A stretch of 64,000 nt of DNA from Methanoculleus frigidifontis (GTDB lineage: Archaea; Halobacteriota; Methanomicrobia; Methanomicrobiales; Methanoculleaceae), in NCBI RefSeq assembly GCF_030464345.1, contig NZ_VCYH01000001.1:62001-126000 (forward strand). The letters are read 5' to 3'. Below are positions 1 to 64,000 of the stretch, in pieces (the stretch's first letter is position 1; every line of letters begins with the position of its first letter). The notes beneath the pieces are model-generated. The model was not told the DNA's origin and ran no database searches. It saw only the letters and a list, made by a program, of their open reading frames with translations. A program made the position numbers and the translations under genes.

Positions 1-167
1 GAATGGGGCCTCGCGCCGTCGAGATCTTTACCCGGAACGGCATTGAGGTCATCCTTGGTGTCAGCGGCGCCGTTGACAGCGCTGCAGAGGAATACGCCGC
101 AGGAAGTCTCGCAGCGGGTGAAAGCTCGTGCCATCACGGGCATGAGAGCTGCGACGGAACGCATTAA
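1..167 (+). CDS. NifX/NifB-type dinitrogenase iron-molybdenum cofactor family protein, 3' part only
   Basis: The window opens inside a gene. The frame that begins with the ATG at 3 reads GPRAVEIFTRNGIEVILGVS and ends in a His/Cys-rich tail (CHHGHESCDGTH) before a TAA at 165-167. The GPRAVEIF...GI core is the C-terminal half of the small cofactor-binding fold (NifX, NafY, NifB C-terminus). The gene at 452 carries the same GPRAM...GG motif and the EEYSAGNL helix, so the two are paralogues. The tail may bind metal; that is inference. The true start lies upstream of the window. These proteins are common in methanogens outside nitrogen fixation, so a Mo/Fe cofactor role is not proven. Confidence 0.75.
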   Translation, partial: MGPRAVEIFTRNGIEVILGVSGAVDSAAEEYAAGSLAAGESSCHHGHESCDGTH

Positions 168-451
168 ACGAAGGTATGCGGCCATGCCGGGAACCTTGCG
201 CTGCCTCGATCCGATGCTCGCCCGGTTTCTGTGTGGATGGCGCAGACTGCACGTATCCCCAAGACTCGGGTCCGGCCCCGGCCCCGGAATGCTCGCGGTC
301 GAACCGATGGATCGATTATCAGTGTCTTTGGACACATCCGACGGGTGTTCCCGGAGGCATCTGATCAATACTATTATTACCACGCACCGTCGAATCAGAC
401 GGTTATTACGCTCATACGTGTACAAAAAACGAACGAGGAGTTGAATTCAGT
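168..451. other. Intergenic segment without a convincing gene
   Basis: This 284 bp spacer separates two NifX-like genes. A 62-codon frame at 176-364 is Cys-rich but has no ribosome binding site or recognisable motif. An AT-richer stretch near 365-430 probably carries promoter elements for the gene at 452. Confidence 0.4.
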
Positions 452-787
452 ATGAAGATCTGTGTTACAGCACGTGCCTCCGGAATCGAGGCACCGGTAG
501 AAGAGCGATTTGGAAGAGCACCCTACTTTGTCTTCGTCGATACGGAGACCGGTGAGGCGCAGAGTATAGCGAACGGTTTTGCCGATGCAGCAGGCGGGGT
601 CGGGCCTCGCGCCATGCAGGTTGTCGTCGATGGCGGAGCAGAGGTTCTGATCACCGGGCAGATGGGCGGGAATGCCGCGAGAGCGCTGCAGGCATCCGGC
701 ATCAAGGCCTATACCTACCGTGGCGCCGGCCGTGTGGCGGACGCAGTAGAAGAGTATTCCGCCGGGAACCTCCAGCCGCTGCTGTGA
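452..787 (+). CDS. Dinitrogenase iron-molybdenum cofactor biosynthesis (NifX-like) protein
   Basis: A 111-residue protein made of one small alpha/beta domain that spans the whole chain, as in NifX, NafY and MTH1175-type proteins. MKICVTA starts the first strand; FGRAPYFVFVDTETGE, GVGPRAMQ and ADAVEEYSAGNL are the family's recurring segments. It lacks the His/Cys tail of the paralogue ending at 167. GGAG at 437-440 sits 11 bases before the ATG. Its stop overlaps the GTG of the next gene, so it heads an operon with two ferredoxin-ATPases. Family members bind metalloclusters; which cluster is carried here is unknown. Confidence 0.85.
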   Translation: MKICVTARASGIEAPVEERFGRAPYFVFVDTETGEAQSIANGFADAAGGVGPRAMQVVVDGGAEVLITGQMGGNAARALQASGIKAYTYRGAGRVADAVEEYSAGNLQPLL

Positions 788-1650
788 GTGATGCAGCGAT
801 GAAGATCGTCGTTGCCAGTGGGAAAGGGGGCACCGGGAAAAGCACGGTGACCGCGAACCTTGCGTACTCGCTTTCGCTGACACGGGATGTGGCGGTCGTC
901 GACTGCGACGTGGAGGAACCAAACCTCCATCTCTTCTTTCCGTCGGCGTCGACGGATCTGCCGGTTACCGCCACCATCCCCGAGGTTGACCGGAGTCGCT
1001 GCACGTTCTGCGGTGAATGCGGAAAGTTCTGCCGTTACGGCGCGATCAGCGTGCTCAGCGATGCAGTTCTGATCTTCCCCGAACTCTGTCACTCCTGTGG
1101 CGGATGTGCGGCTGTCTGCCCGCAGGGCGCCATACGGGAAGTCCGGCGCCCTATTGGTATGATCCGGTGTTCCCGTCCGCTGCCTGCACTGACGCTCATC
1201 AGCGGGTTTTTGCAGGAAGGTGAGGTGCAGGCGCCTCAGGTGATCCATATGGCCAAGATGCTGGCAGATGGCCACCCGCTCATCCTGTACGACTCGTCGC
1301 CGGGGATCGCCTGCCCGGTCATCGAAACAATGGATGGGTCCGACGTCTGTATTCTCGTCACCGAGTCAACCCCGTTCGGCCTGCACGATCTTCGCCTGGC
1401 CACGGAGGTGGCGGAGAGGCTCAATCTCCCGTCGGGTGTTGTGATCAACCGGAGTGACGGGAGGGACGAGGCCATCACGGAATTCTGCCACGAGCACGGA
1501 CTGCCGGTTCTCATGACGATCCCCTTCGACCGGGAGATCGCCGCCGTCCAGAACACCGGCGGCCTGATCAGCCGCGATCTGCCGGGCTGGAACGAGCGTT
1601 TCATCGACCTCTTTGCGAAGGTCTCGGAACTTGCCGGGGTGAGGGCATGA
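784..1650 (+). CDS. MinD-superfamily P-loop ATPase with inserted ferredoxin domain (first copy)
   Basis: A 288-residue Mrp/MinD-type ATPase. The deviant Walker A motif GKGGTGKST lies at about residues 13-21, VVDCDVEEPN follows, and a 2[4Fe-4S] ferredoxin insert holds CTFCGECGKFC and CHSCGGCAAVC at about 78-118. Such proteins are thought to load or move Fe-S or other metalloclusters with ATP. GTG at 784 overlaps the upstream stop (GTGA); ATG at 799 is an alternative that begins directly at MKIVVASGKGG. It overlaps the second copy at ATGA, so the two are translationally coupled and may act as a heterodimer. That pairing is inference. Confidence 0.88.
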   Translation: MSDAAMKIVVASGKGGTGKSTVTANLAYSLSLTRDVAVVDCDVEEPNLHLFFPSASTDLPVTATIPEVDRSRCTFCGECGKFCRYGAISVLSDAVLIFPELCHSCGGCAAVCPQGAIREVRRPIGMIRCSRPLPALTLISGFLQEGEVQAPQVIHMAKMLADGHPLILYDSSPGIACPVIETMDGSDVCILVTESTPFGLHDLRLATEVAERLNLPSGVVINRSDGRDEAITEFCHEHGLPVLMTIPFDREIAAVQNTGGLISRDLPGWNERFIDLFAKVSELAGVRA

Positions 1651-2516
1651 TCCGGCTTGCCGTGATCAGCGGCAAAGGCGGCACCGGGAAGACGATGGTG
1701 ACGGCCGCTCTGGCAGACGTCAGCCCGGCAGCGCAGGTGCTTGCCGACTGCGATGTGGATGCATCCAATCTCGAACTGCTCTTTGAACCCAGGCGGATAA
1801 GCACGGAGCCCTTTATGGGGCTGGAGGTGGCCGGGATTGATCCTGACAGATGCCGTGACTGCGGCATCTGCGCAGACCGGTGCAGGTTCGGCGCGATTGT
1901 CCGTCGGGATGATGCCTGGCAGGTCGATGCCATACACTGCGAGGGGTGCGGCGTCTGTGCGTATGTCTGCCCGATGGGGGCAATCACCATGGGACCCCGT
2001 GTGTGTGGTGAGATCTACACCTCGGAGACGGACCGCGGGTGCCTGGCGCATGCCCGGTTGAATCCGGGGGCAGGCAACTCCGGTCTGCTCGTACACGAGG
2101 TGAAAAAACGCGCGAACAGCATGGCAGACGGGTGCACGCTCCAGCTCATCGACGGCCCTCCGGGGATCGGCTGTCCGCTGATCTCGACGGTCAGTGGAAT
2201 GGATGCGGTGCTCATCGTCACCGAACCGAGTGTCTCCGCACTGCACGACCTCGGGCGGCTGGTGACGGTCTGCCGCCGGTTCGACGTCGACATCTTCGTC
2301 GCGATCAACCGGTTCGATCTCGCGGAGAAGGTCACGGAGGAGATTCAGACGTACTGCGAGAAGGAAAACCTGACGGTTGTCGGCATGATCCCGTTCGATC
2401 CACAGGTGGTTGAGGCCGTCAGGCATAACCGGCCGGTGACCCGCACGGACTCTCCTGCGGCAGTGGCTGTGAGAGATCTCTGGGAGACCCTCTCGCGGGA
2501 ACTGGGTATGGAATGA
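1647..2516 (+). CDS. MinD-superfamily P-loop ATPase with inserted ferredoxin domain (second copy)
   Basis: A 289-residue paralogue of the preceding gene, starting at an ATGA overlap. GKGGTGKT is at about residues 10-17, LADCDVDASNLE follows, and the ferredoxin insert carries CRDCGICADRC and CEGCGVCAYVC. The C-terminal half (IDGPPGIGCP, VTEPSVSALHDLGR) is the usual switch II and dimer region. Tandem copies next to NifX-like proteins and a DUF134 gene are a recurring arrangement in methanogens and sulfate reducers. The substrate cluster is unknown. Confidence 0.88.
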   Translation: MIRLAVISGKGGTGKTMVTAALADVSPAAQVLADCDVDASNLELLFEPRRISTEPFMGLEVAGIDPDRCRDCGICADRCRFGAIVRRDDAWQVDAIHCEGCGVCAYVCPMGAITMGPRVCGEIYTSETDRGCLAHARLNPGAGNSGLLVHEVKKRANSMADGCTLQLIDGPPGIGCPLISTVSGMDAVLIVTEPSVSALHDLGRLVTVCRRFDVDIFVAINRFDLAEKVTEEIQTYCEKENLTVVGMIPFDPQVVEAVRHNRPVTRTDSPAAVAVRDLWETLSRELGME

Positions 2517-2884
2517 TGCCTCCGGAAGGAACGGGATATTGCCGCAGGCAGCGCGGGAGACCGCGGGTACAGCGGACGATAGAGGGTGGGAGCACATACC
2601 GGTGCTACGCTCCCCTCTGCCGCACGAACGGGCAGGAGCACGAGGTGGTACTCCTCCTCCCTGAAGAGGTCGAGGTGCTCAGGCTCGTCGACCTCGAGGG
2701 TCTTGAGCAGGAGGCGGCGGCTACCATGCTCGGCGTTTCCCGCAAAACAGCCTGGCGTGACCTGCACGAAGCGCGGCGCAAGGTCGCCGATGCTCTGGTG
2801 AACGGGAAAACCATCGGGATTGCCGGATGCGCCCGCCAGAAGCGCGGTGCCTGTCCGCATGAGATCGAGACCGAGGACGTCTGA
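2513..2884 (+). CDS. DUF134 (UPF0251) family DNA-binding protein
   Basis: A 123-residue protein. An N-terminal RRQRGRPRVQRTI segment precedes a middle helix-turn-helix of sigma-70 region 4 type (LVDLEGLEQEAAATMLGVSR, about residues 58-77, then KTAWRDLHEARRKV). The Cys-bearing tail is CARQKRGACPH. DUF134 proteins are presumed regulators often found beside NifX and MinD-ferredoxin genes, and the same neighbourhood is seen here. The first codon overlaps the upstream stop (ATGATG), so it is the last gene of this operon. DNA target unknown. Confidence 0.85.
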   Translation: MMPPEGTGYCRRQRGRPRVQRTIEGGSTYRCYAPLCRTNGQEHEVVLLLPEEVEVLRLVDLEGLEQEAAATMLGVSRKTAWRDLHEARRKVADALVNGKTIGIAGCARQKRGACPHEIETEDV

Positions 2885-2935
2885 CCCGATCGGTCACGGT
2901 TGCAGGCAGGTGGTGTTCCCTCAGGCCTGTTGCCA

Positions 2936-2942
2936 CTTTTTC
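2936..2942 (+). terminator. Oligo-T terminator after the DUF134 operon
   Basis: A T-run follows GTTGCCAC about 52 bases after the DUF134 stop. Archaeal RNA polymerase stops at such U-runs; no strong hairpin is needed or seen. Confidence 0.4.
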
Positions 2943-3002
2943 TCTGCAGAATTTAGCGTGCATGCGTTTCTGCATGGACGGCGGTAATCGTATTCTGCAC
3001 GC

Positions 3003-3010
3003 AAAAAAAA
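3003..3010 (-). terminator. Oligo-T terminator of the aIF1A gene
   Basis: Eight consecutive T on the minus strand begin one base after the aIF1A stop codon (eight A on the plus strand), a textbook archaeal termination signal. Confidence 0.65.
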
Positions 3011-3011
3011 G

Positions 3012-3329
3012 TTATTTGCTTAAGTAGTTGTTCTTCTGAAGCCACTCTACCTGCGGCTTAATGTACCGGTAGATGATATCGCATTTCTCGTCCTGGAAAT
3101 CCCACGGAACGACGATGAGGAGGTCACCCTCGCGTATCCAGAGCCTCTTTTTGATTTTTCCTTTAATCCGTCCGATTCGCGTGACACCGTCCTCACACTT
3201 GACGCGGATATGGTTTGCTCCAAGCATCAGGTCTGCCCGGGCGAAGATCTCTCTCTCCCGTTTTTTCGGTAATCTCACTCGGACGATCTCGGTATTTGCA
3301 TTGTTTGTGTGACCTCTCTTTACAGCCAG
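3012..3329 (-). CDS. eif1A: Translation initiation factor aIF1A
   Basis: An S1/OB-fold initiation factor that promotes mRNA scanning and initiator tRNA placement on the small subunit. The core reads LMLGANHIRVKCEDGVTRIG, then RIKGKIKKRLWIREGDLL and a QVEWLQKNNYL C-terminus, all family hallmarks. The only ATG/GTG/TTG in frame is a GTG at 3278, which would cut off conserved basic N-terminal residues. The frame stays open upstream as KRGHTNNANTEIVRVRLPKK to a CTG at 3327-3329, preceded 8 bases earlier by GGAG, and meets a stop at 3345-3347. I therefore place the start at that CTG, giving 105 residues. Single gene, own terminator. Confidence 0.85.
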   Translation of the reverse strand: MAVKRGHTNNANTEIVRVRLPKKREREIFARADLMLGANHIRVKCEDGVTRIGRIKGKIKKRLWIREGDLLIVVPWDFQDEKCDIIYRYIKPQVEWLQKNNYLSK

Positions 3330-3862
3330 TTCATCAACTCCGTTTTAAATACCATAATCATTCTGTCTGTTTGTCTCCGTTGCACGGGTATATCAATGGG
3401 CCGAGGCATTAATAAATTAACTGTCGCTCTCCCGTGCCGGACGGCAGCTGATCGCGCCTGAATTCTGCAGCCGGGGCGACGGTGGATGTGACGCCCGATC
3501 GCCGTACACTGCCTCCCCCGGGATCTCCCTCTTTTGGCACCCCGGCGCGGGAAGCGAACGGGAATGCAGGTCCGGTCGTCTTTGCCTACTGTCGCTCTTC
3601 TCCGGGACATTTCTGCGGTGTTCCCGGCGTTCAGCGTGGATTCACGTGCGGCGTGCCCCTGGAGAGCAGCGCGCGACAGGTGTCTGCCGGAAGGGTGGTG
3701 CGCTGAAAACCTGCAAATCTGTCCTGAAAACTCATTTAGAGAGGTCTCCTGGCGCATCGGCACGTCCGGCGGATCGAGCGCTCTTGCAGGAGGAGAACCA
3801 AAACCTTTTCACTGAATATACCGTATGCATTGGGCGGAATTACGTTCCAGAGGAGATCCGTA
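3330..3862. other. 533 bp spacer between aIF1A and the RRM gene
   Basis: It holds the divergent promoters. An AT-rich stretch at 3405-3420 is a possible TATA for aIF1A, and GAATATACC at 3814-3822 is a likely TATA for the RRM gene. Open frames in the middle (about 3480-3800) lack motifs, start signals and codon bias. I see no structured RNA I can name. Confidence 0.4.
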
Positions 3863-4123
3863 ATGGAAACCAATAAACTGTACGTTGGAAATCTAACCTA
3901 TTCAGTCAATGAAGAACAGCTACGCGAGCTCTTTTCGCAGTATGGCGACGTCAAAGATGTCCGTGTTATCGAGCGCAAAGGCTTCGGATTCGTTGAAATG
4001 GGCAGCCCCGAAGAGGCTGAGAAAGCAAAAGAAGCGCTGAACGAGACGGTCTACGAAGGACGCACGCTCCGGATAGACGAAGCCCGTCCGCAGCAGCCGC
4101 GAAGGGAGTTTCGCAGATTTTAA
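3863..4123 (+). CDS. RRM-type RNA-binding protein
   Basis: An 86-residue single RNA recognition motif protein. RNP2 is LYVGNL (about residues 5-10) and RNP1 is KGFGFVEM (about 43-50); both carry the aromatic residues that stack on RNA. A short basic tail (RPQQPRREFRRF) extends past the domain, as in the cold-inducible glycine-rich RRM proteins of bacteria and some methanogens. AGGAG at 3851-3855 ends 7 bases before this ATG and decides against the upstream in-frame codon at 3830. It stands alone after its own promoter. RNA chaperone function is inferred from the family. Confidence 0.88.
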   Translation: METNKLYVGNLTYSVNEEQLRELFSQYGDVKDVRVIERKGFGFVEMGSPEEAEKAKEALNETVYEGRTLRIDEARPQQPRREFRRF

Positions 4124-4298
4124 GGTAGCAACCCGATACCGACAATACGTATCCGCCGGAGCAGCAGACCTCCATCGATGAGTATGGAGAAACCTCCGGT
4201 GAGGGATCCGTTTCGGAAGGAGCGCGGTTGCCGGAAAGGCACGGCCGGCTCCGAAATCGAACGGTTCAAGGATGCAGGGGCGTTCGTAAGCGGGAGCT

Positions 4299-4811
4299 AT
4301 GGCTGACGCACCTGAAAGACAATCCGGGCTGCCGGCGGAGATTGGAGATTCACCAACTATTCTGATTCTCGGGAGCTTCCCGAGCGTTCAGGCTCTTCGC
4401 GAGGGCCAGTATTATCGGCACCGCCAGAACCAGTTCTGGCGTATCATGCATGATCTCGCCGGCATACCTCTTGATCTTCCCTACCACGAGAGGATCGCCC
4501 TGCTCCAGGAGCAGGGGATTGCTCTCTGGAATATCATTCACTCCTGTGTCCGTGAGGGAAGTATGGATCACCGGATCTCCCGGCCGAAGCTTGCAGACCT
4601 CCCGGGACTGCTGGAGCGCCATCCAACAATCAGACATATCGCGCTCAACGGAAGGAAGGCGGACGACCTGCTGAAGAGGGGATTTCCTGAAATTGTCGAG
4701 CGATACGATCTTCGCCGGTTGCCGTCGACGAGCCCCGCGTACGCGCAGATGCACTACGACGAAAAACTTGCGGCATGGAGCGTGGTTCGGGACTGGATCG
4801 CCGAGAGGTGA
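4299..4811 (+). CDS. Hypoxanthine-DNA glycosylase (UDG superfamily family 6)
   Basis: A 170-residue protein that should remove deaminated adenine (hypoxanthine) from DNA in base excision repair. The N-terminal ILGSFPSVQALREGQYY with following NQFW is the family 6 active-site region, and LPSTSPAYA near residues 138-146 is its C-terminal motif. These differ from classical uracil glycosylases. It is well known from Methanosarcina. GGGAG lies just before the ATG at 4299. It is monocistronic, with no repair gene directly adjacent, but several follow in the window (photolyase, UDG-like, UvrABC, RecQ). Confidence 0.85.
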   Translation: MADAPERQSGLPAEIGDSPTILILGSFPSVQALREGQYYRHRQNQFWRIMHDLAGIPLDLPYHERIALLQEQGIALWNIIHSCVREGSMDHRISRPKLADLPGLLERHPTIRHIALNGRKADDLLKRGFPEIVERYDLRRLPSTSPAYAQMHYDEKLAAWSVVRDWIAER

Positions 4812-4876
4812 CCTGCCCTGCTGCCTGCTACCCGATCAGTCCGTGCGCGATGAAGGGTGTGATCACCGATCCGCGG

Positions 4877-4906
4877 AATATATTTAGAACGCCGTTTCGG
4901 AACGGC
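4877..4906 (+). promoter_or_regulatory. TATA box and short hairpin before the ATPase-MscS operon
   Basis: AATATATTTA at 4877-4886 is a TATA box. GCCGTT (4891-4896) and AACGGC (4901-4906) form a 6 bp stem with a TCGG loop near the expected transcript start. The downstream ATG at 4936 has no clear ribosome binding site. Confidence 0.4.
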
Positions 4907-4935
4907 TAAATGGAAAGCCCCGACCATAGTTCAGT

Positions 4936-5946
4936 ATGGCGGAGGAGGGCGGAGCAGACGCTCCATCTGCGGTGCTGTTCAGGGCGGAGATTGCCAGGGT
5001 TCACGAGGCGGTCAGTGCATACACCGGTGAGAGCCCCTCCCACATCGCGGTGATTGCAGAACCTTTTGCAGGACAGCAGGTGATGATGGAGCAGATCACC
5101 CGCTATTACCCGCACAGGGTTACGCATCTGCCGTTCTATTCGGTCGCCCGGAACACCGACTTTCTCGATACGATGCGCAGGACCGAGGAGATCGTCCTCA
5201 TGGAGCGGTGCCACTTTCTGGCGCTCCGGCGCGTCGGCGGGTTTGCTATGCTCGATGCGTTCCTGGATTTCCTCTCGATGTCTGAGAAGCTCTTCATTAC
5301 GGGCTGGAACGCCTTTACGTGGTCATACCTGAATGCCGTGGTAGGGATCGAGAAGAACTTCCCCATCGTCATCCGGCTGCCCCGGATCGATGACGAAACT
5401 CTGAAGGCAATGATCCTCTCACGCTACGACCACCCGATCCGGTTCGTGGACGATACGCCGGTGCAGGAGAAGAAGCGCGTCTCGATACAGCAGCGCCTCG
5501 TCAGCGTACCGTTCCTGGATGCTCCGGTTCAGATCCCCTGGATTGCTGTCGATACAGAGAATACAGGCTCTGGTCGGGGCGATGCCGGCGATGCGGTCTT
5601 CAACCGGATCAACAATCTGGCGCAGGGGAACTACGGTGTCGCGCTCCGGATCTGGGAGCGGAGCATCGAGGAGAACACCGTTCTCATGAGCCGGATCCCC
5701 GCCCTTCCCTGCACTGTATCGCTCACCATCGACGAGGCGTTCCTGTTGACGATCATTCTTTCGATGGAGTCTATCAGCAGCGCGGATCTTGAGGCGATCG
5801 CGCACCCGGAGATCGACCTTGCGCTGGTGCTCTACCGCCTCCGGATTCAGGGCCTCGTCGAGGAGGAACGGGGATACTATCAGGTTAAACCGGAGGCGCT
5901 GCACTGCGTCAGCGCGTACTTAAAGAAGATCAGGATGGTGTGGTAA
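4936..5946 (+). CDS. Degenerate P-loop ATPase-like protein with winged-helix end, paired with MscS
   Basis: A 336-residue protein built like a STAND/Orc-type ATPase, but the place of the Walker A loop reads IAEPFAGQQVMMEQI, without GK[ST]. A Walker B-like strand (EEIVLMERCHFLALR) follows at about residues 77-91. The C-terminal 90 residues (SADLEAIAHPEIDLALVLYR, then LRIQGLVEEERGYYQV) look like a winged helix. It probably does not hydrolyse ATP. Its stop overlaps the MscS start in TAATG, so the two are translationally coupled; a role in sensing or regulating membrane tension is inference. Family name not recognised. Confidence 0.65.
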   Translation: MAEEGGADAPSAVLFRAEIARVHEAVSAYTGESPSHIAVIAEPFAGQQVMMEQITRYYPHRVTHLPFYSVARNTDFLDTMRRTEEIVLMERCHFLALRRVGGFAMLDAFLDFLSMSEKLFITGWNAFTWSYLNAVVGIEKNFPIVIRLPRIDDETLKAMILSRYDHPIRFVDDTPVQEKKRVSIQQRLVSVPFLDAPVQIPWIAVDTENTGSGRGDAGDAVFNRINNLAQGNYGVALRIWERSIEENTVLMSRIPALPCTVSLTIDEAFLLTIILSMESISSADLEAIAHPEIDLALVLYRLRIQGLVEEERGYYQVKPEALHCVSAYLKKIRMVW

Positions 5947-6779
5947 TGATCGAGTTCGTCCCATCCGAGATCACCGACCTGCCCCTACGGGATATCGACC
6001 TTGGGACGGTGTTCTTCATCCTCTATGTTCTGGTCATCGCCTATCTCCTCGTGAAGGCGGTTGCCTACATCCTCAAAAGGATTGCCGAACGCCCCGGACA
6101 GCGGCGCATGGTCTTCACGATGCTGATCCCGCTCACCAGGCTGATCATCTACGTATCAGCGCTCTATCTCATCCTGCAGGCCATCTTCAACCCGACCGTC
6201 TCCGAGATTGTGGCACTCGCAGTGATCTTCGGCGCAGCCGTCGGGTTCGGGCTGAAGGATATCTTTGCCGACATCCTCGGCGGGATCGTCATCTCGTTCG
6301 AGCGGCCGTACCAGATCGGCGATAAGATCTCAGCCAAAGGGCATTACGGTGAAGTGGTGGACATCGGCCTTCGGGCGACCCGGATCCTCACACCCGACGA
6401 CACCCTCGTCTCCATCCCGAACGTTGCCGTCTTCTCTGAAGCAACCGCGAGCAGCAATGCGGGAAAGACCGAGATGATGGTTGTCGTCGACCTCTTCATC
6501 GATCACGGAAACGACCCGGAGCTTGCCATGGCGATTCTCAAGGATGCGGTGGTCACCTCAAAGTACGTGTATGTATCGCCCACCTGCCCGTTCACCATTC
6601 TTCTGGAGGATTTCCCCTTCTACAAGCGTGTCAGGGCAAAGGCATACGTCAACGATCTCCGGTATGAGTTCGAGTTCCGGTCCGAGGTGACGCGGCGGAC
6701 GTGGCGGGAGTTCCGGCAGCAGGGGATCGCTCCGCCCCGCCTCTCCGCCATCCCGCCGGATGAGCAGGCGTCGGACTGA
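5946..6779 (+). CDS. mscS: MscS-family small-conductance mechanosensitive channel
   Basis: A 277-residue channel that opens under membrane tension and releases solutes during osmotic downshock. Two N-terminal hydrophobic segments (about 14-40 and 55-90) precede the pore helix and cytosolic beta domain, with the family signature GFGLKDIFADILGGIVISFE then RPYQIGDKI at about residues 98-130. SIPN and the FEFRSEV C-terminal region complete the vestibule. I take the ATG in the TAATG overlap at 5946; a GTG at 5940 is in frame. Its partner upstream is a degenerate ATPase, an unusual coupling. Confidence 0.9.
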   Translation: MIEFVPSEITDLPLRDIDLGTVFFILYVLVIAYLLVKAVAYILKRIAERPGQRRMVFTMLIPLTRLIIYVSALYLILQAIFNPTVSEIVALAVIFGAAVGFGLKDIFADILGGIVISFERPYQIGDKISAKGHYGEVVDIGLRATRILTPDDTLVSIPNVAVFSEATASSNAGKTEMMVVVDLFIDHGNDPELAMAILKDAVVTSKYVYVSPTCPFTILLEDFPFYKRVRAKAYVNDLRYEFEFRSEVTRRTWREFRQQGIAPPRLSAIPPDEQASD

Positions 6780-6838
6780 CCCGGCCGGCTCTGTGAGTCC
6801 CGCAACACTCAATACCTCTCTTTGACCACTTCTTCTGC

Positions 6839-7018
6839 ATGGTTGAGTATGCACCCGGCATCACGGGCACCGTACATTTTTCCCGGCAGGAGCGGGCATA
6901 TTACGTCGAACTCTTCGACGCCGAAGGCATTTCTCTTGGAAAGACCGGGCTGTACCCTTCGGAGGCAGGAGCGCGGGAGGCCGGGCGGCGGCTGGCGGCA
7001 AAGCATGCTGCCGGATGA
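6839..7018 (+). CDS. Small uncharacterised protein coupled to the ATP-cone nuclease gene
   Basis: A 59-residue frame not usually caught by length cut-offs. It reads MVEYAPGITGTVHFSRQERA, then YYVELFDAEGISLGKTGLY and a helical tail EAGAREAGRRLAAKH. The strand-strand-helix outline and the -YYVELFDAEG- to -GLYPSEAGAREAG- spacing recall YegP/DUF1508 single repeats, but the match is weak. Its TGA overlaps the ATG at 7015 as ATGA, the coupling seen between real genes in this genome, which supports it. Function unknown; possible antitoxin-like or accessory role to the nuclease is speculation. Confidence 0.55.
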   Translation: MVEYAPGITGTVHFSRQERAYYVELFDAEGISLGKTGLYPSEAGAREAGRRLAAKHAAG

Positions 7019-7038
7019 TGCCGGGAGATCGGACACGG

Positions 7039-7866
7039 ATGAAATACGTCACCAAAATGAACGGCACGCTCCAGCCCTTCGAGAAGAAGAAGGTGGAGCG
7101 GACACTCCGGAACCTGGGGATCGCACCGGACGATGCGGAGCAGATCGCCGCTGAGGTCGAAGGAGAGGTCTATGACGGCATGAAGACCTCTACGCTGCTG
7201 CGGATGATCCGGGCGCGGGCACGGGCGTACCGCCCCGCCGTCGCCTATCGGACAAACCTCCGCAGGGCACTGGCGCTCCTCCGCCCCAAACCCGACTTTG
7301 AGGTGTACATCCAGGCGCTGCTCCGCGATCATGGATACGAGGTGGAGCCTGCCCGCATTCTCCCGGGACGATGCGGCGAGCATGAGGTGGATGCGATAGC
7401 CCGGAAGGACGGCACCGTGTACTTCATCGAGGTGAAGCACCACTTCAACCACCACCGGATGACCGGACTTGACGAAGGGCGGATCGCCCGGGCGATCATC
7501 GAGGACGTTCAGGAGGGGCACCGCTGCGGCAAAAACTCTTTCACCATCGACACGGCGATGATCGTCTGCAATACGAAGCTCTCCGGGCATGCAAAACGGT
7601 ATGCGACATGCTGGGGGATCGAACACATCGGCTGGGACCATCCCGCCGACCGGAACCTCAGGACGATGATCGAGGAGACGGGGTCGTACCCGGTCACTAT
7701 CCTCACCGGGGTGACGCCGGCGGTCCGGAGGCAGCTTGCGGCAGCGGGATTTTTCACGGTCCGGCAGCTGCTCGCCGCAGATCCGGAAGGGCTCGTCAGG
7801 AGCGCCGGGCTCACCCTGCGTCAGGCTGCACTGCTCGCCGAGCGGGCTGAGGCCGTCCTCACCTGA
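7039..7866 (+). CDS. ATP-cone / PD-(D/E)XK nuclease / helix-hairpin-helix protein
   Basis: A 275-residue three-domain protein. Residues 1-80 form an ATP-cone (YVTKMNGTLQPFEKKKVERT), the nucleotide-sensing domain of ribonucleotide reductases and NrdR. Residues about 85-190 form an Mrr-like nuclease fold with HEVDAIA...YFIEVKHH supplying the catalytic D, E and K. The C-terminal 60 residues contain a helix-hairpin-helix (TPAVRRQLAAAGFFTVRQLL) for DNA binding. ATG at 7039 is preceded by GGGAGA; an in-frame ATG at 7015 overlaps the small upstream gene. A nuclease gated by dATP/ATP is the natural reading, not proven. Confidence 0.8.
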   Translation: MKYVTKMNGTLQPFEKKKVERTLRNLGIAPDDAEQIAAEVEGEVYDGMKTSTLLRMIRARARAYRPAVAYRTNLRRALALLRPKPDFEVYIQALLRDHGYEVEPARILPGRCGEHEVDAIARKDGTVYFIEVKHHFNHHRMTGLDEGRIARAIIEDVQEGHRCGKNSFTIDTAMIVCNTKLSGHAKRYATCWGIEHIGWDHPADRNLRTMIEETGSYPVTILTGVTPAVRRQLAAAGFFTVRQLLAADPEGLVRSAGLTLRQAALLAERAEAVLT

Positions 7867-7878
7867 ACGGCGGGCGCC

Positions 7879-8811
7879 TCACCCGACCGTCACCGTTGCG
7901 GCATCGTCGGCGAGCAGGCGGCGCTGTTCCTGCGTCGGGTTGATCAGCACTATCTCGGGCGGGCTGTTAAAGCGGAGATCGATACCGGCAAGGGTTGAAC
8001 CGCCGATACCGCGGGTGATGTAGGTCGGCGGCGCCCCGTCGTTCAGGATGAGGCCTCTGACCTCGATGATCTGGTGCTCAGCGAGCTGCTGGACAACCGG
8101 GAACATAAACTGGCCGCCGTGCGTGTGGCCGGCGAGGATGAGGTCGGCATCCCAGTCTGCCCTGCAGTCGGGGACGTGGATGAGGTACAGGGTGAAGGCG
8201 TCGGTCTCGGGAACCGCCGGCGGATCAGCCATCCCTGCCCAGGCGTCGTCCACGCCGACGAGCAGCATCTCGGTGCCGTCGACGTCCAGGGTTACATACT
8301 CGTTGCGCAGCACCTGCACTCCGTTCGCTTCGAGTGTCCGGGTGAGTGCGTCGGCAAACGCCGGATCCGTCTCGTCGTCCAGCAGAGAGCCGACATCATA
8401 GTCCGCTGCGGTGAGCGTCAGGCCGCGTGCCGCCATCGTCTTCCGGATGCCGCCGATGGCGTCGACGCCCGCCCGGTAGTCGTGGTTGCCGAGCACGGCA
8501 TAGGCCGGGGCATCGATACCGGCCCATATCTCCTGTATGGCAAAATTGGTCTCATCACCGTTTGCAAAATCTCCGCCTATCAGGACGAGGGAGGGTTTCA
8601 GGAGATTGATCCGGTCGATCACTCCCCTGGTATACTCGAGATTGCCTTCCTGCAGATGGGGGTCGGCGATGAAGACCATGCCCTCCGGGCAGCCCTCGAT
8701 GGTGAGGACAGTAACCTCGACATCACGTGCTTCCCAGGTCATGTAGCCGAATGCGGAGGAGAGGATGACGAGTGCAAATGCTCCAAGATAGGGGATATTT
8801 TGTCTGCTCAA
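7879..8811 (-). CDS. Membrane-anchored metallophosphoesterase (YkuE-like)
   Basis: About 310 residues. One N-terminal membrane helix (YLGAFALVILSSAFGYMTW) is followed by the calcineurin-type dinuclear metal site: IADPHL, GGDF, GNHD, LIHVPD and AGHTHGG. The domain probably faces outside the cell. Upstream an in-frame ATG at 8838 lies only 2 bases from the AT-rich box at 8840-8855, whereas AAAGGAG at 8817-8823 sits 5 bases before a TTG at 8811. I prefer the TTG, with moderate certainty. Substrate unknown; YkuE homologues act on membrane phosphoesters. Converges with the nuclease gene at 7866. Confidence 0.88.
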   Translation of the reverse strand: MSRQNIPYLGAFALVILSSAFGYMTWEARDVEVTVLTIEGCPEGMVFIADPHLQEGNLEYTRGVIDRINLLKPSLVLIGGDFANGDETNFAIQEIWAGIDAPAYAVLGNHDYRAGVDAIGGIRKTMAARGLTLTAADYDVGSLLDDETDPAFADALTRTLEANGVQVLRNEYVTLDVDGTEMLLVGVDDAWAGMADPPAVPETDAFTLYLIHVPDCRADWDADLILAGHTHGGQFMFPVVQQLAEHQIIEVRGLILNDGAPPTYITRGIGGSTLAGIDLRFNSPPEIVLINPTQEQRRLLADDAATVTVG

Positions 8812-8875
8812 CTTCACTCCTTTTGTATTGGCTTTCATATATATTTATATTACAGGTTGGCGCACTCTCTGGTTT

Positions 8876-9523
8876 TTAGTTCTTCTCTGCATGGAAGGGT
8901 GCCTCGGACCCATCGGCCGGCAGCAGGGTGTCCCGCTCCTCCGGGGCAGGGTGCAGAAATCTTTCGGCTACGGCCTCCTTCGGCACCCGGCGCAGGTAGG
9001 CGTCGCCGAGCACGGCGACAACGAGGGCTCCGATGCCGTCCACCATGAGGTCCACCATGGTATCGCTGTTTCCCTGCTGCAATGTCATGCCGAAGATCTG
9101 GTCGGCGGCGAACTCGTAGATCTCCCACACCGCTCCCATGGAGATCGTGAAGAAAACGGCAAAGAGCACGATCGCCCCCCGCGGAAGACGCATCCGATAG
9201 ATCTGATCGGCGAAAATGGCGATGGCAAACCCGATGATCGTGAGCGTGACGGAGGATACGAGGTGGGCGATCTTGTCGTAGCAGGGTGCATAGAGCAGAT
9301 AGAGTTCTCCGACGTGACCGGCGACGTGCAGATAGATGGAGAGCGCTATGAGCAGCGTCAGCTGCCAGGGGAGGCGCATGCCCAGATTTCTGTTCAGGAT
9401 GGAGGGGATGAGCGTCAGGGAGAATGCAGCGAGCGAGGCGAGGGTCAGGAAGAGATCCCCGAGGCTCACGCTGATCCCGACGTTGAGGAGGATCAGGGAC
9501 TGCACAAAGTATGCGATGTACAT
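8876..9523 (-). CDS. DUF2238 (YjdF-like) integral membrane protein
   Basis: About 215 residues with five to six membrane helices from the first residues on (MYIAYFVQSLILLNVGISVS). The conserved C-terminal block WEIYEFAADQIFGMTLQQGN then DTMVDLMVDGIGALV is the DUF2238 signature, with acidic residues inside membrane helices. The frame stays open upstream for 78 codons, but that part is low-complexity and not membrane-like, so I start at the ATG at 9523. Function unknown in any organism I can recall. No ribosome binding site is visible. Confidence 0.75.
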   Translation of the reverse strand: MYIAYFVQSLILLNVGISVSLGDLFLTLASLAAFSLTLIPSILNRNLGMRLPWQLTLLIALSIYLHVAGHVGELYLLYAPCYDKIAHLVSSVTLTIIGFAIAIFADQIYRMRLPRGAIVLFAVFFTISMGAVWEIYEFAADQIFGMTLQQGNSDTMVDLMVDGIGALVVAVLGDAYLRRVPKEAVAERFLHPAPEERDTLLPADGSEAPFHAEKN

Positions 9524-9764
9524 GCCCGGAGATGCAGCTCGATGCAGCACGGTACCGGATGTATATGCCCTGCATGGGATAAGGATGGCGGCTGCCTGGG
9601 GGATATGGGGCGCATGATCGTTGCCGGTGCAGGATCGGAAGATCCCCGGCATGCCGGGACTGCACCTGCCGGGGTGTCCTGTTGCAGCTCCGGTTCCCGC
9701 GCGGCGGTTCGGCGGCGGGTACAGGGCATCCTCTCGAACTCTATAGGGTTGCCGCAAACGATCG

Positions 9765-9786
9765 TATTTATTGGGGTATAACTATA
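9765..9786 (+). promoter_or_regulatory. TATA-rich promoter of the PHP gene
   Basis: GTATTTATTGGGGTATAACTA precedes the GTG at 9797 by 11-32 bases. A TATA at 9765-9772 would place transcription start at or beside that GTG, so the mRNA may be leaderless. Confidence 0.45.
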
Positions 9787-9796
9787 CTAATATAGA

Positions 9797-10645
9797 GTGA
9801 CCCCAAAGCCTGCTATAGGTTCGGATGAGTGGATGACGTACTGCGCGCGTACCGATCCCGGGCTCTGCAGCGAGGAAGTGTACACGCGGGAAACGCCGTA
9901 TCCTGATGGAATGCTGCTGGACATGCACGTCCATTCCTGCCACTCGATTGATTCGATGACGGATATCGGTGCGATCGTTCGGACCTGGCAAAAGAGGCGC
10001 ATCCTCTCCCTGGTCTGCGACCACGACAGCATCGAAGGGTCGCGCAGGGTATACGGTGAGATCCGGCGGTACGAGCCGGATATCCCGTTGCTGCTCGCAG
10101 AGGAGATCACCACAGAGGAAGGCGAGATAATCGGGGCGTTCCTCACCGAGGAGATCCCTCCCGGTCTGAGCGCTGCCGAGACACTGGACCGTATCCAAGA
10201 CCAGGGCGCCGTTTCGATCGTTCCCCATCCGTTCTGCACCTTCCGTTCCACTGCCATCCGGCGCGAGGTGCTCCAGGAATGTATCGGCCGGATAGATGTC
10301 GTTGAGGGCTATAACGCACGGAGTCCCGTGCCCGAGGAGAACGAGATGGCGCAGGCATATGCCCGGGGGTGCAGCAAACCGGTCTCGGTCGGGTCGGATG
10401 CCCACATCCCGGTCGAGCTCGGCAGGACGTATGCCCGGCTGCCGCCGTTCGAAGGACCGAAAGATTTTGTCCGGGCGGTCTCCGCGGCAGAGATCGTCTT
10501 TCAAAAGACGCATCCGGCTGTTCACTCTGTTTCGAGAATGGTGAAGAGCGCGAAACGGGCGGTCGGCGATGAGCAGTCCTCGATCCGTCCCCGGCGCCGC
10601 GCCGCACTCCCGGAGTGGCCGGGTATCGTGAAGACTCTCCTGTAA
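9797..10645 (+). CDS. PHP-domain metal-dependent phosphoesterase
   Basis: A 282-residue PHP-fold protein. Metal ligands are visible in MHVHSCHSIDSM (about 43-54), CDHDSIEG (about 75-82), AEEITTEEGEI, PHPF and GSDAHIP near residues 196-202. Members cleave phosphates or phosphodiesters with a trinuclear metal site; those of this length include YciV/RNase AM-like and histidinol-phosphatase-like enzymes. A basic tail (KSAKRAVG...RPRRRAA) might bind nucleic acid. The GTG at 9797 suits a leaderless mRNA; ATG at 9833 is the alternative. Substrate unknown. Confidence 0.82.
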   Translation: MTPKPAIGSDEWMTYCARTDPGLCSEEVYTRETPYPDGMLLDMHVHSCHSIDSMTDIGAIVRTWQKRRILSLVCDHDSIEGSRRVYGEIRRYEPDIPLLLAEEITTEEGEIIGAFLTEEIPPGLSAAETLDRIQDQGAVSIVPHPFCTFRSTAIRREVLQECIGRIDVVEGYNARSPVPEENEMAQAYARGCSKPVSVGSDAHIPVELGRTYARLPPFEGPKDFVRAVSAAEIVFQKTHPAVHSVSRMVKSAKRAVGDEQSSIRPRRRAALPEWPGIVKTLL

Positions 10646-10651
10646 TGGTCT

Positions 10652-12040
10652 TCATTCCGTACGCCGGGAAGCGGCCGCACGCCCCGCGAGCACCGTGACG
10701 ACCAGAGCGATGACGGCGAGAACCAGAAAGATCAGAAATATCTGCCGCATGCTCGCAACGAGTAGAGATGCACTCTCGGCTGCAATCGCTGCTCCCCCGA
10801 AATACAATGAAAAGACGATGATGGTGACGGCCATGCTGATGGTCATGCCGAGGAGACGCATCGTTTCGATGAGTCCGGACGATGCGGCGTACATCTCCGG
10901 AGCGGTTGTGCCGATGGCGGCGCTGTAGATGGGGGGCTGATAGAATGCAAGGCCCGCCGAAAGCAGGGCAAGGGCTGCGAAGACAACCACGAGGGATGTC
11001 GTGGCTGAAAGGCCGGTTAACGGGAACAGAGCGGTCGCGGAGATCACAACGCCGCCGGCCGCGACTGCGTGGGGGCGTGTCCGGTCGGCGAGTTTTCCTG
11101 AAGATCTGACCAGGACTGCCGTAATCAGTGTGGAGACGAGGAGAACAAGGCCGACCGTATCCGGAGAAAACCCCCTGATATACTGCAGGTACAGGCTGAA
11201 GAGGTAGATGCCGGCGAAGGTGGCGATGCTGTAGATCAGCATCGATGCCGCCGAGCGGGCGAAGGCTCTGTTCCGCGCCATGAACCGGAGGTCGAGGATC
11301 GGACTTTCACTCCGGAGCTCCCAGACGACGAAGACGATGAGGAAGATGCCGCCGAGGAGGAGCGCGAGGACGCCCGGCGTAGCCGGGAGGCTTGAAAAGC
11401 CGACCATGACCAGGAGCAGCATGACGACGTTCAGCATGATGCCGGGAACGTCCAGATGTCTTCCGCTGGAGAGCGCACACTCGCCGGTCAGCCTCGTGCG
11501 GATGAGCCAGATGACGAGGAGTTCTACCGGGACGGTGGCGAGAAAGATCGCCCGCCAGGAGACGTACGCGGTGAGAATCCCGCCGAGAAGAAACCCGAGG
11601 GCGAACCCGGTATAACTCGCGGCGATATTCGTGCCGAGAGCCGTGCCGCGTTCGCCTTCGGGAAGCACGAGGCTGAGCAGGGCGAACGACGTGCCGAAGA
11701 TCATCGCCGCCCCGATGCCGGTGAGAAAGCGCGCTCCGATCAGGACCTGGGCAGAGGGGGCGAATGCCGCGAGCAGTGCGGAGACGGCGTAGACGTACAT
11801 GCCCGTGGTGAAGACCTTTTTTACGCCGTAGATGTCGGCGATCCTGCCGAAGGGCACGAGGAACATCGCTGCGGCGAGGAAGAAAGCCGTCGGAACCCAG
11901 CTTAAGGTGGCCGGATCGATGGCGAAGTCGATGCCGACCGTCGGGACGGCGACGAAGAGCCCGGCAACCATGAACGGCGCCAGCGACGATCCCAGTGCTG
12001 CGGTGAGGAGGGCGCTACGCCTGCCGGCAGGAGAGGTCAT
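10652..12040 (-). CDS. MFS drug/metabolite exporter (DHA2, EmrB/QacA-like)
   Basis: A 462-residue transporter with about 14 membrane helices. The loop 2-3 motif A appears as FGRIADIYGVKKVF, motif B as GARFLTGIGAAMIFGTSFAL, and motif C as ASYTGFALGFLLGGILTAYV. This places it among proton-driven 14-helix exporters. The substrate is not readable from sequence. It lies just downstream of, and in the same direction as, the photolyase gene (26 bases), so co-transcription is possible. Converges with the PHP gene. Confidence 0.87.
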   Translation of the reverse strand: MTSPAGRRSALLTAALGSSLAPFMVAGLFVAVPTVGIDFAIDPATLSWVPTAFFLAAAMFLVPFGRIADIYGVKKVFTTGMYVYAVSALLAAFAPSAQVLIGARFLTGIGAAMIFGTSFALLSLVLPEGERGTALGTNIAASYTGFALGFLLGGILTAYVSWRAIFLATVPVELLVIWLIRTRLTGECALSSGRHLDVPGIMLNVVMLLLVMVGFSSLPATPGVLALLLGGIFLIVFVVWELRSESPILDLRFMARNRAFARSAASMLIYSIATFAGIYLFSLYLQYIRGFSPDTVGLVLLVSTLITAVLVRSSGKLADRTRPHAVAAGGVVISATALFPLTGLSATTSLVVVFAALALLSAGLAFYQPPIYSAAIGTTAPEMYAASSGLIETMRLLGMTISMAVTIIVFSLYFGGAAIAAESASLLVASMRQIFLIFLVLAVIALVVTVLAGRAAASRRTE

Positions 12041-12066
12041 CGGATACGTGAGCGGCGTTTCTCCTA

Positions 12067-13617
12067 TTAATAGTCTCTGTGTCCTCGTTTCGGCATCGGT
12101 ACGAGGCTATCTGCAGCAACACGGCCGGTGCCTGCTCTGCCGTTTTCATGGAGCCGGGAGAGATATGCATCCGCAACCCCGGCATGCGCATCCCGCGTCT
12201 CCTTCTCCATCCGGTTCAGCGTCCCGAGAAGGACACGCATGCGGGGGTTGGCCGCGATCTGCTCCTGGTGTGTCTCGATGAACTTCCAGAAGAGCCCGTC
12301 CCAGATCTCTTCCCATTCTCCGCCGGGATAATTGCTCATTCTCCTGATATAGTGCGAGCCGCTGATGTAGGGTTTTGTGGCCATCAGTCCGCCGTCCGCG
12401 TACTGCGACATGCCGTACACGTTCGGTACCATGGCCCAGTCGTATGCATCGATGAAAACCTCCATAAACCACCGGTAGGCCTCATCCGGATGGATTCCGG
12501 CGAGAAGCATGAAGTTGCCGAGTACCATCAGTCGTTCGATGTGGTGTGCGTACGCCGATTTCAGCACACGCTGCACGACCCTGTCGACGGGCACGACTCC
12601 TGTTGAGGCTGTGTAGAGTGAACGCGGCACCGGGTGGGGCTGACCGAATACATTGGACGATCGCTGCCGGTCGCCCTCTCTGATGTAGACCGCCCGGATA
12701 AATTCCCGCCACCCGATGATCTGCCTGATAAAGCCCTCAAGAGAGTTTATCGGAACAGGGTGCTCCCGGGCATACGCCAGTGTCCGGTCGACCACCTGCC
12801 GGGGGGTCAGCAGACCGGTGTTGAGAAGCGGGGAGAGAACTGAGTGGAAGAGCACCGGTTCATCTGCACGCATCGCGTCCTCATAATCACCGAAGAGAGC
12901 AAGCCGGTCTCCGAGGAAGTCTGCCAGCCAGCGTTCCGCGTCTCTATGGGTGACGGGGAACCAGAATTCGTCCAGGTCTCCGGGGTTGCCCGGGTAGCGC
13001 TCTTCAATGACCGATCGTGCGTCCCTGACGTAGCGGGTCTCGGGAATGCGGGGCAGCGGAGGAACCGGTACTTCGTCCGGGAGGGGCTTTCGGTTTGCAG
13101 GATCAAAGCTCCATCTGCCGCCGATCGGCTTGCCGTCCTCGATAAGAATGCCGAACCGTCTGCGCTGTTCCCGGTAGAATGCCGTGAGCGAGTACCTGTC
13201 TGACTGGCCGAAGAACGTGTCGATGAAATCCCTGTCGGTCAGAAAACCCGGGCTGTCCCGGATGGTAAGGTCGATGCCCCGTCTCCGAAGCGCTCCTGTA
13301 AGCCGTTCTTCAAGGGTTCTGTCACAGGGGTCGGCGATGGTGATCGTGTTGGCTGAGCGGGCAGCGAGAGCATGAATGAGGTCGGTCTGTGTTTGTCCGT
13401 GCTGGTTCCGGATGAAATGAATCGTATGTCCCTGCTCTTCCAGATACTCCCGGTAGGCCTGCATCGATGCACTGTGCAGAAGCAGTTTCTTTTTGTGATA
13501 CCGGAAGTCCGAGAAGAATCGGTCGTCCTCTACCAGATAGACGTTCGCCTCCTCCGTGAGTGCCGGATGTTCCCGAAAGAGCTGGTGTGGGAATACTATC
13601 GCTGCCTGATCCTTCAT
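12067..13617 (-). CDS. Cryptochrome/photolyase-related protein of the FeS-BCP (PhrB) group, lacking the cluster cysteines
   Basis: A 516-residue flavoprotein. The N-terminal Rossmann-like antenna domain (AAIVFPHQLF, then YLVEDDRFF) and the FAD-binding helical domain (AYAHHIERLMVLGNFMLLAG, then PNVYGMSQYADGGLMATKPY) match the prokaryotic (6-4) photolyase group exemplified by Agrobacterium PhrB. PhrB holds a [4Fe-4S] cluster through four Cys in the C-terminal half. Here the only Cys is residue 98, and the loop that carries the CxxC pair reads RRMSNYPGGEWEEIWDGLFW. Cluster loss is therefore clear; light-driven repair is still plausible through FAD. Confidence 0.85.
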   Translation of the reverse strand: MKDQAAIVFPHQLFREHPALTEEANVYLVEDDRFFSDFRYHKKKLLLHSASMQAYREYLEEQGHTIHFIRNQHGQTQTDLIHALAARSANTITIADPCDRTLEERLTGALRRRGIDLTIRDSPGFLTDRDFIDTFFGQSDRYSLTAFYREQRRRFGILIEDGKPIGGRWSFDPANRKPLPDEVPVPPLPRIPETRYVRDARSVIEERYPGNPGDLDEFWFPVTHRDAERWLADFLGDRLALFGDYEDAMRADEPVLFHSVLSPLLNTGLLTPRQVVDRTLAYAREHPVPINSLEGFIRQIIGWREFIRAVYIREGDRQRSSNVFGQPHPVPRSLYTASTGVVPVDRVVQRVLKSAYAHHIERLMVLGNFMLLAGIHPDEAYRWFMEVFIDAYDWAMVPNVYGMSQYADGGLMATKPYISGSHYIRRMSNYPGGEWEEIWDGLFWKFIETHQEQIAANPRMRVLLGTLNRMEKETRDAHAGVADAYLSRLHENGRAGTGRVAADSLVPMPKRGHRDY

Positions 13618-14161
13618 GGTTTACACCCCGTGCGCCTGGTTGCCGGGTATGGGAGAAGCGGTGCAATGAAGGTTACGGGACGAACGGATGCGTGCCCGGA
13701 ATCGGCAGTTGACGCTGCGCTGCAGGGCGGTCTCCGCGACGGACGGCAGATTTCAGGGGTGCATTGTCTTCGGCCTCGCGTATGCTGTTATTGCAGCCGG
13801 AAATCCCTTAATAGCCCTCTCTGTGGGTTTCCTGGCGCTGCTCTCGACAGTCCTGGACCGCTACACCGCCGTTCGCTACGATTGCCTGATGAGAGGGGGC
13901 ATGCCTGCGGGTAGGTGCATGCCCGGAGAAGCGGGTGGTATGTGATCTCCTTCTTCGCCACGACCCTGCCAGGGTACTCTGCCCGGAATACCTGGGAGGA
14001 AACAAAACGGCGCTGCATATGGGGTTTATCGAGGGTTTCTGAAGATCGAAAGCAGCTCGTCGCCGATCGTGCGTTCGAGGATCCGGCGCTCGATGCGCTG
14101 GTGCGGGAATGCATTGCAGAACCGAGCAGCACCTCCCCGGTTGTTCAAGGAAATGGCTGCT
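13618..14161. other. 544 bp spacer without a secure gene
   Basis: A plus-strand frame at 13688-13945 would encode 85 residues with one hydrophobic stretch but has no ribosome binding site. On the minus strand a short open segment ends at about 14035 with protein-like composition (HQRIERRILERTIGDELLS). Neither is secure. The photolyase promoter must lie at about 13618-13700. Confidence 0.35.
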
Positions 14162-14836
14162 CTACGGAGGGCAGGCGAGCCGGCTAATCATGGCAAAAGC
14201 CTCTCTGATTGCCTGCCGGTCGTTCCGGACGCTCGGGTAGGGCGAGACGATCACGCACCGTCCGTCGGCCCGGATCGGGTGCCTTCGCTGGTGCAGCACG
14301 GCTTCGGTGATGGTTCTGCAGTCTGCAAGCGCCGCTGCATACGGTTCCAGCGATCTGAGCGCCTGCAGGGCGGTCGCGCCGAGGATGCAGATGGTCTCCG
14401 GGTCGAGCGCCTCTATCTCCGGTTTGAGGATCGTCCGGGCACTTTCTGCTATCAGCGATACGGGAATATGGGGGTGGGCATCCTTGTTGAGGATACACTT
14501 GACGGCATCCGTCAGAAAGAAGCCCTGATCCCTGAACGCCTCCAGGCACTCCTTTTTTGTTGCTCCTGCTATCCCGAGGCAGCGAAAGATCTCACGGCTG
14601 ATCCCGGCGATCGGCGTCTGCTCCGGGTTGTAAAAATAGCGGTATCCGGCTGGCCGGTCGACGTTCCGCCACGGGGGCGCCTCGGCGATGAAGAGAACCC
14701 GGATCCCGTCCTGCGGTAGCCAACGGCCGTAGGCGTCGTAGCGGGCAAACGGGATCGGGTCAGGGCGGATCCGCTCTCCGGCATATGCCCGACAGACCTC
14801 CCGCACCGCCTCCGCATCAGGGATGCCCGGCTGCAT
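14162..14836 (-). CDS. Uracil-DNA glycosylase superfamily-like protein
   Basis: A 224-residue protein of the UDG-like alpha/beta fold. IRVLFIAEAPPW (about 45-56) corresponds to motif A, TICILGATALQAL to the central strand, and CVIVSPYPSVRND near residue 195 to the C-terminal SP/HPS motif. The usual GQDPY water-activating residue is replaced by AEAPPW, as in family 4/5-like or uncharacterised members, so glycosylase activity is not certain. It follows deaD closely (3 bases after its start side) on the same strand and is probably co-transcribed after it. Confidence 0.65.
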   Translation of the reverse strand: MQPGIPDAEAVREVCRAYAGERIRPDPIPFARYDAYGRWLPQDGIRVLFIAEAPPWRNVDRPAGYRYFYNPEQTPIAGISREIFRCLGIAGATKKECLEAFRDQGFFLTDAVKCILNKDAHPHIPVSLIAESARTILKPEIEALDPETICILGATALQALRSLEPYAAALADCRTITEAVLHQRRHPIRADGRCVIVSPYPSVRNDRQAIREAFAMISRLACPP

Positions 14837-14839
14837 CGC

Positions 14840-16420
14840 CTATTGCGGTCTGCCCTGCGCCGGCGTAATCTCGATCTCGTTGCCCCGTATCGTCCGCCCC
14901 TGCATCACCGCGATGACATGCTGGGCGTATTCTTCGGGCACCTCGACGAAGGAGTAGGCATCGTGAATGCGGATTGCCCCGATGGCCTTCCCGGGGACGT
15001 CGGTCTCCCCCGCGATCGCACCGACGATGTCTCCCGGGCCTACCTGCTGGTTTCTCCCGACATTGATGTGCAGCCGCACCATCCCGGGCTCCCCTCCGGT
15101 ATCCGCACCGCGCAGTTCGCGAACGGCGGGAGCCTCGGTCCTTGGTTCGAGCTCGAACTTCAGGAGCGCTGCAGCGATCTCAAGGGAAGTGTACTCCTCT
15201 TCCATCGCCTGCTCGACGATCCGGATGTACTTCTCGATGCCCCCTTCCTGGATGGCGGTCTTCACCTTATCGAGGAAGACCCGCGTCTTCGTTGCTTCGA
15301 CGTCGGTCAGCGTCGGCACCGGGATCCGGGTGATCCGGATCTTCGCAAACTTCTGGATCTCGCGCAGTTTGTAGATCTCCTTCGGGGCGACGAAGGTGAT
15401 CGCCATCCCGGCTCTGCCGGCCCGTGCCGTCCTGCCGATGCGGTGGACGTAGTACTCGGTATCCTGCGGGACGTCGTAATTAAAGACCAGGTCGACGTTC
15501 TCGACGTCGATGCCGCGTGCCGCGACGTCGGTTGCCACGAGGATATCTATCGCGCCGCCCCGGAACTTTGCCATCACGCGGTCTCGCTGCACCTGTTTCA
15601 TGTCGCCGTGGAGACCCTCTGCGGAGTATCCCCTGGTCTGCAGGTGCTGGATAAGGTCGTCCACCTTCCGCTTGGTGTTGCAGAAGATGAGCGCGAGGTC
15701 GGGGTTATGGATGTCAAGGAACCGGGAGAGCACCTCCAGTTTGTCGCGCTCCCGCACCTCGATGTAGGTCTGTTCGATCTGCGGCACCGTCAGCTCGCGG
15801 TGGGTGACCCGGATGAACTCAGGGCTGGTCTGGAACCGCTGTGAGATCTCCAGGATCGGTTTCGGCATCGTCGCCGAGAAGAGCACTGTCTGGCGGTCAG
15901 CCGGCGTCTCATCGAGGATGGTCTCGATATCTTCCCGAAAGCCCATGTCGAGCATCTGATCCGCCTCATCAAGGACGGTCATCTTCACGTGATCGAGCGA
16001 GAGCGTGCCCCGCTCGATGTGGTCGATCATCCGCCCCGGCGTCCCGATGACGACCTGGACACCCTGCCTGAGCATCTTCAGCTGCCGCTCGATAGGCTGG
16101 CCGCCGTAGACGGGAAGGACCGTGATGCCCCTTTTGTACCTCAGGAGCCGTGAGAATTCCTCCGCCACCTGGATGGCGAGTTCCCGCGTCGGGCAGAGCA
16201 CGATGGCCTGGATGGTCCGGGCGGCGGGGTCTATTCTCTCGAGGAGCGGTATTCCGAACGCTGCGGTCTTGCCCGTTCCTGTCTGTGCCTGGCCGGTAAC
16301 GTCTTTTCCGGCGGATATCGGAGGGATGGCGACCGTCTGTATGGGAGTCGGTTCTTCGAATCCCATCTCTTCTATAGCCTGTATAACTTCTGGGGAGAGA
16401 TTAAAATCCTGAAACTGCAT
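14840..16420 (-). CDS. deaD: DEAD-box RNA helicase with DbpA-type RNA-binding domain
   Basis: About 526 residues. Helicase motifs are complete: Q motif (FEEPTPIQ), I (AQTGTGKT), II (LDEADQMLDMGF), III (SAT), IV-VI (VATDVAARGIDVENVD, HRIGRTARAGRAG). The last 75 residues (MVRLHINVGRNQQVGPGDIV) are a DbpA-like RRM that binds structured RNA, as in bacterial CsdA/DeaD. Such helicases remodel ribosomal and messenger RNA and are cold-inducible in methanogens. I start at the ATG at 16420, where MQFQDFNLSPEVIQ matches family N-termini, rather than at 16510. The TATA lies about 150 bases upstream, giving a long leader. Confidence 0.93.
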   Translation of the reverse strand: MQFQDFNLSPEVIQAIEEMGFEEPTPIQTVAIPPISAGKDVTGQAQTGTGKTAAFGIPLLERIDPAARTIQAIVLCPTRELAIQVAEEFSRLLRYKRGITVLPVYGGQPIERQLKMLRQGVQVVIGTPGRMIDHIERGTLSLDHVKMTVLDEADQMLDMGFREDIETILDETPADRQTVLFSATMPKPILEISQRFQTSPEFIRVTHRELTVPQIEQTYIEVRERDKLEVLSRFLDIHNPDLALIFCNTKRKVDDLIQHLQTRGYSAEGLHGDMKQVQRDRVMAKFRGGAIDILVATDVAARGIDVENVDLVFNYDVPQDTEYYVHRIGRTARAGRAGMAITFVAPKEIYKLREIQKFAKIRITRIPVPTLTDVEATKTRVFLDKVKTAIQEGGIEKYIRIVEQAMEEEYTSLEIAAALLKFELEPRTEAPAVRELRGADTGGEPGMVRLHINVGRNQQVGPGDIVGAIAGETDVPGKAIGAIRIHDAYSFVEVPEEYAQHVIAVMQGRTIRGNEIEITPAQGRPQ

Positions 16421-16544
16421 AGTGATTCCATGCCTTTCTGTATGGAAAGTGGTATTCTGATTGCGTGCATTTCGTGCGATGCGCCCCGGTATCGGAAGAA
16501 AATGCTGCACATTCGCGAGCGATCACGCCGGGTCGTTCACATAA

Positions 16545-16586
16545 CTGAAGGTGCTAATGGGGTCTGATATATAATAAAATATATCG
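16545..16586 (-). promoter_or_regulatory. deaD promoter with AT-rich TATA region
   Basis: The minus strand carries an AT block (16567-16584, ATATATTTTATTATATATC). A start about 25 bases downstream, near 16545, leaves a leader of roughly 125 bases before the ATG at 16420. A TATA in the opposite direction is also possible, but no plus-strand gene follows. Confidence 0.45.
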
Positions 16587-16610
16587 GTGATACCGGTATT
16601 TGGGACTTCC

Positions 16611-17738
16611 TCACACCTCCCACTCGATCTCGCCGCAGACATCCTTTCTTGGGTCGAGGAGAACCGCGTGAGGAAGGCCGGCCAGCGAAACGGCGCCGAG
16701 TGCGCCGATAACGCCTCGCCCGCCGATGAGCGTGACGCCATGGGCGTCGGCCACGGCTTTTGCGGTCATCGGGTCTATCACCGACTCGCGCACGTCCCTT
16801 CCGTACCGGCGCATCTCTCTCGGGATGATAAATCCCTCCTTGATCGCAAGCCCCCATTCCGGTGAGGCACTCTCGCCCGCGACGAACCGGGACGCCGCTT
16901 CGGCAATTCTGCCGCCGATCGCCGGTTCTATCGCGAGCTCGATGTAACTGCATGAGTTTCCCGCCGTCCGCTCCCGGATCTGCGGGTTCAGCATGGCCAC
17001 CCGGTGGCCGATGGGCAGCACCCCCTTCATGCTGCTCATATGCTGGAGGAGTGCGAGTGCCAGGGCGAACGTCGCCCCCTCCTCCCGGGTATCCGTGTCG
17101 TCGATGCCGATGATCACGTAGGTGAGCGCCCGGGTGACGACATCCCCTTCGACGACCGCTCCGCTGCGATGCACGGTCACGCCGCAGACCCCGTCGGCGA
17201 GGGACATCATGTCGGTCAGCGAATACGCAGGCCCGCCGATGCATTCGATATGCTGGACGATATGGTCGCCTTCGCGCCGGATCCCCGCGATCCCGACCGC
17301 AGGTGCAGGGTCGAGCCCGATCGCAACATCATACCTGCCGAGGCGCGCCCGTTCGCGCAGGAGCGTCCCGTCCCGGTATACCCGGTCGAGGGACCCGCCT
17401 GCCCGCGAGTGATGGAAGGCGCAGAAGGCCGCGCACCCGCCGCTCATGCACTCGTGGTATATCTCGACGGCGTCGCCGTCGATGGTCGTGAAGATGCGGC
17501 GGCAGGCGCTGGAGGGCATGGTGCTGCTTGCCAGGTACTGCGCTGCGTGCCTGCCGCGCTTCTCCTCGCGCAGGATCACGCACCCCTCCTCTACGAGGCG
17601 GTTGATCCAGTCCTGGGCGGTGCTCCGCGGGACGGCGATCCCGTCTGCGATATCCGTCACCGTAAAGTAACCCTGTTCGAGCGTCAGTTGACGCATCAGC
17701 CGTAAGTACTGTTTCCGCCGTTCAAGAACCCTGGACAT
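16611..17738 (-). CDS. Methanogenesis marker protein 11-like protein with N-terminal winged helix
   Basis: A 375-residue protein. Residues about 65-375 match my recollection of methanogenesis marker 11: IECIGGPAYSLTDMMSLADG, YVIIGIDDTDTREEGATF and GGRGVIGALGAVSLAGLPHA. The IDDTDT loop is the nucleotide/metal motif also found in the tRNA-modifying enzyme TiaS. Residues 1-62 form a winged helix (TVTDIADGIAVPRSTAQDWI) that would make it DNA binding or regulatory. A Cys-rich HECMSGGCAAFCAFHH lies near residue 95. The ATG overlaps the 3' end of hom by 17 bases. Role in methanogenesis unknown. Confidence 0.72.
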   Translation of the reverse strand: MSRVLERRKQYLRLMRQLTLEQGYFTVTDIADGIAVPRSTAQDWINRLVEEGCVILREEKRGRHAAQYLASSTMPSSACRRIFTTIDGDAVEIYHECMSGGCAAFCAFHHSRAGGSLDRVYRDGTLLRERARLGRYDVAIGLDPAPAVGIAGIRREGDHIVQHIECIGGPAYSLTDMMSLADGVCGVTVHRSGAVVEGDVVTRALTYVIIGIDDTDTREEGATFALALALLQHMSSMKGVLPIGHRVAMLNPQIRERTAGNSCSYIELAIEPAIGGRIAEAASRFVAGESASPEWGLAIKEGFIIPREMRRYGRDVRESVIDPMTAKAVADAHGVTLIGGRGVIGALGAVSLAGLPHAVLLDPRKDVCGEIEWEV

Positions 17739-18708
17739 GCCTGCTCTGGATGGCGATCAGATCGCCGATGACGGCGCTGGCAGTCTCCGTCGAGCCTGCC
17801 CCCTTGCCGATGAGGGTAATCTCTCCTGCCATATCCGTCTCGACGGTGACTGCGTTGAGCGTTCCTTCCACCACGAGAGGATGGGTCTTTGGGATGATCC
17901 GCGGGGAGACCCGCAGGATCTTCTCGGAGGGCGCGATCTCGCCGATGAGGCGTATCGTGCTCTCCTGCTCCTCGGCAAGACGCAGCGCGTCGGGGGTGAG
18001 CTGGTCGATGCCGGTGACCTCGACGTCGTCGAGCACCGCCTTCTGCCCGAAGACGGTGTTTGCGAGGATGACCAGTTTGATCGCCGCATCGATCCCTTTG
18101 ACGTCGTAGGTCGGATCCGCCTCAGCATACCCGAGTTCGCGCGCCTCGAGCAGCGCCTGCTCGTATGTCAGCCCCTCCTCGGACATCCTGGTCAGGATGA
18201 AGTTGCAGGTGCCGTTCAGGACACCGTACAGCCGCTGCATCGTGTTGCCGGCGAGCCCCTCCTGCATGGCGTGGACGAGCGGGATGGCGCCGCAGACGGT
18301 CGCCTCGTAGCGGAGCGCGACCTGCTGCCTGGCCGCTGCGTCCTGCAGTTCTGCATAGGCGAGTGCAATCGGCCCCTTGTTCGACGTGACGACGTGCTTG
18401 CCCCGCTCGATCGCGGTTCTGATATGGGTGAGCGCGGGCTCGCCGGTCACGGCGTCCGTCGGGGTCACCTCGACCAGGCAGTCGTAGTCGGCATGGATCG
18501 CGATGTCGGGGGCTGCAACGCCGCTCTCTCCGCAGAGCCCGGTCTCCTCTTTCCGGGCAAGCGCGGCCTCGATATCGATCCCTTCCGGCCGGATGAGCCC
18601 GCTCCTGGAATCAGCAAGGGCGGTGACGACGATGCCGAGATCCTTCTCTGCAAGTGCTCGTGCGATGCCGCGGCCGACGGAACCGAAACCGAGAATGGCG
18701 ATCCGCAT
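17722..18708 (-). CDS. hom: Homoserine dehydrogenase
   Basis: A 328-residue enzyme that reduces aspartate semialdehyde to homoserine for threonine and methionine synthesis. The NAD(P) loop GFGSVGRGIARAL is at the N-terminus; VVTSNKGPIAL, GTCNFILTRM and GYAEADPTYDVKGIDAAIKL are the catalytic and substrate-binding signatures. It lacks a C-terminal ACT domain; that regulatory domain is instead encoded by the gene just upstream, whose TGA overlaps this ATG as TGATG. The two products probably form one regulated enzyme. The mmp11-like gene overlaps its 3' end. Confidence 0.95.
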   Translation of the reverse strand: MRIAILGFGSVGRGIARALAEKDLGIVVTALADSRSGLIRPEGIDIEAALARKEETGLCGESGVAAPDIAIHADYDCLVEVTPTDAVTGEPALTHIRTAIERGKHVVTSNKGPIALAYAELQDAAARQQVALRYEATVCGAIPLVHAMQEGLAGNTMQRLYGVLNGTCNFILTRMSEEGLTYEQALLEARELGYAEADPTYDVKGIDAAIKLVILANTVFGQKAVLDDVEVTGIDQLTPDALRLAEEQESTIRLIGEIAPSEKILRVSPRIIPKTHPLVVEGTLNAVTVETDMAGEITLIGKGAGSTETASAVIGDLIAIQSRHVQGS

Positions 18709-19196
18709 CAGACCGCCTCCAGCGGTTCGATCATGAGGATCTGCTTCTGGCCTGCAACGCTGCGGAGGATATCGAGCGCCCGGTGCATATCCGCAAGGTC
18801 GACGGAGCGGACGGTGATCCGTGCGGAGGAGGGTTCGTTGATTGCGGGCATCACGAGCGAGATCTCCGTGACCTCGGCAAACCCGGTCTGATCGATGCGA
18901 TCGACGGTGTCTGAGAGATCCGTGTGCATCAGATGCCCTATCAGGATCAGGGAGCGCTGATGGAGAAGCCGCTGCTCCCCGATGCGAACGACGCTGACAC
19001 CCTGCTCCTTCAGCAGCCCGAGGAGGGTCTCCAGCCTTCCCTCCGGCAGTTCCAGGACGATCTGGACGTCGAGGGTCTCCGCCGTCGAGAGGGTATCACG
19101 CTGGTGAATCACCGCAATGATATTCCCGCCCACCGCTGATATCGGCTTGAGGGCAGCCACCAGCTGACCGGGCGTATCCTTCATCTCGAGTTTCAT
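18708..19196 (-). CDS. ACT-domain regulatory protein of homoserine dehydrogenase
   Basis: A 162-residue protein with two ACT-like halves: MKLEMKDTPGQLVAALKPIS (ligand-binding beta-alpha-beta) and a second EVTEISLVMPAINEPSSARI unit. ACT domains bind amino acids, here most likely threonine or methionine, to control Hom. One-base overlap with hom (TGATG) supports a functional pair. The ATG at 19196 fits the domain start; a TTG at 19208 lies in frame. A poly-T stretch precedes the start and no clear ribosome binding site is seen. Confidence 0.85.
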   Translation of the reverse strand: MKLEMKDTPGQLVAALKPISAVGGNIIAVIHQRDTLSTAETLDVQIVLELPEGRLETLLGLLKEQGVSVVRIGEQRLLHQRSLILIGHLMHTDLSDTVDRIDQTGFAEVTEISLVMPAINEPSSARITVRSVDLADMHRALDILRSVAGQKQILMIEPLEAV

Positions 19197-19307
19197 GGAT
19201 ACACGCAAAAAAATCCACCTGTCACAATCGTTGACCCGCCGTGATGATAAGCCTTTTACAATAGAATGCGTGCATCGCGGAGGCGGGAGAAAAATGTGAT
19301 GCCCGGT

Positions 19308-20024
19308 TCAGCGCACGGAACCGGGTGCGCCGGTCACGATGCTGACCGCCTCGGCGAATGCGGGGAGCATCTCTCCCGGGATGCCCATGACCATCTCGTC
19401 GTCCGCGATGCCTGAGAACTTCCGTGACCCGTCGCAGCCGAGCGAGTAGTTGGCAAGCCCGGTCAGGTAGGGCTGCGCCGTCGCGTCCGCACAGACGGAC
19501 TGGATGCCGGACATCGACGAGACGATGCGGCCGCCCATTTTGTAGAGCGCGGTCTGCGCAAGTTTCAGCATGGCACGCGGGGGCGCGACGATGAGCACCG
19601 CGTGGGGGTCGAACGGCGTCTTCTCGAGGGGCGCGTACACCGTTGCGTAGGTGGCGGTGTCGGGGACGTGCGGGATGGCGTTGATCGTCCGCATGCAGGC
19701 GGCCCAGCTCTCGAACTTGCCGAGTTTGTAGTAGAACTCTCCGCTCTTGAGGCTCGGCGTGAGCTCCTTCAGGCCGAGCGCCCAGGCACCGCCCATACAG
19801 GTGTGCTTGTCGGCGGTCGCGTAGAAGATGGCCCCGTCTTTTCTGGCCATGCTGACCATCTGGCAGTGGCGGACGGTATCCTCGATCGGTTGTACGCCTT
19901 CCGGTATCCCCTCGGGGCCCTTGGCCAGTTTCACCGCCACCGGCGATCCGGTGAGGTCAAGGCCGGTCTTGAGCGTTTCAGCAATTGCAGCGTAGGGAAG
20001 CTGCATCCGCATCTGATCTTCCAT
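19308..20024 (-). CDS. DUF169 family protein
   Basis: About 238 residues. GLDLTGSPVAVKLAKGPEG near the start, a CQMV/CMGGAWALGLKE Cys-containing core, and DGSRKFSGIADDEMVMGIPG near the end are DUF169 hallmarks. The conserved Cys residues (in HCQM, HTCMGG, VCAD, GCDGS) suggest metal or heme binding, but the function is unknown. GGAGG lies 11 bases before the ATG at 20024; the frame extends further upstream without coding character. It follows the NAD kinase gene by 73 bases and may share its transcript. Confidence 0.82.
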   Translation of the reverse strand: MEDQMRMQLPYAAIAETLKTGLDLTGSPVAVKLAKGPEGIPEGVQPIEDTVRHCQMVSMARKDGAIFYATADKHTCMGGAWALGLKELTPSLKSGEFYYKLGKFESWAACMRTINAIPHVPDTATYATVYAPLEKTPFDPHAVLIVAPPRAMLKLAQTALYKMGGRIVSSMSGIQSVCADATAQPYLTGLANYSLGCDGSRKFSGIADDEMVMGIPGEMLPAFAEAVSIVTGAPGSVR

Positions 20025-20097
20025 TGCTCGGTATGCCTCCTTTGTCAAACAGTCCTTCTGCCGCACGATAAAACTACTCTCCGTGACAACCCGCCTC

Positions 20098-20910
20098 TCA
20101 AAGGCGGCGGAGTTTCTGTTCGACCCTCTCAAAGAACGGTTTTCCGATCCTGACAAAGCATGCCGGCACGTCGGCCATCCTGACCGATATAACGGTGTTT
20201 TTGTCGAGTTCGTAGGTGCTCTGGCCGTCGACCACGAGATGGGCGGGCTTCTCGGTCTCGAGCTGGATGTCGAGGGTGCGGTCGCTGCTGATCAGGTGCG
20301 GCCGGGAGGAGAGCATGTACGGGGCGAGCGGTATGACGAGGAACCCATTGATGCGGGGGTCGATGATCGGGCCGCCGGCGCTCATGGCGTAGGCGGTCGA
20401 ACCGGTCGGCGTGCTGATCAGGATGCCGTCTGCGCGGAACCGCTCTGCGGTCTTTCCGTCGACGGCGACGGAGAAGCGGAGCATCTTTGCAGGCCGTTCG
20501 GTGACGATGACCGCTTCGTTAAGCGCGGTGCCGAGCTCCTCCCCCTGCATGGAGAGCGTGATCCGCATCCGGCGCTCGACGGGAAATCCGTCCGTCAGCG
20601 TTGCGAAGAACGCCTCGGCCTCCTCGGGTTCGAGGCTGGCGAGGAACCCCACCTCGCCCCAGTTGATGCCGAGGATGGGGATCTGCCGGCGCATCCGGTG
20701 GACGGTGAGCAGCACCGACCCGTCGCCCCCGACAACGACCGCCAGGTCGGCGTCGAACTCTTCGAACGGCACTCCTCTCTCCCCAAGAAGCCTTCCCGTC
20801 CCTGCCTCGAAGAGGACGGTGTGGCCGAGCTCCTTCAGGTGCTGCGCGAGGGATGCGGTGAAGGCGAGTGCCTCGTCGTCATCGATCCGCGATATGAGTA
20901 CAATCCGCAT
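20098..20910 (-). CDS. nadK: NAD kinase
   Basis: A 270-residue enzyme that makes NADP from NAD and [19 protein letters not shown] holds the GGDG catalytic loop, [13 protein letters not shown] follows, and [20 protein letters not shown] binds nucleotide. Its ATG is 4 bases after the stop of the IMPase gene. In Methanocaldococcus jannaschii the same two activities are fused in one protein (MJ0917, NAD kinase plus NADP phosphatase), so here they look like a split version. Confidence 0.93.
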
Positions 20911-20914
20911 CGGT

Positions 20915-21691
20915 CTACCTCAGATACTCGATGACCTTGTTGTGGATCACGCTGTTGGTGGCGACGAGGCAGTACCCGGTGGTGACGTCCTCGCCGAATC
21001 GGAGAGATCCTCCCTCAAGGCCGGTCGCTCTCCCGCCGGCCTCTTCGCAGACGACGATCCCTGCGGCGGCGTCGGTGACCCGCAGCGTCCCCCGGAAATC
21101 GATGAACCCGTCGATCCGGCCTGCTCCGACGTAGCAGAGTTCGAGTGCGGAGGCGCCGAAGAGCCGCCACCTGCGGAGCTTGCGGCCGAGGTGCAGCACC
21201 GGCGCCGGATCGAAGCGCCGCCCGTAGACGCTCATGGCGCTCTCCTCCAGCAGGCACGTCCGTGAAACCCGGATCGGCTCTCCGTCGAGGAAGGCGCCCA
21301 TGCCCCGCACTGCGGAGAAGGTCTCGCCGGTAGCGAGGTTCCGGACGTATCCCTTCTGCAGGATGCCATCATGAGCGTACGCAATGGAGAGCGCGTAGAA
21401 GGGGATCCCGATGACGGCGTTGTAGGTGCCGTCGATGGGGTCGAGATAGATCGTGCCTGCCTCCCCGTCCATCCCGACAACCCCGGCTTCTTCGCTGACC
21501 AGCGTCCTGCAGAGCGGATCTTCTCTGAGATACGCGATAACGGCGTCCTCGGCGACCTGATCTATCCTCTTTGTCGGTGTCCCGTCCGCGCCCATCTTCA
21601 CCGCATCGCCGCCCGCAGGTACGCCTGTCAAATCCGCTACGGCATCAGTGACGCTCTCTGCTATCTCCTCGCACGCCCGAATGAACTCCAT
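20915..21691 (-). CDS. Inositol monophosphatase-family phosphatase (IMPase/FBPase/NADP phosphatase)
   Basis: A 258-residue lithium-sensitive phosphatase-family protein. Metal ligands appear in LVSEEAG (about 65-71), [20 protein letters not shown] (about 82-101) and VTDAAAG near residue 205. Archaeal members hydrolyse inositol phosphate, fructose-1,6-bisphosphate and sometimes NADP. Placement 4 bases ahead of nadK favours NADP phosphatase as at least one role. ATG at 21691; an AT-rich divergent promoter is shared with aIF5A at 21692-21781. Confidence 0.9.
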
Positions 21692-21739
21692 GAAATCACG
21701 CGATACAACTATTTTCTTACGGTGTATTTATGTAATGCA

Positions 21740-21781
21740 ATCAAGATAAATTAATAACGCGATTATTACGAGTGTGACTCT
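21740..21781 (+). promoter_or_regulatory. Promoter of the aIF5A-agmatinase operon
   Basis: AAGATAAATTAATAACG at 21743-21759 contains a TATA-like box about 25-30 bases before the ATG at 21782. No ribosome binding site precedes that ATG, so a leaderless or near-leaderless mRNA is likely. Confidence 0.45.
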
Positions 21782-22159
21782 ATGAAGGAACAGACCGAAG
21801 TTGGAAAACTGAAAGAGGGCCGCTACGTGGTCGTCGAGGATGAGCCCTGTAAGATTCTCTCTATCTCCACCTCAAAGCCCGGGAAGCACGGCGCAGCCAA
21901 GTCCCGTATCGACTGCATGGGTATCTTCGACGGCGTGAAGCGCTCCATCGTCCAGCCGGTATCGGCAAAGACCTACGTGCCGATCGTCGAGCGGAAGACC
22001 GCCCAGGTCATCTCGATCGCAGGCAACACCGTCCAGTTCATGGATGTCAAGGACTTTGAGATGTTCGAGATGAACGTCTCCGACGACCGGCTTGCAGGAC
22101 TCGAGGCTGGCAAGGAAGTCCCGTACATTGCATCGATGAACAAGAAGAAGCTGGAATAA
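21782..22159 (+). CDS. eif5A: Translation factor aIF5A (hypusine-containing)
   Basis: A 125-residue factor that relieves ribosome stalling, for example at proline stretches. The hypusine loop STSKPGKHGAAKSRI (about residues 31-45) carries the Lys that is modified by deoxyhypusine synthase, and an OB-fold C-terminal domain follows. It forms a likely operon with agmatinase 26 bases downstream; agmatine or its products feed the hypusine precursor in archaea, so the pairing links the factor to its modifying substrate. Confidence 0.95.
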   Translation: MKEQTEVGKLKEGRYVVVEDEPCKILSISTSKPGKHGAAKSRIDCMGIFDGVKRSIVQPVSAKTYVPIVERKTAQVISIAGNTVQFMDVKDFEMFEMNVSDDRLAGLEAGKEVPYIASMNKKKLE

Positions 22160-22185
22160 GTACTCGCGCAGCTGATGGATACGGC

Positions 22186-23049
22186 ATGCATCAGCTGACC
22201 CACCATCATTTTGCAGACGCCGAGACAGCCTACGAGGACGCGCAGTACGTCATCTTCGGCGTGCCGTACGACGGGACGACCTCGTTCCGCCCCGGGACGC
22301 GCTTCGGGCCGCGTGCCATCCGCGAGCTCTCCTACAATTTTGAGTCCTACGACCCCGCGACCGGGGTCGACCTGGCAGAGGTTCCCTTTGCCGATATCGG
22401 CGACATCGAACCCGCCCGGCTGCCCGAGCTGGTCGTCGGCCAGGTCCGGGAGGTGGTAGCCGACATCGTCCGCGACGGCAAGGTGCCGGTCATGCTCGGC
22501 GGCGAGCACACGGTGACGGTCGGCGCCGTCGAGGCGCTCGCGCCGGACTGCTACGTCGTCTGCGACGCCCACCTCGACCTCCGCGACGAACTCTACCAGA
22601 CCCGCTACAGCCACGGCTGCGTCACGCGGCGGATCTACGATGCCGGTGTCCGGGAGGTCGTCATCATCGGGGCGCGGAGCGGGTGTGCCGAGCAGTACGC
22701 CTTCGCGGACCGGGTGACGGTCTACACGGCCGATGACATCCGGGAGCGGGGCATCGCCGCCGTTCTCGACGAGGTCTCCCGTGCGGTCGCCGGAAGGCGG
22801 GTGTATCTCTCGATCGATGCCGACGCCATCGACTGCTGCGCAACGCCGGGTGTCGGGACGCCGGAGCCGTTCGGGCTGACGCCGTACGATATCAGGGATG
22901 TGGTGCGGGCGTTCGCTCCGCATGCAGTAGGATTTGATTATGTCGAGGTCTGCCCGATCGACGCCGGCCAGACCGCGGCGGTGGCGGCGCAGCTCGTCCG
23001 CGAGTTCATCGCCCGCCGCTGGCGGCATGACCGGCCCGGTCAGACGTAA
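22186..23049 (+). CDS. speB: Agmatinase (agmatine ureohydrolase)
   Basis: A 287-residue arginase-family enzyme that converts agmatine to putrescine and urea. Manganese ligands are in GGEHTVTVG, CDAHLDLRDE and SIDADAID, with PGVGTPEPFGLT typical of agmatinases. It provides putrescine for polyamine and spermidine synthesis. Downstream of aIF5A on the same strand. Its 3' end overlaps the convergent secreted protein gene by 10 bases. Confidence 0.93.
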   Translation: MHQLTHHHFADAETAYEDAQYVIFGVPYDGTTSFRPGTRFGPRAIRELSYNFESYDPATGVDLAEVPFADIGDIEPARLPELVVGQVREVVADIVRDGKVPVMLGGEHTVTVGAVEALAPDCYVVCDAHLDLRDELYQTRYSHGCVTRRIYDAGVREVVIIGARSGCAEQYAFADRVTVYTADDIRERGIAAVLDEVSRAVAGRRVYLSIDADAIDCCATPGVGTPEPFGLTPYDIRDVVRAFAPHAVGFDYVEVCPIDAGQTAAVAAQLVREFIARRWRHDRPGQT

Positions 23050-23717
23050 CTCGTCGGCACCTGGACCAGGATGTCGTACGAGGTTATGCACTGCGTGTTG
23101 ATGACGAGGTAGTAGTTGCGGTAGCCCTCGTAGAACTTGCAGTTCCACTGCTCCTTCCGGTAGGCGGTGCTGTTCGTAGAGTCGTAGTTCGCAAAGTCCT
23201 GCCGGTTCAGGTTGATGACCTTGACGAACCGGTTCGGGTCGTCCGCGTCCATGACCTGGAGGTTGAACAGCGGCGACTCCTCGTTCATCGGGACGATATT
23301 CGCGTAGTCGAGCCGCCAGTAGGGGGTGGGGATGTGGAAGATGCTCGACGTGCCCGACCATTGCCCGGCGATGGAGGCATAGGTCGTCCAGGTGGTGTTG
23401 GGCATGTTCCCGGACGGCGGGGGGGTCATGCCGGGCATCTTCTGCGTGAGATCGACGTGGTAGGTCGACGGGTCGACGAATGAGAGGCTCTGCGCGACGC
23501 CGTTCCAGGTCGGCGTGGGGGTGGGGGCGACCGTCGTCGCCGACGCGGTGATCCGCCCCTCCCATGGCGGTGTCACCGGCACGGCCACGGTCGGCTCCGG
23601 CTCTGGCGTGCCGAAGAGGTTGAGCGGCTCACCGGTCGCTATCGGTTTGACGACCAGCGCCATGACCGCGATGATGCCGATGGCGAGGAAGACATAGACC
23701 AGATCCTGTTTCTCCAT
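23040..23717 (-). CDS. Secreted or membrane-anchored protein of unknown function
   Basis: About 225 residues. One N-terminal membrane helix (LVYVFLAIGIIAVMALVV) is followed by a Pro/Thr-rich linker (TPEPEPTVAVPVTPPW, VAPTPTPTW) and an extracellular domain of about 150 residues rich in aromatic residues (YWRLDYANIVPMNEESPLFN). Two Cys (near residues 190 and 209) might form a disulfide. The style is that of Methanomicrobiales surface lipoprotein-like proteins. I start at ATG 23717 rather than GTG 23723. Family not recognised. It lies beside the archaellum locus on the opposite strand. Confidence 0.65.
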   Translation of the reverse strand: MEKQDLVYVFLAIGIIAVMALVVKPIATGEPLNLFGTPEPEPTVAVPVTPPWEGRITASATTVAPTPTPTWNGVAQSLSFVDPSTYHVDLTQKMPGMTPPPSGNMPNTTWTTYASIAGQWSGTSSIFHIPTPYWRLDYANIVPMNEESPLFNLQVMDADDPNRFVKVINLNRQDFANYDSTNSTAYRKEQWNCKFYEGYRNYYLVINTQCITSYDILVQVPTSYV

Positions 23718-23999
23718 TCCCACGTTCCCCCGGGTACCCAGCTCTTTGATCTGGTATCATAAATACCTTGTATATACTCTTTCTGATACCGAACATGCCG
23801 CTTCCGAACGGTTTTGGACATTCTGCCGCTCCACGGCGCGGTGCGGGAGCGAACCCGGGGAGTGTGCCCGGGAGGTCTGCGCAGACGATGACCCTGCCCC
23901 GCACCGCACGCCATTCCCGTACGGTATGCCGCTCAACAGATTTGTATGAACTCCCTTTTATGAAAAAAACTTGAGTGTGCACCGCATCTCTGTTAGAAA

Positions 24000-24029
24000 C
24001 CTATATATGTATGTTTGTGTATATACTCC
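24000..24029 (+). promoter_or_regulatory. Archaellin promoter (TATA boxes)
   Basis: CTATATATGTATG at 24001-24013 and GTATATACTCC at 24019-24029 are two overlapping TATA candidates. They would give transcript starts at about 24030-24048, ahead of a ribosome binding site GGAGGT at 24079-24084. Confidence 0.6.
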
Positions 24030-24046
24030 AATTAAACCGAAATGGT

Positions 24047-24067
24047 CCGAATGAAGACTTCATTCGG
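24047..24067. promoter_or_regulatory. 21 bp perfect palindrome in the archaellin leader
   Basis: CCGAATGAAG and CTTCATTCGG flank a single A. A one-base centre suits a dimeric DNA-binding protein; as RNA it could form an 8 bp stem with a 5-base loop just before the ribosome binding site. Confidence 0.6.
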
Positions 24068-24092
24068 CCTCCGGAACAGGAGGTAACGTGTA

Positions 24093-24668
24093 ATGAGTAA
24101 AATCGTTCGAAATGAGGATGCATTCACCGGCCTCGAGGCGGCAATCGTACTGATTGCGTTCGTCGTCGTCGCGGCGGTGTTCTCGTATGTGGTGCTGGGC
24201 GCCGGGTTCTTCACGACCCAGAAGAGCCAGGAGGTCGTCCACACTGGTGTTGCGCAGGCGAGTTCTTCGATGGAGATATCGGGGCCTGTTGTTATCGGCG
24301 CAGATAATGCGAATCAGGTACAGAATATAACATTCTATCTCCAGCTGGCAGCTGGTGGAACCTCGGTTGATATGTCTAAGGTTACGTACACCGTTGCGAC
24401 GAATGAGACTATCGAGACATTCACTAATTCCACCGTATGGTATACGTGGTATATCTCAGGTCAGGAAAATTCAGCTCCCGACGACTGGCTCCTCGATGAG
24501 TTCGAATTTGTCAGAGTGACGCTGGGAGAGAATACGACCAATGTGCCTACGATTCGTACAAATCAGGAATTTGATGTTGAGATCAGGCCGGATTCAGGAG
24601 CTTCGTATCCACTTGAGAGGAATGCCCCGCCCTATCTGTCGAGCGGCAAGTACTATGAGGTATACTAA
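24093..24668 (+). CDS. flaB1: Archaellin (major archaellum subunit), first copy
   Basis: A 191-residue archaellin. The class III signal is DAFTG followed by LEAAIVLIAFVVVAAVFSYV; the prepilin peptidase FlaK should cut after the Gly at about residue 14. The hydrophobic helix builds the filament core and the rest forms the outer beta domain. Several N-x-S/T sites (NIT, NET, NST, NTT) allow N-glycosylation, usual for archaellins. GGAGGT sits 8 bases before the ATG. The first 45 codons are nearly identical to the next gene, then the two diverge. Confidence 0.95.
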   Translation: MSKIVRNEDAFTGLEAAIVLIAFVVVAAVFSYVVLGAGFFTTQKSQEVVHTGVAQASSSMEISGPVVIGADNANQVQNITFYLQLAAGGTSVDMSKVTYTVATNETIETFTNSTVWYTWYISGQENSAPDDWLLDEFEFVRVTLGENTTNVPTIRTNQEFDVEIRPDSGASYPLERNAPPYLSSGKYYEVY

Positions 24669-24681
24669 GCAGGTGATTTGA

Positions 24682-25245
24682 ATGTGGAAGATTAAAAGTG
24701 AAGATGCATTCACCGGGCTTGAGGCGGCGATCGTGCTGATCGCGTTCGTCGTCGTGGCGGCGGTGTTCTCGTATGTGGTGCTGGGCGCCGGGTTCTTCAC
24801 CACGCAGAAGAGTCAGGAAGTTGTTCACACGGGTGTGCAACAGGCAAGTTCCAGTCTGGAGATCATCGGCAGTGTGTACGGCCTCGCAGCAGATTCATCT
24901 GACCTTGACTATGCAAGGTTTACTATTGGAAACACTGCAGGCGGTACTGCTCTCGATGTCACCCAGATGCTTATAACGTATATTGATAATGAAACCCACC
25001 AGGTCATGACATACACGGCTGATGGTGCTGAGATCTCCGGAAACCAATGGAATGTGACTGCAAGGTATAATCATGATACGGACTATCTGCTTGAACCAGG
25101 TGAGCAGTTTGTCATCATGGTTGCACTTGGTAGCCCCGTTCCCAATCAGCCGTTCTCCCTGAATTTGCAACCGGCAGTGGGAGCAGTTTATCCCATCGAA
25201 AGGATTGTCCCGCCTGCAATTGAGGATGTTAACATTCTCAACTAA
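24682..25245 (+). CDS. flaB2: Archaellin, second copy
   Basis: A 187-residue archaellin, 13 bases after the first. It carries the same signal (DAFTG/LEAAIVLIAF) and core helix but a diverged surface domain with NET and NVT glycosylation sites. The DNA of the shared 5' part is nearly identical (about 24112-24255 against 24702-24845), pointing to tandem duplication with gene conversion or strong constraint. Two archaellins often serve different positions (filament and hook-like base) or ratios. A T-rich tract directly follows the stop. Confidence 0.95.
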   Translation: MWKIKSEDAFTGLEAAIVLIAFVVVAAVFSYVVLGAGFFTTQKSQEVVHTGVQQASSSLEIIGSVYGLAADSSDLDYARFTIGNTAGGTALDVTQMLITYIDNETHQVMTYTADGAEISGNQWNVTARYNHDTDYLLEPGEQFVIMVALGSPVPNQPFSLNLQPAVGAVYPIERIVPPAIEDVNILN

Positions 25246-25262
25246 TTATTTTCACTTTTTAT
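25246..25262 (+). terminator. T-rich terminator after the archaellin genes
   Basis: TTATTTTCACTTTTTA immediately follows the flaB2 stop. It would end the abundant archaellin transcript before the separately promoted motor genes. Confidence 0.55.
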
Positions 25263-25820
25263 CCTCATCCGCTTCAGATCATCGTTGGGATCAGGGAGTA
25301 ATGCGTTAATTGATGAACGGACTCGTGTTATGCCCCGAGATGGAATGTTGAAGCTGGGTTAGTGAGAGAGTTCAAGATTCTTGTTTTGTTCTCTTAAGTT
25401 GCCATCTCTTGCTTCTGGTCGTTGCGGCATGCTGAAGGGATGGATGAGATACAGCACTGCGGGGCAGCCTTACTCCATGCACAGGGATTTGTGTGCTGCT
25501 GCATATGAGATAGTTCTTGTAAACGAAGCGGGATGGAGTGTAGTGACCACCATTTCTGCGTTAACGAGCTAAACTGCACAGAATTTACGAATCTATCTGA
25601 TCGACTTGGAATGAAGGATTGGTTTTTCCCTCCCCCTCTGTGTTATCCTGCTAGAAATCAGAGAGATTCGTCGTGAAGAATGATTGCTCGGCCATCCTGA
25701 TCATTTGCCACATCGCATCCTCCACCGCCTCATACAAGAAAGCATGATCACTCACTTGCACCCCCCCAAAACTCCTCCTCCAAAACCCCCCTTTTACCCA
25801 AAATCCCCGCACACCCCAAT
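25263..25820. other. Low-coding, AT-richer gap inside the archaellum locus
   Basis: About 560 bp with lower GC than the flanking genes and no acceptable gene. Short frames (25381-25572 plus, 25651-25848 minus) have no start signals and no motif I know. C-runs at 25761-25817 make the minus strand strongly G-rich. It may be a decayed gene or a regulatory spacer. Confidence 0.45.
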
Positions 25821-25835
25821 ATCGCGCCTGCAAAG

Positions 25836-25844
25836 TTTTATTTA
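25836..25844 (+). promoter_or_regulatory. TATA box of the archaellum motor operon
   Basis: TTTTATTTA lies 27-35 bases before the ATG at 25871. That ATG has no ribosome binding site, so the mRNA is probably leaderless. Confidence 0.55.
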
Positions 25845-25870
25845 CCATGTTGTTGATATAATCTTCTCAT

Positions 25871-26671
25871 ATGGGGGTAGATCAGGCACAGATAGATAAA
25901 ATCCTCAGCGGAGCATCCACTGAGGACCCTGAGGTCCGGCTCGACAACCTCGAGAAGGAGCTGGACTTCATGAAGACCTCAATAAAGCGCCTGCTCATCG
26001 ATATCAGGGAACGGATGAACGAGCTCGACAACCCGTTTTCGAACGCCGGACTGAGTGGATTTCCGGCCGCTCCGCTGCCGCGGGGCGGCGGCGACCTCGA
26101 GATGGACGATGCGTGGAAGGAGGAGGCGCCCGCTGCCGGCAGGCACGAGGCGGACGAGCCGCTGCTGCTTGCTGAAGAGTCCGTGACCGCGGGCATGCCC
26201 TTTTCGGAGCCGTTCAGGCTTCCTGTCGCGGGCGACGGGATCAATCCCGCACCCGAAGCGCAGAAGGCAGAGGAGAAACCCCAGGAGAAGCTCAAGCTCC
26301 AGAAGGTGCACCAGCTCTTTGAGTGGGCGCACAAGAGCTGCAGGAAATTCGGCCACGAGCGGTTCGAGATGATGATCGACGCCTACCGGACGATGGGCTA
26401 CGTCGCGGACGACTCCTGCGACCAGATCAAAGAGATCACCCGGATGATACCCCCCTCCCGCGGCGACCTCGAGGAGATCGGTCCGAACGAGTTTGTCTCC
26501 GAGCTCTACGTCTTAAACAGGATCCTCGATCCTACCGACTCCTCCCTCGACCGTGAGATGATCGAGGTGCTGATGCTGCAGCGGCAGGTGTCCGGTGAGG
26601 CGAAAGGGAAGATAACGTCCAAGGATAAACATACCGGTGATGAATGGCTCGAGATGCTGGACAGGATATGA
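25871..26671 (+). CDS. Archaellum accessory protein of the FlaC/D/E (ArlCDE) type
   Basis: A 266-residue soluble protein in the position of flaC/D/E, first in the motor operon. Residues about 20-55 form a coiled coil (VRLDNLEKELDFMKTSIKRL), residues 60-145 are an acidic Pro/Ala-rich linker, and about 150-200 is a helical domain (VHQLFEWAHKSCRKFGHERF). FlaC/D/E proteins build the cytosolic ring and dock the chemotaxis adaptor CheF, encoded downstream. The canonical FlaD/E motif is not obvious, so the subfamily is uncertain. Leaderless start. Confidence 0.7.
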   Translation: MGVDQAQIDKILSGASTEDPEVRLDNLEKELDFMKTSIKRLLIDIRERMNELDNPFSNAGLSGFPAAPLPRGGGDLEMDDAWKEEAPAAGRHEADEPLLLAEESVTAGMPFSEPFRLPVAGDGINPAPEAQKAEEKPQEKLKLQKVHQLFEWAHKSCRKFGHERFEMMIDAYRTMGYVADDSCDQIKEITRMIPPSRGDLEEIGPNEFVSELYVLNRILDPTDSSLDREMIEVLMLQRQVSGEAKGKITSKDKHTGDEWLEMLDRI

Positions 26672-26674
26672 TGA

Positions 26675-27175
26675 ATGTCGAGCGAAACCTTCACCACCGC
26701 AATGTTCCTGATGGCCGCGATCATCTCGGCCGGCGTCCTCATTAACGCCATCTTCCCGGTCATCTACACCCTCTCCGACACCATCGCATCCTCGACGCAT
26801 CAGGCCGACGAACGGCTCCGGGTCGACGTGAAGATCGTGACGACCTATGCGAGCGCCGGCTCGCAGCAGGCCGATATCTGGATCAAGAACGTCGGGACGC
26901 AGCGGATTGCGGAGGCCGATCTCGAAGACAGCGACGTCTTCCTCGGGGCGGCCGGGACCTTCGATCGGCTCTCCTATGCCGCCGTTGTGGCGGAAGGGAA
27001 GTGGACGTACGAGATCGAGGACAGCAATGCGAATGGCTACTGGGATGCCGGCGAGACCCTGCACATCACCGGGCAGACGAGCGATCTCCCCGATACCTCC
27101 GGGGACGTTGCCTACTTCCAGTTCGTCCTGATGACGGGGCTCTCGCGGTCGACCGAATTTACGATGAGTGGGTGA
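26675..27175 (+). CDS. flaG: Archaellum stator protein FlaG (ArlG)
   Basis: A 166-residue protein with one N-terminal membrane helix (SSETFTTAMFLMAAIISAGV) and an external beta-sandwich (ADIWIKNVGTQRI, then the SDVFLG edge). FlaG and FlaF form the stator complex that anchors the motor to the S-layer. The SSxT..AIFL-type start distinguishes FlaG from FlaF. G ahead of F is the order found in the fla2-type loci of Methanomicrobia and Archaeoglobus. Overlaps or abuts its neighbours closely, so co-transcribed. Confidence 0.82.
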   Translation: MSSETFTTAMFLMAAIISAGVLINAIFPVIYTLSDTIASSTHQADERLRVDVKIVTTYASAGSQQADIWIKNVGTQRIAEADLEDSDVFLGAAGTFDRLSYAAVVAEGKWTYEIEDSNANGYWDAGETLHITGQTSDLPDTSGDVAYFQFVLMTGLSRSTEFTMSG

Positions 27176-27176
27176 T

Positions 27177-27638
27177 ATGAGCGTCGGGTCACTCGTTGCA
27201 TCGGGGATCGGCATCCTCATGCTGATCATCACGGCCTACATCCTGGTCGGAGGCACGCTCGGAACGGCGGAGCTCGTCGTCATGGCTCAGGGAGACCTTG
27301 CGGTCCAGCAGGAGATACGGATGCGGACGAACATCGATATCAGTGCCACATCACTGGATGAGGTGGGAAAAGCGCTCTACGTCGAGGTCGCGAACAGCGG
27401 GAACGAACCGATCGTGAATTTTGAGCATATGGACGTCTACCTCGTCACCACCGGCTCTCCTGTCTACTGCTCCTACGGGACCGACTGGAGCGTCGTTGGC
27501 ATCAGCCCGGACAGCATCCACCCGGGCCAGCTCGATCCCGGCGAGGTTCTGAACCTCTCCGTGACCTATGCCGCCGACGCCCCGACCTGGGTGCAGGTCA
27601 CGACCGGCAACGGCGTCTACGACTCGGCATACATCTAG
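27177..27638 (+). CDS. flaF: Archaellum stator protein FlaF (ArlF)
   Basis: A 153-residue protein with one N-terminal membrane helix (VGSLVASGIGILMLIITAYI) and an extracellular beta domain (LYVEVANSGNEPIVNFEHMD). FlaF binds S-layer protein and stabilises the motor. I start at ATG 27177, preceded by GGTGAT; a GTG at 27168 overlaps flaG. Between flaG and flaH in the expected order. Confidence 0.82.
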   Translation: MSVGSLVASGIGILMLIITAYILVGGTLGTAELVVMAQGDLAVQQEIRMRTNIDISATSLDEVGKALYVEVANSGNEPIVNFEHMDVYLVTTGSPVYCSYGTDWSVVGISPDSIHPGQLDPGEVLNLSVTYAADAPTWVQVTTGNGVYDSAYI

Positions 27639-27647
27639 GTGAATGAG

Positions 27648-28388
27648 ATGCTCGCACGCGACAGTGAAGGACAGCAACCCGCCGGCGTTGACCGGACGAT
27701 CCTCTCGACCGGGAATACGGAGCTTGACAAGAAGATCGCAGACGGGCTGCCGCTCCAGTCGCTCTCGCTGATCGAGGGTGAGAACGATACCGGCAAGAGC
27801 GTGCTCACCCAGCAGATCGTCTGGGGCGCATTGAAGCAGGGGTTCAACGTCGACCTCTTCTCGACCGAGAATACCAGCAAAAGTTTCCTCTCGCAGATGG
27901 AGTCGATGAGCCTCGATATCTCCGAGTACTTCGCCTGGGGCTACCTGCGGGTCTTTCCGATGCACGTCGTCGGCTTTGAGTGGACGCCTGAGAAGATGCA
28001 GGGGACGCTCGAGCGGATGATCAGTTTCATCGAGCGGAGCCGCGCCGAGGTGATCGTCATCGACTCCCTGACGCTCTTCACCGAGTACGCCCCGCAGGAC
28101 ACGGTGCTCACCTTCTTCACGAACTGCAAAAACCTCGTCGACCACGGCAAGACCATCCTGATCACCCTCCACACCTACGCCTTCGTCGAGGACGCACTCG
28201 TCCGGATCCGGTCGATCTGCGACGCGCACCTCTTCATGAAAAAAGCGCTCGTGGGCGGGAAGTACGTGATGATGCTCGAGGTCGTCAAGGTCCGGGGAGC
28301 GCGCAAGACGACCGGCAACATCGTCAGCTTCGAGGTGCACCCCGGCTACGGCATCAAGATCATCCCGGTATCGGTCGCAAAGGTGTAA
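27648..28388 (+). CDS. flaH: Archaellum motor protein FlaH (ArlH)
   Basis: A RecA/KaiC-fold protein of about 246 residues that binds ATP and docks to FlaI. Walker A is GENDTGKSVL and Walker B lies at EVIVIDSLTLFT. FlaH usually binds ATP without fast hydrolysis and acts as a switch. AGGTGA lies 5 bases before ATG 27648; a GTG at 27639 is in frame. Situated directly before flaI. Confidence 0.92.
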   Translation: MLARDSEGQQPAGVDRTILSTGNTELDKKIADGLPLQSLSLIEGENDTGKSVLTQQIVWGALKQGFNVDLFSTENTSKSFLSQMESMSLDISEYFAWGYLRVFPMHVVGFEWTPEKMQGTLERMISFIERSRAEVIVIDSLTLFTEYAPQDTVLTFFTNCKNLVDHGKTILITLHTYAFVEDALVRIRSICDAHLFMKKALVGGKYVMMLEVVKVRGARKTTGNIVSFEVHPGYGIKIIPVSVAKV

Positions 28389-28394
28389 GACGCC

Positions 28395-30257
28395 ATGACC
28401 TCCTCCTCTCTCACGGCATCGGTGACGCTCCCCTTCGAGCCGGAGTTCATCGACGAAGGCAACGACTGCTACAACAACGTCGAGTCGTGCGCCCTGTACC
28501 GGATGCTCCCGGCGAATGCGCGGGAGTACGTGAAGGGGAGCCCGCACCTCCTCGAGTATCTCCACATTCTTCCGGTCAACACCGTCGGCATCCCGCTCTT
28601 CCTCTCGGAGCTGAAACGCGACCTGAAGTCGATGGAGAACCCGAACGTCATCTACCCGGTCAACGAGTCGACCTTCGTCCATATCTTCCCGGACCCGAAC
28701 GACGTGCGGAACTGGCATATTCCGATCGAACCCTCGTTCCTGCACAGCGTCAGGGACAGCCTTCCCCTGGTGGAGGCGCGGATCATCGAGATGATCGACG
28801 CGCTCGAGGAGGAGCCGGTCACCGAGAAGGCGCGGATTGAAGTGCTGAAAAACTTCATCGGCCAGGTCGTCTACGTCAAGCAGCCCGACGAGGTGATCGA
28901 CGAGTCCCGCCTCGCGGGAGGGAAGCCGAAAGACCTGAAAGAGCGGATACAGCAGTTCCTGATGTCGGATATCGGGTCGGGCGGAAAGGTGTCGAAGCAG
29001 CAGGCCGCGTTGCCGCAGATGGCCGACGGACGCTTCATCCTCTCCCAGCAGGAGTACCGGGCGCTCGAGTACCTCATGATCCGCGACAAGATCGAGCTTG
29101 GAACCCTCAAGCCCTTCCTGAACGATCAGTATATCGAGGATATCACCTGCAACGGCGTCGGCCCGATCTTCATCGAGCATAAGATCTTCAAGGGATTAAA
29201 GTCGGTTATCGGGTTCCAGGACTCAGAGGAGCTCGACAGGTTCGTCATCAAGCTTGGGGAACGGATGAAAAAGCCGCTCACCTACCGGAATCCGGTCATC
29301 GACGCGACCCTCCCGGACGGGTCGCGTATCAACATCGTCTACGGCACCGAGATCAGCAAGCACGGCAGCAACTTCACGATCCGAAAAGTGAACGAGGTTC
29401 CCTTAAGCATCCTGCAGGTGATCGAGAGCGGCGCCTGTGACTATATGATGGCGGGATACCTCTGGATCTGCCTCGAGTACGGGATGTCGATGTTCGTGAG
29501 CGGAGAGACCGCGAGCGGCAAGACCACATCGCTCAACGCCCTGACGACCTTCCTGTCGCCCGAGAACAAGATCGTCACCATCGAGGATACGCCCGAACTG
29601 ACCGTTCCCCACAAGAACTGGACGCGCGAGGTTGCAAAAGGAAAAGGGAAGGGAGAGGGCGAGGGATCGGAGGTCACCATGTTCGATCTTCTGAAAGCCG
29701 CCCTACGTCAGCGCCCGAACCAGATCCTCGTCGGTGAGATCCGTGGTATCGAGGGGAGCGTCGCCTTCTCTGCCATGCAGACCGGCCACCCGGTTATGAG
29801 CACCTTCCACGCGTCGTCGGTGGAGAAGCTGATCCAGCGTCTCTGCGGAGACCCGATCCTTATTCCGAAGACCTACGTGGACAGCCTGAACCTGGTGATC
29901 ATCCAGAGCGCGGTAAAACTCCCGGGCGGCGGGACGGTGCGCCGAATGCTGAGCATCAACGAGCTTGTCGGGTACGATCCGGAGACTGAAGGTTTTTCGT
30001 TCCTTGCTGCATTTGTCTGGGACCCGATAACGGACTCGTTCACGTTCACCGGAAAGGGCAGCAGTTATCTCCTGGAGAACAAGATCGCCACGACGCTCGG
30101 CATCCCGGAGCATAAACGCGCCGAGATCTACAACGAGGTCGAGAAACGGGCAAAGATCCTTGAACGGCTGCATAAAGCGGGGTATACCCAGTTCTGGGAT
30201 CTCTACCACATGACCACGAAGATCAAAAAACAGGGACTGCTCACGATCGAGGTCTGA
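28395..30257 (+). CDS. flaI: Archaellum assembly and rotation ATPase FlaI (ArlI)
   Basis: A 620-residue type IV secretion-family ATPase that powers both filament assembly and rotation. Walker A is SGETASGKTTSLNAL near residue 370; IEDTPELTVPHKNW is the Asp box, VGEIRGIEGSVAFSAMQTGH the Walker B/His box. The N-terminal 200 residues are longer than in many FlaI proteins (about 550 residues), and a Gly/Lys-rich KGKGKGEGEG insert follows the Asp box. Directly upstream of flaJ. Confidence 0.94.
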   Translation: MTSSSLTASVTLPFEPEFIDEGNDCYNNVESCALYRMLPANAREYVKGSPHLLEYLHILPVNTVGIPLFLSELKRDLKSMENPNVIYPVNESTFVHIFPDPNDVRNWHIPIEPSFLHSVRDSLPLVEARIIEMIDALEEEPVTEKARIEVLKNFIGQVVYVKQPDEVIDESRLAGGKPKDLKERIQQFLMSDIGSGGKVSKQQAALPQMADGRFILSQQEYRALEYLMIRDKIELGTLKPFLNDQYIEDITCNGVGPIFIEHKIFKGLKSVIGFQDSEELDRFVIKLGERMKKPLTYRNPVIDATLPDGSRINIVYGTEISKHGSNFTIRKVNEVPLSILQVIESGACDYMMAGYLWICLEYGMSMFVSGETASGKTTSLNALTTFLSPENKIVTIEDTPELTVPHKNWTREVAKGKGKGEGEGSEVTMFDLLKAALRQRPNQILVGEIRGIEGSVAFSAMQTGHPVMSTFHASSVEKLIQRLCGDPILIPKTYVDSLNLVIIQSAVKLPGGGTVRRMLSINELVGYDPETEGFSFLAAFVWDPITDSFTFTGKGSSYLLENKIATTLGIPEHKRAEIYNEVEKRAKILERLHKAGYTQFWDLYHMTTKIKKQGLLTIEV

Positions 30258-30258
30258 G

Positions 30259-31857
30259 ATGTTCGAGAACGTCACCGACCGGCTCCGCGAGGCGAACAGC
30301 GGCCAGATACCGTTCGATGACCAGATCCGGTCGCTGCGCGCCCTGCAGGACCGGCTCCTCGAGAACAAGAAGATGGGTCAGGACCTCCTCTTCATGTACA
30401 CCTACATGGCGGCGATCACCACGGCGGCGGTCACCCGGCCGGAGATATTCGCCTATACCGCCGAACGGTTCGAGTACGTCCCGAGCCGCTACATCGCCCG
30501 GGTGCAGCGGCTGGTCAGTGGCTGGAGTTACAGTTACGCCGAGGCTCTCCGGGTTATTGCTGAAAAGTGCAGGAACGTGACGCTCCAGAGCATGCTGAAC
30601 CGGTACGCAAACTCCATCGATTCGGGTGTGCCGGACGAGGATTTCATCGTCACCGAACTCTCCACCGTCCGGGAGATCTACAGAAACACCTTCGAGCAGG
30701 GCGTCGAGCTCCTGAAGAAGTGGGGTGATGCATACCTTGCGATGCTCCTTTCGGGGACGCTCGTTGCGATCATCATCATGATCTCGGTTGCGATCTACGC
30801 TCCCGACGGGATAGAGTCGGCGCTGAGTACGTCGTATGCGATCATCATCGCCATCTCCGGCTTCGGCCTCGCCATTATGTACCGGGCGGTTCCCGACGAT
30901 GCGAAGACGCACGGCCTCGCGGATATCTGTTCGCGGGAGCAGGGGATGATACGCAGGATGGAGCGGACGGTTCTGCCCCTCACTGCGGCGATATGCCTGA
31001 TCCTGCTCATCATCGGGGTGAACGCGGGGATCATCTTCCTCCTCGTGGGGCTGCTCCTGATGCCGCTCGGCATCATCGGCTACATCGACGACGCCAACGT
31101 CGTCAGCAGGGATGAGGACTTCTCCACCTTCATCCGGAGTCTCGGGTCGGTCATGGGCGGGAAAGGCATCACGACCGGCGATGCACTCCGCGAGATCGAC
31201 AAGAAATCTCTGGAACACCTGGAGCCGTTCATCAACTCCGTCTCCTCCAAGCTCAACCTCGGCCTCGACGAGGCGGGCAGCTGGAAGAAGTTCATCGGTG
31301 AGTGCGGGAGCAACCTCATCTACAAGTACATGAACATCTTCCGCGACGCCGTCGCACTGGGCGGATCGCCCGACCGGATCGGCAAGATCGTCGGCTCCTC
31401 GATGCTGGAACAGGTCCTGCTGCGGCGAAAACGCGATATGCTGGTGAAAGGGTTCGTGGTGCTGCTGGTCCCGATGCACGGTGCCATGGCCGGGATCTTC
31501 ATCTTCCTCTTCGAGATCCTGCTCACGATGTCCAAAGCGGTGCAGGCGGTGCTGGACACGTTCAATGAGGCGACATCGGCGATAAGCGGCGGCTCATCAT
31601 CGATCGGCGGCAGTATGGCGGGCGCGATGAACTTCTTCACCGACTTTCCCGAAGCGGAGATGTCGGCGTATGTGGTGACGATCCTCATCCTGCTGACCCT
31701 CAGCAACACCCTTGCCGGGAAGATCGTCGCCGGTGGAGACCGGTACATGTACTACTTCTTCGGCAGTCTGCTCTGTACCATTACAGGAATTATTTACGTT
31801 ATCGCCCCAATTATGGTTGGGATATTCTTCAACATACCCAGTTTCGCAGGTGTCTGA
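30259..31857 (+). CDS. flaJ: Archaellum platform protein FlaJ (ArlJ)
   Basis: A 532-residue polytopic membrane protein with about nine helices in three clusters (about 160-215, 240-280, 405-530). The two cytosolic T2SSF-like loops (around residues 40-150 and 290-400) contact FlaI. It is the membrane platform through which archaellins are inserted. Starts one base after the flaI stop. Ends 2 bases before the acidic membrane protein gene, which therefore seems to be part of the operon. Confidence 0.93.
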   Translation: MFENVTDRLREANSGQIPFDDQIRSLRALQDRLLENKKMGQDLLFMYTYMAAITTAAVTRPEIFAYTAERFEYVPSRYIARVQRLVSGWSYSYAEALRVIAEKCRNVTLQSMLNRYANSIDSGVPDEDFIVTELSTVREIYRNTFEQGVELLKKWGDAYLAMLLSGTLVAIIIMISVAIYAPDGIESALSTSYAIIIAISGFGLAIMYRAVPDDAKTHGLADICSREQGMIRRMERTVLPLTAAICLILLIIGVNAGIIFLLVGLLLMPLGIIGYIDDANVVSRDEDFSTFIRSLGSVMGGKGITTGDALREIDKKSLEHLEPFINSVSSKLNLGLDEAGSWKKFIGECGSNLIYKYMNIFRDAVALGGSPDRIGKIVGSSMLEQVLLRRKRDMLVKGFVVLLVPMHGAMAGIFIFLFEILLTMSKAVQAVLDTFNEATSAISGGSSSIGGSMAGAMNFFTDFPEAEMSAYVVTILILLTLSNTLAGKIVAGGDRYMYYFFGSLLCTITGIIYVIAPIMVGIFFNIPSFAGV

Positions 31858-31859
31858 TT

Positions 31860-32999
31860 ATGCAGGAGAAGCTCCGTCGCCCAATCCTCTTTCTGGTTAC
31901 CGTTACTGCAGGTTCTGCGCTGATCTTCATCGATATCCCGCCGGTGTACGTCATCGGTGGCACCGTCGTCGTCGGTGTGTGCGTGCTGATTGGGACGGGT
32001 GCGCTGCCGCTTGCCGAGATCCGCCCCTCGCAGATACGTGCCTCGCTGAAGGCCTGGATGGACCGCAGGCGGCGGTCGCCCCGGAAAGCCGCCAGAAAGC
32101 CCTCCCGTTTCTCCGCGAAGCTCCCCACTCTTCCGGATGTGCGAAGCATGCTTGCGGCATTCTTTGCATCCGTCCGGAGCACCGTCGCGAAGGGCCGTGC
32201 CCCCGAGCACGTGAAGAAGGCGGAGATGAGCAAAATAGACGCTATGCTCGATCAGACGCTCGCCGACTCCGTTCCGGAAGAGGGTGGGTCGGGCTCTCGG
32301 GGTTCCGGTGGGGCTGCCGGCGATCCCTTAAGCGCCCTCGACGACCTCGATACCGAATCGTTCGACGATCTCGACGTCGACGGCGAGGTCTCGCGGATTG
32401 CATCGAAGTTCGCCACAGAAGAGGTGTCGGCCCTCTCGGAGGAAGAGGAGCTGGCTGTTGCGGATATCCTGAAGGCGCACCAGGATGACCTTGACGATCT
32501 CGACCTTCCTGCCGGCCTGGATCTCGGGGACGAAGCAGCAGGCGGCGAAGGTCCGGGTGCGGCGGTCAGACCCACCCTTCAGGCTCCTCCCGCGGAGACG
32601 CTCCCGGAGGATATTATGGGGGGGCTCGATGCCGGTGCAGACCTCTTAAGCGATGATCTCAGTGCTCTCGATGACCTCGATCTCGACGCCATCGAGATCG
32701 AGGGCGATGGGGACGAAGCCTCCGGCTCTTCTGCTCCTTTTGCCGCACCCGAAGACCTCGAAGAGGCGGAGGAGGAAGAGGACGAAGAGGAACCGGAGGA
32801 AGAACTCGACATGGTCACCTTCGCCTCGGGCGGCCTTGCCGACGACGATCTCATGGCGGAACTGAAGGCTGATACGAAGAAGCGCAAAGTCGTTGAGGAC
32901 GTCAGCCTGCTCCGCAACCTGAAGGGGACGAAGTACAGTGCACAGGAGCTCGCCGATGAGATGGAAGAACTCTTGCGGGCGATGAAACCAAAACAGTGA
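31860..32999 (+). CDS. Uncharacterised acidic membrane protein between flaJ and cheF
   Basis: A 379-residue protein. Two N-terminal membrane helices (PILFLVTVTAGSALIFIDI and VYVIGGTVVVGVCVLIGTGA) lead into a basic stretch (DRRRRSPRKAARKPSRF), then a long, very acidic, probably unstructured region with three similar short repeats (LSALDDLDTESFDDLD, LSALDDLDLDAIEIE and the DDLDDLDLPAGLDLGDEA segment) and an E/D run. A short C-terminal helix (SAQELADEMEELLRAMKPK) ends it. I know no family. Placement suggests a link between motor platform and chemotaxis proteins. Confidence 0.7.
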   Translation: MQEKLRRPILFLVTVTAGSALIFIDIPPVYVIGGTVVVGVCVLIGTGALPLAEIRPSQIRASLKAWMDRRRRSPRKAARKPSRFSAKLPTLPDVRSMLAAFFASVRSTVAKGRAPEHVKKAEMSKIDAMLDQTLADSVPEEGGSGSRGSGGAAGDPLSALDDLDTESFDDLDVDGEVSRIASKFATEEVSALSEEEELAVADILKAHQDDLDDLDLPAGLDLGDEAAGGEGPGAAVRPTLQAPPAETLPEDIMGGLDAGADLLSDDLSALDDLDLDAIEIEGDGDEASGSSAPFAAPEDLEEAEEEEDEEEPEEELDMVTFASGGLADDDLMAELKADTKKRKVVEDVSLLRNLKGTKYSAQELADEMEELLRAMKPKQ

Positions 33000-33038
33000 T
33001 GATGCAGTGAAGGCGAATCTGATCCGGGGGGTCGAGCC

Positions 33039-33848
33039 GTGGCAAAGGAAGTTCCAATAAAGATAGAGCACAACGGGGCATGGGTTCAGACAAAGATGGG
33101 CATTGCAGAGGACCGGATAGTCATCGGCGATCCGGTTGCGCGCGATATCCCGTACAAATCGGTCGTCGATCTTGAGCAGAAGAAGAACCAGGTCATCATA
33201 ACCGCCGGGAGCAGCCCTGAAGAGGTCTACCGTATTGCATCGGTCGAGAAGGTTCTGCAGGTGCTCAAGAAGTTCATCATCATGTCCTGCAACGCCTACC
33301 GGCTGAATGCATACTTCATGTCGCCGGCGATACGCGGCGGTGTCCTCGTCAAGGATGCGCAGTGGGAGAAGGGGGCGATTGCCGTGGTGAAGACCGGGAT
33401 ATGGTTCGTCAGCCAGACCAATCAGGTCTGTATTCCCCTCGATGAGGTGGCCAGCATCGACCTCACCTCACGTGAGATCCAGGAGAAAGATCTGAACGTC
33501 GTCAAGATCGACCATCTCATCGACAACGAAGTCGTGACGAGTTTCGTCCTCTGCCCGCTGACGACGCTGCAGGTCCTCTACAATTTCCTGAAAGAGGCAA
33601 CCCAGGACTCGGAGCCTGCCGAAGCGCTCGATCCCGTAACCTCGCAGGTGGCGATGCTGGTCTACAGCGGGATGGACTCGCATGCCATCGAGAATATGCT
33701 CCAGATCTCGCAGAAGGAGCTGGACGCCATTTATGAAAAGCTGCTTGCAATGGGCGTTGCAGAGGTTCTCTGCATCCGCAAAGAGATTCAGCTGACGGCG
33801 AAAGGGGTGAGGTACATCTCTGATTCCGTAAAATCTTCAACAAACTGA
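33039..33848 (+). CDS. cheF: CheF-like archaeal chemotaxis adaptor (DUF439)
   Basis: A 269-residue cytosolic protein. The N-terminal two thirds are beta-rich (VQTKMGIAEDRIVIGDPVAR, GGVLVKDAQWEKGAIAVVKT, TGIWFVSQTNQVCIPLDEVA) and the end is a winged-helix-like segment (ALLISQKELD type: NMLQISQKELDAIYEKLLAM). CheF connects CheY to the FlaC/E/D ring of the archaellum in haloarchaea, which fits its place between arl and che genes. Start is a GTG at 33039 after a GGGG run; the ATG alternatives would shorten the first strand. Confidence 0.85.
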   Translation: MAKEVPIKIEHNGAWVQTKMGIAEDRIVIGDPVARDIPYKSVVDLEQKKNQVIITAGSSPEEVYRIASVEKVLQVLKKFIIMSCNAYRLNAYFMSPAIRGGVLVKDAQWEKGAIAVVKTGIWFVSQTNQVCIPLDEVASIDLTSREIQEKDLNVVKIDHLIDNEVVTSFVLCPLTTLQVLYNFLKEATQDSEPAEALDPVTSQVAMLVYSGMDSHAIENMLQISQKELDAIYEKLLAMGVAEVLCIRKEIQLTAKGVRYISDSVKSSTN

Positions 33849-33876
33849 TTTTGAAATAATTATCTAACAAGAACTT

Positions 33877-33884
33877 CTATATAG
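33877..33884 (+). promoter_or_regulatory. TATA box of the cheY-B-A-C-D transcript
   Basis: CTATATAG lies 32-39 bases before the cheY ATG, with the start expected at about 33906. GGTGAG at 33908-33913 could then serve only as a very short leader, so internal promotion is likely but not certain. Confidence 0.5.
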
Positions 33885-33915
33885 CGCATATTACAAATAA
33901 TGAATACGGTGAGCA

Positions 33916-34278
33916 ATGGGAAGGATTCTGATTGTCGATGATACAATGTTCATGAGAACCCTTTTAAAGAATATTCTGTTCTCAGGCGGCCACGATATCG
34001 TCGGGGAGGCTGGCGACGGCGCAGAAGCCATCGCAAAATACCAGGAGCTTAAGCCGGATCTCGTGACGATGGACGTCGTGATGCCGAAGGTCAACGGTAT
34101 CGAGGCACTGAAAGCGATAAAGGGTGCCGATCCATCGGCAAGGGTGATTATGTGTACAGCAGTCGGCCAGGAGCAGATGGTGAAGCTCGCGATAAAGAGC
34201 GGTGCGAAGGGATATATCGTCAAGCCGTTCCAGGCTCCGAAAGTCCTTGAAGAAGTGAAGAGCGTTCTCAGTACATGA
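33916..34278 (+). CDS. cheY: Chemotaxis response regulator CheY
   Basis: A 120-residue single receiver domain. Acidic pair Asp8/Asp9 (ILIVDDTMF), phosphorylation site Asp53 (VTMDVVMPKVNG), switch Thr81 (IMCTAVG) and Lys103 (IVKPFQ) are all present. Phospho-CheY acts on the archaellum motor through CheF. GGTGAG precedes the ATG. The stop overlaps cheB at ATGA. Confidence 0.95.
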   Translation: MGRILIVDDTMFMRTLLKNILFSGGHDIVGEAGDGAEAIAKYQELKPDLVTMDVVMPKVNGIEALKAIKGADPSARVIMCTAVGQEQMVKLAIKSGAKGYIVKPFQAPKVLEEVKSVLST

Positions 34279-35303
34279 GCATGATTCGGGTTCTGGTCGT
34301 CGACGACTCACTCTTCATCAGGACGCTGGTGAAGGATATGCTCAAGGACGACCCGGGTATCGAGGTTGTCGGAACCGCCGTCAACGGCATCAATGCGCTC
34401 GAGAAGATCCGCGAGCTCGCTCCTGACGTCGTTACGCTCGACATCGAGATGCCGCGCATGAACGGGCTCGAGGTGCTCGGTGCGCTCAGGGAGATGCGCC
34501 GGAGACCGAAGGTCATCATGTTATCAACGCTGACCTCCCGGAACGCCGATATGACGCATCAGGCTCTGCGGCTTGGCGCCGACGATTTCATGCTCAAACC
34601 GCGGGATATCAATCAGGTCCGCGGTGTCGAGCGGGAGCTCGTCGAGAAGATCAAGAGCCTTGTTGCCGTGCCGGTCTTCTCTGGCCCGGCGAGAGTCTCG
34701 GAGACCGATGCGGAGGCGGTTCTGCTTATCGGGTCGTCGGCGGGAGGGCCGCATATGCTCGATCAGGTGCTCTCCGGGCTCCGGGCCGAGATCCCTGCGG
34801 CGGTTATTGTCACGCAGCATATGCCCGAAGGGTTCACCGCGCCCCTGGCGGAGCGTCTCAACCGGGTATCGCCGCTCTCCGTGAAGGAGACGGTGAACGG
34901 GGAGACGCTGAAGAATGGTACTGCCGTCATCTCAAAGGCGGGCTACCATACCATCGTGACGAGCCTGCTTGGGAGGGGCGGGAAGAACCACGGCCGCATC
35001 GTCCATTCCCGGGCTGCACCGGTGCATGCCGTACGGCCTGCAGTCGACAAGACATTCGTCTCTGCCGCCAATGTCTTCGGCCCCTGTATCGTCTCCGTCC
35101 TGCTCAGCGGGATGGGGCACGACGGCGGAGAAGGGATGCTTGCGATCAAAAAAGCCGGGGGAGCGACGATGGTCTGCGCCGAGGAGGACTGTCTCGTCTA
35201 CGGCATGGCTCGTTCGGCGCTTGCCCGTGACTGCGTCGATGCCGTCGTCCCGCTGAAGGATCTGGCTCGTGAGATTACGAAGAGACTACAAGAGGTTGTG
35301 TGA
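34275..35303 (+). CDS. cheB: Chemotaxis methylesterase CheB
   Basis: A 342-residue two-domain protein: receiver (Asp56 in TLDIEMPRMNG) and C-terminal methylesterase with Ser in GSSAGGPHML, His in VTQHMPEGFTAPLAERL and Asp in SGMGHDGGEGML. It removes methyl groups from chemoreceptors for adaptation. Its presence implies CheR and methyl-accepting receptors elsewhere in the genome, since none are in this window. Overlaps cheY and cheA. Confidence 0.94.
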   Translation: MSMIRVLVVDDSLFIRTLVKDMLKDDPGIEVVGTAVNGINALEKIRELAPDVVTLDIEMPRMNGLEVLGALREMRRRPKVIMLSTLTSRNADMTHQALRLGADDFMLKPRDINQVRGVERELVEKIKSLVAVPVFSGPARVSETDAEAVLLIGSSAGGPHMLDQVLSGLRAEIPAAVIVTQHMPEGFTAPLAERLNRVSPLSVKETVNGETLKNGTAVISKAGYHTIVTSLLGRGGKNHGRIVHSRAAPVHAVRPAVDKTFVSAANVFGPCIVSVLLSGMGHDGGEGMLAIKKAGGATMVCAEEDCLVYGMARSALARDCVDAVVPLKDLAREITKRLQEVV

Positions 35304-37273
35304 AGAACATGCTCGATGAGGAGATCTACCGGAAACTGTTTGTGGAGGAGTCGCGCGAGAACCACGAGACCATCGTCAATAGCCTCCTCGCCCTTGAACA
35401 CGGTGAAGATGCGGCGGCAATCGACGAGATCTTTCGGTCGGCGCATACGCTGAAGGGCATGTCGGCATCCATGGGTTTCGACGATATGGAGCGGCTCTGC
35501 CATTCGATGGAGGATGTCTTCCAGCTCGTCAGGAACGGACAGCGTACAGTGACGCCCGCCCTCACCGATCTCCTCCTCCGGTGCACGGACGTGATCGAGG
35601 TGATGCTCGACGAGATCGAGGGCGGCGGCGATCCCTCATCCGAGACAGCGGAGATCCTCATCAAAAGCCTGAAGGCTTTCAGTGATAAAGGCACGGACGA
35701 AGCAGCCTTTGATGCGTTGCCTGACGGCGGCGGCGCGGATGCGGAGCCTGCCATGATACCGGTGGCTATGGAGGATCCCGATGCCGATGCGTCTCCTGTG
35801 TATACGCTCCGCATCACCCTCGATCCTGCGTGCGGGATGAAAGATGTGCGGGCACTGGTCATTCTGCAGAACCTGGAAGAACTCGGGAGTATTCGTGCGA
35901 CGACGCCGTCGCGCGACCTGATCGAAGACGGCATGTTCGGCGAATCCTTCTCTCTCCGGATTGCGAGCGATGCCGGCGAAGAGGCGCTAAAGACGGTTGC
36001 TTCCGGCGCTGATGTCACCGCTGTTGAAGTCTCTTTGTATGAACAGGAGGCGGCCGCCGCCGATGCCGATCCCCGGCCAGATCTCGAATTTGAGGATATT
36101 CAGGCGCCGCAGAAGCCCGGAAAGAGCGAGAAGGCACGGGAGATCAAGAATATCCGGGTGGATATCCATCGCCTCGACCAGATGATGAACCTCGTCGAGG
36201 ATCTCGTCATCAACCGGGGTCGTCTTGAGCAGATTGCGCGCAAACACGGCATCAAGGAGTTTGACGAGGCTCTCAGCATGGTCGGCAGGTCGGTCTCGGA
36301 CCTCCAGAACCTGATGATGGGTATCAGGATGATCCCGCTCGAGCGGATCTTCAACCGGCTTCCCCGGGTCGTCCGCGATGTCGCGAATTATGACGGGAAA
36401 GAGGTTGAATTCATCGTTGACGGAGGCGATACGGAACTTGACCGGAGCATGATGGACGGGCTGAACGATCCGCTCCTGCATATCATCCGCAACGCCGTCA
36501 ATCACGGCATCGAACCCCCGGATGTCCGTGAAGCAAACGGGAAACCGCGCAAGGGTCTCCTGAAACTGGTCGCCCGGCGCGATAAGGACAATGTCATCAT
36601 CGAGATCGAGGACGACGGCAGCGGGATCGATCCCGAGAAGCTCCGGCACTCCGCCGTCGAGAAAGGGCTCATGACCGCCGAGGCGGCGCGGACTGCACAG
36701 AAGGAGGAGCTTATCGGCCTGCTCTTCCAGCCCGGCTTCTCCACGGCCGAGAAGATCACCGATATCAGCGGGCGGGGTGTCGGGCTCGATGTCGTGAAAC
36801 GGGCAATTGAATCGCTCAAAGGGACGATCCGGGTCGACTCCACGCTTGGGAAGGGCACGACGTTCGAGCTCGTGCTCCCGCCGACCATGGCGATCGTCGA
36901 TGTCATGATGGTGCACATCAACGATCGGCGGTGTGCGATACCCGTCAGCAATGTCGTGGAGGTCGCCACCGGTCGCCAGGACGCGATCCACCATATCGGC
37001 TCGACGGAGACCATCCTGCTCCGGGACAGTCTTCTGCCGATGCACCGGCTCGAGGATATGTTCGGGGCATCGTCAAAGGGCAGCGATACGCTGGTGGTTT
37101 TGCAGAATGACGGGAAAAAGTGCTGTATTGTTGTTGATTCCGTCGAAGGGCAGCAGGAAGTGGTTGTGAAACCCTTGAGCCGCCTGGTGGGAAGCTGCCG
37201 CGGGATCAGCGGTGTTACCATCCCCGGTGATGGGGATGTGGTGCCGGTTCTCGATGTGAATACAATGGTGTAG
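35300..37273 (+). CDS. cheA: Chemotaxis histidine kinase CheA
   Basis: A 657-residue kinase. The P1 domain has the phosphorylated His at about residue 49 (RSAHTLKGMSASMGF); a CheY-binding/linker region (about 160-270) follows; P3 dimerisation is at IRVDIHRLDQMMNLVEDLVI; P4 ATPase has the N box HIIRNAVNHGIE and G boxes (DDGSGID, DISGRGVGLDVVK, GKGTTFELVLP); P5 (CheW-like) is at the end. GTG start at 35300 overlaps cheB; an ATG at 35309 is the alternative. It is the signalling hub, yet no cheW lies nearby. Confidence 0.95.
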   Translation: MKNMLDEEIYRKLFVEESRENHETIVNSLLALEHGEDAAAIDEIFRSAHTLKGMSASMGFDDMERLCHSMEDVFQLVRNGQRTVTPALTDLLLRCTDVIEVMLDEIEGGGDPSSETAEILIKSLKAFSDKGTDEAAFDALPDGGGADAEPAMIPVAMEDPDADASPVYTLRITLDPACGMKDVRALVILQNLEELGSIRATTPSRDLIEDGMFGESFSLRIASDAGEEALKTVASGADVTAVEVSLYEQEAAAADADPRPDLEFEDIQAPQKPGKSEKAREIKNIRVDIHRLDQMMNLVEDLVINRGRLEQIARKHGIKEFDEALSMVGRSVSDLQNLMMGIRMIPLERIFNRLPRVVRDVANYDGKEVEFIVDGGDTELDRSMMDGLNDPLLHIIRNAVNHGIEPPDVREANGKPRKGLLKLVARRDKDNVIIEIEDDGSGIDPEKLRHSAVEKGLMTAEAARTAQKEELIGLLFQPGFSTAEKITDISGRGVGLDVVKRAIESLKGTIRVDSTLGKGTTFELVLPPTMAIVDVMMVHINDRRCAIPVSNVVEVATGRQDAIHHIGSTETILLRDSLLPMHRLEDMFGASSKGSDTLVVLQNDGKKCCIVVDSVEGQQEVVVKPLSRLVGSCRGISGVTIPGDGDVVPVLDVNTMV

Positions 37274-37284
37274 GTGAATCTTCA

Positions 37285-37893
37285 ATGGAACTTGATATCT
37301 ATCAGACGGATGCTCTGAACGAGCTTGGAAATATCGGCGCCGCCCACGCTGCAACGACACTCTCGCAGATGCTGATGAGCCCGGTCGAGATGACCGTCCC
37401 GCAGGTGAAGGTCGTCGATATTGCGGACGTCTACCAGTACATCGGCGATGAAATATCTGCCCTGGTAGTCTTTCAGATCCAGGGTGATCTGGCCGACGGC
37501 GGCTACCTCGTCGTCAGCATGCCGAAAGGAGCGGTCATCCAGCTGACAAACCAGATGCTCGGAACGACCGATCTCGACCGTGACCTGACCGAGATGGACC
37601 AGAGCGCCGTCATCGAGATCGGCAACATCATGATATCGGCGTTTCTGGATGCGACCGCCGAACTGCTCGGAATAATCATGCTCCCGTCGCCGCCGGCACT
37701 CGCCGTCGATATGGCGCATGCCGCGTTTGAGTCGATCATCGCACAGATGGCTGCCGACGTCAACGAGGTCGTGATCTTCAGCACGGAGCTGAAGACCGAT
37801 GCCCCCCCTGTGTACGGAAGCATTTTCCTGCTCCCGAACCCTGCATTACTCACCGAGATACTCAGGCTTCTTGAAGAGCTTATCGCAACGTAA
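37285..37893 (+). CDS. cheC: CheY-phosphate phosphatase CheC
   Basis: A 202-residue CheC. Both phosphatase motifs are visible: DALNELGNIGAAHAAT (about residues 9-24) and SAVIEIGNIMISAFLDAT (about 108-125), each with the Glu-x2-Asn pair. It dephosphorylates CheY and binds CheD. Starts 11 bases after cheA and is followed by cheD at 17 bases. Confidence 0.93.
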   Translation: MELDIYQTDALNELGNIGAAHAATTLSQMLMSPVEMTVPQVKVVDIADVYQYIGDEISALVVFQIQGDLADGGYLVVSMPKGAVIQLTNQMLGTTDLDRDLTEMDQSAVIEIGNIMISAFLDATAELLGIIMLPSPPALAVDMAHAAFESIIAQMAADVNEVVIFSTELKTDAPPVYGSIFLLPNPALLTEILRLLEELIAT

Positions 37894-37910
37894 CGCCGGT
37901 TTTGAAGCTC

Positions 37911-38402
37911 ATGGACAGACGCTTTTCTGTTGAGGGAAACGCGGTGATCATCGGTATCGGTGATTACCGCGTCGGGTCGTTCCCCATGGCGACGGTCGGA
38001 CTCGGTTCGTGCGTCGCACTGATCCTGTACGACGCGCGGCGGTCGATCGGCGGGCTCGCACATGTCATGCTTCCGGCGAGCCGCGGGGAGACCGATCGGC
38101 CGGGGAAGTTTGCAGATACCGCTCTTGCCGTGGTGCTGCGCGAAATGGAGGATCTCGGCTGCGTGAAGACGTCCATCGTTGCAAAACTCGTCGGCGGAGC
38201 GAGCATGTTTGAGTATTCGGCTGCGAACCTGAATATCGGCGAGAGGAATGTCGAGGAGATCCGCGCGCTTCTGCAGTCGCGCCGGATCCGGATCGAAGCC
38301 GAGGAGACGGGCGGCAAGGTCGGACGATCGGTGATGTATCGCCCCGGCGACGGGGGTCGGATCACCGTCAAAAGGGCTGATGGCAGATGTGTCGACCTCT
38401 GA
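37911..38402 (+). CDS. cheD: Chemoreceptor glutamine deamidase CheD
   Basis: About 163 residues. Catalytic Cys in GLGSCVALILYD (about 38), His in GGLAHVMLPAS (about 55) and the conserved FADTALAVVLREM helix identify CheD, which deamidates receptor glutamines and activates CheC. I use ATG 37911; a TTG at 37902 is in frame. Its 3' end overlaps the secreted propeller gene by 16 bases. Confidence 0.92.
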   Translation: MDRRFSVEGNAVIIGIGDYRVGSFPMATVGLGSCVALILYDARRSIGGLAHVMLPASRGETDRPGKFADTALAVVLREMEDLGCVKTSIVAKLVGGASMFEYSAANLNIGERNVEEIRALLQSRRIRIEAEETGGKVGRSVMYRPGDGGRITVKRADGRCVDL

Positions 38403-39949
38403 CTCCTCTGTTTCTTCTTCTTTTGTGCGTTCCTGCGGTTGCCGGCGCTCCTCTCCTCTTCATTCCCCAGTCCGATCAGCTGATCGTCTCCGAGAATGTC
38501 AAGGATATGGTCAACGGGCATCACGGTGAGGTTATCTTTGCCACGGACGCCGGCGTTGCGATCTACGATTCTGCCGGGGAATGGCATTCGGCGCGGATGA
38601 ACCGGAACAGCAGCGTGGGTCTCCTGAGCGATATGGTGACCGCCGTCGAGTACGATCACTCCGGCAGACTCTGGATTGGGTTTCCCGATGGCCTGCAGGT
38701 CTATGACGGTGTTCTGTTTCAAACGATTCAGGACCAGCAACTCCTAAAGAACCTCTGTATCAACGACATCATCTGCCGGGGCGATGAGGTCTGGGTTGCG
38801 ACAGGGCATTCCGGACTTCACCGCTACGCGAACGATACCTGGACGTGGTTCAAGCCCTACGCTGAGACGGAGCTCGGGTGCCGCGAGATCCTGAGCATGG
38901 CGGTCGACCCGGCCAGCGACTCGCTCGTGGTCGTTTCCCGGGGGGAAGGGGTCTGGGTGTTCCGGAACCGGTCGGAGGCGGCAAAGTTTGAGGAGGTGGC
39001 CGATGCGGGCGGAGCACGCCTCCTGATGCAGCAGGTGCGCCCCGACCCCTTCGGCGGTGTGCTCCTTGCGAACGAGACGGCCGTCTGGCGATATACGGCC
39101 TCCGAAGGGCTTGAAACGGTTCTCACCGTCGACGATCTCGGAGAGCGGCAGAACCGGATCAACGACGTTGTTGCAGACGCTCACGGGCTGCTGTACGTCG
39201 CGACCGATCGGGGCATCTTCGGCTGGGGCAGGGACGGCATCGAGCTGCACCTGACGGCAGGGGACGGTATCGGGTCGGATATTGTGAAGGCAGTCTTCCT
39301 CGACTCGGCGGGGAGGTGCTGGTTCGTCGTCCCCGGAGCAGTCGGGTACCTTCCACCCGCCCGGGAGACGCAGCCGATCGGTATCGCGGCCCCGCCCGAA
39401 GGTGCGGCACCGGCGGCCGGGCAGGGCCGCGTCCCGGTGCCTGCCGTTACGGCTGCGGCGGTGACCGGAGCCGCGCGCGAGGTGGTGGCTTCCGCTCCTG
39501 TGCAGGAGGCGGCCGGTCTTCCCGCCGGTGCAGCAGAACCCTGCCTGCCAGTTCTCCAGGGTCTCGAAGCGCTTGCGGGCGAGGCTGTCGGGGACTCGGT
39601 GACGACGCTGCAGCGGTCGATCAATGCCCTCTGCATCCGGCTGCTCGGAACGCCCCTCCTCCCGGAGGTGCCCGAGGAGGCCTCCCCGGTGGTGGAGATG
39701 GCCCGGAACGGCACGGCCAATCAGACGCCGGGATATATCGAGGGGATCGGTGACTCTGTCCGGGGGATCTTCTCCGCAGACACCAACGAAACCGGGCAAC
39801 TCAACGGTTCGGGGGTGCACAATCTCATCGACCGCTACGCCCCGACGGGCATGGGCGTCAGCAAGGACGACCTTCACGGCCTGATCAACCGGAGCCAGGA
39901 CGATCTCCGCGCTCTCAATCGGAGCAGCGGTGCCACGCCGCCGTTCTGA
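38387..39949 (+). CDS. Secreted beta-propeller protein of the two-component-regulator propeller type
   Basis: A 520-residue protein. An N-terminal signal peptide (LTPLFLLLLCVPAVAGAPL) leads to a propeller of about six Reg_prop-like blades to residue 325: DAGVAIYDSAGEW, GRLWIGFPDGLQVYDG, DEVWVATGHSGLHRYANDTW, GLLYVATDRGIFGWGRDG, GRCWFVVPGAVGYL. Then comes an Ala/Pro-rich linker and a helical C-terminal part. Such propellers are usually sensor domains of membrane kinases; here there is no kinase domain. Overlap with cheD places it in the chemotaxis transcript, so it might be an extracellular sensor or ligand-binding partner. Function unknown. Confidence 0.75.
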   Translation: MCRPLTPLFLLLLCVPAVAGAPLLFIPQSDQLIVSENVKDMVNGHHGEVIFATDAGVAIYDSAGEWHSARMNRNSSVGLLSDMVTAVEYDHSGRLWIGFPDGLQVYDGVLFQTIQDQQLLKNLCINDIICRGDEVWVATGHSGLHRYANDTWTWFKPYAETELGCREILSMAVDPASDSLVVVSRGEGVWVFRNRSEAAKFEEVADAGGARLLMQQVRPDPFGGVLLANETAVWRYTASEGLETVLTVDDLGERQNRINDVVADAHGLLYVATDRGIFGWGRDGIELHLTAGDGIGSDIVKAVFLDSAGRCWFVVPGAVGYLPPARETQPIGIAAPPEGAAPAAGQGRVPVPAVTAAAVTGAAREVVASAPVQEAAGLPAGAAEPCLPVLQGLEALAGEAVGDSVTTLQRSINALCIRLLGTPLLPEVPEEASPVVEMARNGTANQTPGYIEGIGDSVRGIFSADTNETGQLNGSGVHNLIDRYAPTGMGVSKDDLHGLINRSQDDLRALNRSSGATPPF

Positions 39950-39965
39950 CGGCGGAGGTTCCCCG

Positions 39966-40010
39966 CCCGTTTTCTTTTGTAAAAGTGATTGCTCTCCGGC
40001 TCCGGAGAGC
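39966..40010. terminator. Terminator region between convergent che and ABCE1 genes
   Basis: A T-rich tract (CCCGTTTTCTTTTG, 39966-39979) ends the che transcript. GCTCTCCGG (39991-39999) and CCGGAGAGC (40002-40010) form a perfect inverted repeat that could act on either strand. Confidence 0.5.
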
Positions 40011-40020
40011 CGGTATCGGT

Positions 40021-41793
40021 TCAGCTCTTCGAGATATCGGCGTAGTAGTAATCGCCGGCGGCGACCTGCTCCCGGTCGAGGTAGGAGCCGGGTTTGTTGA
40101 TCCGCGGCCTGCCGCTCTTGTCCCGGCGGAAGGTGATGCCGAGCTGGTGGAGGAACGTGTTCATGCCGTCGGCCATCGAGAACGGCCCCGCAGCCTCACC
40201 GTGGATGCCGGGTTCGCCGTCGAAGACCAAAATCCGGTCACTGATCATGTCGATCAGGTAGATGTCGTGGTCGATGACGAGGGTGCTCGAGTTGCGGCCC
40301 TCCGCGTGTTTGCGGATCAACCGTGCGATCTTCACCCGCTGCTCGACGTCGAGGTGGGCGCTGGGCTCGTCCAGGATGTAGAGGTCGGCGTCGCGGGAGA
40401 GGCAGAGCGCAATGGCAAGCCGCTGCAGCTCGCCGCCGGAGAGGGAACTTGCCGTCGACTGGAGGATCGGTTTGAGGCTGAGCGGCTCGATGATCTCGTG
40501 CTGGTAGTAGGAGGTATCGAACCTCGTCGTGCACTGCCGCAGGAGCATCTCGACCGTTGCTTCCGTGTCCCCCTTGATGTACTGCGGCTTGTACGAGATC
40601 CTGACCTGCTGATCCATCGCTCCGGTATCCGGCTCCAGGACCCCGGCCAGAAGCTGCGCGAACGTACTCTTGCCGATACCGTTCGCACCGACGAGGCCGA
40701 GCACCTCGCCGCACCGGATCTCTCCCCCGCCGATATGCAGGGAGAAGGTATCGTACCGCTTGGTCATCTCCGGGAACTTTAGCAGCAGTTCCCGGGTGAC
40801 GTCGCTCTCGTGCGCCCGCTGGTCGAAGGTCACCGCGTATTCGCGGAACCTGACGTTCTCCTCCGGGAGGTATCCTTCGAGGTACTGGTTGATCCCGACC
40901 CGCACGCCCTTCGGGTAGGTGATGATGCCGTACACCGACGGCTGGCCGTAGGCGATGTGCACGGTATCGGCCAGCATATCCAGGATGGCGAGGTCGTGTT
41001 CGACGATGATCACGGGGCGCTTTTCGGCGAGCTCCCGGATCAGGTTCGCCGCTGCCATCCGCTGATAGATGTCCAGGAACGGCGTGATCTCGTCGAAGAA
41101 GTAGAAGTCCGCTTCCCGCGCCAGGCAGGCGGCCAGCGCCACCCGCTGTAGTTCACCGCCCGAGAGGGCGGTGATCGGCCGGTCGAGGATCGGCCGGAGC
41201 GATAATCGGTCGATGTAGGAGTCCAGTGCGCCGCGTTCATCGGTGGTGGCGAGAAGCTGGCTGACGGTGCCGGAGAAGACCTTCGGGATGTGGTCGATAT
41301 ACTGCGGTTTGAGCGCTACCTTGACGTTCTTCTGTGAAACCGTCTGGAGGTAGTCGAAGAGCTCCGAGCCGGCGTACTGCTTCAGCACATCCTTCCACCC
41401 GACCGCACCGTCGGGCTCGCCGAGGTTCGGCACCAGATGGCCGGAGAGGATCTTCACCGCGGTACTCTTTCCGATACCGTTCGCTCCGAGGATGCCCGTC
41501 ACCTTTCCTTCAATGGGGATGGGGAGGCCGTAGAGAATGAACCCGTTCGTCCCGTAGCGATGGGTGGGCTGATCCAGTTTCTCCGGGAGATTGACGATAT
41601 CGATTGCCTCAAAGGGGCACTTTCTGACACAGATGCCGCAGCCGACGCAGAGCTCTTCGGAGATGACGGCCTTGTTATCTTCACCTATCAGAACAGTCTC
41701 ATCACCGGTCCTGACACGGGGGCAGTACAGGATGCACTCCGTTCCGCATTTGACCGGGTGACAGCGATCTCTATGGACAACTGCAATGCGCAT
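40021..41793 (-). CDS. rli1: Ribosome recycling ATPase ABCE1 (Rli1)
   Basis: A 590-residue twin-ATPase that splits ribosomes after termination or rescue, together with pelota. The N-terminal Fe-S domain has CHPVKCGTECILYCP and CVGCGICVRKCP. Two ABC modules follow, each with Walker A GANGIGKST and signature LSGGELQR; the hinge and the C-terminal region are intact. It lies 6 bases after the small membrane protein gene on the same strand and about 0.7 kb from the NFACT-pelota operon on the other. Confidence 0.96.
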   Translation of the reverse strand: MRIAVVHRDRCHPVKCGTECILYCPRVRTGDETVLIGEDNKAVISEELCVGCGICVRKCPFEAIDIVNLPEKLDQPTHRYGTNGFILYGLPIPIEGKVTGILGANGIGKSTAVKILSGHLVPNLGEPDGAVGWKDVLKQYAGSELFDYLQTVSQKNVKVALKPQYIDHIPKVFSGTVSQLLATTDERGALDSYIDRLSLRPILDRPITALSGGELQRVALAACLAREADFYFFDEITPFLDIYQRMAAANLIRELAEKRPVIIVEHDLAILDMLADTVHIAYGQPSVYGIITYPKGVRVGINQYLEGYLPEENVRFREYAVTFDQRAHESDVTRELLLKFPEMTKRYDTFSLHIGGGEIRCGEVLGLVGANGIGKSTFAQLLAGVLEPDTGAMDQQVRISYKPQYIKGDTEATVEMLLRQCTTRFDTSYYQHEIIEPLSLKPILQSTASSLSGGELQRLAIALCLSRDADLYILDEPSAHLDVEQRVKIARLIRKHAEGRNSSTLVIDHDIYLIDMISDRILVFDGEPGIHGEAAGPFSMADGMNTFLHQLGITFRRDKSGRPRINKPGSYLDREQVAAGDYYYADISKS

Positions 41794-41799
41794 GGCTCT

Positions 41800-42162
41800 T
41801 CACAGCACGGATGATGTCAGCAGGAACGTCCACGTCATAAACCAGAGAGTGAACGTCATGAAACCCTGGTAAAACCAGTCTTTCCCCCGCAGTTCCATAT
41901 AATCTACTCTGGTCAGCATAAAGATGTGTTTCTGAAAAACAATGCCTGCAAGCAGAAGGATCACCCCGATGATGGCGGTGGGCTGGAGGCCGGTTGCCAT
42001 ATCGACGTCGCCGGAGAGGTAAAAGGACAGGCCTCCGGCGATAATGCCCATGAAACAGGCAACAACGGTACGTTTGATGCGGTTCTGATGCTCGGCCTGT
42101 TTTTCTGCGCGGGTTTTCCCCGCTTTCTTCTCGGTCTTTGCCTCTATTGCCTCATCGCTCAT
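41800..42162 (-). CDS. Small three-helix membrane protein upstream of ABCE1
   Basis: A 120-residue protein. A charged N-terminus (EAIEAKTEKKAGKTRAEKQA) precedes three membrane helices (about 32-50, 57-76, 97-116), with RGKDW between helices 2 and 3 and FMTFTLWFMTWTFLL at the end. The shape resembles EMC6-like/DUF5379 proteins, subunits of a membrane insertase in eukaryotes; that relation is a guess from outline only. Six bases before ABCE1, so probably co-transcribed. Confidence 0.65.
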   Translation of the reverse strand: MSDEAIEAKTEKKAGKTRAEKQAEHQNRIKRTVVACFMGIIAGGLSFYLSGDVDMATGLQPTAIIGVILLLAGIVFQKHIFMLTRVDYMELRGKDWFYQGFMTFTLWFMTWTFLLTSSVL

Positions 42163-42304
42163 TGTGACACCAGTGGAAGATGATTCCTGCAGCAGGATGC
42201 ATGATATATGAGAACCGGCCCGCCCGGTGCCGATGCTCCCTCCGGCAGGTTTGAAAGTTTCATCCGCGGACGGACAATATCACTATAGAATAGGGGTCTC
42301 TCCG
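42163..42304. other. Spacer with divergent promoters before the NFACT gene
   Basis: It contains the leftward promoter of the membrane protein-ABCE1 operon (AT-rich around 42195-42215) and an AT-rich patch ACAATATCACTATAGAATAG at 42273-42292. No gene. Confidence 0.4.
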
Positions 42305-42324
42305 GTTATAAAGGTGAGTCACCT
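42305..42324 (+). promoter_or_regulatory. TATA box with an adjoining 13 bp palindrome
   Basis: GGTTATAAAGG (42304-42314) is a TATA box. AGGTGA-G-TCACCT at 42312-42324 directly abuts it, an arrangement expected of a repressor operator. It would drive transcription from about 42338. Confidence 0.5.
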
Positions 42325-42337
42325 GCAGGATTTTGTT

Positions 42338-42512
42338 CCGCACCCGCCCGGCTCCGGCAACACGTTTCCGGGAGCAGAATCAACAGGGGCAGCTTCCACG
42401 CTCTCCTGCGGTGCCGAAAGCTGCTCTGGGAAAGAAGAGGGGCCTTGGGAGAGGCGTCACCCCCGGTTTTTCACCTGCACCCGCATGCACCTGCCGGGTC
42501 AAACGCTTTTTT
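42338..42512 (+). ncRNA. Candidate structured RNA upstream of the NFACT gene
   Basis: From the presumed start near 42338 the segment holds successive stems: GCTCCGG with CCGgGAGC (about 42351-42374), GCAGCTT with AAGCTGC around an inner CACGC/GCGGTG stem (about 42389-42424), GCCT/AGGC (about 42442-42455), and ACCCG/CGGGT (about 42479-42499), then CGCTTTTTT at 42504-42512. It has no protein-like frame; the NFACT frame runs through it but lacks conservation-like content. It could be a small RNA ended by the T-run, or a leader of the NFACT gene. It matches no RNA family I know. Confidence 0.35.
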
Positions 42513-42542
42513 AGGAACCGGGTCGTACAGTATTCGGAACCA

Positions 42543-44429
42543 ATGGCAACACTTCAGGGAATGAGCGGGGTGGATCTCCGGGCAGTCGCTATGGAGCTCA
42601 ACGCCCGAACACCGCTCTGGATCGGAAAGATCTATCAGTTCGACGAGAAGACGATCGGCATCAGGCTGAACGGTGAAGACCGCACGAAATATCAGTTCCT
42701 GGTGGAGGTGGGGAGGCGTGCTCATTTGACGGCCGCATTCCCGATTCCGCCGAAAAACCCCCCGAGTTTTGCCATGCTGCTGCGCAAGCATCTTGCGGGC
42801 GGTCGGGTTCTCGGGTTCGAACAGCTCGGGATGGAACGGACGATAGCCATCGATATCGGGAAGAAGGATACGACATACCACCTGGTCTTCGAGCTCTTCG
42901 ACGAAGGGAACGCGGTGCTCTGCGACGAGACGTGGACGATCGTAAAGCCGCTCTGGCACCACCGGTTCAAGACCCGTGAGGTCGTCCCCGGCGCACACTA
43001 TGCCTTCTCCGGAACGGACTGCTCCTCAATGGGGGTCGACGAGTTCCGATCGGTGCTCGTAGGGTCGGACCGCGATATCGTCCGGACGCTTGCCGTCGCC
43101 TGCATGCTCGGCGGCCGGTACGCCGAGGAGGTCTGCAGGCAGGCCGGCATCGACCGGGCGCTCCCGGCGGCGGAGGCGGATCCCGCGGCGGTGCACGCCG
43201 CCCTGGGCAACCTTCTCGGTGCGGCCGCCGATGCGCCGGAGCCGGTGATAACCTCCTCGGGGTGCTGGCCGATTGCTCTCGGAGACGAGCCGGTCGTCGA
43301 ACGGTTCACGACCTACAGCGAAGCGCTCGATGCATTCTATCCGCAGACCAGAAAAGAAGAGGCGAAGGCGGAGAAACCGCGGCTCTCGCAGGAGGAGATC
43401 ATCCGCAGACGGCAGCAGGAGGCTATCGTCGGCTTCGAGAAGAAGATCGAACGGTACGAGCGGATCGTCGAGCGTCTCTACGAGAATTATACCCTGGTTG
43501 CCGACGTCATCGGCACGCTCGATCAGGCCAGCAGGCAGCACTCGTGGCAGGAGATCGAGACGATCCTGCGGTCGAGCGGCCATCCTGCGGCCCGGGCGGT
43601 CCGTGCGGTGCATCCGGCGGATGCGGCGGTCGATCTCGACCTCGGCGAGCCGGTCAAAATCTTCGTGCACGAGACGGTGGAACAGAACGTCGGCCGCTAC
43701 TACGACCTGATCAAGAAGTTCAAGAAGAAGAAGGCGGGTGCGATCGCCGCGATGGAGCGGCAGATCGTACGGAAACCCTCCCGGAAAATACAGATAACCG
43801 TTCAGAAGAAACGGTGGTTCCACCGGTTCCGCTGGTTCTCCACCTCCGACGGCGTGCTGGTTATCGGCGGCAGGGATGCATCCCAGAACGAGGAACTCGT
43901 CAAGCGCTACATGGAGGGTGGGGATACCTTCGTCCACGCCGACGTCCACGGCGGCAGCGTCGTCATCGTCAAAGGGCCGACCGCAGATATGGATGAGGTC
44001 GCCCGGTTCGCCGCCTCCTACTCAAACGCCTGGAAAGCAGGCCACTTTGCGGCGACGGTCTATGCTGCACGCCCCGATCAGGTGAGCAAGACCGCGGAGT
44101 CGGGTGAGTTCGTCGCACGCGGTGCTTTTGTCGTCCGCGGCGAACGCACCTACTACCGGAGCGTCCCGCTCGGTATCGCCATCGGCCTCCAGCTGGCGCC
44201 GGAGGCGGCCGTCATCGGCGGACCGCCTTCCGCCGTCACCGGGCGGGCGAAGGTCTCGGTCATGCTGCAGCCGGGCACGTTTGAGCCGAACGATACGGCA
44301 AAAAAGGTCGTACGCGCACTCCGGCAGCAGCTGGGCGAGGATGAGTGGAAAAGCCTGAAGAATATCCTGAATTCCGAAGCGGTGGCGGCATTCGTGCCTC
44401 CCGGCGGGTCGGATATCGTCGAATCATGA
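42543..44429 (+). CDS. rqcH: NFACT-family ribosome quality control protein (RqcH/NEMF homologue)
   Basis: About 628 residues. NFACT-N (MSGVDLRAVAMELNARTPLW on), a long coiled coil (about residues 270-390), and NFACT-R (FRWFSTSDGVLVIGGRDASQ, then HADVHGGSVVIVKGP, about 420-520) are in order. It binds peptidyl-tRNA on stalled large subunits and in bacteria adds C-terminal Ala tails. The Asp-Arg motif of RqcH appears as Glu-Arg (GMERTIAI), a conservative change. The frame is open to 42333, but ATG 42543 or 42561 fits the family start. Overlaps pelota at ATGA. Confidence 0.9.
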   Translation: MATLQGMSGVDLRAVAMELNARTPLWIGKIYQFDEKTIGIRLNGEDRTKYQFLVEVGRRAHLTAAFPIPPKNPPSFAMLLRKHLAGGRVLGFEQLGMERTIAIDIGKKDTTYHLVFELFDEGNAVLCDETWTIVKPLWHHRFKTREVVPGAHYAFSGTDCSSMGVDEFRSVLVGSDRDIVRTLAVACMLGGRYAEEVCRQAGIDRALPAAEADPAAVHAALGNLLGAAADAPEPVITSSGCWPIALGDEPVVERFTTYSEALDAFYPQTRKEEAKAEKPRLSQEEIIRRRQQEAIVGFEKKIERYERIVERLYENYTLVADVIGTLDQASRQHSWQEIETILRSSGHPAARAVRAVHPADAAVDLDLGEPVKIFVHETVEQNVGRYYDLIKKFKKKKAGAIAAMERQIVRKPSRKIQITVQKKRWFHRFRWFSTSDGVLVIGGRDASQNEELVKRYMEGGDTFVHADVHGGSVVIVKGPTADMDEVARFAASYSNAWKAGHFAATVYAARPDQVSKTAESGEFVARGAFVVRGERTYYRSVPLGIAIGLQLAPEAAVIGGPPSAVTGRAKVSVMLQPGTFEPNDTAKKVVRALRQQLGEDEWKSLKNILNSEAVAAFVPPGGSDIVES

Positions 44430-45451
44430 AAGCGGAGTATCTTGAGATCAAGCGTTCTTATGGCGAGATACGGCTCTTCCCGGAGACGCTCGACGACATC
44501 TGGCATCTTCGGCACCTGATCGGCCCCGGCGACCTCGTCTTTGCCACGACCTTCCGGAGCGTCGAGTCGGCGAGCGACAAGCTCCGCCCCGAGAAGGCGG
44601 AGAAAAAGCCGGTCAGACTCGGCATCCGGGTAGAGAAGGTGGAGTTTCACCATCATGCAAACCGGCTGCGGATCACCGGGGTCATCGAGAGCGGCGTCGA
44701 CCTCGGTTCCCACCATACCCTGAACTGCGAGCCCGGGTACGAGATCTCGGTCATCAAGCACTGGCGGCCGGTCGACCTCGAGCGGGTTGAGCGGGCGGTT
44801 GCGGCCTCGGTCTACGGGGTCGTGCACATCGTGAGTGTTGAGGAGGGAGAGGTGGAGATCTTCCGGCTCCGGCAGTTCGGCCCCGAGCATGTGACGACGA
44901 TAACCCTCGGGCGCAGCAAGGGGGCCGATCAGGAGAGCCGTTCGACACTTTTTGAGAGGACGCTCGAGTACATCGGGGACGTGACCGGGCCGCTGGTTGT
45001 TGCAGGTCCCGGTTTTGTGAAGGATGACTTCGCACGGTTCGTCCGCGCCCAGGCGCCTGATCTCGCCGAGCGGATGGCGGTGATCGAGACCCGGCGGGTC
45101 GGGCGGGGCGCGGTCCAGGAAGTGGTGGGGCTCGGCGTCCTCGAACGGCTCACCGGCGACCTCCACCTGGCCCGGGAAGTTCGGTTGATGGACGAGGTGC
45201 TGACGCGTATCGCGACAAACGACGCGGTGTCGTATGGTGTCGGTGAGGTCGAGCGGGCGATCGACTACGGTGCCGTCGAGACGATCCTCGCCGTCGATGC
45301 GCTGCTCCGGGACGAGCGGGTGCAGTCCGTCATCGAGCGGGCGGAGTTTCTCAACGCAGCGGTCGTCGTGATGAGCACGGAGTTCGAACCGGGACAGCGC
45401 CTCGAGGCACTCGGCGGTCTTGCGGCGCTCCTGCGCTATCGGATCGAGTAA
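44426..45451 (+). CDS. pelA: Ribosome rescue factor pelota (Dom34)
   Basis: A 341-residue eRF1-like factor without the GGQ loop. Domain A is MKAEYLEIKRSYGEIRLFPE with DDIWHLRHLI; domain B starts near GVVHIVSVEEGEVEIF; domain C ends with AVDALLRDE and AVVVMSTEFEPGQRLEALGG. With ABCE1 it dissociates stalled ribosomes. ATG 44426 lies in the NFACT stop (ATGA), so the two are translationally coupled: one operon covers splitting of stalled ribosomes and handling of the remaining nascent chain. Confidence 0.95.
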   Translation: MKAEYLEIKRSYGEIRLFPETLDDIWHLRHLIGPGDLVFATTFRSVESASDKLRPEKAEKKPVRLGIRVEKVEFHHHANRLRITGVIESGVDLGSHHTLNCEPGYEISVIKHWRPVDLERVERAVAASVYGVVHIVSVEEGEVEIFRLRQFGPEHVTTITLGRSKGADQESRSTLFERTLEYIGDVTGPLVVAGPGFVKDDFARFVRAQAPDLAERMAVIETRRVGRGAVQEVVGLGVLERLTGDLHLAREVRLMDEVLTRIATNDAVSYGVGEVERAIDYGAVETILAVDALLRDERVQSVIERAEFLNAAVVVMSTEFEPGQRLEALGGLAALLRYRIE

Positions 45452-45460
45452 AAATAGATT

Positions 45461-45475
45461 GAGGAATTATTCCTC
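45461..45475. terminator. Short hairpin between convergent pelota and FKBP genes
   Basis: GAGGAA-TTA-TTCCTC forms a 6 bp stem with a 3-base loop 10 bases after the pelota stop; the loop is the stop codon of the FKBP gene on the other strand. Possible bidirectional terminator. Confidence 0.35.
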
Positions 45476-46198
45476 TGGCTCTTCGCTTTCTGTTTCTTCC
45501 GGTGCTTCTTCCACAGCCGCCGGCGCCGCCGGCTTCTCCGGCCGCTTGAAGACCTCTTTCATCACGATCTCGTTGACATCCTCCATCCACTCGAAGATCT
45601 CGCGGATGAGCGTGCCTCTCCAGACCATCCAGCGGCGGTCGTAGGCGATGGCGGGCGGGAGGAGGAACTCGGCCGTGCCGTCGGCGATGGTGAACTCGAT
45701 GTCGTCTCTTCCCGTATAGAGCTTGATCAGGCCGCGGATCTGCTCTTCAGGAGCCTCGACCTTCTCCTCGATCGTGTAGTGGTAGGTGAGCGTCTTTCCT
45801 GCGAGCGGGTGGTTGAAGTCGACGACCGCCCTCTTGCCGATGACGTTGACGACGACACCCTCGCGGTTCTCGACCTCGATCCGCATGCCGACCTTCGGTT
45901 TCTCACGGAACTGCGATGTCGGGAAGGAGCGGACGGCAGACTCATCGTGCTCGCCGAACGCCTTCTCCGGCGGCACCTCGGCATCGCCTTCGTCCCCGAC
46001 CTCTTTGCCGATCAGGGCCTCTTCAAGCCCGACGATCACGTGGTGGCTGCCGACCCGGATGGTCACCGGCCCGTACTCGGCCTGCGGGTTGTGGATCCCC
46101 TCTTCTTTTGCAACCTCGTCTGAGGTGGTATCGAAGACATTGTCCCCGAAACGTCCGGTGTACTTGAGTTTGATAAAATCTCCTTCTTGAATAGCCAT
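45467..46198 (-). CDS. FKBP-type peptidyl-prolyl isomerase (SlyD-like, long form)
   Basis: About 243 residues. FKBP core (GDFIKLKYTGRFGDNVFDTT, then VGLEEALIGKEVGDE) with an inserted flap domain, and VDFNHPLAGKTLTYHYTIEE typical of SlyD-like archaeal FKBPs. A 90-residue C-terminal extension includes a trigger-like helical part and a very acidic end (EEAPEETESEEPEE). It helps fold proteins by proline isomerisation and chaperone action. ATG 46198 follows AGGTGA. Convergent with pelota. Confidence 0.93.
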   Translation of the reverse strand: MAIQEGDFIKLKYTGRFGDNVFDTTSDEVAKEEGIHNPQAEYGPVTIRVGSHHVIVGLEEALIGKEVGDEGDAEVPPEKAFGEHDESAVRSFPTSQFREKPKVGMRIEVENREGVVVNVIGKRAVVDFNHPLAGKTLTYHYTIEEKVEAPEEQIRGLIKLYTGRDDIEFTIADGTAEFLLPPAIAYDRRWMVWRGTLIREIFEWMEDVNEIVMKEVFKRPEKPAAPAAVEEAPEETESEEPEE

Positions 46199-46330
46199 TG
46201 TATTCACCTGAATCCGGATACCCTCTCGAAGGTTTCGGCGAACGCAGAATCCCCCGGGTATCACGCAGTTTCAATTGTTCCATTTCATTTGTTTCGAATG
46301 GTATTTATAGGTGATTCTCCCCGGGGCCGG
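46199..46330. other. Divergent promoter region of the FKBP gene
   Basis: GGTATTTATAGG (46299-46310) is a TATA box readable on both strands. It could serve the FKBP gene leftward, with a leader of about 80 bases, and a transcript starting near 46331 rightward. Confidence 0.4.
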
Positions 46331-46480
46331 ATGCTGATGGAAAAGCGTCCGTTTGCCCGAATGGTGAACATATGCAAGACATCCCGGAAGAGCGCCTGCC
46401 GGGATTGTGCGGAGCGGGACACGGGATGCCGCCGCCGGCACCGGCGGGACGGATCCCGGCAATGCACTACATTGAAGTAG
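46331..46480 (+). CDS. Possible small Cys-rich basic protein (leaderless)
   Basis: A 49-residue frame starting about 25 bases from a TATA box, as expected of a leaderless archaeal gene. It reads MLMEKRPFARMVNICKTSRK and holds Cys in a C-x7-C-x2-C-x6-C spacing (CKTSRKSACRDCAERDTGC), suggestive of zinc binding, then a basic tail. No homologue is known to me and the codon use is not decisive, so it may be chance. Confidence 0.3.
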   Translation: MLMEKRPFARMVNICKTSRKSACRDCAERDTGCRRRHRRDGSRQCTTLK

Positions 46481-46523
46481 GCGCAGGATCACGGTGGGCA
46501 GAAAACCTGGAGGGGATGCAGGT

Positions 46524-47972
46524 ATGGAGCCGGTGGTTTTGGAGGTGCAGAGGAGCCGATATGCACCGTGCCCGCCGGAGAAATTCGCCGGGCGCACGAC
46601 GGAGCGAAGACGGATCCGGGAGATACTCTCCGGGCCGCCGGACGCAGGCCGGGCGCTGGTGGTATCGGGTGCGGCCGGCGCGGGGAAGACCTCGCTGCTG
46701 CACTGGATTGTCCACGAGGCCGGGAGGGATAGGGCAGTTCTCGGCTGGTTCTCTCCGACGGAAGGGCTGATCTTCTCGGCCTGGCGGGAGGTCCTGGCCG
46801 GGATGCGGGGATCCGGGTTCCGGAGCGCGGAATCGGAACCTGCCCTGAAGGCTCTTGCCGATCACCTCGACCGCTACACCGCGCCGGTTCACCCGGTCGG
46901 CATGCTTGCCCGGGTCGGCGAGGAGGTGATCGGCGTCTTTGCCGACATCGGCGCCGCAGGGTTCGATGAGGTCGTATCAGCATCTCTCGCTGCGTTTGAA
47001 CGTGTCGGCGACGCAGCACGGCAGAGCGGCGGAAGACTGGTGCTTCTCCTGGACGACCTGCAGTGTGCATCGGAGCCGGACTTCCGGCTGGCGCTCGAGC
47101 TCATGCGGCATCTTCCCGCGGGTATCGTCATAGTGGTGGCCTGGGAGGGCGGCGACGGCGACGACGGGCGATACCGGGCACTGCAGTCTGCGGGCGGAGA
47201 GGCGATGCCGCTCTCCACGCTGGACGGCTCCGGTGTCCGGGAGGTTGCCCGGCGGCGGTTCGACATCGTGATTGCGGAAGAGACCGCGGAGATGCTTGCC
47301 CGCGAACTGTGCACCCCGTTTGGCCTTATCGCTCTCTTCAGCCTCCTCCTGATACGGAAGCGGGCGCCGGACCGGGAGTCCGTCGCCGCCCTTCTCCCTG
47401 AGATCGCAGACCCGGCGGCACGGGTGTACATCGAGGCGGAACCGGTCTGGCAGCAGCGGGCACGCACCCTGAGTATCCTGAACCCGCCCGTCCCGGGCGT
47501 TATAGCGGCATGCATACTGGAGACCGAACGGCTCAGCCTGCAGCGGATTTCTGCAGAGCTTGAGCAGAGTCCCTTCTTCCGGCGGGCAGGCGCGAACACG
47601 TACGACTTCGCGCACCCGCTGCTCCGGGAATGCTGCAGAGCGATGGTGTCGGAGAGGGAGCAGACCGACCTGCACGCCGATGCGGTGCGATGCTTCGAGC
47701 GGTTCGCTGACCGGCTCTCTGACCGGCAGCATGCCCTCGTATCGCTCGCAGTTCACCTCATCGGTGCGGGGGAGTATGCCAAGGCATTCGCCCTCTGCCT
47801 TGAGCTCGGGCGGCGCTACTGCGAGATCGGGGCGTACGCCGCCGCCCGGAGGCTGACCGATCAGGCGACTCTGGCCGCAGAGAAGGAAGGCGATACCGGT
47901 TCACTGGCTGCGGCACACGAGCAGCAGGAGAGTATCCGGCGTGCCCGCAGCGGGGCCGGGGAGATGTGGTGA
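46524..47972 (+). CDS. STAND-type AAA ATPase
   Basis: About 482 residues. KFAGRTTERRRIREIL is the N-terminal Orc/STAND lead-in, VVSGAAGAGKTSLLHWIVHE the Walker A, and LVLLLDDLQCASEPDF the Walker B with sensor Asp-Asp. A winged helix region (about 320-380, SLQRISAELEQSPFFRR) and a TPR-like helical end (SLAVHLIGAGEYAKAFALCL) follow. The layout is that of signal-transduction ATPases or LuxR-type regulators lacking the LuxR domain. GGAGGGGA lies 7 bases before ATG 46524. Target unknown. Confidence 0.72.
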   Translation: MEPVVLEVQRSRYAPCPPEKFAGRTTERRRIREILSGPPDAGRALVVSGAAGAGKTSLLHWIVHEAGRDRAVLGWFSPTEGLIFSAWREVLAGMRGSGFRSAESEPALKALADHLDRYTAPVHPVGMLARVGEEVIGVFADIGAAGFDEVVSASLAAFERVGDAARQSGGRLVLLLDDLQCASEPDFRLALELMRHLPAGIVIVVAWEGGDGDDGRYRALQSAGGEAMPLSTLDGSGVREVARRRFDIVIAEETAEMLARELCTPFGLIALFSLLLIRKRAPDRESVAALLPEIADPAARVYIEAEPVWQQRARTLSILNPPVPGVIAACILETERLSLQRISAELEQSPFFRRAGANTYDFAHPLLRECCRAMVSEREQTDLHADAVRCFERFADRLSDRQHALVSLAVHLIGAGEYAKAFALCLELGRRYCEIGAYAAARRLTDQATLAAEKEGDTGSLAAAHEQQESIRRARSGAGEMW

Positions 47973-47981
47973 TTTATAAAT
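47973..47981 (+). promoter_or_regulatory. TATA box of the CYTH gene
   Basis: TTTATAAAT starts right after the ATPase stop and lies 33-41 bases before the CYTH ATG. GTGATC at 48003-48008 can act as the ribosome binding site. Confidence 0.5.
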
Positions 47982-48013
47982 GCAGGGCAAACATCTACAG
48001 ACGTGATCGAAGT

Positions 48014-48541
48014 ATGCTGGAAGTTGAACTGAAATATCCCGTACCCGACCTCGCGCCCATCCGCAGGCAGCTCTCTGCATGGAACGCACGCCCGTGCGGC
48101 AGACAGCACGAGCGGGACGTCTACTACAACGCACCGCACCGCGACTTTGCAGAGACCGATGAGGCTCTCAGGGTCCGGTACACCGGCGGAGACTGTTTTG
48201 TGACCTATAAGGGTCCGAAGATCGAGCTCAAGGGCACCAAGGCCCGTGAGGAGTACAATCTGCAGGTCGAGTCCGGTGCCGCATGCGAGGAGATCTTCGG
48301 GCGCCTCGGCTTTCAGCCGACTGCGGAGGTGAACAAACTCCGTGAGATCTTCGAGCTCGACGATGCCACGGTCACCCTCGACGAGGTGGACGGGCTCGGC
48401 ACGTTCATCGAGATTGAGGTGCTTGCGGAAGAGAATGAAGAAGACGCTGCCGACCGGGTCACTGCACTGGCAAAAGAGCTTGGTGTAGAGGGTATGCCGC
48501 TCTACACATCGTATCTGGAGCTGATCCTCTCTAAACAGTGA
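48014..48541 (+). CDS. cyaB: CYTH-domain protein (CyaB-like class IV adenylate cyclase / thiamine triphosphatase family)
   Basis: A 175-residue CYTH protein. The EVELK N-terminal signature (ExExK) starts at residue 3; REEYNLQVE, LDEVDGLGTFIEIEV and YTSYLELIL form the other strands of the tunnel that binds triphosphates. Archaeal members are annotated as class IV adenylate cyclases, but many CYTH proteins are triphosphatases, so the activity is open. Its 3' end overlaps the convergent phosphoesterase by 11 bases. Confidence 0.88.
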   Translation: MLEVELKYPVPDLAPIRRQLSAWNARPCGRQHERDVYYNAPHRDFAETDEALRVRYTGGDCFVTYKGPKIELKGTKAREEYNLQVESGAACEEIFGRLGFQPTAEVNKLREIFELDDATVTLDEVDGLGTFIEIEVLAEENEEDAADRVTALAKELGVEGMPLYTSYLELILSKQ

Positions 48542-49172
48542 TCAGCTCGATGCGGATATCTTTGGGTTCCGCTCCGAAGTGGATCAGTGCGCCGTAGCCC
48601 TCTGAGGCGGGACCCGGGTTGACGATCTTGACGCCGTCGACCTCGGTAACTCCCCGTGCCTCGTGGATGTGCGCACAGCAGACGAGATCGAAGCGCTTCA
48701 TATGTTTTCGAATACTCTGGCTCCCGACAGGTTTGTCCCCGACGTTGTCCAGGGTCTCATAGGGCGGAGCGTGGGCAAGCAGCACATTGTGGACGTTCGG
48801 TTCCATGACGCCGACGATACGTGTCAGCAGAGCATCGATCTCTTCTTCGCTCAGTTCGAATGGTGTGCCGAATGGTGTCGCGTTTGAGCCGCCAAGACCT
48901 GCGAGTGTGACCTTTCCGAGCGCCATCCACGAGTTGTGGAGATTAACGGCATCGGAACGTTCGATTACGTCGATGATCTCACGGGGATCGCAGTTTCCGG
49001 GAACCGCAAGGCACGGCACGTCAATGTTTGAGAGTACCGATTCGACAGGTTCGAGCGGGCCGAAATTGGTGATGTCGCCCGCAATAATGACTGCATCGTA
49101 GTCATAACCCTGGAAATTCTGCAATTTTCCATATTGACCATGCAGATCTGCTAGGAGTAGCACATCCATCAT
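48531..49172 (-). CDS. Metallophosphoesterase (YfcE/MJ0936-like)
   Basis: A 213-residue calcineurin-like phosphoesterase: LADLHGQ, IAGDITNFGP, PGNCD, LLAHAPPY and CAHIHEARG are the five metal-binding motifs. Such proteins often hydrolyse phosphodiesters, including cyclic nucleotides in vitro. Being convergent with a putative class IV cyclase is suggestive of cNMP turnover but is only an inference. ATG ATG at 49172/49169. Confidence 0.88.
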   Translation of the reverse strand: MMDVLLLADLHGQYGKLQNFQGYDYDAVIIAGDITNFGPLEPVESVLSNIDVPCLAVPGNCDPREIIDVIERSDAVNLHNSWMALGKVTLAGLGGSNATPFGTPFELSEEEIDALLTRIVGVMEPNVHNVLLAHAPPYETLDNVGDKPVGSQSIRKHMKRFDLVCCAHIHEARGVTEVDGVKIVNPGPASEGYGALIHFGAEPKDIRIELITV

Positions 49173-49174
49173 GG

Positions 49175-50284
49175 TTATAGATGTGAACTGCGGCTAAAAA
49201 ACCTTATCTCATGTTCCATCCACGAACCCGTAATTTTCCCTTTTAAGGCGAGTTGGCCGAGGATCTTTTGCGTTTCGGGGAGGAGGGGGTGGGGGCGGGC
49301 ATCGGCGAGCGGCGTGCCCGGCAGCGGGATGAAGCAGTGGACGTGCGCCTTCCCGACCCGTGTTGCCGCACGGACAAGATCGACCGTCGCCTGTTCGTCT
49401 TCCTCGGATTCGCCGGGCAGACCCACGATAAAATCAACCACCGGGGTAAACCCGTGCTCTCTGCAGAGGTCGAGGGCGCTATGGACGTCGGCTACCGTAT
49501 GCCCGCGCCGGATCTCTCTGAGGATCCGGTCGCTTCCCGACTGGGCGCCGAAGTGCAGACGGGTGTTGGCGCAGTAGCGGCCGACCAGCTCGAGCGACGT
49601 GTCGGTGACGAACTCGGGGCGCACTTCTCCCGGGAACGTGCCGAAGTAGATGCGGTTCTTGAGTCGTGAGAGCAGTTTTTCTACCTTGTCGAACCGGGGA
49701 TGGATGCCGTCCGAACCGTAGGCGAATGCATTCGGGGTGACGAAGCGAACGTCGCGGAAGCGTGAGGTTGCCGCCGCGATCTCGTCGATGGAGCGGTGGC
49801 GCATGCACCTGCCGAAGAGCCGGGGCGTCTGGCAGTACCCGCACCCGAACGGGCATCCCCTGCTGATCTCGGTGTATCCCTTCACCCGGGTGAAGGGCGG
49901 GTGCGCATCGAGGAGGACGGTGTGGTCGGCGGGGGTGTAGCCTGCCCTGGTGGCCACACCGGGTGGGACTTCCGTGCCCTTCTCGAGCGACGCGAGCAGC
50001 CGCGGGAGGGTATACTCCCCCTCGCCGACGATCACGTAGTCGGCGTACTCCGCGACCTCACGGTAGCAGGCGGATGCATGCGGGCCGCCGACGACGGTGA
50101 TGCAGTCCGCATCCGCTATCTCCTCCCGGTAGAACCGTTCGGAGATGGAAGTGAGGCTGTAGCAGGTGATATCGCCGGTCGGTTCGTTCACCGCATCGAG
50201 CAGGTATCCCGCCTGCTCACAGGCCGCGTAGAGAGCCGCGTATGAGTTGTTCGCTGCAGGGATATGGCGCCAGTGTACATGCAT
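49175..50284 (-). CDS. B12-binding-domain/radical SAM protein (MJ1487-like)
   Basis: About 369 residues. An N-terminal cobalamin-binding-like Rossmann domain (VVGGPHASACYREVAEYADY) precedes the radical SAM core with the cluster motif GCPFGCGYCQTPRLF; GAQSGSDRILREIRRGH and VVDFIVGLPGESEED are further core strands. The 120-residue N-domain lacks the DxHxxG cobalamin motif, so B12 binding is doubtful. The family is conserved in methanogens with unknown substrate. I start at MHVHWRHIP (50284), because the frame upstream is not family-like. Confidence 0.8.
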   Translation of the reverse strand: MHVHWRHIPAANNSYAALYAACEQAGYLLDAVNEPTGDITCYSLTSISERFYREEIADADCITVVGGPHASACYREVAEYADYVIVGEGEYTLPRLLASLEKGTEVPPGVATRAGYTPADHTVLLDAHPPFTRVKGYTEISRGCPFGCGYCQTPRLFGRCMRHRSIDEIAAATSRFRDVRFVTPNAFAYGSDGIHPRFDKVEKLLSRLKNRIYFGTFPGEVRPEFVTDTSLELVGRYCANTRLHFGAQSGSDRILREIRRGHTVADVHSALDLCREHGFTPVVDFIVGLPGESEEDEQATVDLVRAATRVGKAHVHCFIPLPGTPLADARPHPLLPETQKILGQLALKGKITGSWMEHEIRFFSRSSHL

Positions 50285-50479
50285 GGATCCGATACGCCTT
50301 CGTGCATACCTCCGTACGTACCACATACGGTGTGCAGAGCCAAAAGATCTGGCATGCCGGGGCGGCACCTCCGCCGGGGCATTCGTCACGATGCGCAGGT
50401 TTCCGGCAGAAAGAAGGCCTCGGATCATCTTGATGGCGAAGGTTAATGGACAAGCTCTCCAAATAGTAAACGACGGACA

Positions 50480-51235
50480 ATGAATACTTCTGAGGCCATG
50501 AAACTTTTTTCGAGCAGGCGGAAGATCGAAATACTGGATGCACTCTTCAACGGGGATTCGATAGACAGCATCAAGAAACAGATGCCCGCGTCGACCTACT
50601 CTGTTACGATGCACAGTCTGGCATCTGCCGGGTATGTCGAGGAGATCCGGGGCGATGCTGTCCTCACTGACCGCGGTCGTGCCTGCCGGATCCTTTTTGC
50701 GCAGCTCAACGAGAGCCTGGATACGCTGCTTCGGCTTCATGACGCCTTCCCGGAGCACTCGATTCGTTTTCCCGATCCGTTTTATGCCCGGCTCCATGAA
50801 CTGCAGGGTTTCCGGGTGATAACGGCAGAGCCCAAAAACGTCCTGAAACCCCAGAAGGTCTTCTTCGACTATCTCGGGCGATCGAAGCACGTCATGGGGA
50901 TAACACCGTTTCTCTTTCCCGATTATATCGATTTCTTCAGCCGGATGGCGGAGCAGTCAACCCGCATCGCGCTCGTGGTGACACCGGGAGTCTACGAGGG
51001 CATCTCATCGTCCGAGGCTATCGGGCGGGAGAACGTCGCGATTTACGTTGCGGATGACGTCCCTCCCATCGCCGCTGCCGTAACGGATCAGTTCGTCTCC
51101 ATCGGTTTCTTCTACCGGTCGGGAAGCTACGATTTTACCCGGGATCTTATCGCGACATCCCCGGAGGCAAAGAGGTTCGGGCATGACCTTATCGGGCATT
51201 ACATGGGCAGGTCTCGGAAGGTGACACCGCCCTGA
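50480..51235 (+). CDS. FilR1-type winged-helix transcription regulator (DUF1724)
   Basis: A 251-residue methanogen-type regulator. Residues 1-75 form a winged helix (LFSSRRKIEILDALFNGDSI, then MPASTYSVTMHSLASAGYVE). The rest is the FilR1 middle domain with the DYLGRSKHVMGITPFLFPDY block, thought to sense a small ligand or redox/methanogenesis state. GGACA precedes the ATG at 50480. It is divergent from the radical SAM gene (196 bp spacer), which it may control; that is inference. Confidence 0.85.
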   Translation: MNTSEAMKLFSSRRKIEILDALFNGDSIDSIKKQMPASTYSVTMHSLASAGYVEEIRGDAVLTDRGRACRILFAQLNESLDTLLRLHDAFPEHSIRFPDPFYARLHELQGFRVITAEPKNVLKPQKVFFDYLGRSKHVMGITPFLFPDYIDFFSRMAEQSTRIALVVTPGVYEGISSSEAIGRENVAIYVADDVPPIAAAVTDQFVSIGFFYRSGSYDFTRDLIATSPEAKRFGHDLIGHYMGRSRKVTPP

Positions 51236-51899
51236 TTGAAGACCGCCCCCTGGCAGCCTGCCGGGTTCCCGAAGGGCGGATGGGTAGTGCCCTACGAAAC
51301 AACTGATACTCCCTTTGTTGCGATCGCATCCCCGATCGATTGCACCCCGGGGCACGGCTTTCCATTGGGTATCGGCATGACTGCCCCCCGCCCCTGGGGG
51401 AGGGGGAGGAGTCCGGGTGGGGTGGGGTTGACGATGTCTGTGGATCTTCGCGGGAGACAGGGGAGGGGAAAACCCCTCCCCGTCGGCCCCACCCCGGGGG
51501 CGCTTAGCCGCCACGGTTCACGGCATGCGGGCATGCGTGAGAAAAAAGGCCGAACTTCGGGAACCGGCCAGGTCCGGCACCAATCCCGTCAGGGAAGAAT
51601 GACAGCCGGAAGAGAGCTTCACCAGAGCCCGATACTGGAAATCTTCTCCCCATGTTCTTTTTTGTCATGAACGCGGGTTGGCGGGTAGCGTAATTCGGCC
51701 GGATTCTCTGAGATCACGTGTCAGGTATATGCTGGAGCACTACCGGCCGGGTTGCCCGTAAACGTCATCCTGAAAGAGGGATCTGCAGGTTCTGCATCAG
51801 ATCCTCCGACCGATGGAGTGGTACACCCGGGATCCGCACCTGAAACCTTTTATAATGCGCTGAGAATACCTGCCACTGTCTGACCGAAGGTGAAACACC
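51236..51899. other. 664 bp spacer with a repeat copy and the chaB promoter
   Basis: It contains copy A of the intergenic repeat (51349-51472), GC-rich runs, and TTTTATAAT (51848-51856), the TATA of chaB. Open frames across the repeat are unlikely to be translated. Confidence 0.5.
51349..51472 (+). repeat. Intergenic repeat element, copy A
   Basis: About 124 bp that matches 61761-61892 in the same orientation. Both share GGCACGGCTTTCC, GGGTATCG-CATGACTGCCCC, GGGTGGGGTGGGGTTGA and a 45-base nearly exact block with GATGTCTGTGGATCTTCG and CGGGAGACAGGGGAGGGGAA. Similarity resumes at about 51575 (CCGGCACCA...CCCGTCAGGG) after an insertion of about 100 bp not present in copy B. Confidence 0.8.
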
Positions 51900-52136
51900 A
51901 TGCCGTATGAGAAGAACAGCGAACTGCCGAAACTGGTGCAGGAGGAACTTCCGGAGCATGCGCAGGACATTTACCGGGAGGCCTTCAACAGCGCATGGGA
52001 GCAGTATGCCGATCCAGGCGAACGAAGGGATCCGAGTGAATCGCGTGAGGAAGTCTCCCACAAAGTCGCCTGGGCTGCCGTCAAACAGAAGTACGGGAAG
52101 GATCCCAGGACCGGTGAGTGGAAGAAGGAAGCGTAG
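51900..52136 (+). CDS. chaB: ChaB family protein
   Basis: A 78-residue protein with the ChaB core: MPYEKNSELPKLVQEELPEH, AQDIYREAFNSAWEQY, and AWAAVKQKYGKDPRTGEWKK. The fold is helical and the role is unsettled, despite an old link to cation transport in E. coli. AGGTGA ends 6 bases before the ATG. With two PRC-barrel genes downstream it forms a group of small, separately promoted, probably stress-related genes. Confidence 0.9.
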   Translation: MPYEKNSELPKLVQEELPEHAQDIYREAFNSAWEQYADPGERRDPSESREEVSHKVAWAAVKQKYGKDPRTGEWKKEA

Positions 52137-52386
52137 GGAGAACCAGATCTTTGCCGGGTCCCGGGTGCGTTCCCACGCCGGGGTGGCTCCCCGTGACGTG
52201 ATGGTCTCCCCAGGGCCGGCGCTGCCGCCCCGCGAAGGAGGATAGCAGAATGGAGAGGTATTCCTGGGCGTGGCTGCCACAGGGACGGTCTTTGCGGCTG
52301 TATATGGATACTATTATATACTATATACTATAATTTCCGCCCCTTGTGTGAGGCGGAAACGCTTCACCTGACCTAGATGGAGTGAG
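52137..52386. other. Promoter region of the first PRC-barrel gene
   Basis: An AT-only run near 52304-52332 repeats ATACTAT-like units (ATACTATTATATACTATATA), offering several overlapping TATA boxes. The left half has no gene. Confidence 0.45.
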
Positions 52387-52797
52387 ATGAGTATGAGGGG
52401 AGCTGCAACCGAAACCCGGGAAGAAGCGGTGCCTGAATGGAAGGTTCTTTCGGCAAGCACCATAAAGAGCGATAACGTCAGAAACCCGCAGGGTGAAGAC
52501 CTCGGCAAGATCGAGGAGTTGATGATCGACATTGAGGAGGGGCGGATCGCCTATGCTGTCCTGTCGTTCGGCGGGTTCCTCGGGCTTGGCGACAAGTACT
52601 TCGCCATCCCGTGGGAGGCGCTTCGCATCGCCCCGCACGAGCACAGGTTCATCCTCGACGTCCCGAAAGAGCGTCTCGAGAATGCACCCGGATTCGACAA
52701 GGACAACTGGCCTTCGGCGGCGAACCGCGAGTGGCTGACCGGCGTCTACTCCCACTACGGTTACGAGCCGTACTGGGAGCGGCGCCGCGAGCGGTAA
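52387..52797 (+). CDS. PRC-barrel domain protein, first copy
   Basis: A 136-residue protein whose residues about 18-95 form one PRC-barrel (VLSASTIKSDNVRNPQGEDL, then FGGFLGLGDKYFAIPWEALR). The C-terminal helix-rich part (REWLTGVYSHYGYEPYWERR) is shared with the next PRC gene. PRC-barrels occur in photosynthetic reaction centre H subunits, RimM and many stress proteins. Function here unknown; probably soluble. Own promoter with multiple TATA boxes. Confidence 0.85.
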   Translation: MSMRGAATETREEAVPEWKVLSASTIKSDNVRNPQGEDLGKIEELMIDIEEGRIAYAVLSFGGFLGLGDKYFAIPWEALRIAPHEHRFILDVPKERLENAPGFDKDNWPSAANREWLTGVYSHYGYEPYWERRRER

Positions 52798-52913
52798 TCT
52801 CCGTTCTTCGCGGCACCACCGAAGCAGAGAATGCCACTCTGCACCCCATTTTTGACGCCTGCCCTGAGACTTTGCACACCGGTGAGATGAGCTCGCCATC
52901 GGGCAGAAGATAC

Positions 52914-52921
52914 ATTTAAAT
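52914..52921 (+). promoter_or_regulatory. TATA box of the second PRC-barrel gene
   Basis: ATTTAAAT lies about 75 bases before the ATG at 52993; CAGGTGGT at 52979-52986 is the ribosome binding site. Confidence 0.5.
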
Positions 52922-52992
52922 GTGTCCGGATGCTGTAACTCTCGTTCGTAGGCAGGACTGCATGCGCTGTCCTGCATTCAGGTGGTATTGAT

Positions 52993-53382
52993 ATGACGGC
53001 AATGAGCATGGAAACGGCGGTGCATCCGCAGGTCATCACATCACGATCGATCACCGGGAAAACGGTGAAAAGCCCTGATCAGCAGGCTCTCGGCACCGTG
53101 CATAATCTGATCCTCGATATGAAGAGCGGGCGGGTGGCATTTCTGGTCATCTCAACAGGGGGGATCCTTGGGATCGGCGAGAAGTTCATTCCGGTGCCTT
53201 GGGAATCGTACTCCGGGATGCCTGATGAAGACTCTGTCACGGTAAATGTTACCCGGGAGACGCTTGAGAGCGCCCCGAATTACGACCGTGATTCCTGGGA
53301 AGGAATACACGATCTTGGGTGGCTGGCACGGGTGTACCAGTACTACGGATTCCGGCCGTACTGGGAGCCTGCGACGATCTAA
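52993..53382 (+). CDS. PRC-barrel domain protein, second copy
   Basis: A 129-residue paralogue of the preceding gene: ITGKTVKSPDQQALGTVHNL, STGGILGIGEKFIPVPWESY, and the same end (LARVYQYYGFRPYWE). Tandem copies with separate promoters suggest different induction. Function unknown. Confidence 0.85.
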   Translation: MTAMSMETAVHPQVITSRSITGKTVKSPDQQALGTVHNLILDMKSGRVAFLVISTGGILGIGEKFIPVPWESYSGMPDEDSVTVNVTRETLESAPNYDRDSWEGIHDLGWLARVYQYYGFRPYWEPATI

Positions 53383-53418
53383 AATCCCGTCCCGACGCAT
53401 GGCCTCTGGACGGGCAGG

Positions 53419-53472
53419 CGGTTCTTCACCGCATCTCCCCTGCCGCTGATCCGGGGATGCGGTGAAGAACCG
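53419..53472. repeat. 54 bp inverted repeat between the PRC and uvrA genes
   Basis: CGGTTCTTCACCGCATC (53419-53435) pairs perfectly with GATGCGGTGAAGAACCG (53456-53472); beyond a bulged T, CCCC/GGGG extends the stem around a loop of about 12 bases. As RNA it is very stable. It may end the PRC transcript or regulate the uvr operon. Confidence 0.7.
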
Positions 53473-53582
53473 TAGTTCTCGTTGAATTCTCTGTATTATG
53501 TCCCCATTTTTCCGATACAAAACACTTTCGCGCCCCGTCAATACCACTATTATCTTCCGGCGACAACAGTACTGATAGCAGA

Positions 53583-56390
53583 ATGAAGAGTATTGTCATC
53601 AAAGGTGCACGGGAGCACAACCTCAAGAATATCACCCTCGAGCTCCCGCGGGACACCCTGATCGTCGTCACCGGCGTCTCGGGGAGCGGGAAGTCGACGC
53701 TGGCATTCGATACCATATACGCCGAGGGGCAGCGCCGCTACGTCGAGTCGCTCTCTGCGTACGCCCGTCAGTTCCTCGGTCTGATGAACAAGCCCGATGT
53801 CGACAGCATCGACGGGCTCTCTCCCGCAATCTCCATCGAGCAGAAGACCACGTCAAAAAACCCCCGGAGCACCGTCGGGACGGTCACCGAGATATACGAC
53901 TACCTCCGGCTGCTCTTCGCCCGTATCGGGACGCCCTTCTGCCCGGTTCATCATATCCCCATCGAGGCGCAGTCGCCCGAGAAGATCGCCGACCGGATCG
54001 CCGCGGAGATGCACGGCATGGTCACGATCCTCGCCCCGATCATCCGACAGAAGAAGGGTACCTACCAGCAGGTCTTCAAAGACCTCCAGAAAGAGGGCTA
54101 TATGCGTGTCCGGGTGAACGGCGAGATCCACCGCACCGACGATGAGATCACGCTCGAGCGTTACCGGAAGCACGACATCGAGATCGTCATCGACCGCCTG
54201 ACGGTCGACGACCGCAGCCGCCTCGTCGAGGCCTGCGAAAGCGCCCTGAAAAAGTCGGAGGGGCTCATCATCGCCGTCGACGAGGAGGGGCGCGAGGGAG
54301 TCTACTCGTCGCTGATGGCCTGCCCGGTCTGCGGGATCGCGTTTGAGGAGCTGCAGCCCCGGATGTTCTCCTTCAACAGCCCGTTCGGCGCCTGCGAGGA
54401 GTGCAACGGCCTCGGGATAAGGATGGAGTTCGACCCGGACCTCATCATCCCGGATACGGAGAAGTGCATCGCCGACGGTGCGGTCGCGCTCTACCGCAAC
54501 TTCCTCGACGGCTACCGGGGTCAGTACCTCGGCGCCGTGGCGAAGCACTTCGGGTTCGACGTCTTCACGCCGATCAAAGACCTCACCGAGCGGCAGTACA
54601 ACGCCCTGATGTTCGGTTCGCACGAGCGGATCCGCTTCTCCATGGAGATGAAGAACGGGGATGCACGCTGGTCGCACGCCGGGACGTGGGAGGGGCTCGC
54701 CCCGCAGGCGCAGCGGCTCTACCACCAGACGCAGTCCGAGTACCGGCGCAGGGACCTCGAGCGGTTCATGCGGATCACGCCCTGCCCGGCCTGCGGCGGC
54801 AAAAGGCTGAAGGAGAAGGTGCTCGCCGTCAGGATCGACGGACACTCCATCGTCGACGTCACCGACCTCTCCATCACCCGGGCAGCGGAGTTCTTCCGGA
54901 CCCTGACCCTCACCGAGAGCCAGCACGAGATCGCAAAGCAGGTCTTAAAGGAGATCGTCGACCGCCTCGCCTTCCTCGAGACGGTCGGCGTCGGCTATCT
55001 CACCCTCTCCCGGAGCGCCGGGACGCTCTCGGGCGGAGAGGCGCAGCGGATCCGGCTCGCCACGCAGATCGGCTCGAACCTGACCGGCGTCCTCTATGTC
55101 CTCGACGAGCCCTCGATCGGGCTTCACCAGCGGGACAACCACAAGCTGCTGGAGACCCTCCGCCGCCTCCGCGACCTCGGCAACACCCTCGTCGTGGTGG
55201 AGCACGACGAGGATACTATCCGGAGCGCCGACTACGTCGTCGATATGGGCCCCGGCGCCGGGCTGCACGGCGGGGAGATCGTCGCCGCGGGAACGCCGGA
55301 TGCAATCGCGGCCGATCCCGCATCGCTCACCGGCCGCTACCTCGCCGGCGACCTCCGGATCGCGGTGCCCCCCTCGCGCCGGGAGAGCGAGCGGCTCATC
55401 CGCCTCCGCGGCTGCCGGGAGAACAACCTCAAGGACATCGACGTCGACATCCCGATCGGGGTGCTGACCGTCGTCACCGGCGTCTCCGGGAGCGGGAAGT
55501 CGACGCTCATCTACGAGACGCTCTACCGCGCCCTGATGCAGAGCCTCCACGGCTCCCGGGAGAGCCCGGGCGACTTCGACGAGCTCGTCGCCGATGAGGA
55601 GCTTGACAAGGTGATCGTCATCGACCAGAGCCCCATCGGGCGGACGCCGCGGTCGAACCCGGCCACCTATACCAAGGTCTTCGACGAGATCCGGAAGATC
55701 TTCGCCGCGACGAAGGAGGCGCAGGTACGGGGCTACAAACCCGGCAGGTTCTCCTTCAACGTCAAGGGTGGGCGGTGCGAGGCCTGCCAGGGTGAAGGGC
55801 TGATCAAGATCGAGATGAACTTCCTCCCCGACGTCTACATCGAGTGCGAGGAGTGCAAGGGCACCCGCTACAACCGGGAGACGCTCGAGGTGAAGTACCG
55901 CGGCAGGTCGATCGCCGATGTCCTCGCGATGAGCGTCGAGGAGGCGATGGACCTCTTCGAAAACATCCCCGCGATCCGGAACAAACTGGAGACGCTCTCC
56001 CGGGTCGGCCTCGGCTACATCAAGCTCGGGCAGAGTTCGACGACGCTCTCAGGTGGCGAGGCGCAGCGGATCAAACTGACCCGGGAGCTCTCGAAGCGTG
56101 CCACCGGCAGGACGATCTACCTCCTCGACGAGCCGACCACCGGGCTACACTTCCACGATGTGAAGAATCTGATCGCCGTTCTCGACGACCTCGTCGCCCG
56201 GGGGAACACTATGGTGGTGATCGAGCACAACCTCGACGTCATCAAGTCGGCAGACTACATCATCGATCTCGGCCCCGAGGGCGGCGAGCGCGGCGGCGAG
56301 ATCGTCGCGGCCGGGACGCCTGAAGAGGTGGCCGCGGTTCGCGCGAGCTACACCGGAGAATATCTGAAAAAGATGCTTGCGGGGCAATGA
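53583..56390 (+). CDS. uvrA: Excinuclease ABC subunit A
   Basis: A 935-residue damage-recognition ATPase. Two ABC modules with Walker [10 protein letters not shown] (near residues 31 and 636), signatures LSGGEAQRI, and zinc modules CPVCG...CEECNG and CEACQG...CEECKG are intact. It loads UvrB on damaged DNA. The operon order uvrA-uvrC-uvrB overlaps at ATGA twice. The Uvr system is bacterial in origin and found in mesophilic methanogens, so transfer is likely old; base composition matches its neighbours. The ATG lacks a ribosome binding site. Confidence 0.96.
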
Positions 56391-57937
56391 TAGATCTTTC
56401 GCGCATTCCGACCGATCCCGGCTGCTACCTCTTCTCCGATGAGGTGGGAGCGGTCATCTACATCGGCAAGGCGAAGAACCTGAAAAAACGGGTGTCGAGT
56501 TACTTCCAGAAGCGCGACCTCGACGCCAAGACCCGCAGGATGGTGAGCGCAGCGGCCGACGTCGACTTCATCGTCACCGATACGGAGGTCGAGGCGCTGC
56601 TGCTCGAGAACACCCTCATCAAGAAGCACCGGCCGAAGTTCAACATCGACCTGAAGGACTCGAAGAGCTACGCCTATATCGGCGTCTCGCACGAGCCGTT
56701 TCCCCGGATCTTCATCAGCAGGAGCCCGGAGGGGAACGGCTCGTTCTACGGCCCCTTCGTCTCGGCGCGGGAGCGCGACGAGGTGCTGCGGCTCCTGAAG
56801 GCCACCTTCCGGCTGCGCTCGTGCCGCCGTCTCCCGAAACGTGCCTGCCTCCGGGCGCATATCGGCTCGTGCAGCGCTCCCTGCATCGGGAATATCGGCG
56901 AGGAGGAGTACGCAGAGCGCGTCCGCCGTGCCGAGGCCGTCCTGAAGGGCGACATCGTCTGGCTCATCCAGCACCTCCGGGTCGAGATGGCGGAGCACGC
57001 CGCCCGGGAGGAGTACGAACAGGCGCTGGAGCTCCGTAACCAGATCGAGGCGCTTGAGCGGCTGACCGAGCGGCAGCATGTCCTGCGGCAGAAGCAGTAT
57101 GACGAGGATGTGATAAACTTCATCGAGAGCGACGATACCGTCTCCCTGATGCTCTTCAACGTCTACAAGGGAACGCTCGCGGAGAAGCACGAGTTTACCT
57201 TCGAGTACGGCGACGGGTTCCTCGAGGAGTTCCTGACCCGCTACTACGCCGAGCACGAACCGCCGAAGGAGATCATCCTCCCGGAATCGGTAAACGATGC
57301 GGTCGCCGCATACCTTTCGCACGTCCGGGGGAGCCGCGTGCGCCTGACCGTCCCGCAGCGGGGTGCGAAGAGGAAGCTCCTCGATCTCGTGCGAAAGAAC
57401 GTCGAGATCGGGTTCTTCGGTGATAGGATCAAGCTTGAGGCGCTTCAGGGCCTCCTCGACCTTCCCGACCTCCCGGCCGTCGTCGAGTGCTTCGACATCT
57501 CCCACCTCGCCGGAACGGCGATGGTCGGATCCATGGTGCAGTTCCGGGGCGGCCGCCCCGACAAGCGGAATTACCGGAAATTCCGGATCCGGACGGTGGA
57601 GGGGGTCGACGACTTTGCGGCGATGGCCGAGGTGGTGCACAGGCGCTACGGGCGCCTGAAGGCTGAGGGTGCTCCGCTCCCCGACCTGATCATCGTCGAC
57701 GGCGGGAAGGGGCAGCTCTCCGCCGCGGTTGCGGAACTCGAGGATCTCGGTCTTGCGATTCCCATCATCGGGATCGCCAAGCGCGAAGAGGAGATCTACG
57801 TCCCGGGCGTCTCCGATCCCCTCCCTCTCGACCGGCGGGAGAAGGCGTCGCTCTACATCCAGGAGATCCGGGACGAGGCGCACCGGTTTGCGATTGCCTA
57901 CCACAAAACACTCCGTAAAAAGGCGCTGATATCATGA
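56387..57937 (+). CDS. uvrC: Excinuclease ABC subunit C, short form
   Basis: A 516-residue dual incision nuclease. GIY-YIG domain (PGCYLFSDEVGAVIYIGKAK) cuts 3', UVR segment (EEYEQALELRNQIEAL) binds UvrB, and the RNase H-like domain (VECFDISHLAGTAMVGSMVQ, IVDGGKGQL) cuts 5'. It stops right after IRDEAHRFAIAYHKTLRKKA, where bacterial UvrC (about 600 residues) continues into the helix-hairpin-helix pair. That DNA-binding part is missing. ATGA overlaps on both sides. Confidence 0.95.
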   Translation: MIDLSRIPTDPGCYLFSDEVGAVIYIGKAKNLKKRVSSYFQKRDLDAKTRRMVSAAADVDFIVTDTEVEALLLENTLIKKHRPKFNIDLKDSKSYAYIGVSHEPFPRIFISRSPEGNGSFYGPFVSARERDEVLRLLKATFRLRSCRRLPKRACLRAHIGSCSAPCIGNIGEEEYAERVRRAEAVLKGDIVWLIQHLRVEMAEHAAREEYEQALELRNQIEALERLTERQHVLRQKQYDEDVINFIESDDTVSLMLFNVYKGTLAEKHEFTFEYGDGFLEEFLTRYYAEHEPPKEIILPESVNDAVAAYLSHVRGSRVRLTVPQRGAKRKLLDLVRKNVEIGFFGDRIKLEALQGLLDLPDLPAVVECFDISHLAGTAMVGSMVQFRGGRPDKRNYRKFRIRTVEGVDDFAAMAEVVHRRYGRLKAEGAPLPDLIIVDGGKGQLSAAVAELEDLGLAIPIIGIAKREEEIYVPGVSDPLPLDRREKASLYIQEIRDEAHRFAIAYHKTLRKKALIS

Positions 57938-59874
57938 CCGCATTCAACCTGAAAGCCGATTTTACCCCGACAGGCTCGCAGCCCGAGGCCATCGGGAAAC
58001 TGGCCCGGGGACTTGAGGACGCCGAGCAGTTCCAGACGCTCCTCGGCGTCACCGGTTCCGGGAAGACCTTCACGATTGCCAACGTCATCAATGAAGTGCA
58101 GCGGCCGACTCTGGTCATCGCGCACAACAAGACGCTCGCCGCCCAGCTCTACAACGAGTTCCGGGATTTTTTCCCTGAGAACCGCGTGGAGTACTTCGTC
58201 TCCTACTACGACTACTACCAGCCCGAGTCCTACATCCCCCAGCGGGATATGTACATCGAGAAAGACGCCCAGATCAACCCGAAGATCGAGCAGATGCGGC
58301 TTGCGGCCACCGCCTCGCTCCTCTCCCGGCGGGACGTCATCGTCGTCGCGTCGGTCTCCTGCATCTACGGTCTCGGCAACCCCGAGCACTTCTACAACAT
58401 GGGATTCGAGGTCACGGTGCGCGGCCGGCTGCGGCGGGACGACCTTCTCCGGCGGCTCGTGGATATCCAGTTCGAGAGGAACGACATCGAGCTCGCGCCC
58501 GGGCGGTTCCGGGTGAAGGGCGACACCGTGGACATCGTCCCCGGCTACTTCAACAACATCATCAGGATCGAGCTCTTCGGCGACGAGGTCGATAGGATCA
58601 GCGAGGTCGACCGGGTTACCGGCCAGCGGCTCGAGACGATGGACTATTTCTACGTCTACCCGGCCAGGCACTTCGTCGTCCCGGAGCACGAGAAGATGCG
58701 GGCGATCGCATCGATCCGGCAGGAGCTTGAGGAGCACCTTCCCCGCCTCGGGATGCTGGAGGCGCACCGCCTGGAGCAGCGGACGCTGTACGACATGGAG
58801 ATGCTCGAGGAGACCGGCAGCTGCAAGGGGATCGAGAACTATTCGCGCCACTTCGACGGCCGGGCGCCGGGCGAGAAGCCCTACTGCCTGCTCGACTACT
58901 TCCCGGAGGACTTTCTGATGGTGATCGACGAGAGCCACCAGACGCTGCCGCAGCTCCGCGCCATGTACCACGGCGACTACTCGCGGAAAAAAGCGCTCGT
59001 CGAGTACGGGTTCCGCCTCCCCTCGGCCTTCGACAACCGGCCGCTGAAGTTCGAGGAGTTCGAGCGGTATATGCAGAGCACCATCTTCGTCTCGGCGACG
59101 CCGGGCGACTACGAACTCGGCCGCTCGACGGTGGCGGAGCAGATCATCAGGCCGACGGGCCTTGTCGATCCGGCCGTGGAGGTGCGGCCGATCGAGGGGC
59201 AGGTGCAGGACGTCATCAGCGAGATCCGCGTGACGATCGAGCGGGGCGACCGGATCCTCCTCACGACGCTGACGAAGAGGCTCGCGGAGGAGCTGAGCGA
59301 GTACCTGGCGGCACAGGGAATCAGGACCCGCTACCTCCACTCCGAGATCGACACCCTTGAGAGGACCGAGATCATCCGCCAGCTCCGCCTCGGGAAGTAC
59401 GATGTGCTGGTCGGGATCAATCTTCTCCGGGAAGGACTCGACATCCCGGAGGTCGGGTTCATCGGTATCCTGGACGCCGACAAGGAAGGGTTCCTCCGCG
59501 ACGCACGGAGCCTGATCCAGATCATCGGGAGAGCCGCCCGGAACGTAAACTCCCGGGTCGTCCTCTACGCCGATGTGATGACCGACTCGATCCGGCGGGC
59601 GATGGCCGAGACCAACCGGCGGCGTGCGATCCAGCTCGCCTACAACCGGAAGCACAATATCACGCCGCAGACGGTCCGAAAACCGATCCGCGAGAAGGTT
59701 GTGGAGATTACGGACGTCAAGCACGTCCCGAAGCGTGAGATCCCGAACCTGCTCATCGAGCTCGAGGCGGAGATGCGCGATGCGGCGGAAAGGCTCGACT
59801 TCGAGCGGGCAATCGCGCTGCGCGACACCATCAAAAAGCTGCGGGAGAGCGCGGCGCCGAGTCTCCCGCAGTGA
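57934..59874 (+). CDS. uvrB: Excinuclease ABC subunit B
   Basis: A 646-residue helicase-like protein that verifies damage. Walker A is GVTGSGKTFT, the beta-hairpin inserted between strands is YYDYYQPESYIPQRDMYIEK, DEAD-like motif is IDESHQTLPQL, motifs V/VI are REGLDIPEVGF and QIIGRAARN. The C-terminal UVR domain (EAEMRDAAERLDFERAIALR) contacts UvrC. Full length for the family. Confidence 0.96.
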   Translation: MTAFNLKADFTPTGSQPEAIGKLARGLEDAEQFQTLLGVTGSGKTFTIANVINEVQRPTLVIAHNKTLAAQLYNEFRDFFPENRVEYFVSYYDYYQPESYIPQRDMYIEKDAQINPKIEQMRLAATASLLSRRDVIVVASVSCIYGLGNPEHFYNMGFEVTVRGRLRRDDLLRRLVDIQFERNDIELAPGRFRVKGDTVDIVPGYFNNIIRIELFGDEVDRISEVDRVTGQRLETMDYFYVYPARHFVVPEHEKMRAIASIRQELEEHLPRLGMLEAHRLEQRTLYDMEMLEETGSCKGIENYSRHFDGRAPGEKPYCLLDYFPEDFLMVIDESHQTLPQLRAMYHGDYSRKKALVEYGFRLPSAFDNRPLKFEEFERYMQSTIFVSATPGDYELGRSTVAEQIIRPTGLVDPAVEVRPIEGQVQDVISEIRVTIERGDRILLTTLTKRLAEELSEYLAAQGIRTRYLHSEIDTLERTEIIRQLRLGKYDVLVGINLLREGLDIPEVGFIGILDADKEGFLRDARSLIQIIGRAARNVNSRVVLYADVMTDSIRRAMAETNRRRAIQLAYNRKHNITPQTVRKPIREKVVEITDVKHVPKREIPNLLIELEAEMRDAAERLDFERAIALRDTIKKLRESAAPSLPQ

Positions 59875-59890
59875 TCGGGAGGAGACCGCC

Positions 59891-60076
59891 CTACTCCTCC
59901 GGAAGAATGAGCCAGAGCAGGATGTAGGCGATGATACCGGGGAGGAATCCCGTAAAGACGGTGACGATGACCCAGATGATCCGCAGGAGGTTTGCATCGA
60001 TGTTGAAGTACTCCCCGATCCCGCCGATGACACCGGCAACCATCCGGTCGTTTTGAGAGCGTGTCAGCTTTGCCAT
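59891..60076 (-). CDS. PspC-domain small membrane protein
   Basis: A 61-residue protein. LTRSQNDRMVAGVIGGIGEY then FNIDANLLRIIWVIVTVFTG is the PspC domain, a two-helix membrane unit known from phage-shock stress regulation. It ends with LLWLILPEE. AAAGGG sits before ATG 60076; a GTG at 60082 is in frame. Standalone PspC proteins in archaea have unknown roles, probably membrane stress. Converges with uvrB. Confidence 0.88.
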   Translation of the reverse strand: MAKLTRSQNDRMVAGVIGGIGEYFNIDANLLRIIWVIVTVFTGFLPGIIAYILLWLILPEE

Positions 60077-60126
60077 ATGCACCCTTTCTGCGGCCCGGGG
60101 ATATCAACCCTTCCCCGCAGGGTGGG

Positions 60127-61383
60127 TTATCCGGTGGAGCGGGAGGGTGCGGTTGCGGGGTGTTCAGCGCCTCTGCGGCTCCGTCTCCCCCTGCAGGTGT
60201 CACAGGTGCCGCACCGCTCGTCTGCAGCCTTCTCCCCAAAATATGCGAGGAGACGGGCACGCCGGCAGGCCGTCGTCGTGCAGTAGTCGACGAGTTCGTC
60301 GAGTTTTTTCAGCGCAATCTCACGTTGCAGTCCGCCTGCGTACTCGGTGGTGATCAGCCTCCGCACCCGCCGCACCTCTTCCTCGGCGTAGAAGAGCATG
60401 CAGTCGCTCTTTTTGCCGTCCCTCCCTGCCCGGCCTGTCTCCTGGTAGTAGGCTTCGAGGTTCTTCGGGATGTCGTAGTGGATGACGAACCGCACATCCG
60501 CTTTGTCGATCCCCATCCCGAATGCGGTGGTTGCACAGATGATCACTGCCTCGTCAGCGCAGAACTGTTCCTGCGTCTCGGACCGCCGCTTCGCCCCGAG
60601 TCCGGCATGGTAGGGGAGTGCGGAGAACCCGTCGTCCCGGAGCTTCCCGGCGAGCGTTGCGGACCGCTCCCTGGTCGCGCAGTAGATGATCCCACAGTCC
60701 GTGGGATGGCGCTTCAGGTATCGCGTGACCTGCCGGTAGGCGTTGCTTTCCTTCCGCTGCACCGTGTAGCGGAGGTTTCTGCGGTTGAAGCTCCCGACGT
60801 AGACCTGCGGGTCACGAAGATCGAGCTGCCGGATGATATCCTCCCGGACGTCCGGAGTCGCGGTCGCCGTCAGGGCAGCCACCGGAACGTCCGGGAACTG
60901 CTCTTTGATCCGGCGCAGGCCACGGTACTCCGGCCTGAACTGGTGTCCCCACATCGAGATGCAGTGCGCCTCGTCGACGGCTATGAGTGAGATGGGAACG
61001 CTGGCGGCGGCGTCGAGGAACTCTTTGCTTACGGCGCGTTCCGGGGAGAGGTAGAGGAGCGATATCTGGCCATCGGCGAGGTCGGCGGTGATCTGCCTGA
61101 CCTTCGGGAACGGAAGCGAGCTGTTCAGGGCTTCCGCGGCGATCCCTCTGCTCTGCAGTTCATCCACCTGATCCTTCATGAGCGAGATGAGCGGGGAGAC
61201 GACCAGTGTGGTGCCCTCGCCGAGGAGGGCGGGCAGCTGGTAGCAGAGCGACTTGCCCCCTCCGGTCGCGAGGACTGCCAGGACGTCCCGCCCACTGAGA
61301 AGGTCACGTATGATCTCCTCCTGGTAGGGCTGGAACGCACGGTGTCCGAAGTAACGCTCGAGGATCAGGTGGACAGAATCCAT
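60127..61383 (-). CDS. recQ: RecQ-family DNA helicase, short form
   Basis: A 418-residue 3'-5' helicase: motif I (TGGGKSLCYQLPAL), II (DEAHCISMWGHQFRPEY), III (TATATPDV), V/VI (FGMGIDKADVRFVIHYDIPK, YYQETGRAGRDG). The zinc-binding region (ACRRARLLAYFGEK, CGTCDTC) ends the protein; the RQC winged helix and HRDC domain of full RecQ (about 600 residues) are absent. TATATAAAT-like sequence sits only about 5 bases before the ATG. Confidence 0.92.
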   Translation of the reverse strand: MDSVHLILERYFGHRAFQPYQEEIIRDLLSGRDVLAVLATGGGKSLCYQLPALLGEGTTLVVSPLISLMKDQVDELQSRGIAAEALNSSLPFPKVRQITADLADGQISLLYLSPERAVSKEFLDAAASVPISLIAVDEAHCISMWGHQFRPEYRGLRRIKEQFPDVPVAALTATATPDVREDIIRQLDLRDPQVYVGSFNRRNLRYTVQRKESNAYRQVTRYLKRHPTDCGIIYCATRERSATLAGKLRDDGFSALPYHAGLGAKRRSETQEQFCADEAVIICATTAFGMGIDKADVRFVIHYDIPKNLEAYYQETGRAGRDGKKSDCMLFYAEEEVRRVRRLITTEYAGGLQREIALKKLDELVDYCTTTACRRARLLAYFGEKAADERCGTCDTCRGRRSRRGAEHPATAPSRSTG

Positions 61384-61423
61384 CGCTATTTATATAGGTG
61401 CCCATAGGTGATAGTCTCTTCTG

Positions 61424-61471
61424 CCCTGAAAACACGGTGATTTCAGGGGTTTATTCGGCGAAGAAACCCTG
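61424..61471. repeat. Overlapping inverted repeats upstream of recQ
   Basis: CCCTGAAA (61424-61431) pairs with TTTCAGGG (61441-61448), while CAGGGGTTT (61444-61452) pairs with AAACCCTG (61464-61471). The two stems share bases, so they exclude each other. A third TTTCAGGG occurs at about 61523. Confidence 0.6.
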
Positions 61472-61760
61472 TTTTCAAGACTTCGCTCCCCTGCCCCTGA
61501 GCGGGTTTGAGATGGCCATTTCAGGGTGATTGACAGGGTTTCGTCACCCGGTTGACAGATTTGTCATACTGTAGATGATGGTCGATACACCAGACCGAGA
61601 TGGCAATCGCATTGTGGGAGGGGTACCAGGGGAGGAGGCCGGTCCCCATACGCGCTACCGTAGCCTCTGGGTGCACTGCATTCCTGTTGCTATCGGCGGG
61701 GTCCAGGCAATTGATGAGGCCGAATCTATTGCTCCGGATGGCCGCAATCCGGGGTATTCG

Positions 61761-61892
61761 GGGGCACGGCTTTCCCCTGGGTATCGCCATGACTGCCCCT
61801 GCCCCTTGAGGGGCGGGGGAGGAGGCCGGAGGCCGGGTGGGGTGGGGTTGATGATGTCTGTGGATCTTCGCGGGAGACAGGGGAGGGGAAAA
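61761..61892 (+). repeat. Intergenic repeat element, copy B
   Basis: About 132 bp matching copy A at 51349-51472, with the best conserved block at 61836-61892. Differences include a GAGGCCGGAGGCCGG expansion at about 61822-61837. Similarity resumes immediately downstream (CCGGCACCAGCCCGGTCAGG), where copy A has an insertion. Confidence 0.8.
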
Positions 61893-62306
61893 GCCATGCC
61901 CGGCACCAGCCCGGTCAGGGGAAGAACGCGGTATACGCTTGAATCCCGAGGTTATCCCAATACTCTCTGGCAGGAGGGGGAGACCCCCTCCCGCACCCTC
62001 CCCCCGCGCGATACCCCTGGAAATGTCGTGCTTCTAGGTTCTGCCTCTGATGCACCTCACGTACTGATACATCGAGAGGAGTGCGTCGATCCGGATCGAT
62101 TATTCCATCCACGAATCCTTTTGGGATGTGCTCCCCGTATCGAAGGGTAGCGCTCATGGGGCCGGCCTCCTCCCTTGTCCCCACCCCCACGAAGACACTC
62201 ACCACGGTCCGGTGTTTCCGGACGTGTTATCGCGGGTCCGGGATCCGGAGCGGTGGTTTCTCGATACAAGCAACAGGCATGTGCCGGCCTTGCGCCTGTT
62301 CCGCGT

Positions 62307-63161
62307 TCAGCCACCCCCGCGGCCATGGGCTGCATCCTGTACACCCGTCCCCGCCTCCTCCGGCAGGCTCTGCCAGAACTGCTCGAGCGCCGAGAAGATA
62401 CGCTTTCGGAGCCCCCGGATCACTGCTTCATCGGGCTGCACCGTTGCGAGGTCGCTCGATGCATCGTCCTCGTAAAGTCTGCGGTTCATCTCGATCTGCA
62501 CCCAGGGGATGCGCCGGTGCCGGTAGTGCGCCTGTGATATGAACCCGCCGCGGAACGGTTTGTTGAGCGCGATCTCGCCTTCGCCGCCGAATGCATCGCG
62601 GAATGCGTCGGCGAGCGCTGCCAGCAACTCCGGCGGGCAGGTCACGGTGCCGTGCCGTGTCGGCCGCCCCTTCTCATCTCCGCCGTTGCTGAGACAGAAG
62701 AGCGGCCGCGGGCCGGGAGGCTCCGTCGAGAGGGGCGGCGGGTAGGGGAGCATGCTGTGGCAGTCGAACGCCAGGCGGACACCCCCGGCGTCGAGCGCTG
62801 CGTCCAGCGACTGGTGGTATGGGTAGTAGTAGCGCTTGAGGAGTGTCAGGATCAGGTTTCTGTCGGGGTAGAGTCCCTCCCGGTAGACCGGCACCCCTTC
62901 CGACGTCACCCTTTTGACGATGCCGTCCGGGTTCATGAACGGTGCATAGTACGGCGCCCGGTTCATGTCGACGATCACCCGGGCGATATCCGTTGCGATG
63001 CAGGCTGCGACCCGACCCTCAAAGCCGTAGATGCGCCGGGTAAGGGGGTCGCCGGTATACAGGATGTCTCTCCTGGTGATCGCAACGCGGTCCTGCACTT
63101 CCGGGGGTATCACCTCCCCGCTGTGGGGGATGGAGAGCAGAAAGGGGTACTGCAACGTCAT
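62307..63161 (-). CDS. N-formylglutamate amidohydrolase family protein
   Basis: A 284-residue hydrolase of the FGase/HutG-II fold. LLSIPHSGEVIPPEV at the N-terminus holds the zinc-binding His, RVIVDMNRAPYY the substrate Arg, RLAFDCHSMLPYPPP the second metal site, and GGFISQAHYRHRRIPWVQIE then MNRRLYED the C-terminal active-site part. The family hydrolyses N-formyl or N-acyl amino acids. No histidine-degradation genes are nearby, so the true substrate is open. Confidence 0.87.
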   Translation of the reverse strand: MTLQYPFLLSIPHSGEVIPPEVQDRVAITRRDILYTGDPLTRRIYGFEGRVAACIATDIARVIVDMNRAPYYAPFMNPDGIVKRVTSEGVPVYREGLYPDRNLILTLLKRYYYPYHQSLDAALDAGGVRLAFDCHSMLPYPPPLSTEPPGPRPLFCLSNGGDEKGRPTRHGTVTCPPELLAALADAFRDAFGGEGEIALNKPFRGGFISQAHYRHRRIPWVQIEMNRRLYEDDASSDLATVQPDEAVIRGLRKRIFSALEQFWQSLPEEAGTGVQDAAHGRGGG

Positions 63162-63243
63162 GGCGACTCCGGATCCGTTGTGACGAGAATGACACCGGCA
63201 CCTGAAAATATCACCGGTGCGGACGAGGAAGGGGGATCCTCGA

Positions 63244-63870
63244 TCAGGTGCCTGACCCGGCCGTCGCCTGCCGCTTCTTCTGCGATCGCATCCTCTGCAG
63301 GCGCCGCACGATGAAGACCACGATCACGGCGGCAAAGAGGCCGTTAAAGACGACGAATATCCCCGGATTTGCAAAGTCGGTACCGCTCAGATTTCCATGG
63401 ACGATGGCAAGGAAGAGTGCCGCATACATCAGGCCATGTACCCATCGCCAGTACTGCCGAATCGTCTGCCGGAGCAGCACCCCGGCAACGGCGATGTAGA
63501 GGAGGTAGAGAGCCGGCCTCCCGGCAAGCGTCCAGAATGCCGTCCAGGAATCGAAGACCGGGATGAAGACGGCCGGGTTTGCGGTCTGGAGCGCAAGAGC
63601 CACGGGATGGAGCGTCGGGAAGAGGATCCCAAAAGCTGCAAACGTATGGTGCACGGCGAGAAAGGGTCGTCCAAAGACCCTTCGGATGTCGCGGAGGAAC
63701 GCCGTCAGGATGGTCGCGATGCCCAGCGCGAGAAATCCCCAGAGGGCAGAGAGCCGGACAAACAGGCTGAAGGGATCGGGTGAAGGATTCGTAAGCACCA
63801 CCGCGGTGACGCCGGCATAGAGTGCCAGAATGAGGACGGAGAGAACCCATCCCATGCGGGTCAGAGGCAT
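63244..63870 (-). CDS. Ferric-reductase-like transmembrane (cytochrome b-type) protein
   Basis: A 208-residue membrane protein with six helices. Paired His in helices 3 and 5 (VHHTFAAFGILFPTLHPV and RWVHGLMYAALFLAIVHG) are placed to bind two hemes, as in ferric reductase and MsrQ domains. It lacks cytosolic FAD/NAD domains, so it would need a partner. Probably moves electrons across the membrane. Same strand as the next, partial gene. Confidence 0.78.
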   Translation of the reverse strand: MPLTRMGWVLSVLILALYAGVTAVVLTNPSPDPFSLFVRLSALWGFLALGIATILTAFLRDIRRVFGRPFLAVHHTFAAFGILFPTLHPVALALQTANPAVFIPVFDSWTAFWTLAGRPALYLLYIAVAGVLLRQTIRQYWRWVHGLMYAALFLAIVHGNLSGTDFANPGIFVVFNGLFAAVIVVFIVRRLQRMRSQKKRQATAGSGT

Positions 63871-63902
63871 ACCTCCGGAAGGTGGTTGTGAGGAAATAAT
63901 GG

Positions 63903-64000
63903 TTATGCCCGGCCACCGGAGCTCCGGGAGCGCGCCTCCCCGATCGCCCGGGCGAGTTCCTCGGGCCGCTGCGACCCGAAGAGGACCCGTTTCCCGCTCT
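63903..64000 (-). CDS. Unidentified protein, 3' end only
   Basis: The last 32 codons of a gene entering from the right edge: KRVLFGSQRPEELARAIGEA, then a short Ser/Arg/Gly tail and TAA at 63903-63905. The RVLFGSQRPEEL phrase resembles the end of small membrane proteins with bacterial PH-like domains, but this is too short to name. It ends 32 bases before the ferric-reductase-like gene and may be co-transcribed with it. Confidence 0.5.
   Translation of the reverse strand, partial: SGKRVLFGSQRPEELARAIGEARSRSSGGRA

Follow-up and report, generated by a model that had tools for sequence, protein, structure and literature searches.

A predicted cluster-less prokaryotic (6-4) photolyase in the methanogen Methanoculleus frigidifontis

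A gene on the minus strand at 12067..13617 of a 64,000-nucleotide stretch of the Methanoculleus frigidifontis genome (the window, in whose numbering positions are given here) is very probably that of a cluster-less prokaryotic (6-4) photolyase, a light-driven DNA-repair enzyme of the subgroup M or PromaPL type, which would work with FAD and without the [4Fe-4S] cluster. The kind is already known and the gene adds one ordinary member to it, while the cluster-less branch of the prokaryotic (6-4) photolyases to which it belongs is both old and widespread. The host is a methanogen, with two copies of mcrA in its genome.

Family, fold and described relatives

The reading frame runs uninterrupted from 13617 to 12067, with an ATG start and 516 codons. 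Its product carries an N-terminal DPRP domain (PF04244; 188 bits, E 2e-55, against a Pfam cut-off of 22.1), and in a phmmer search its top PDB relatives were PhrB, CryB and the Caulobacter (6-4) photolyase (E 4e-89 to 2e-83), with alignments over about the whole length to the (6-4) photolyases of known structure, namely PhrB, CryB and the enzymes from Caulobacter, Vibrio and Synechococcus. The N-terminal PF04244 domain and the whole-length homology to PhrB and CryB are the marks of the PhrB-like family. An AlphaFold model made from a 67-row alignment reached a mean pLDDT of 92.2 and a pTM of 0.92, and was matched by Foldseek to the PhrB, CryB, Cc, Se and Vc (6-4) photolyases with TM scores of 0.85-0.91, other photolyases and cryptochromes lying far lower (TM about 0.5-0.6). 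A preliminary description of this DNA had called the product PhrB-type, and on this Pfam, the PDB homologs and the Foldseek scores all agree. Close upstream of the photolyase gene, at 14162-14836 on the minus strand, lies a gene of the uracil-DNA glycosylase superfamily (PF03167, 40.7 bits), which is not kept as its neighbour in relatives.

PhrB of Agrobacterium fabrum (4DJA), an FeS-BCP (6-4) photolyase, is homologous to the M. frigidifontis protein over the whole length (E about 4.9e-89, 36% identity), has the same fold (TM 0.90) and the same repair residues, but differs in having the [4Fe-4S] cluster, W342 and a DMRL pocket with E37 and R108, where the M. frigidifontis protein has P/P/gap/E at the ligand positions, Y335, and F34 and T101 at the antenna "ceiling". 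SePhrB of Synechococcus elongatus (8IJY), an FeS-BCP with an 8-HDF antenna, is similarly close in fold (TM 0.89-0.91), is likewise without the E37-R108 salt bridge and has a D loop that ends in a tyrosine like Y40 here; unlike the M. frigidifontis protein, it carries the cluster (PMC9178010).

The guess that cluster-less members might already be catalogued proved right, as seen in PMC9178010, PMC4619345, PMC9426592 and PMC12082625. The first of these, from 2022, describes a subgroup M of multiple lineages, all without the cluster cysteines, which includes PromaPL, a cluster-less prokaryotic (6-4) photolyase of Prochlorococcus marinus for which it cites Ma et al. 2019; it also advises that the name prokaryotic 6-4 photolyases be used for the whole group and FeS-BCP for a subtype within it. 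Cluster-less members are likewise described from picocyanobacteria (PMC9426592) and in general terms in PMC12082625. The M. frigidifontis protein has the features of subgroup M, in that the cluster cysteines are absent and it falls in the same clade as Prochlorococcus homologs, of which L025 lies within the clade without these cysteines. Beyond this, L025 and other Prochlorococcus sequences share with it W435, W439, P343 and the repair residues; it differs from the PromaPL type in its methanogen host and in its identity of about 44% to the Prochlorococcus sequences.

Cluster cysteines and the residues in their place

The whole protein of 516 residues has a single cysteine, residue 98, which lies within the N-terminal domain, and opposite the PhrB ligands C350, C438, C441 and C454 stand P343, P431, a gap and E437. 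The alignment and the residue count thus bear out the earlier statement that all four cluster cysteines are missing and that Cys 98 is the only cysteine of the protein, and the protein does not have the four [4Fe-4S] cysteines of a strict FeS-BCP. The motif NYPGGEWEEIW, which had been placed at the CxxC loop, is indeed found there, at residues 429-439 (12301..12333, minus strand), and forms a loop that is shortened relative to the C438-x2-C441 and C454 stretch of PhrB.

Homologs were gathered by a scan of genome contigs and by family searches in four phyla, namely the host's own and those of Rhodobacteraceae, cyanobacterial and Methanobacteriaceae MAGs. Across 192 aligned family rows, which include the M. 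frigidifontis protein and three PDB anchors and in which some loci were fetched twice, there were no cluster cysteines in 111, all four in 80 and one in a single row, the truncated sequence L098, with the contig scan being enriched for the cluster-less class because it was seeded with the M. frigidifontis protein. The four phyla gave draws that are not frequencies, because the best-scoring loci come first: among those returned and long enough, all 29 in the phylum of the Rhodobacteraceae were cluster-bearing, the cyanobacterial phylum gave 26 with the cluster cysteines and 2 without, the host's phylum 22 with and 3 without (one of the three, L110, being the same gene as L086, a homolog from the host's order), and that of the Methanobacteriaceae 10 of 10 without.

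The residues that stand at the cluster site are themselves conserved. In 60 non-redundant cluster-less rows, G340, D345, W435 and W439 are present in every one and P343 in 59; in 66 cluster-bearing rows it is the four cysteines that are invariant, and the equivalents of these five residues are not. The first part of this signature lies in residues 340-347 (12577..12600, minus strand), with P343 at the position of PhrB C350, and the loop at the cluster site is about ten residues shorter in the cluster-less form. Chance or sequencing error behind the missing cysteines was ruled out, with the frame and the signature being kept across many genomes. Protein packing by P343, W435, W439 and the shortened loop would hold the place that the [4Fe-4S] cluster has in FeS-BCPs, a proposal argued from conservation; against it stands that PhrB mutated in its cluster cysteines was insoluble or not expressed (PMC4619345). 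PDB searches with the M. frigidifontis protein, with its model and with a Prochlorococcus member returned only cluster-bearing relatives and no solved cluster-less one.

Phylogenetic position and age of the clade

In trees built with the cluster columns blanked, one branch parts the cluster-less from the cluster-bearing class, with an SH-aLRT of 100 in a quick tree of 126 rows and with bootstrap/SH-aLRT values of 100/100, and presence in 200 of 200 bootstrap trees, in a careful tree of 58 rows. It had been suggested that the M. frigidifontis protein was a member of the FeS-BCP group that had lost its cluster cysteines, with a place outside that group in a tree named as the sign against it, and the masked trees correct this: the protein sits across the 100/100 branch from the cluster-bearing FeS-BCPs and by that sign is not a strict FeS-BCP, while still belonging to the wider prokaryotic (6-4) family, and the absence of the cysteines belongs to the entire clade and not to this protein individually. 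That clade takes in methanogens, a Lokiarchaeote, Prochlorococcus, Bacteroidota, Planctomycetota, Verrucomicrobiota and others.

Within it, the protein clusters with five homologs from the same order, with support of 99 in the quick tree and 88/89 in the careful one, the nearest being L083 at 55-56% identity. No member was found in 36 further genomes of the host's taxonomic family, one of them of the same genus, and 5 of 24 genomes from other families of the order had one, a patchy presence that suggests gene transfer or repeated loss. One of the same-order homologs, L086 (G048 C7:11841-13271), has an in-frame TAA inside the matched stretch and is possibly a decaying copy.

The literature's case for a loss of the cluster lies in the resemblance between the cluster sites of these photolyases and of the primase PriL (PMC3204975) and in the view of the cluster as an ancient feature (PMC4619345). 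A tree of the FAD domain rooted with other photolyase classes kept each class coherent (75/62 for the four-cysteine class and 83/91 for that with none), with two outgroup rows being extremely long, and it fits loss and original absence alike. We regard as unlikely a history in which the cluster-less clade never had a cluster and is a sister lineage of the same age as the FeS-BCPs, having a Trp-Pro structure of its own at the cluster site and an altered photoreduction path; if this were true, the other branch would have gained the cluster, contrary to the usual view of it as ancestral. When the careful tree is drawn with a midpoint root, L103 (G212) branches deepest among the cluster-less rows and L089 (G086) among the cluster-bearing ones; both are from the host's phylum and are useful for rooting the family.

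Repair, host context and the role of the cluster

According to PMC4619345, repair by PhrB needs H366 and Y424, the latter for lesion binding as well, Y430 makes it efficient, and the electrons for photoreduction pass via W342 and W390. By alignment, the three repair residues are H359 (12541..12543), Y417 (12367..12369) and Y423 (12349..12351) of the M. frigidifontis protein, all on the minus strand, and D179, D254 and W390 are likewise kept as D172, D247 and W383. Conservation reaches far beyond this pair of proteins, with PhrB H366, L370, W390, M410, Y424, Y430, D179 and D254 identical in 111 of 111 cluster-less and 80 of 80 cluster-bearing rows. The outer photoreduction tryptophan departs from this pattern: W342 of PhrB is Y335 here (12613..12615, minus strand), a position held by tyrosine in 90 of the 111 cluster-less rows and by tryptophan in all 80 cluster-bearing ones. 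In the available portions of the literature on cluster-less members, no mention was met of this tyrosine or of the G340/P343/D345/W435/W439 signature. The 2015 paper (PMC4619345) does note that 7% of 464 family members lack Tyr460 and are also without the cluster cysteines; the position is F443 in M. frigidifontis, and phenylalanine in 87 and tyrosine in 24 of the 111 cluster-less rows.

In the working that we infer, FAD in the helical domain would be photoreduced via W383, with Y335 probably the outer step, and excited FADH- would pass an electron to the (6-4) photoproduct while Y417 holds the lesion and H359 protonates it. D172 and D247 would form a divalent-cation site, FAD may receive energy from an antenna dye bound in the N-terminal domain, and no metal of any kind would be bound at the cluster site, where tryptophan and proline would be packed. 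A repair enzyme adapted to work without the cluster, one of the two readings offered in the preliminary description, is the likely one, with all mapped repair residues kept. Its role is most likely (6-4) repair alongside CPD repair, a specificity read from these residues: the one other photolyase of the host has the class II model phr2 as its best NCBIfam match (530.5 bits, just under the cut-off of 550.05) and, since that enzyme is class II-like (CPD), a (6-4) enzyme would complement it.

The same residues bear on whether the cluster-less branch might have switched its substrate and be a CPD photolyase or one of mixed specificity, as has been proposed for the picocyanobacterial Phr2, for which PMC9426592 infers a possible CPD photolyase from the missing cysteines. 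We give this a slim chance, as the (6-4)-specific histidine (H359) and the pair of lesion tyrosines are invariant in the clade, a class II-like CPD photolyase is already present in the genome, and PromaPL is labelled a prokaryotic 6-4 photolyase in PMC9178010.

The second reading offered, a photoreceptor, here taken as mainly a blue-light receptor (cryptochrome) without repair, is still less probable. The wider family does include a regulator of gene expression, R. sphaeroides CryB (cited in PMC9178010), and Y335 in place of the outer photoreduction tryptophan would suit such a change; against this stand the retention of every mapped repair residue, which leaves a receptor role with no positive evidence, a tail past residue 495 that is short and predicted with low confidence, and the lack of a conserved gene partner, none of the tested neighbours standing beside a homolog in the five same-order genomes or at L002, L004 and L007. 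Least credible of all is a cluster or other metal held by ligands other than cysteine. Histidine, aspartate and glutamate can hold metals and the clade has D345 without exception, though nothing speaks for it directly; the only cysteine sits in the N-terminal domain, residues 431 and 437 at the old ligand positions differ freely from one member of the clade to another, as ligands would not, and the invariant W435, W439 and P343 resemble packing.

At the antenna site of the putative photolyase, F34 stands at the position of PhrB E37 and T101 at that of R108, with Y40 in the D loop, an arrangement closer to the 8-HDF than to the DMRL binders. The host has two CofH-type FO-synthase matches (L196 and L197; G000 C4:307555-308583 and C4:310540-311574), which score 467 and 421 bits, over the curated cut-off, and lie about 2 kb apart. 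Most of the cluster-less clade has F or Y at the E37 position, including the Bacteroidota, in which we know of no 8-HDF synthesis, and 8-HDF as the antenna of the M. frigidifontis photolyase is for this reason a weak lead.

What the cluster does in prokaryotic (6-4) photolyases is described as still open (PMC12082625). A natural clade that has all mapped repair residues and lacks the cluster offers a ready comparison, and the signature G340/P343/D345/W435/W439 provides specific residues to probe. As this clade keeps every mapped repair residue, its sequences suggest that the repair chemistry itself can do without the cluster, whose role may be structural or lie in DNA binding or redox. Methanogens are anaerobes rich in Fe-S proteins, and their use of the cluster-less form suggests that this form has more behind it than the avoidance of oxygen.
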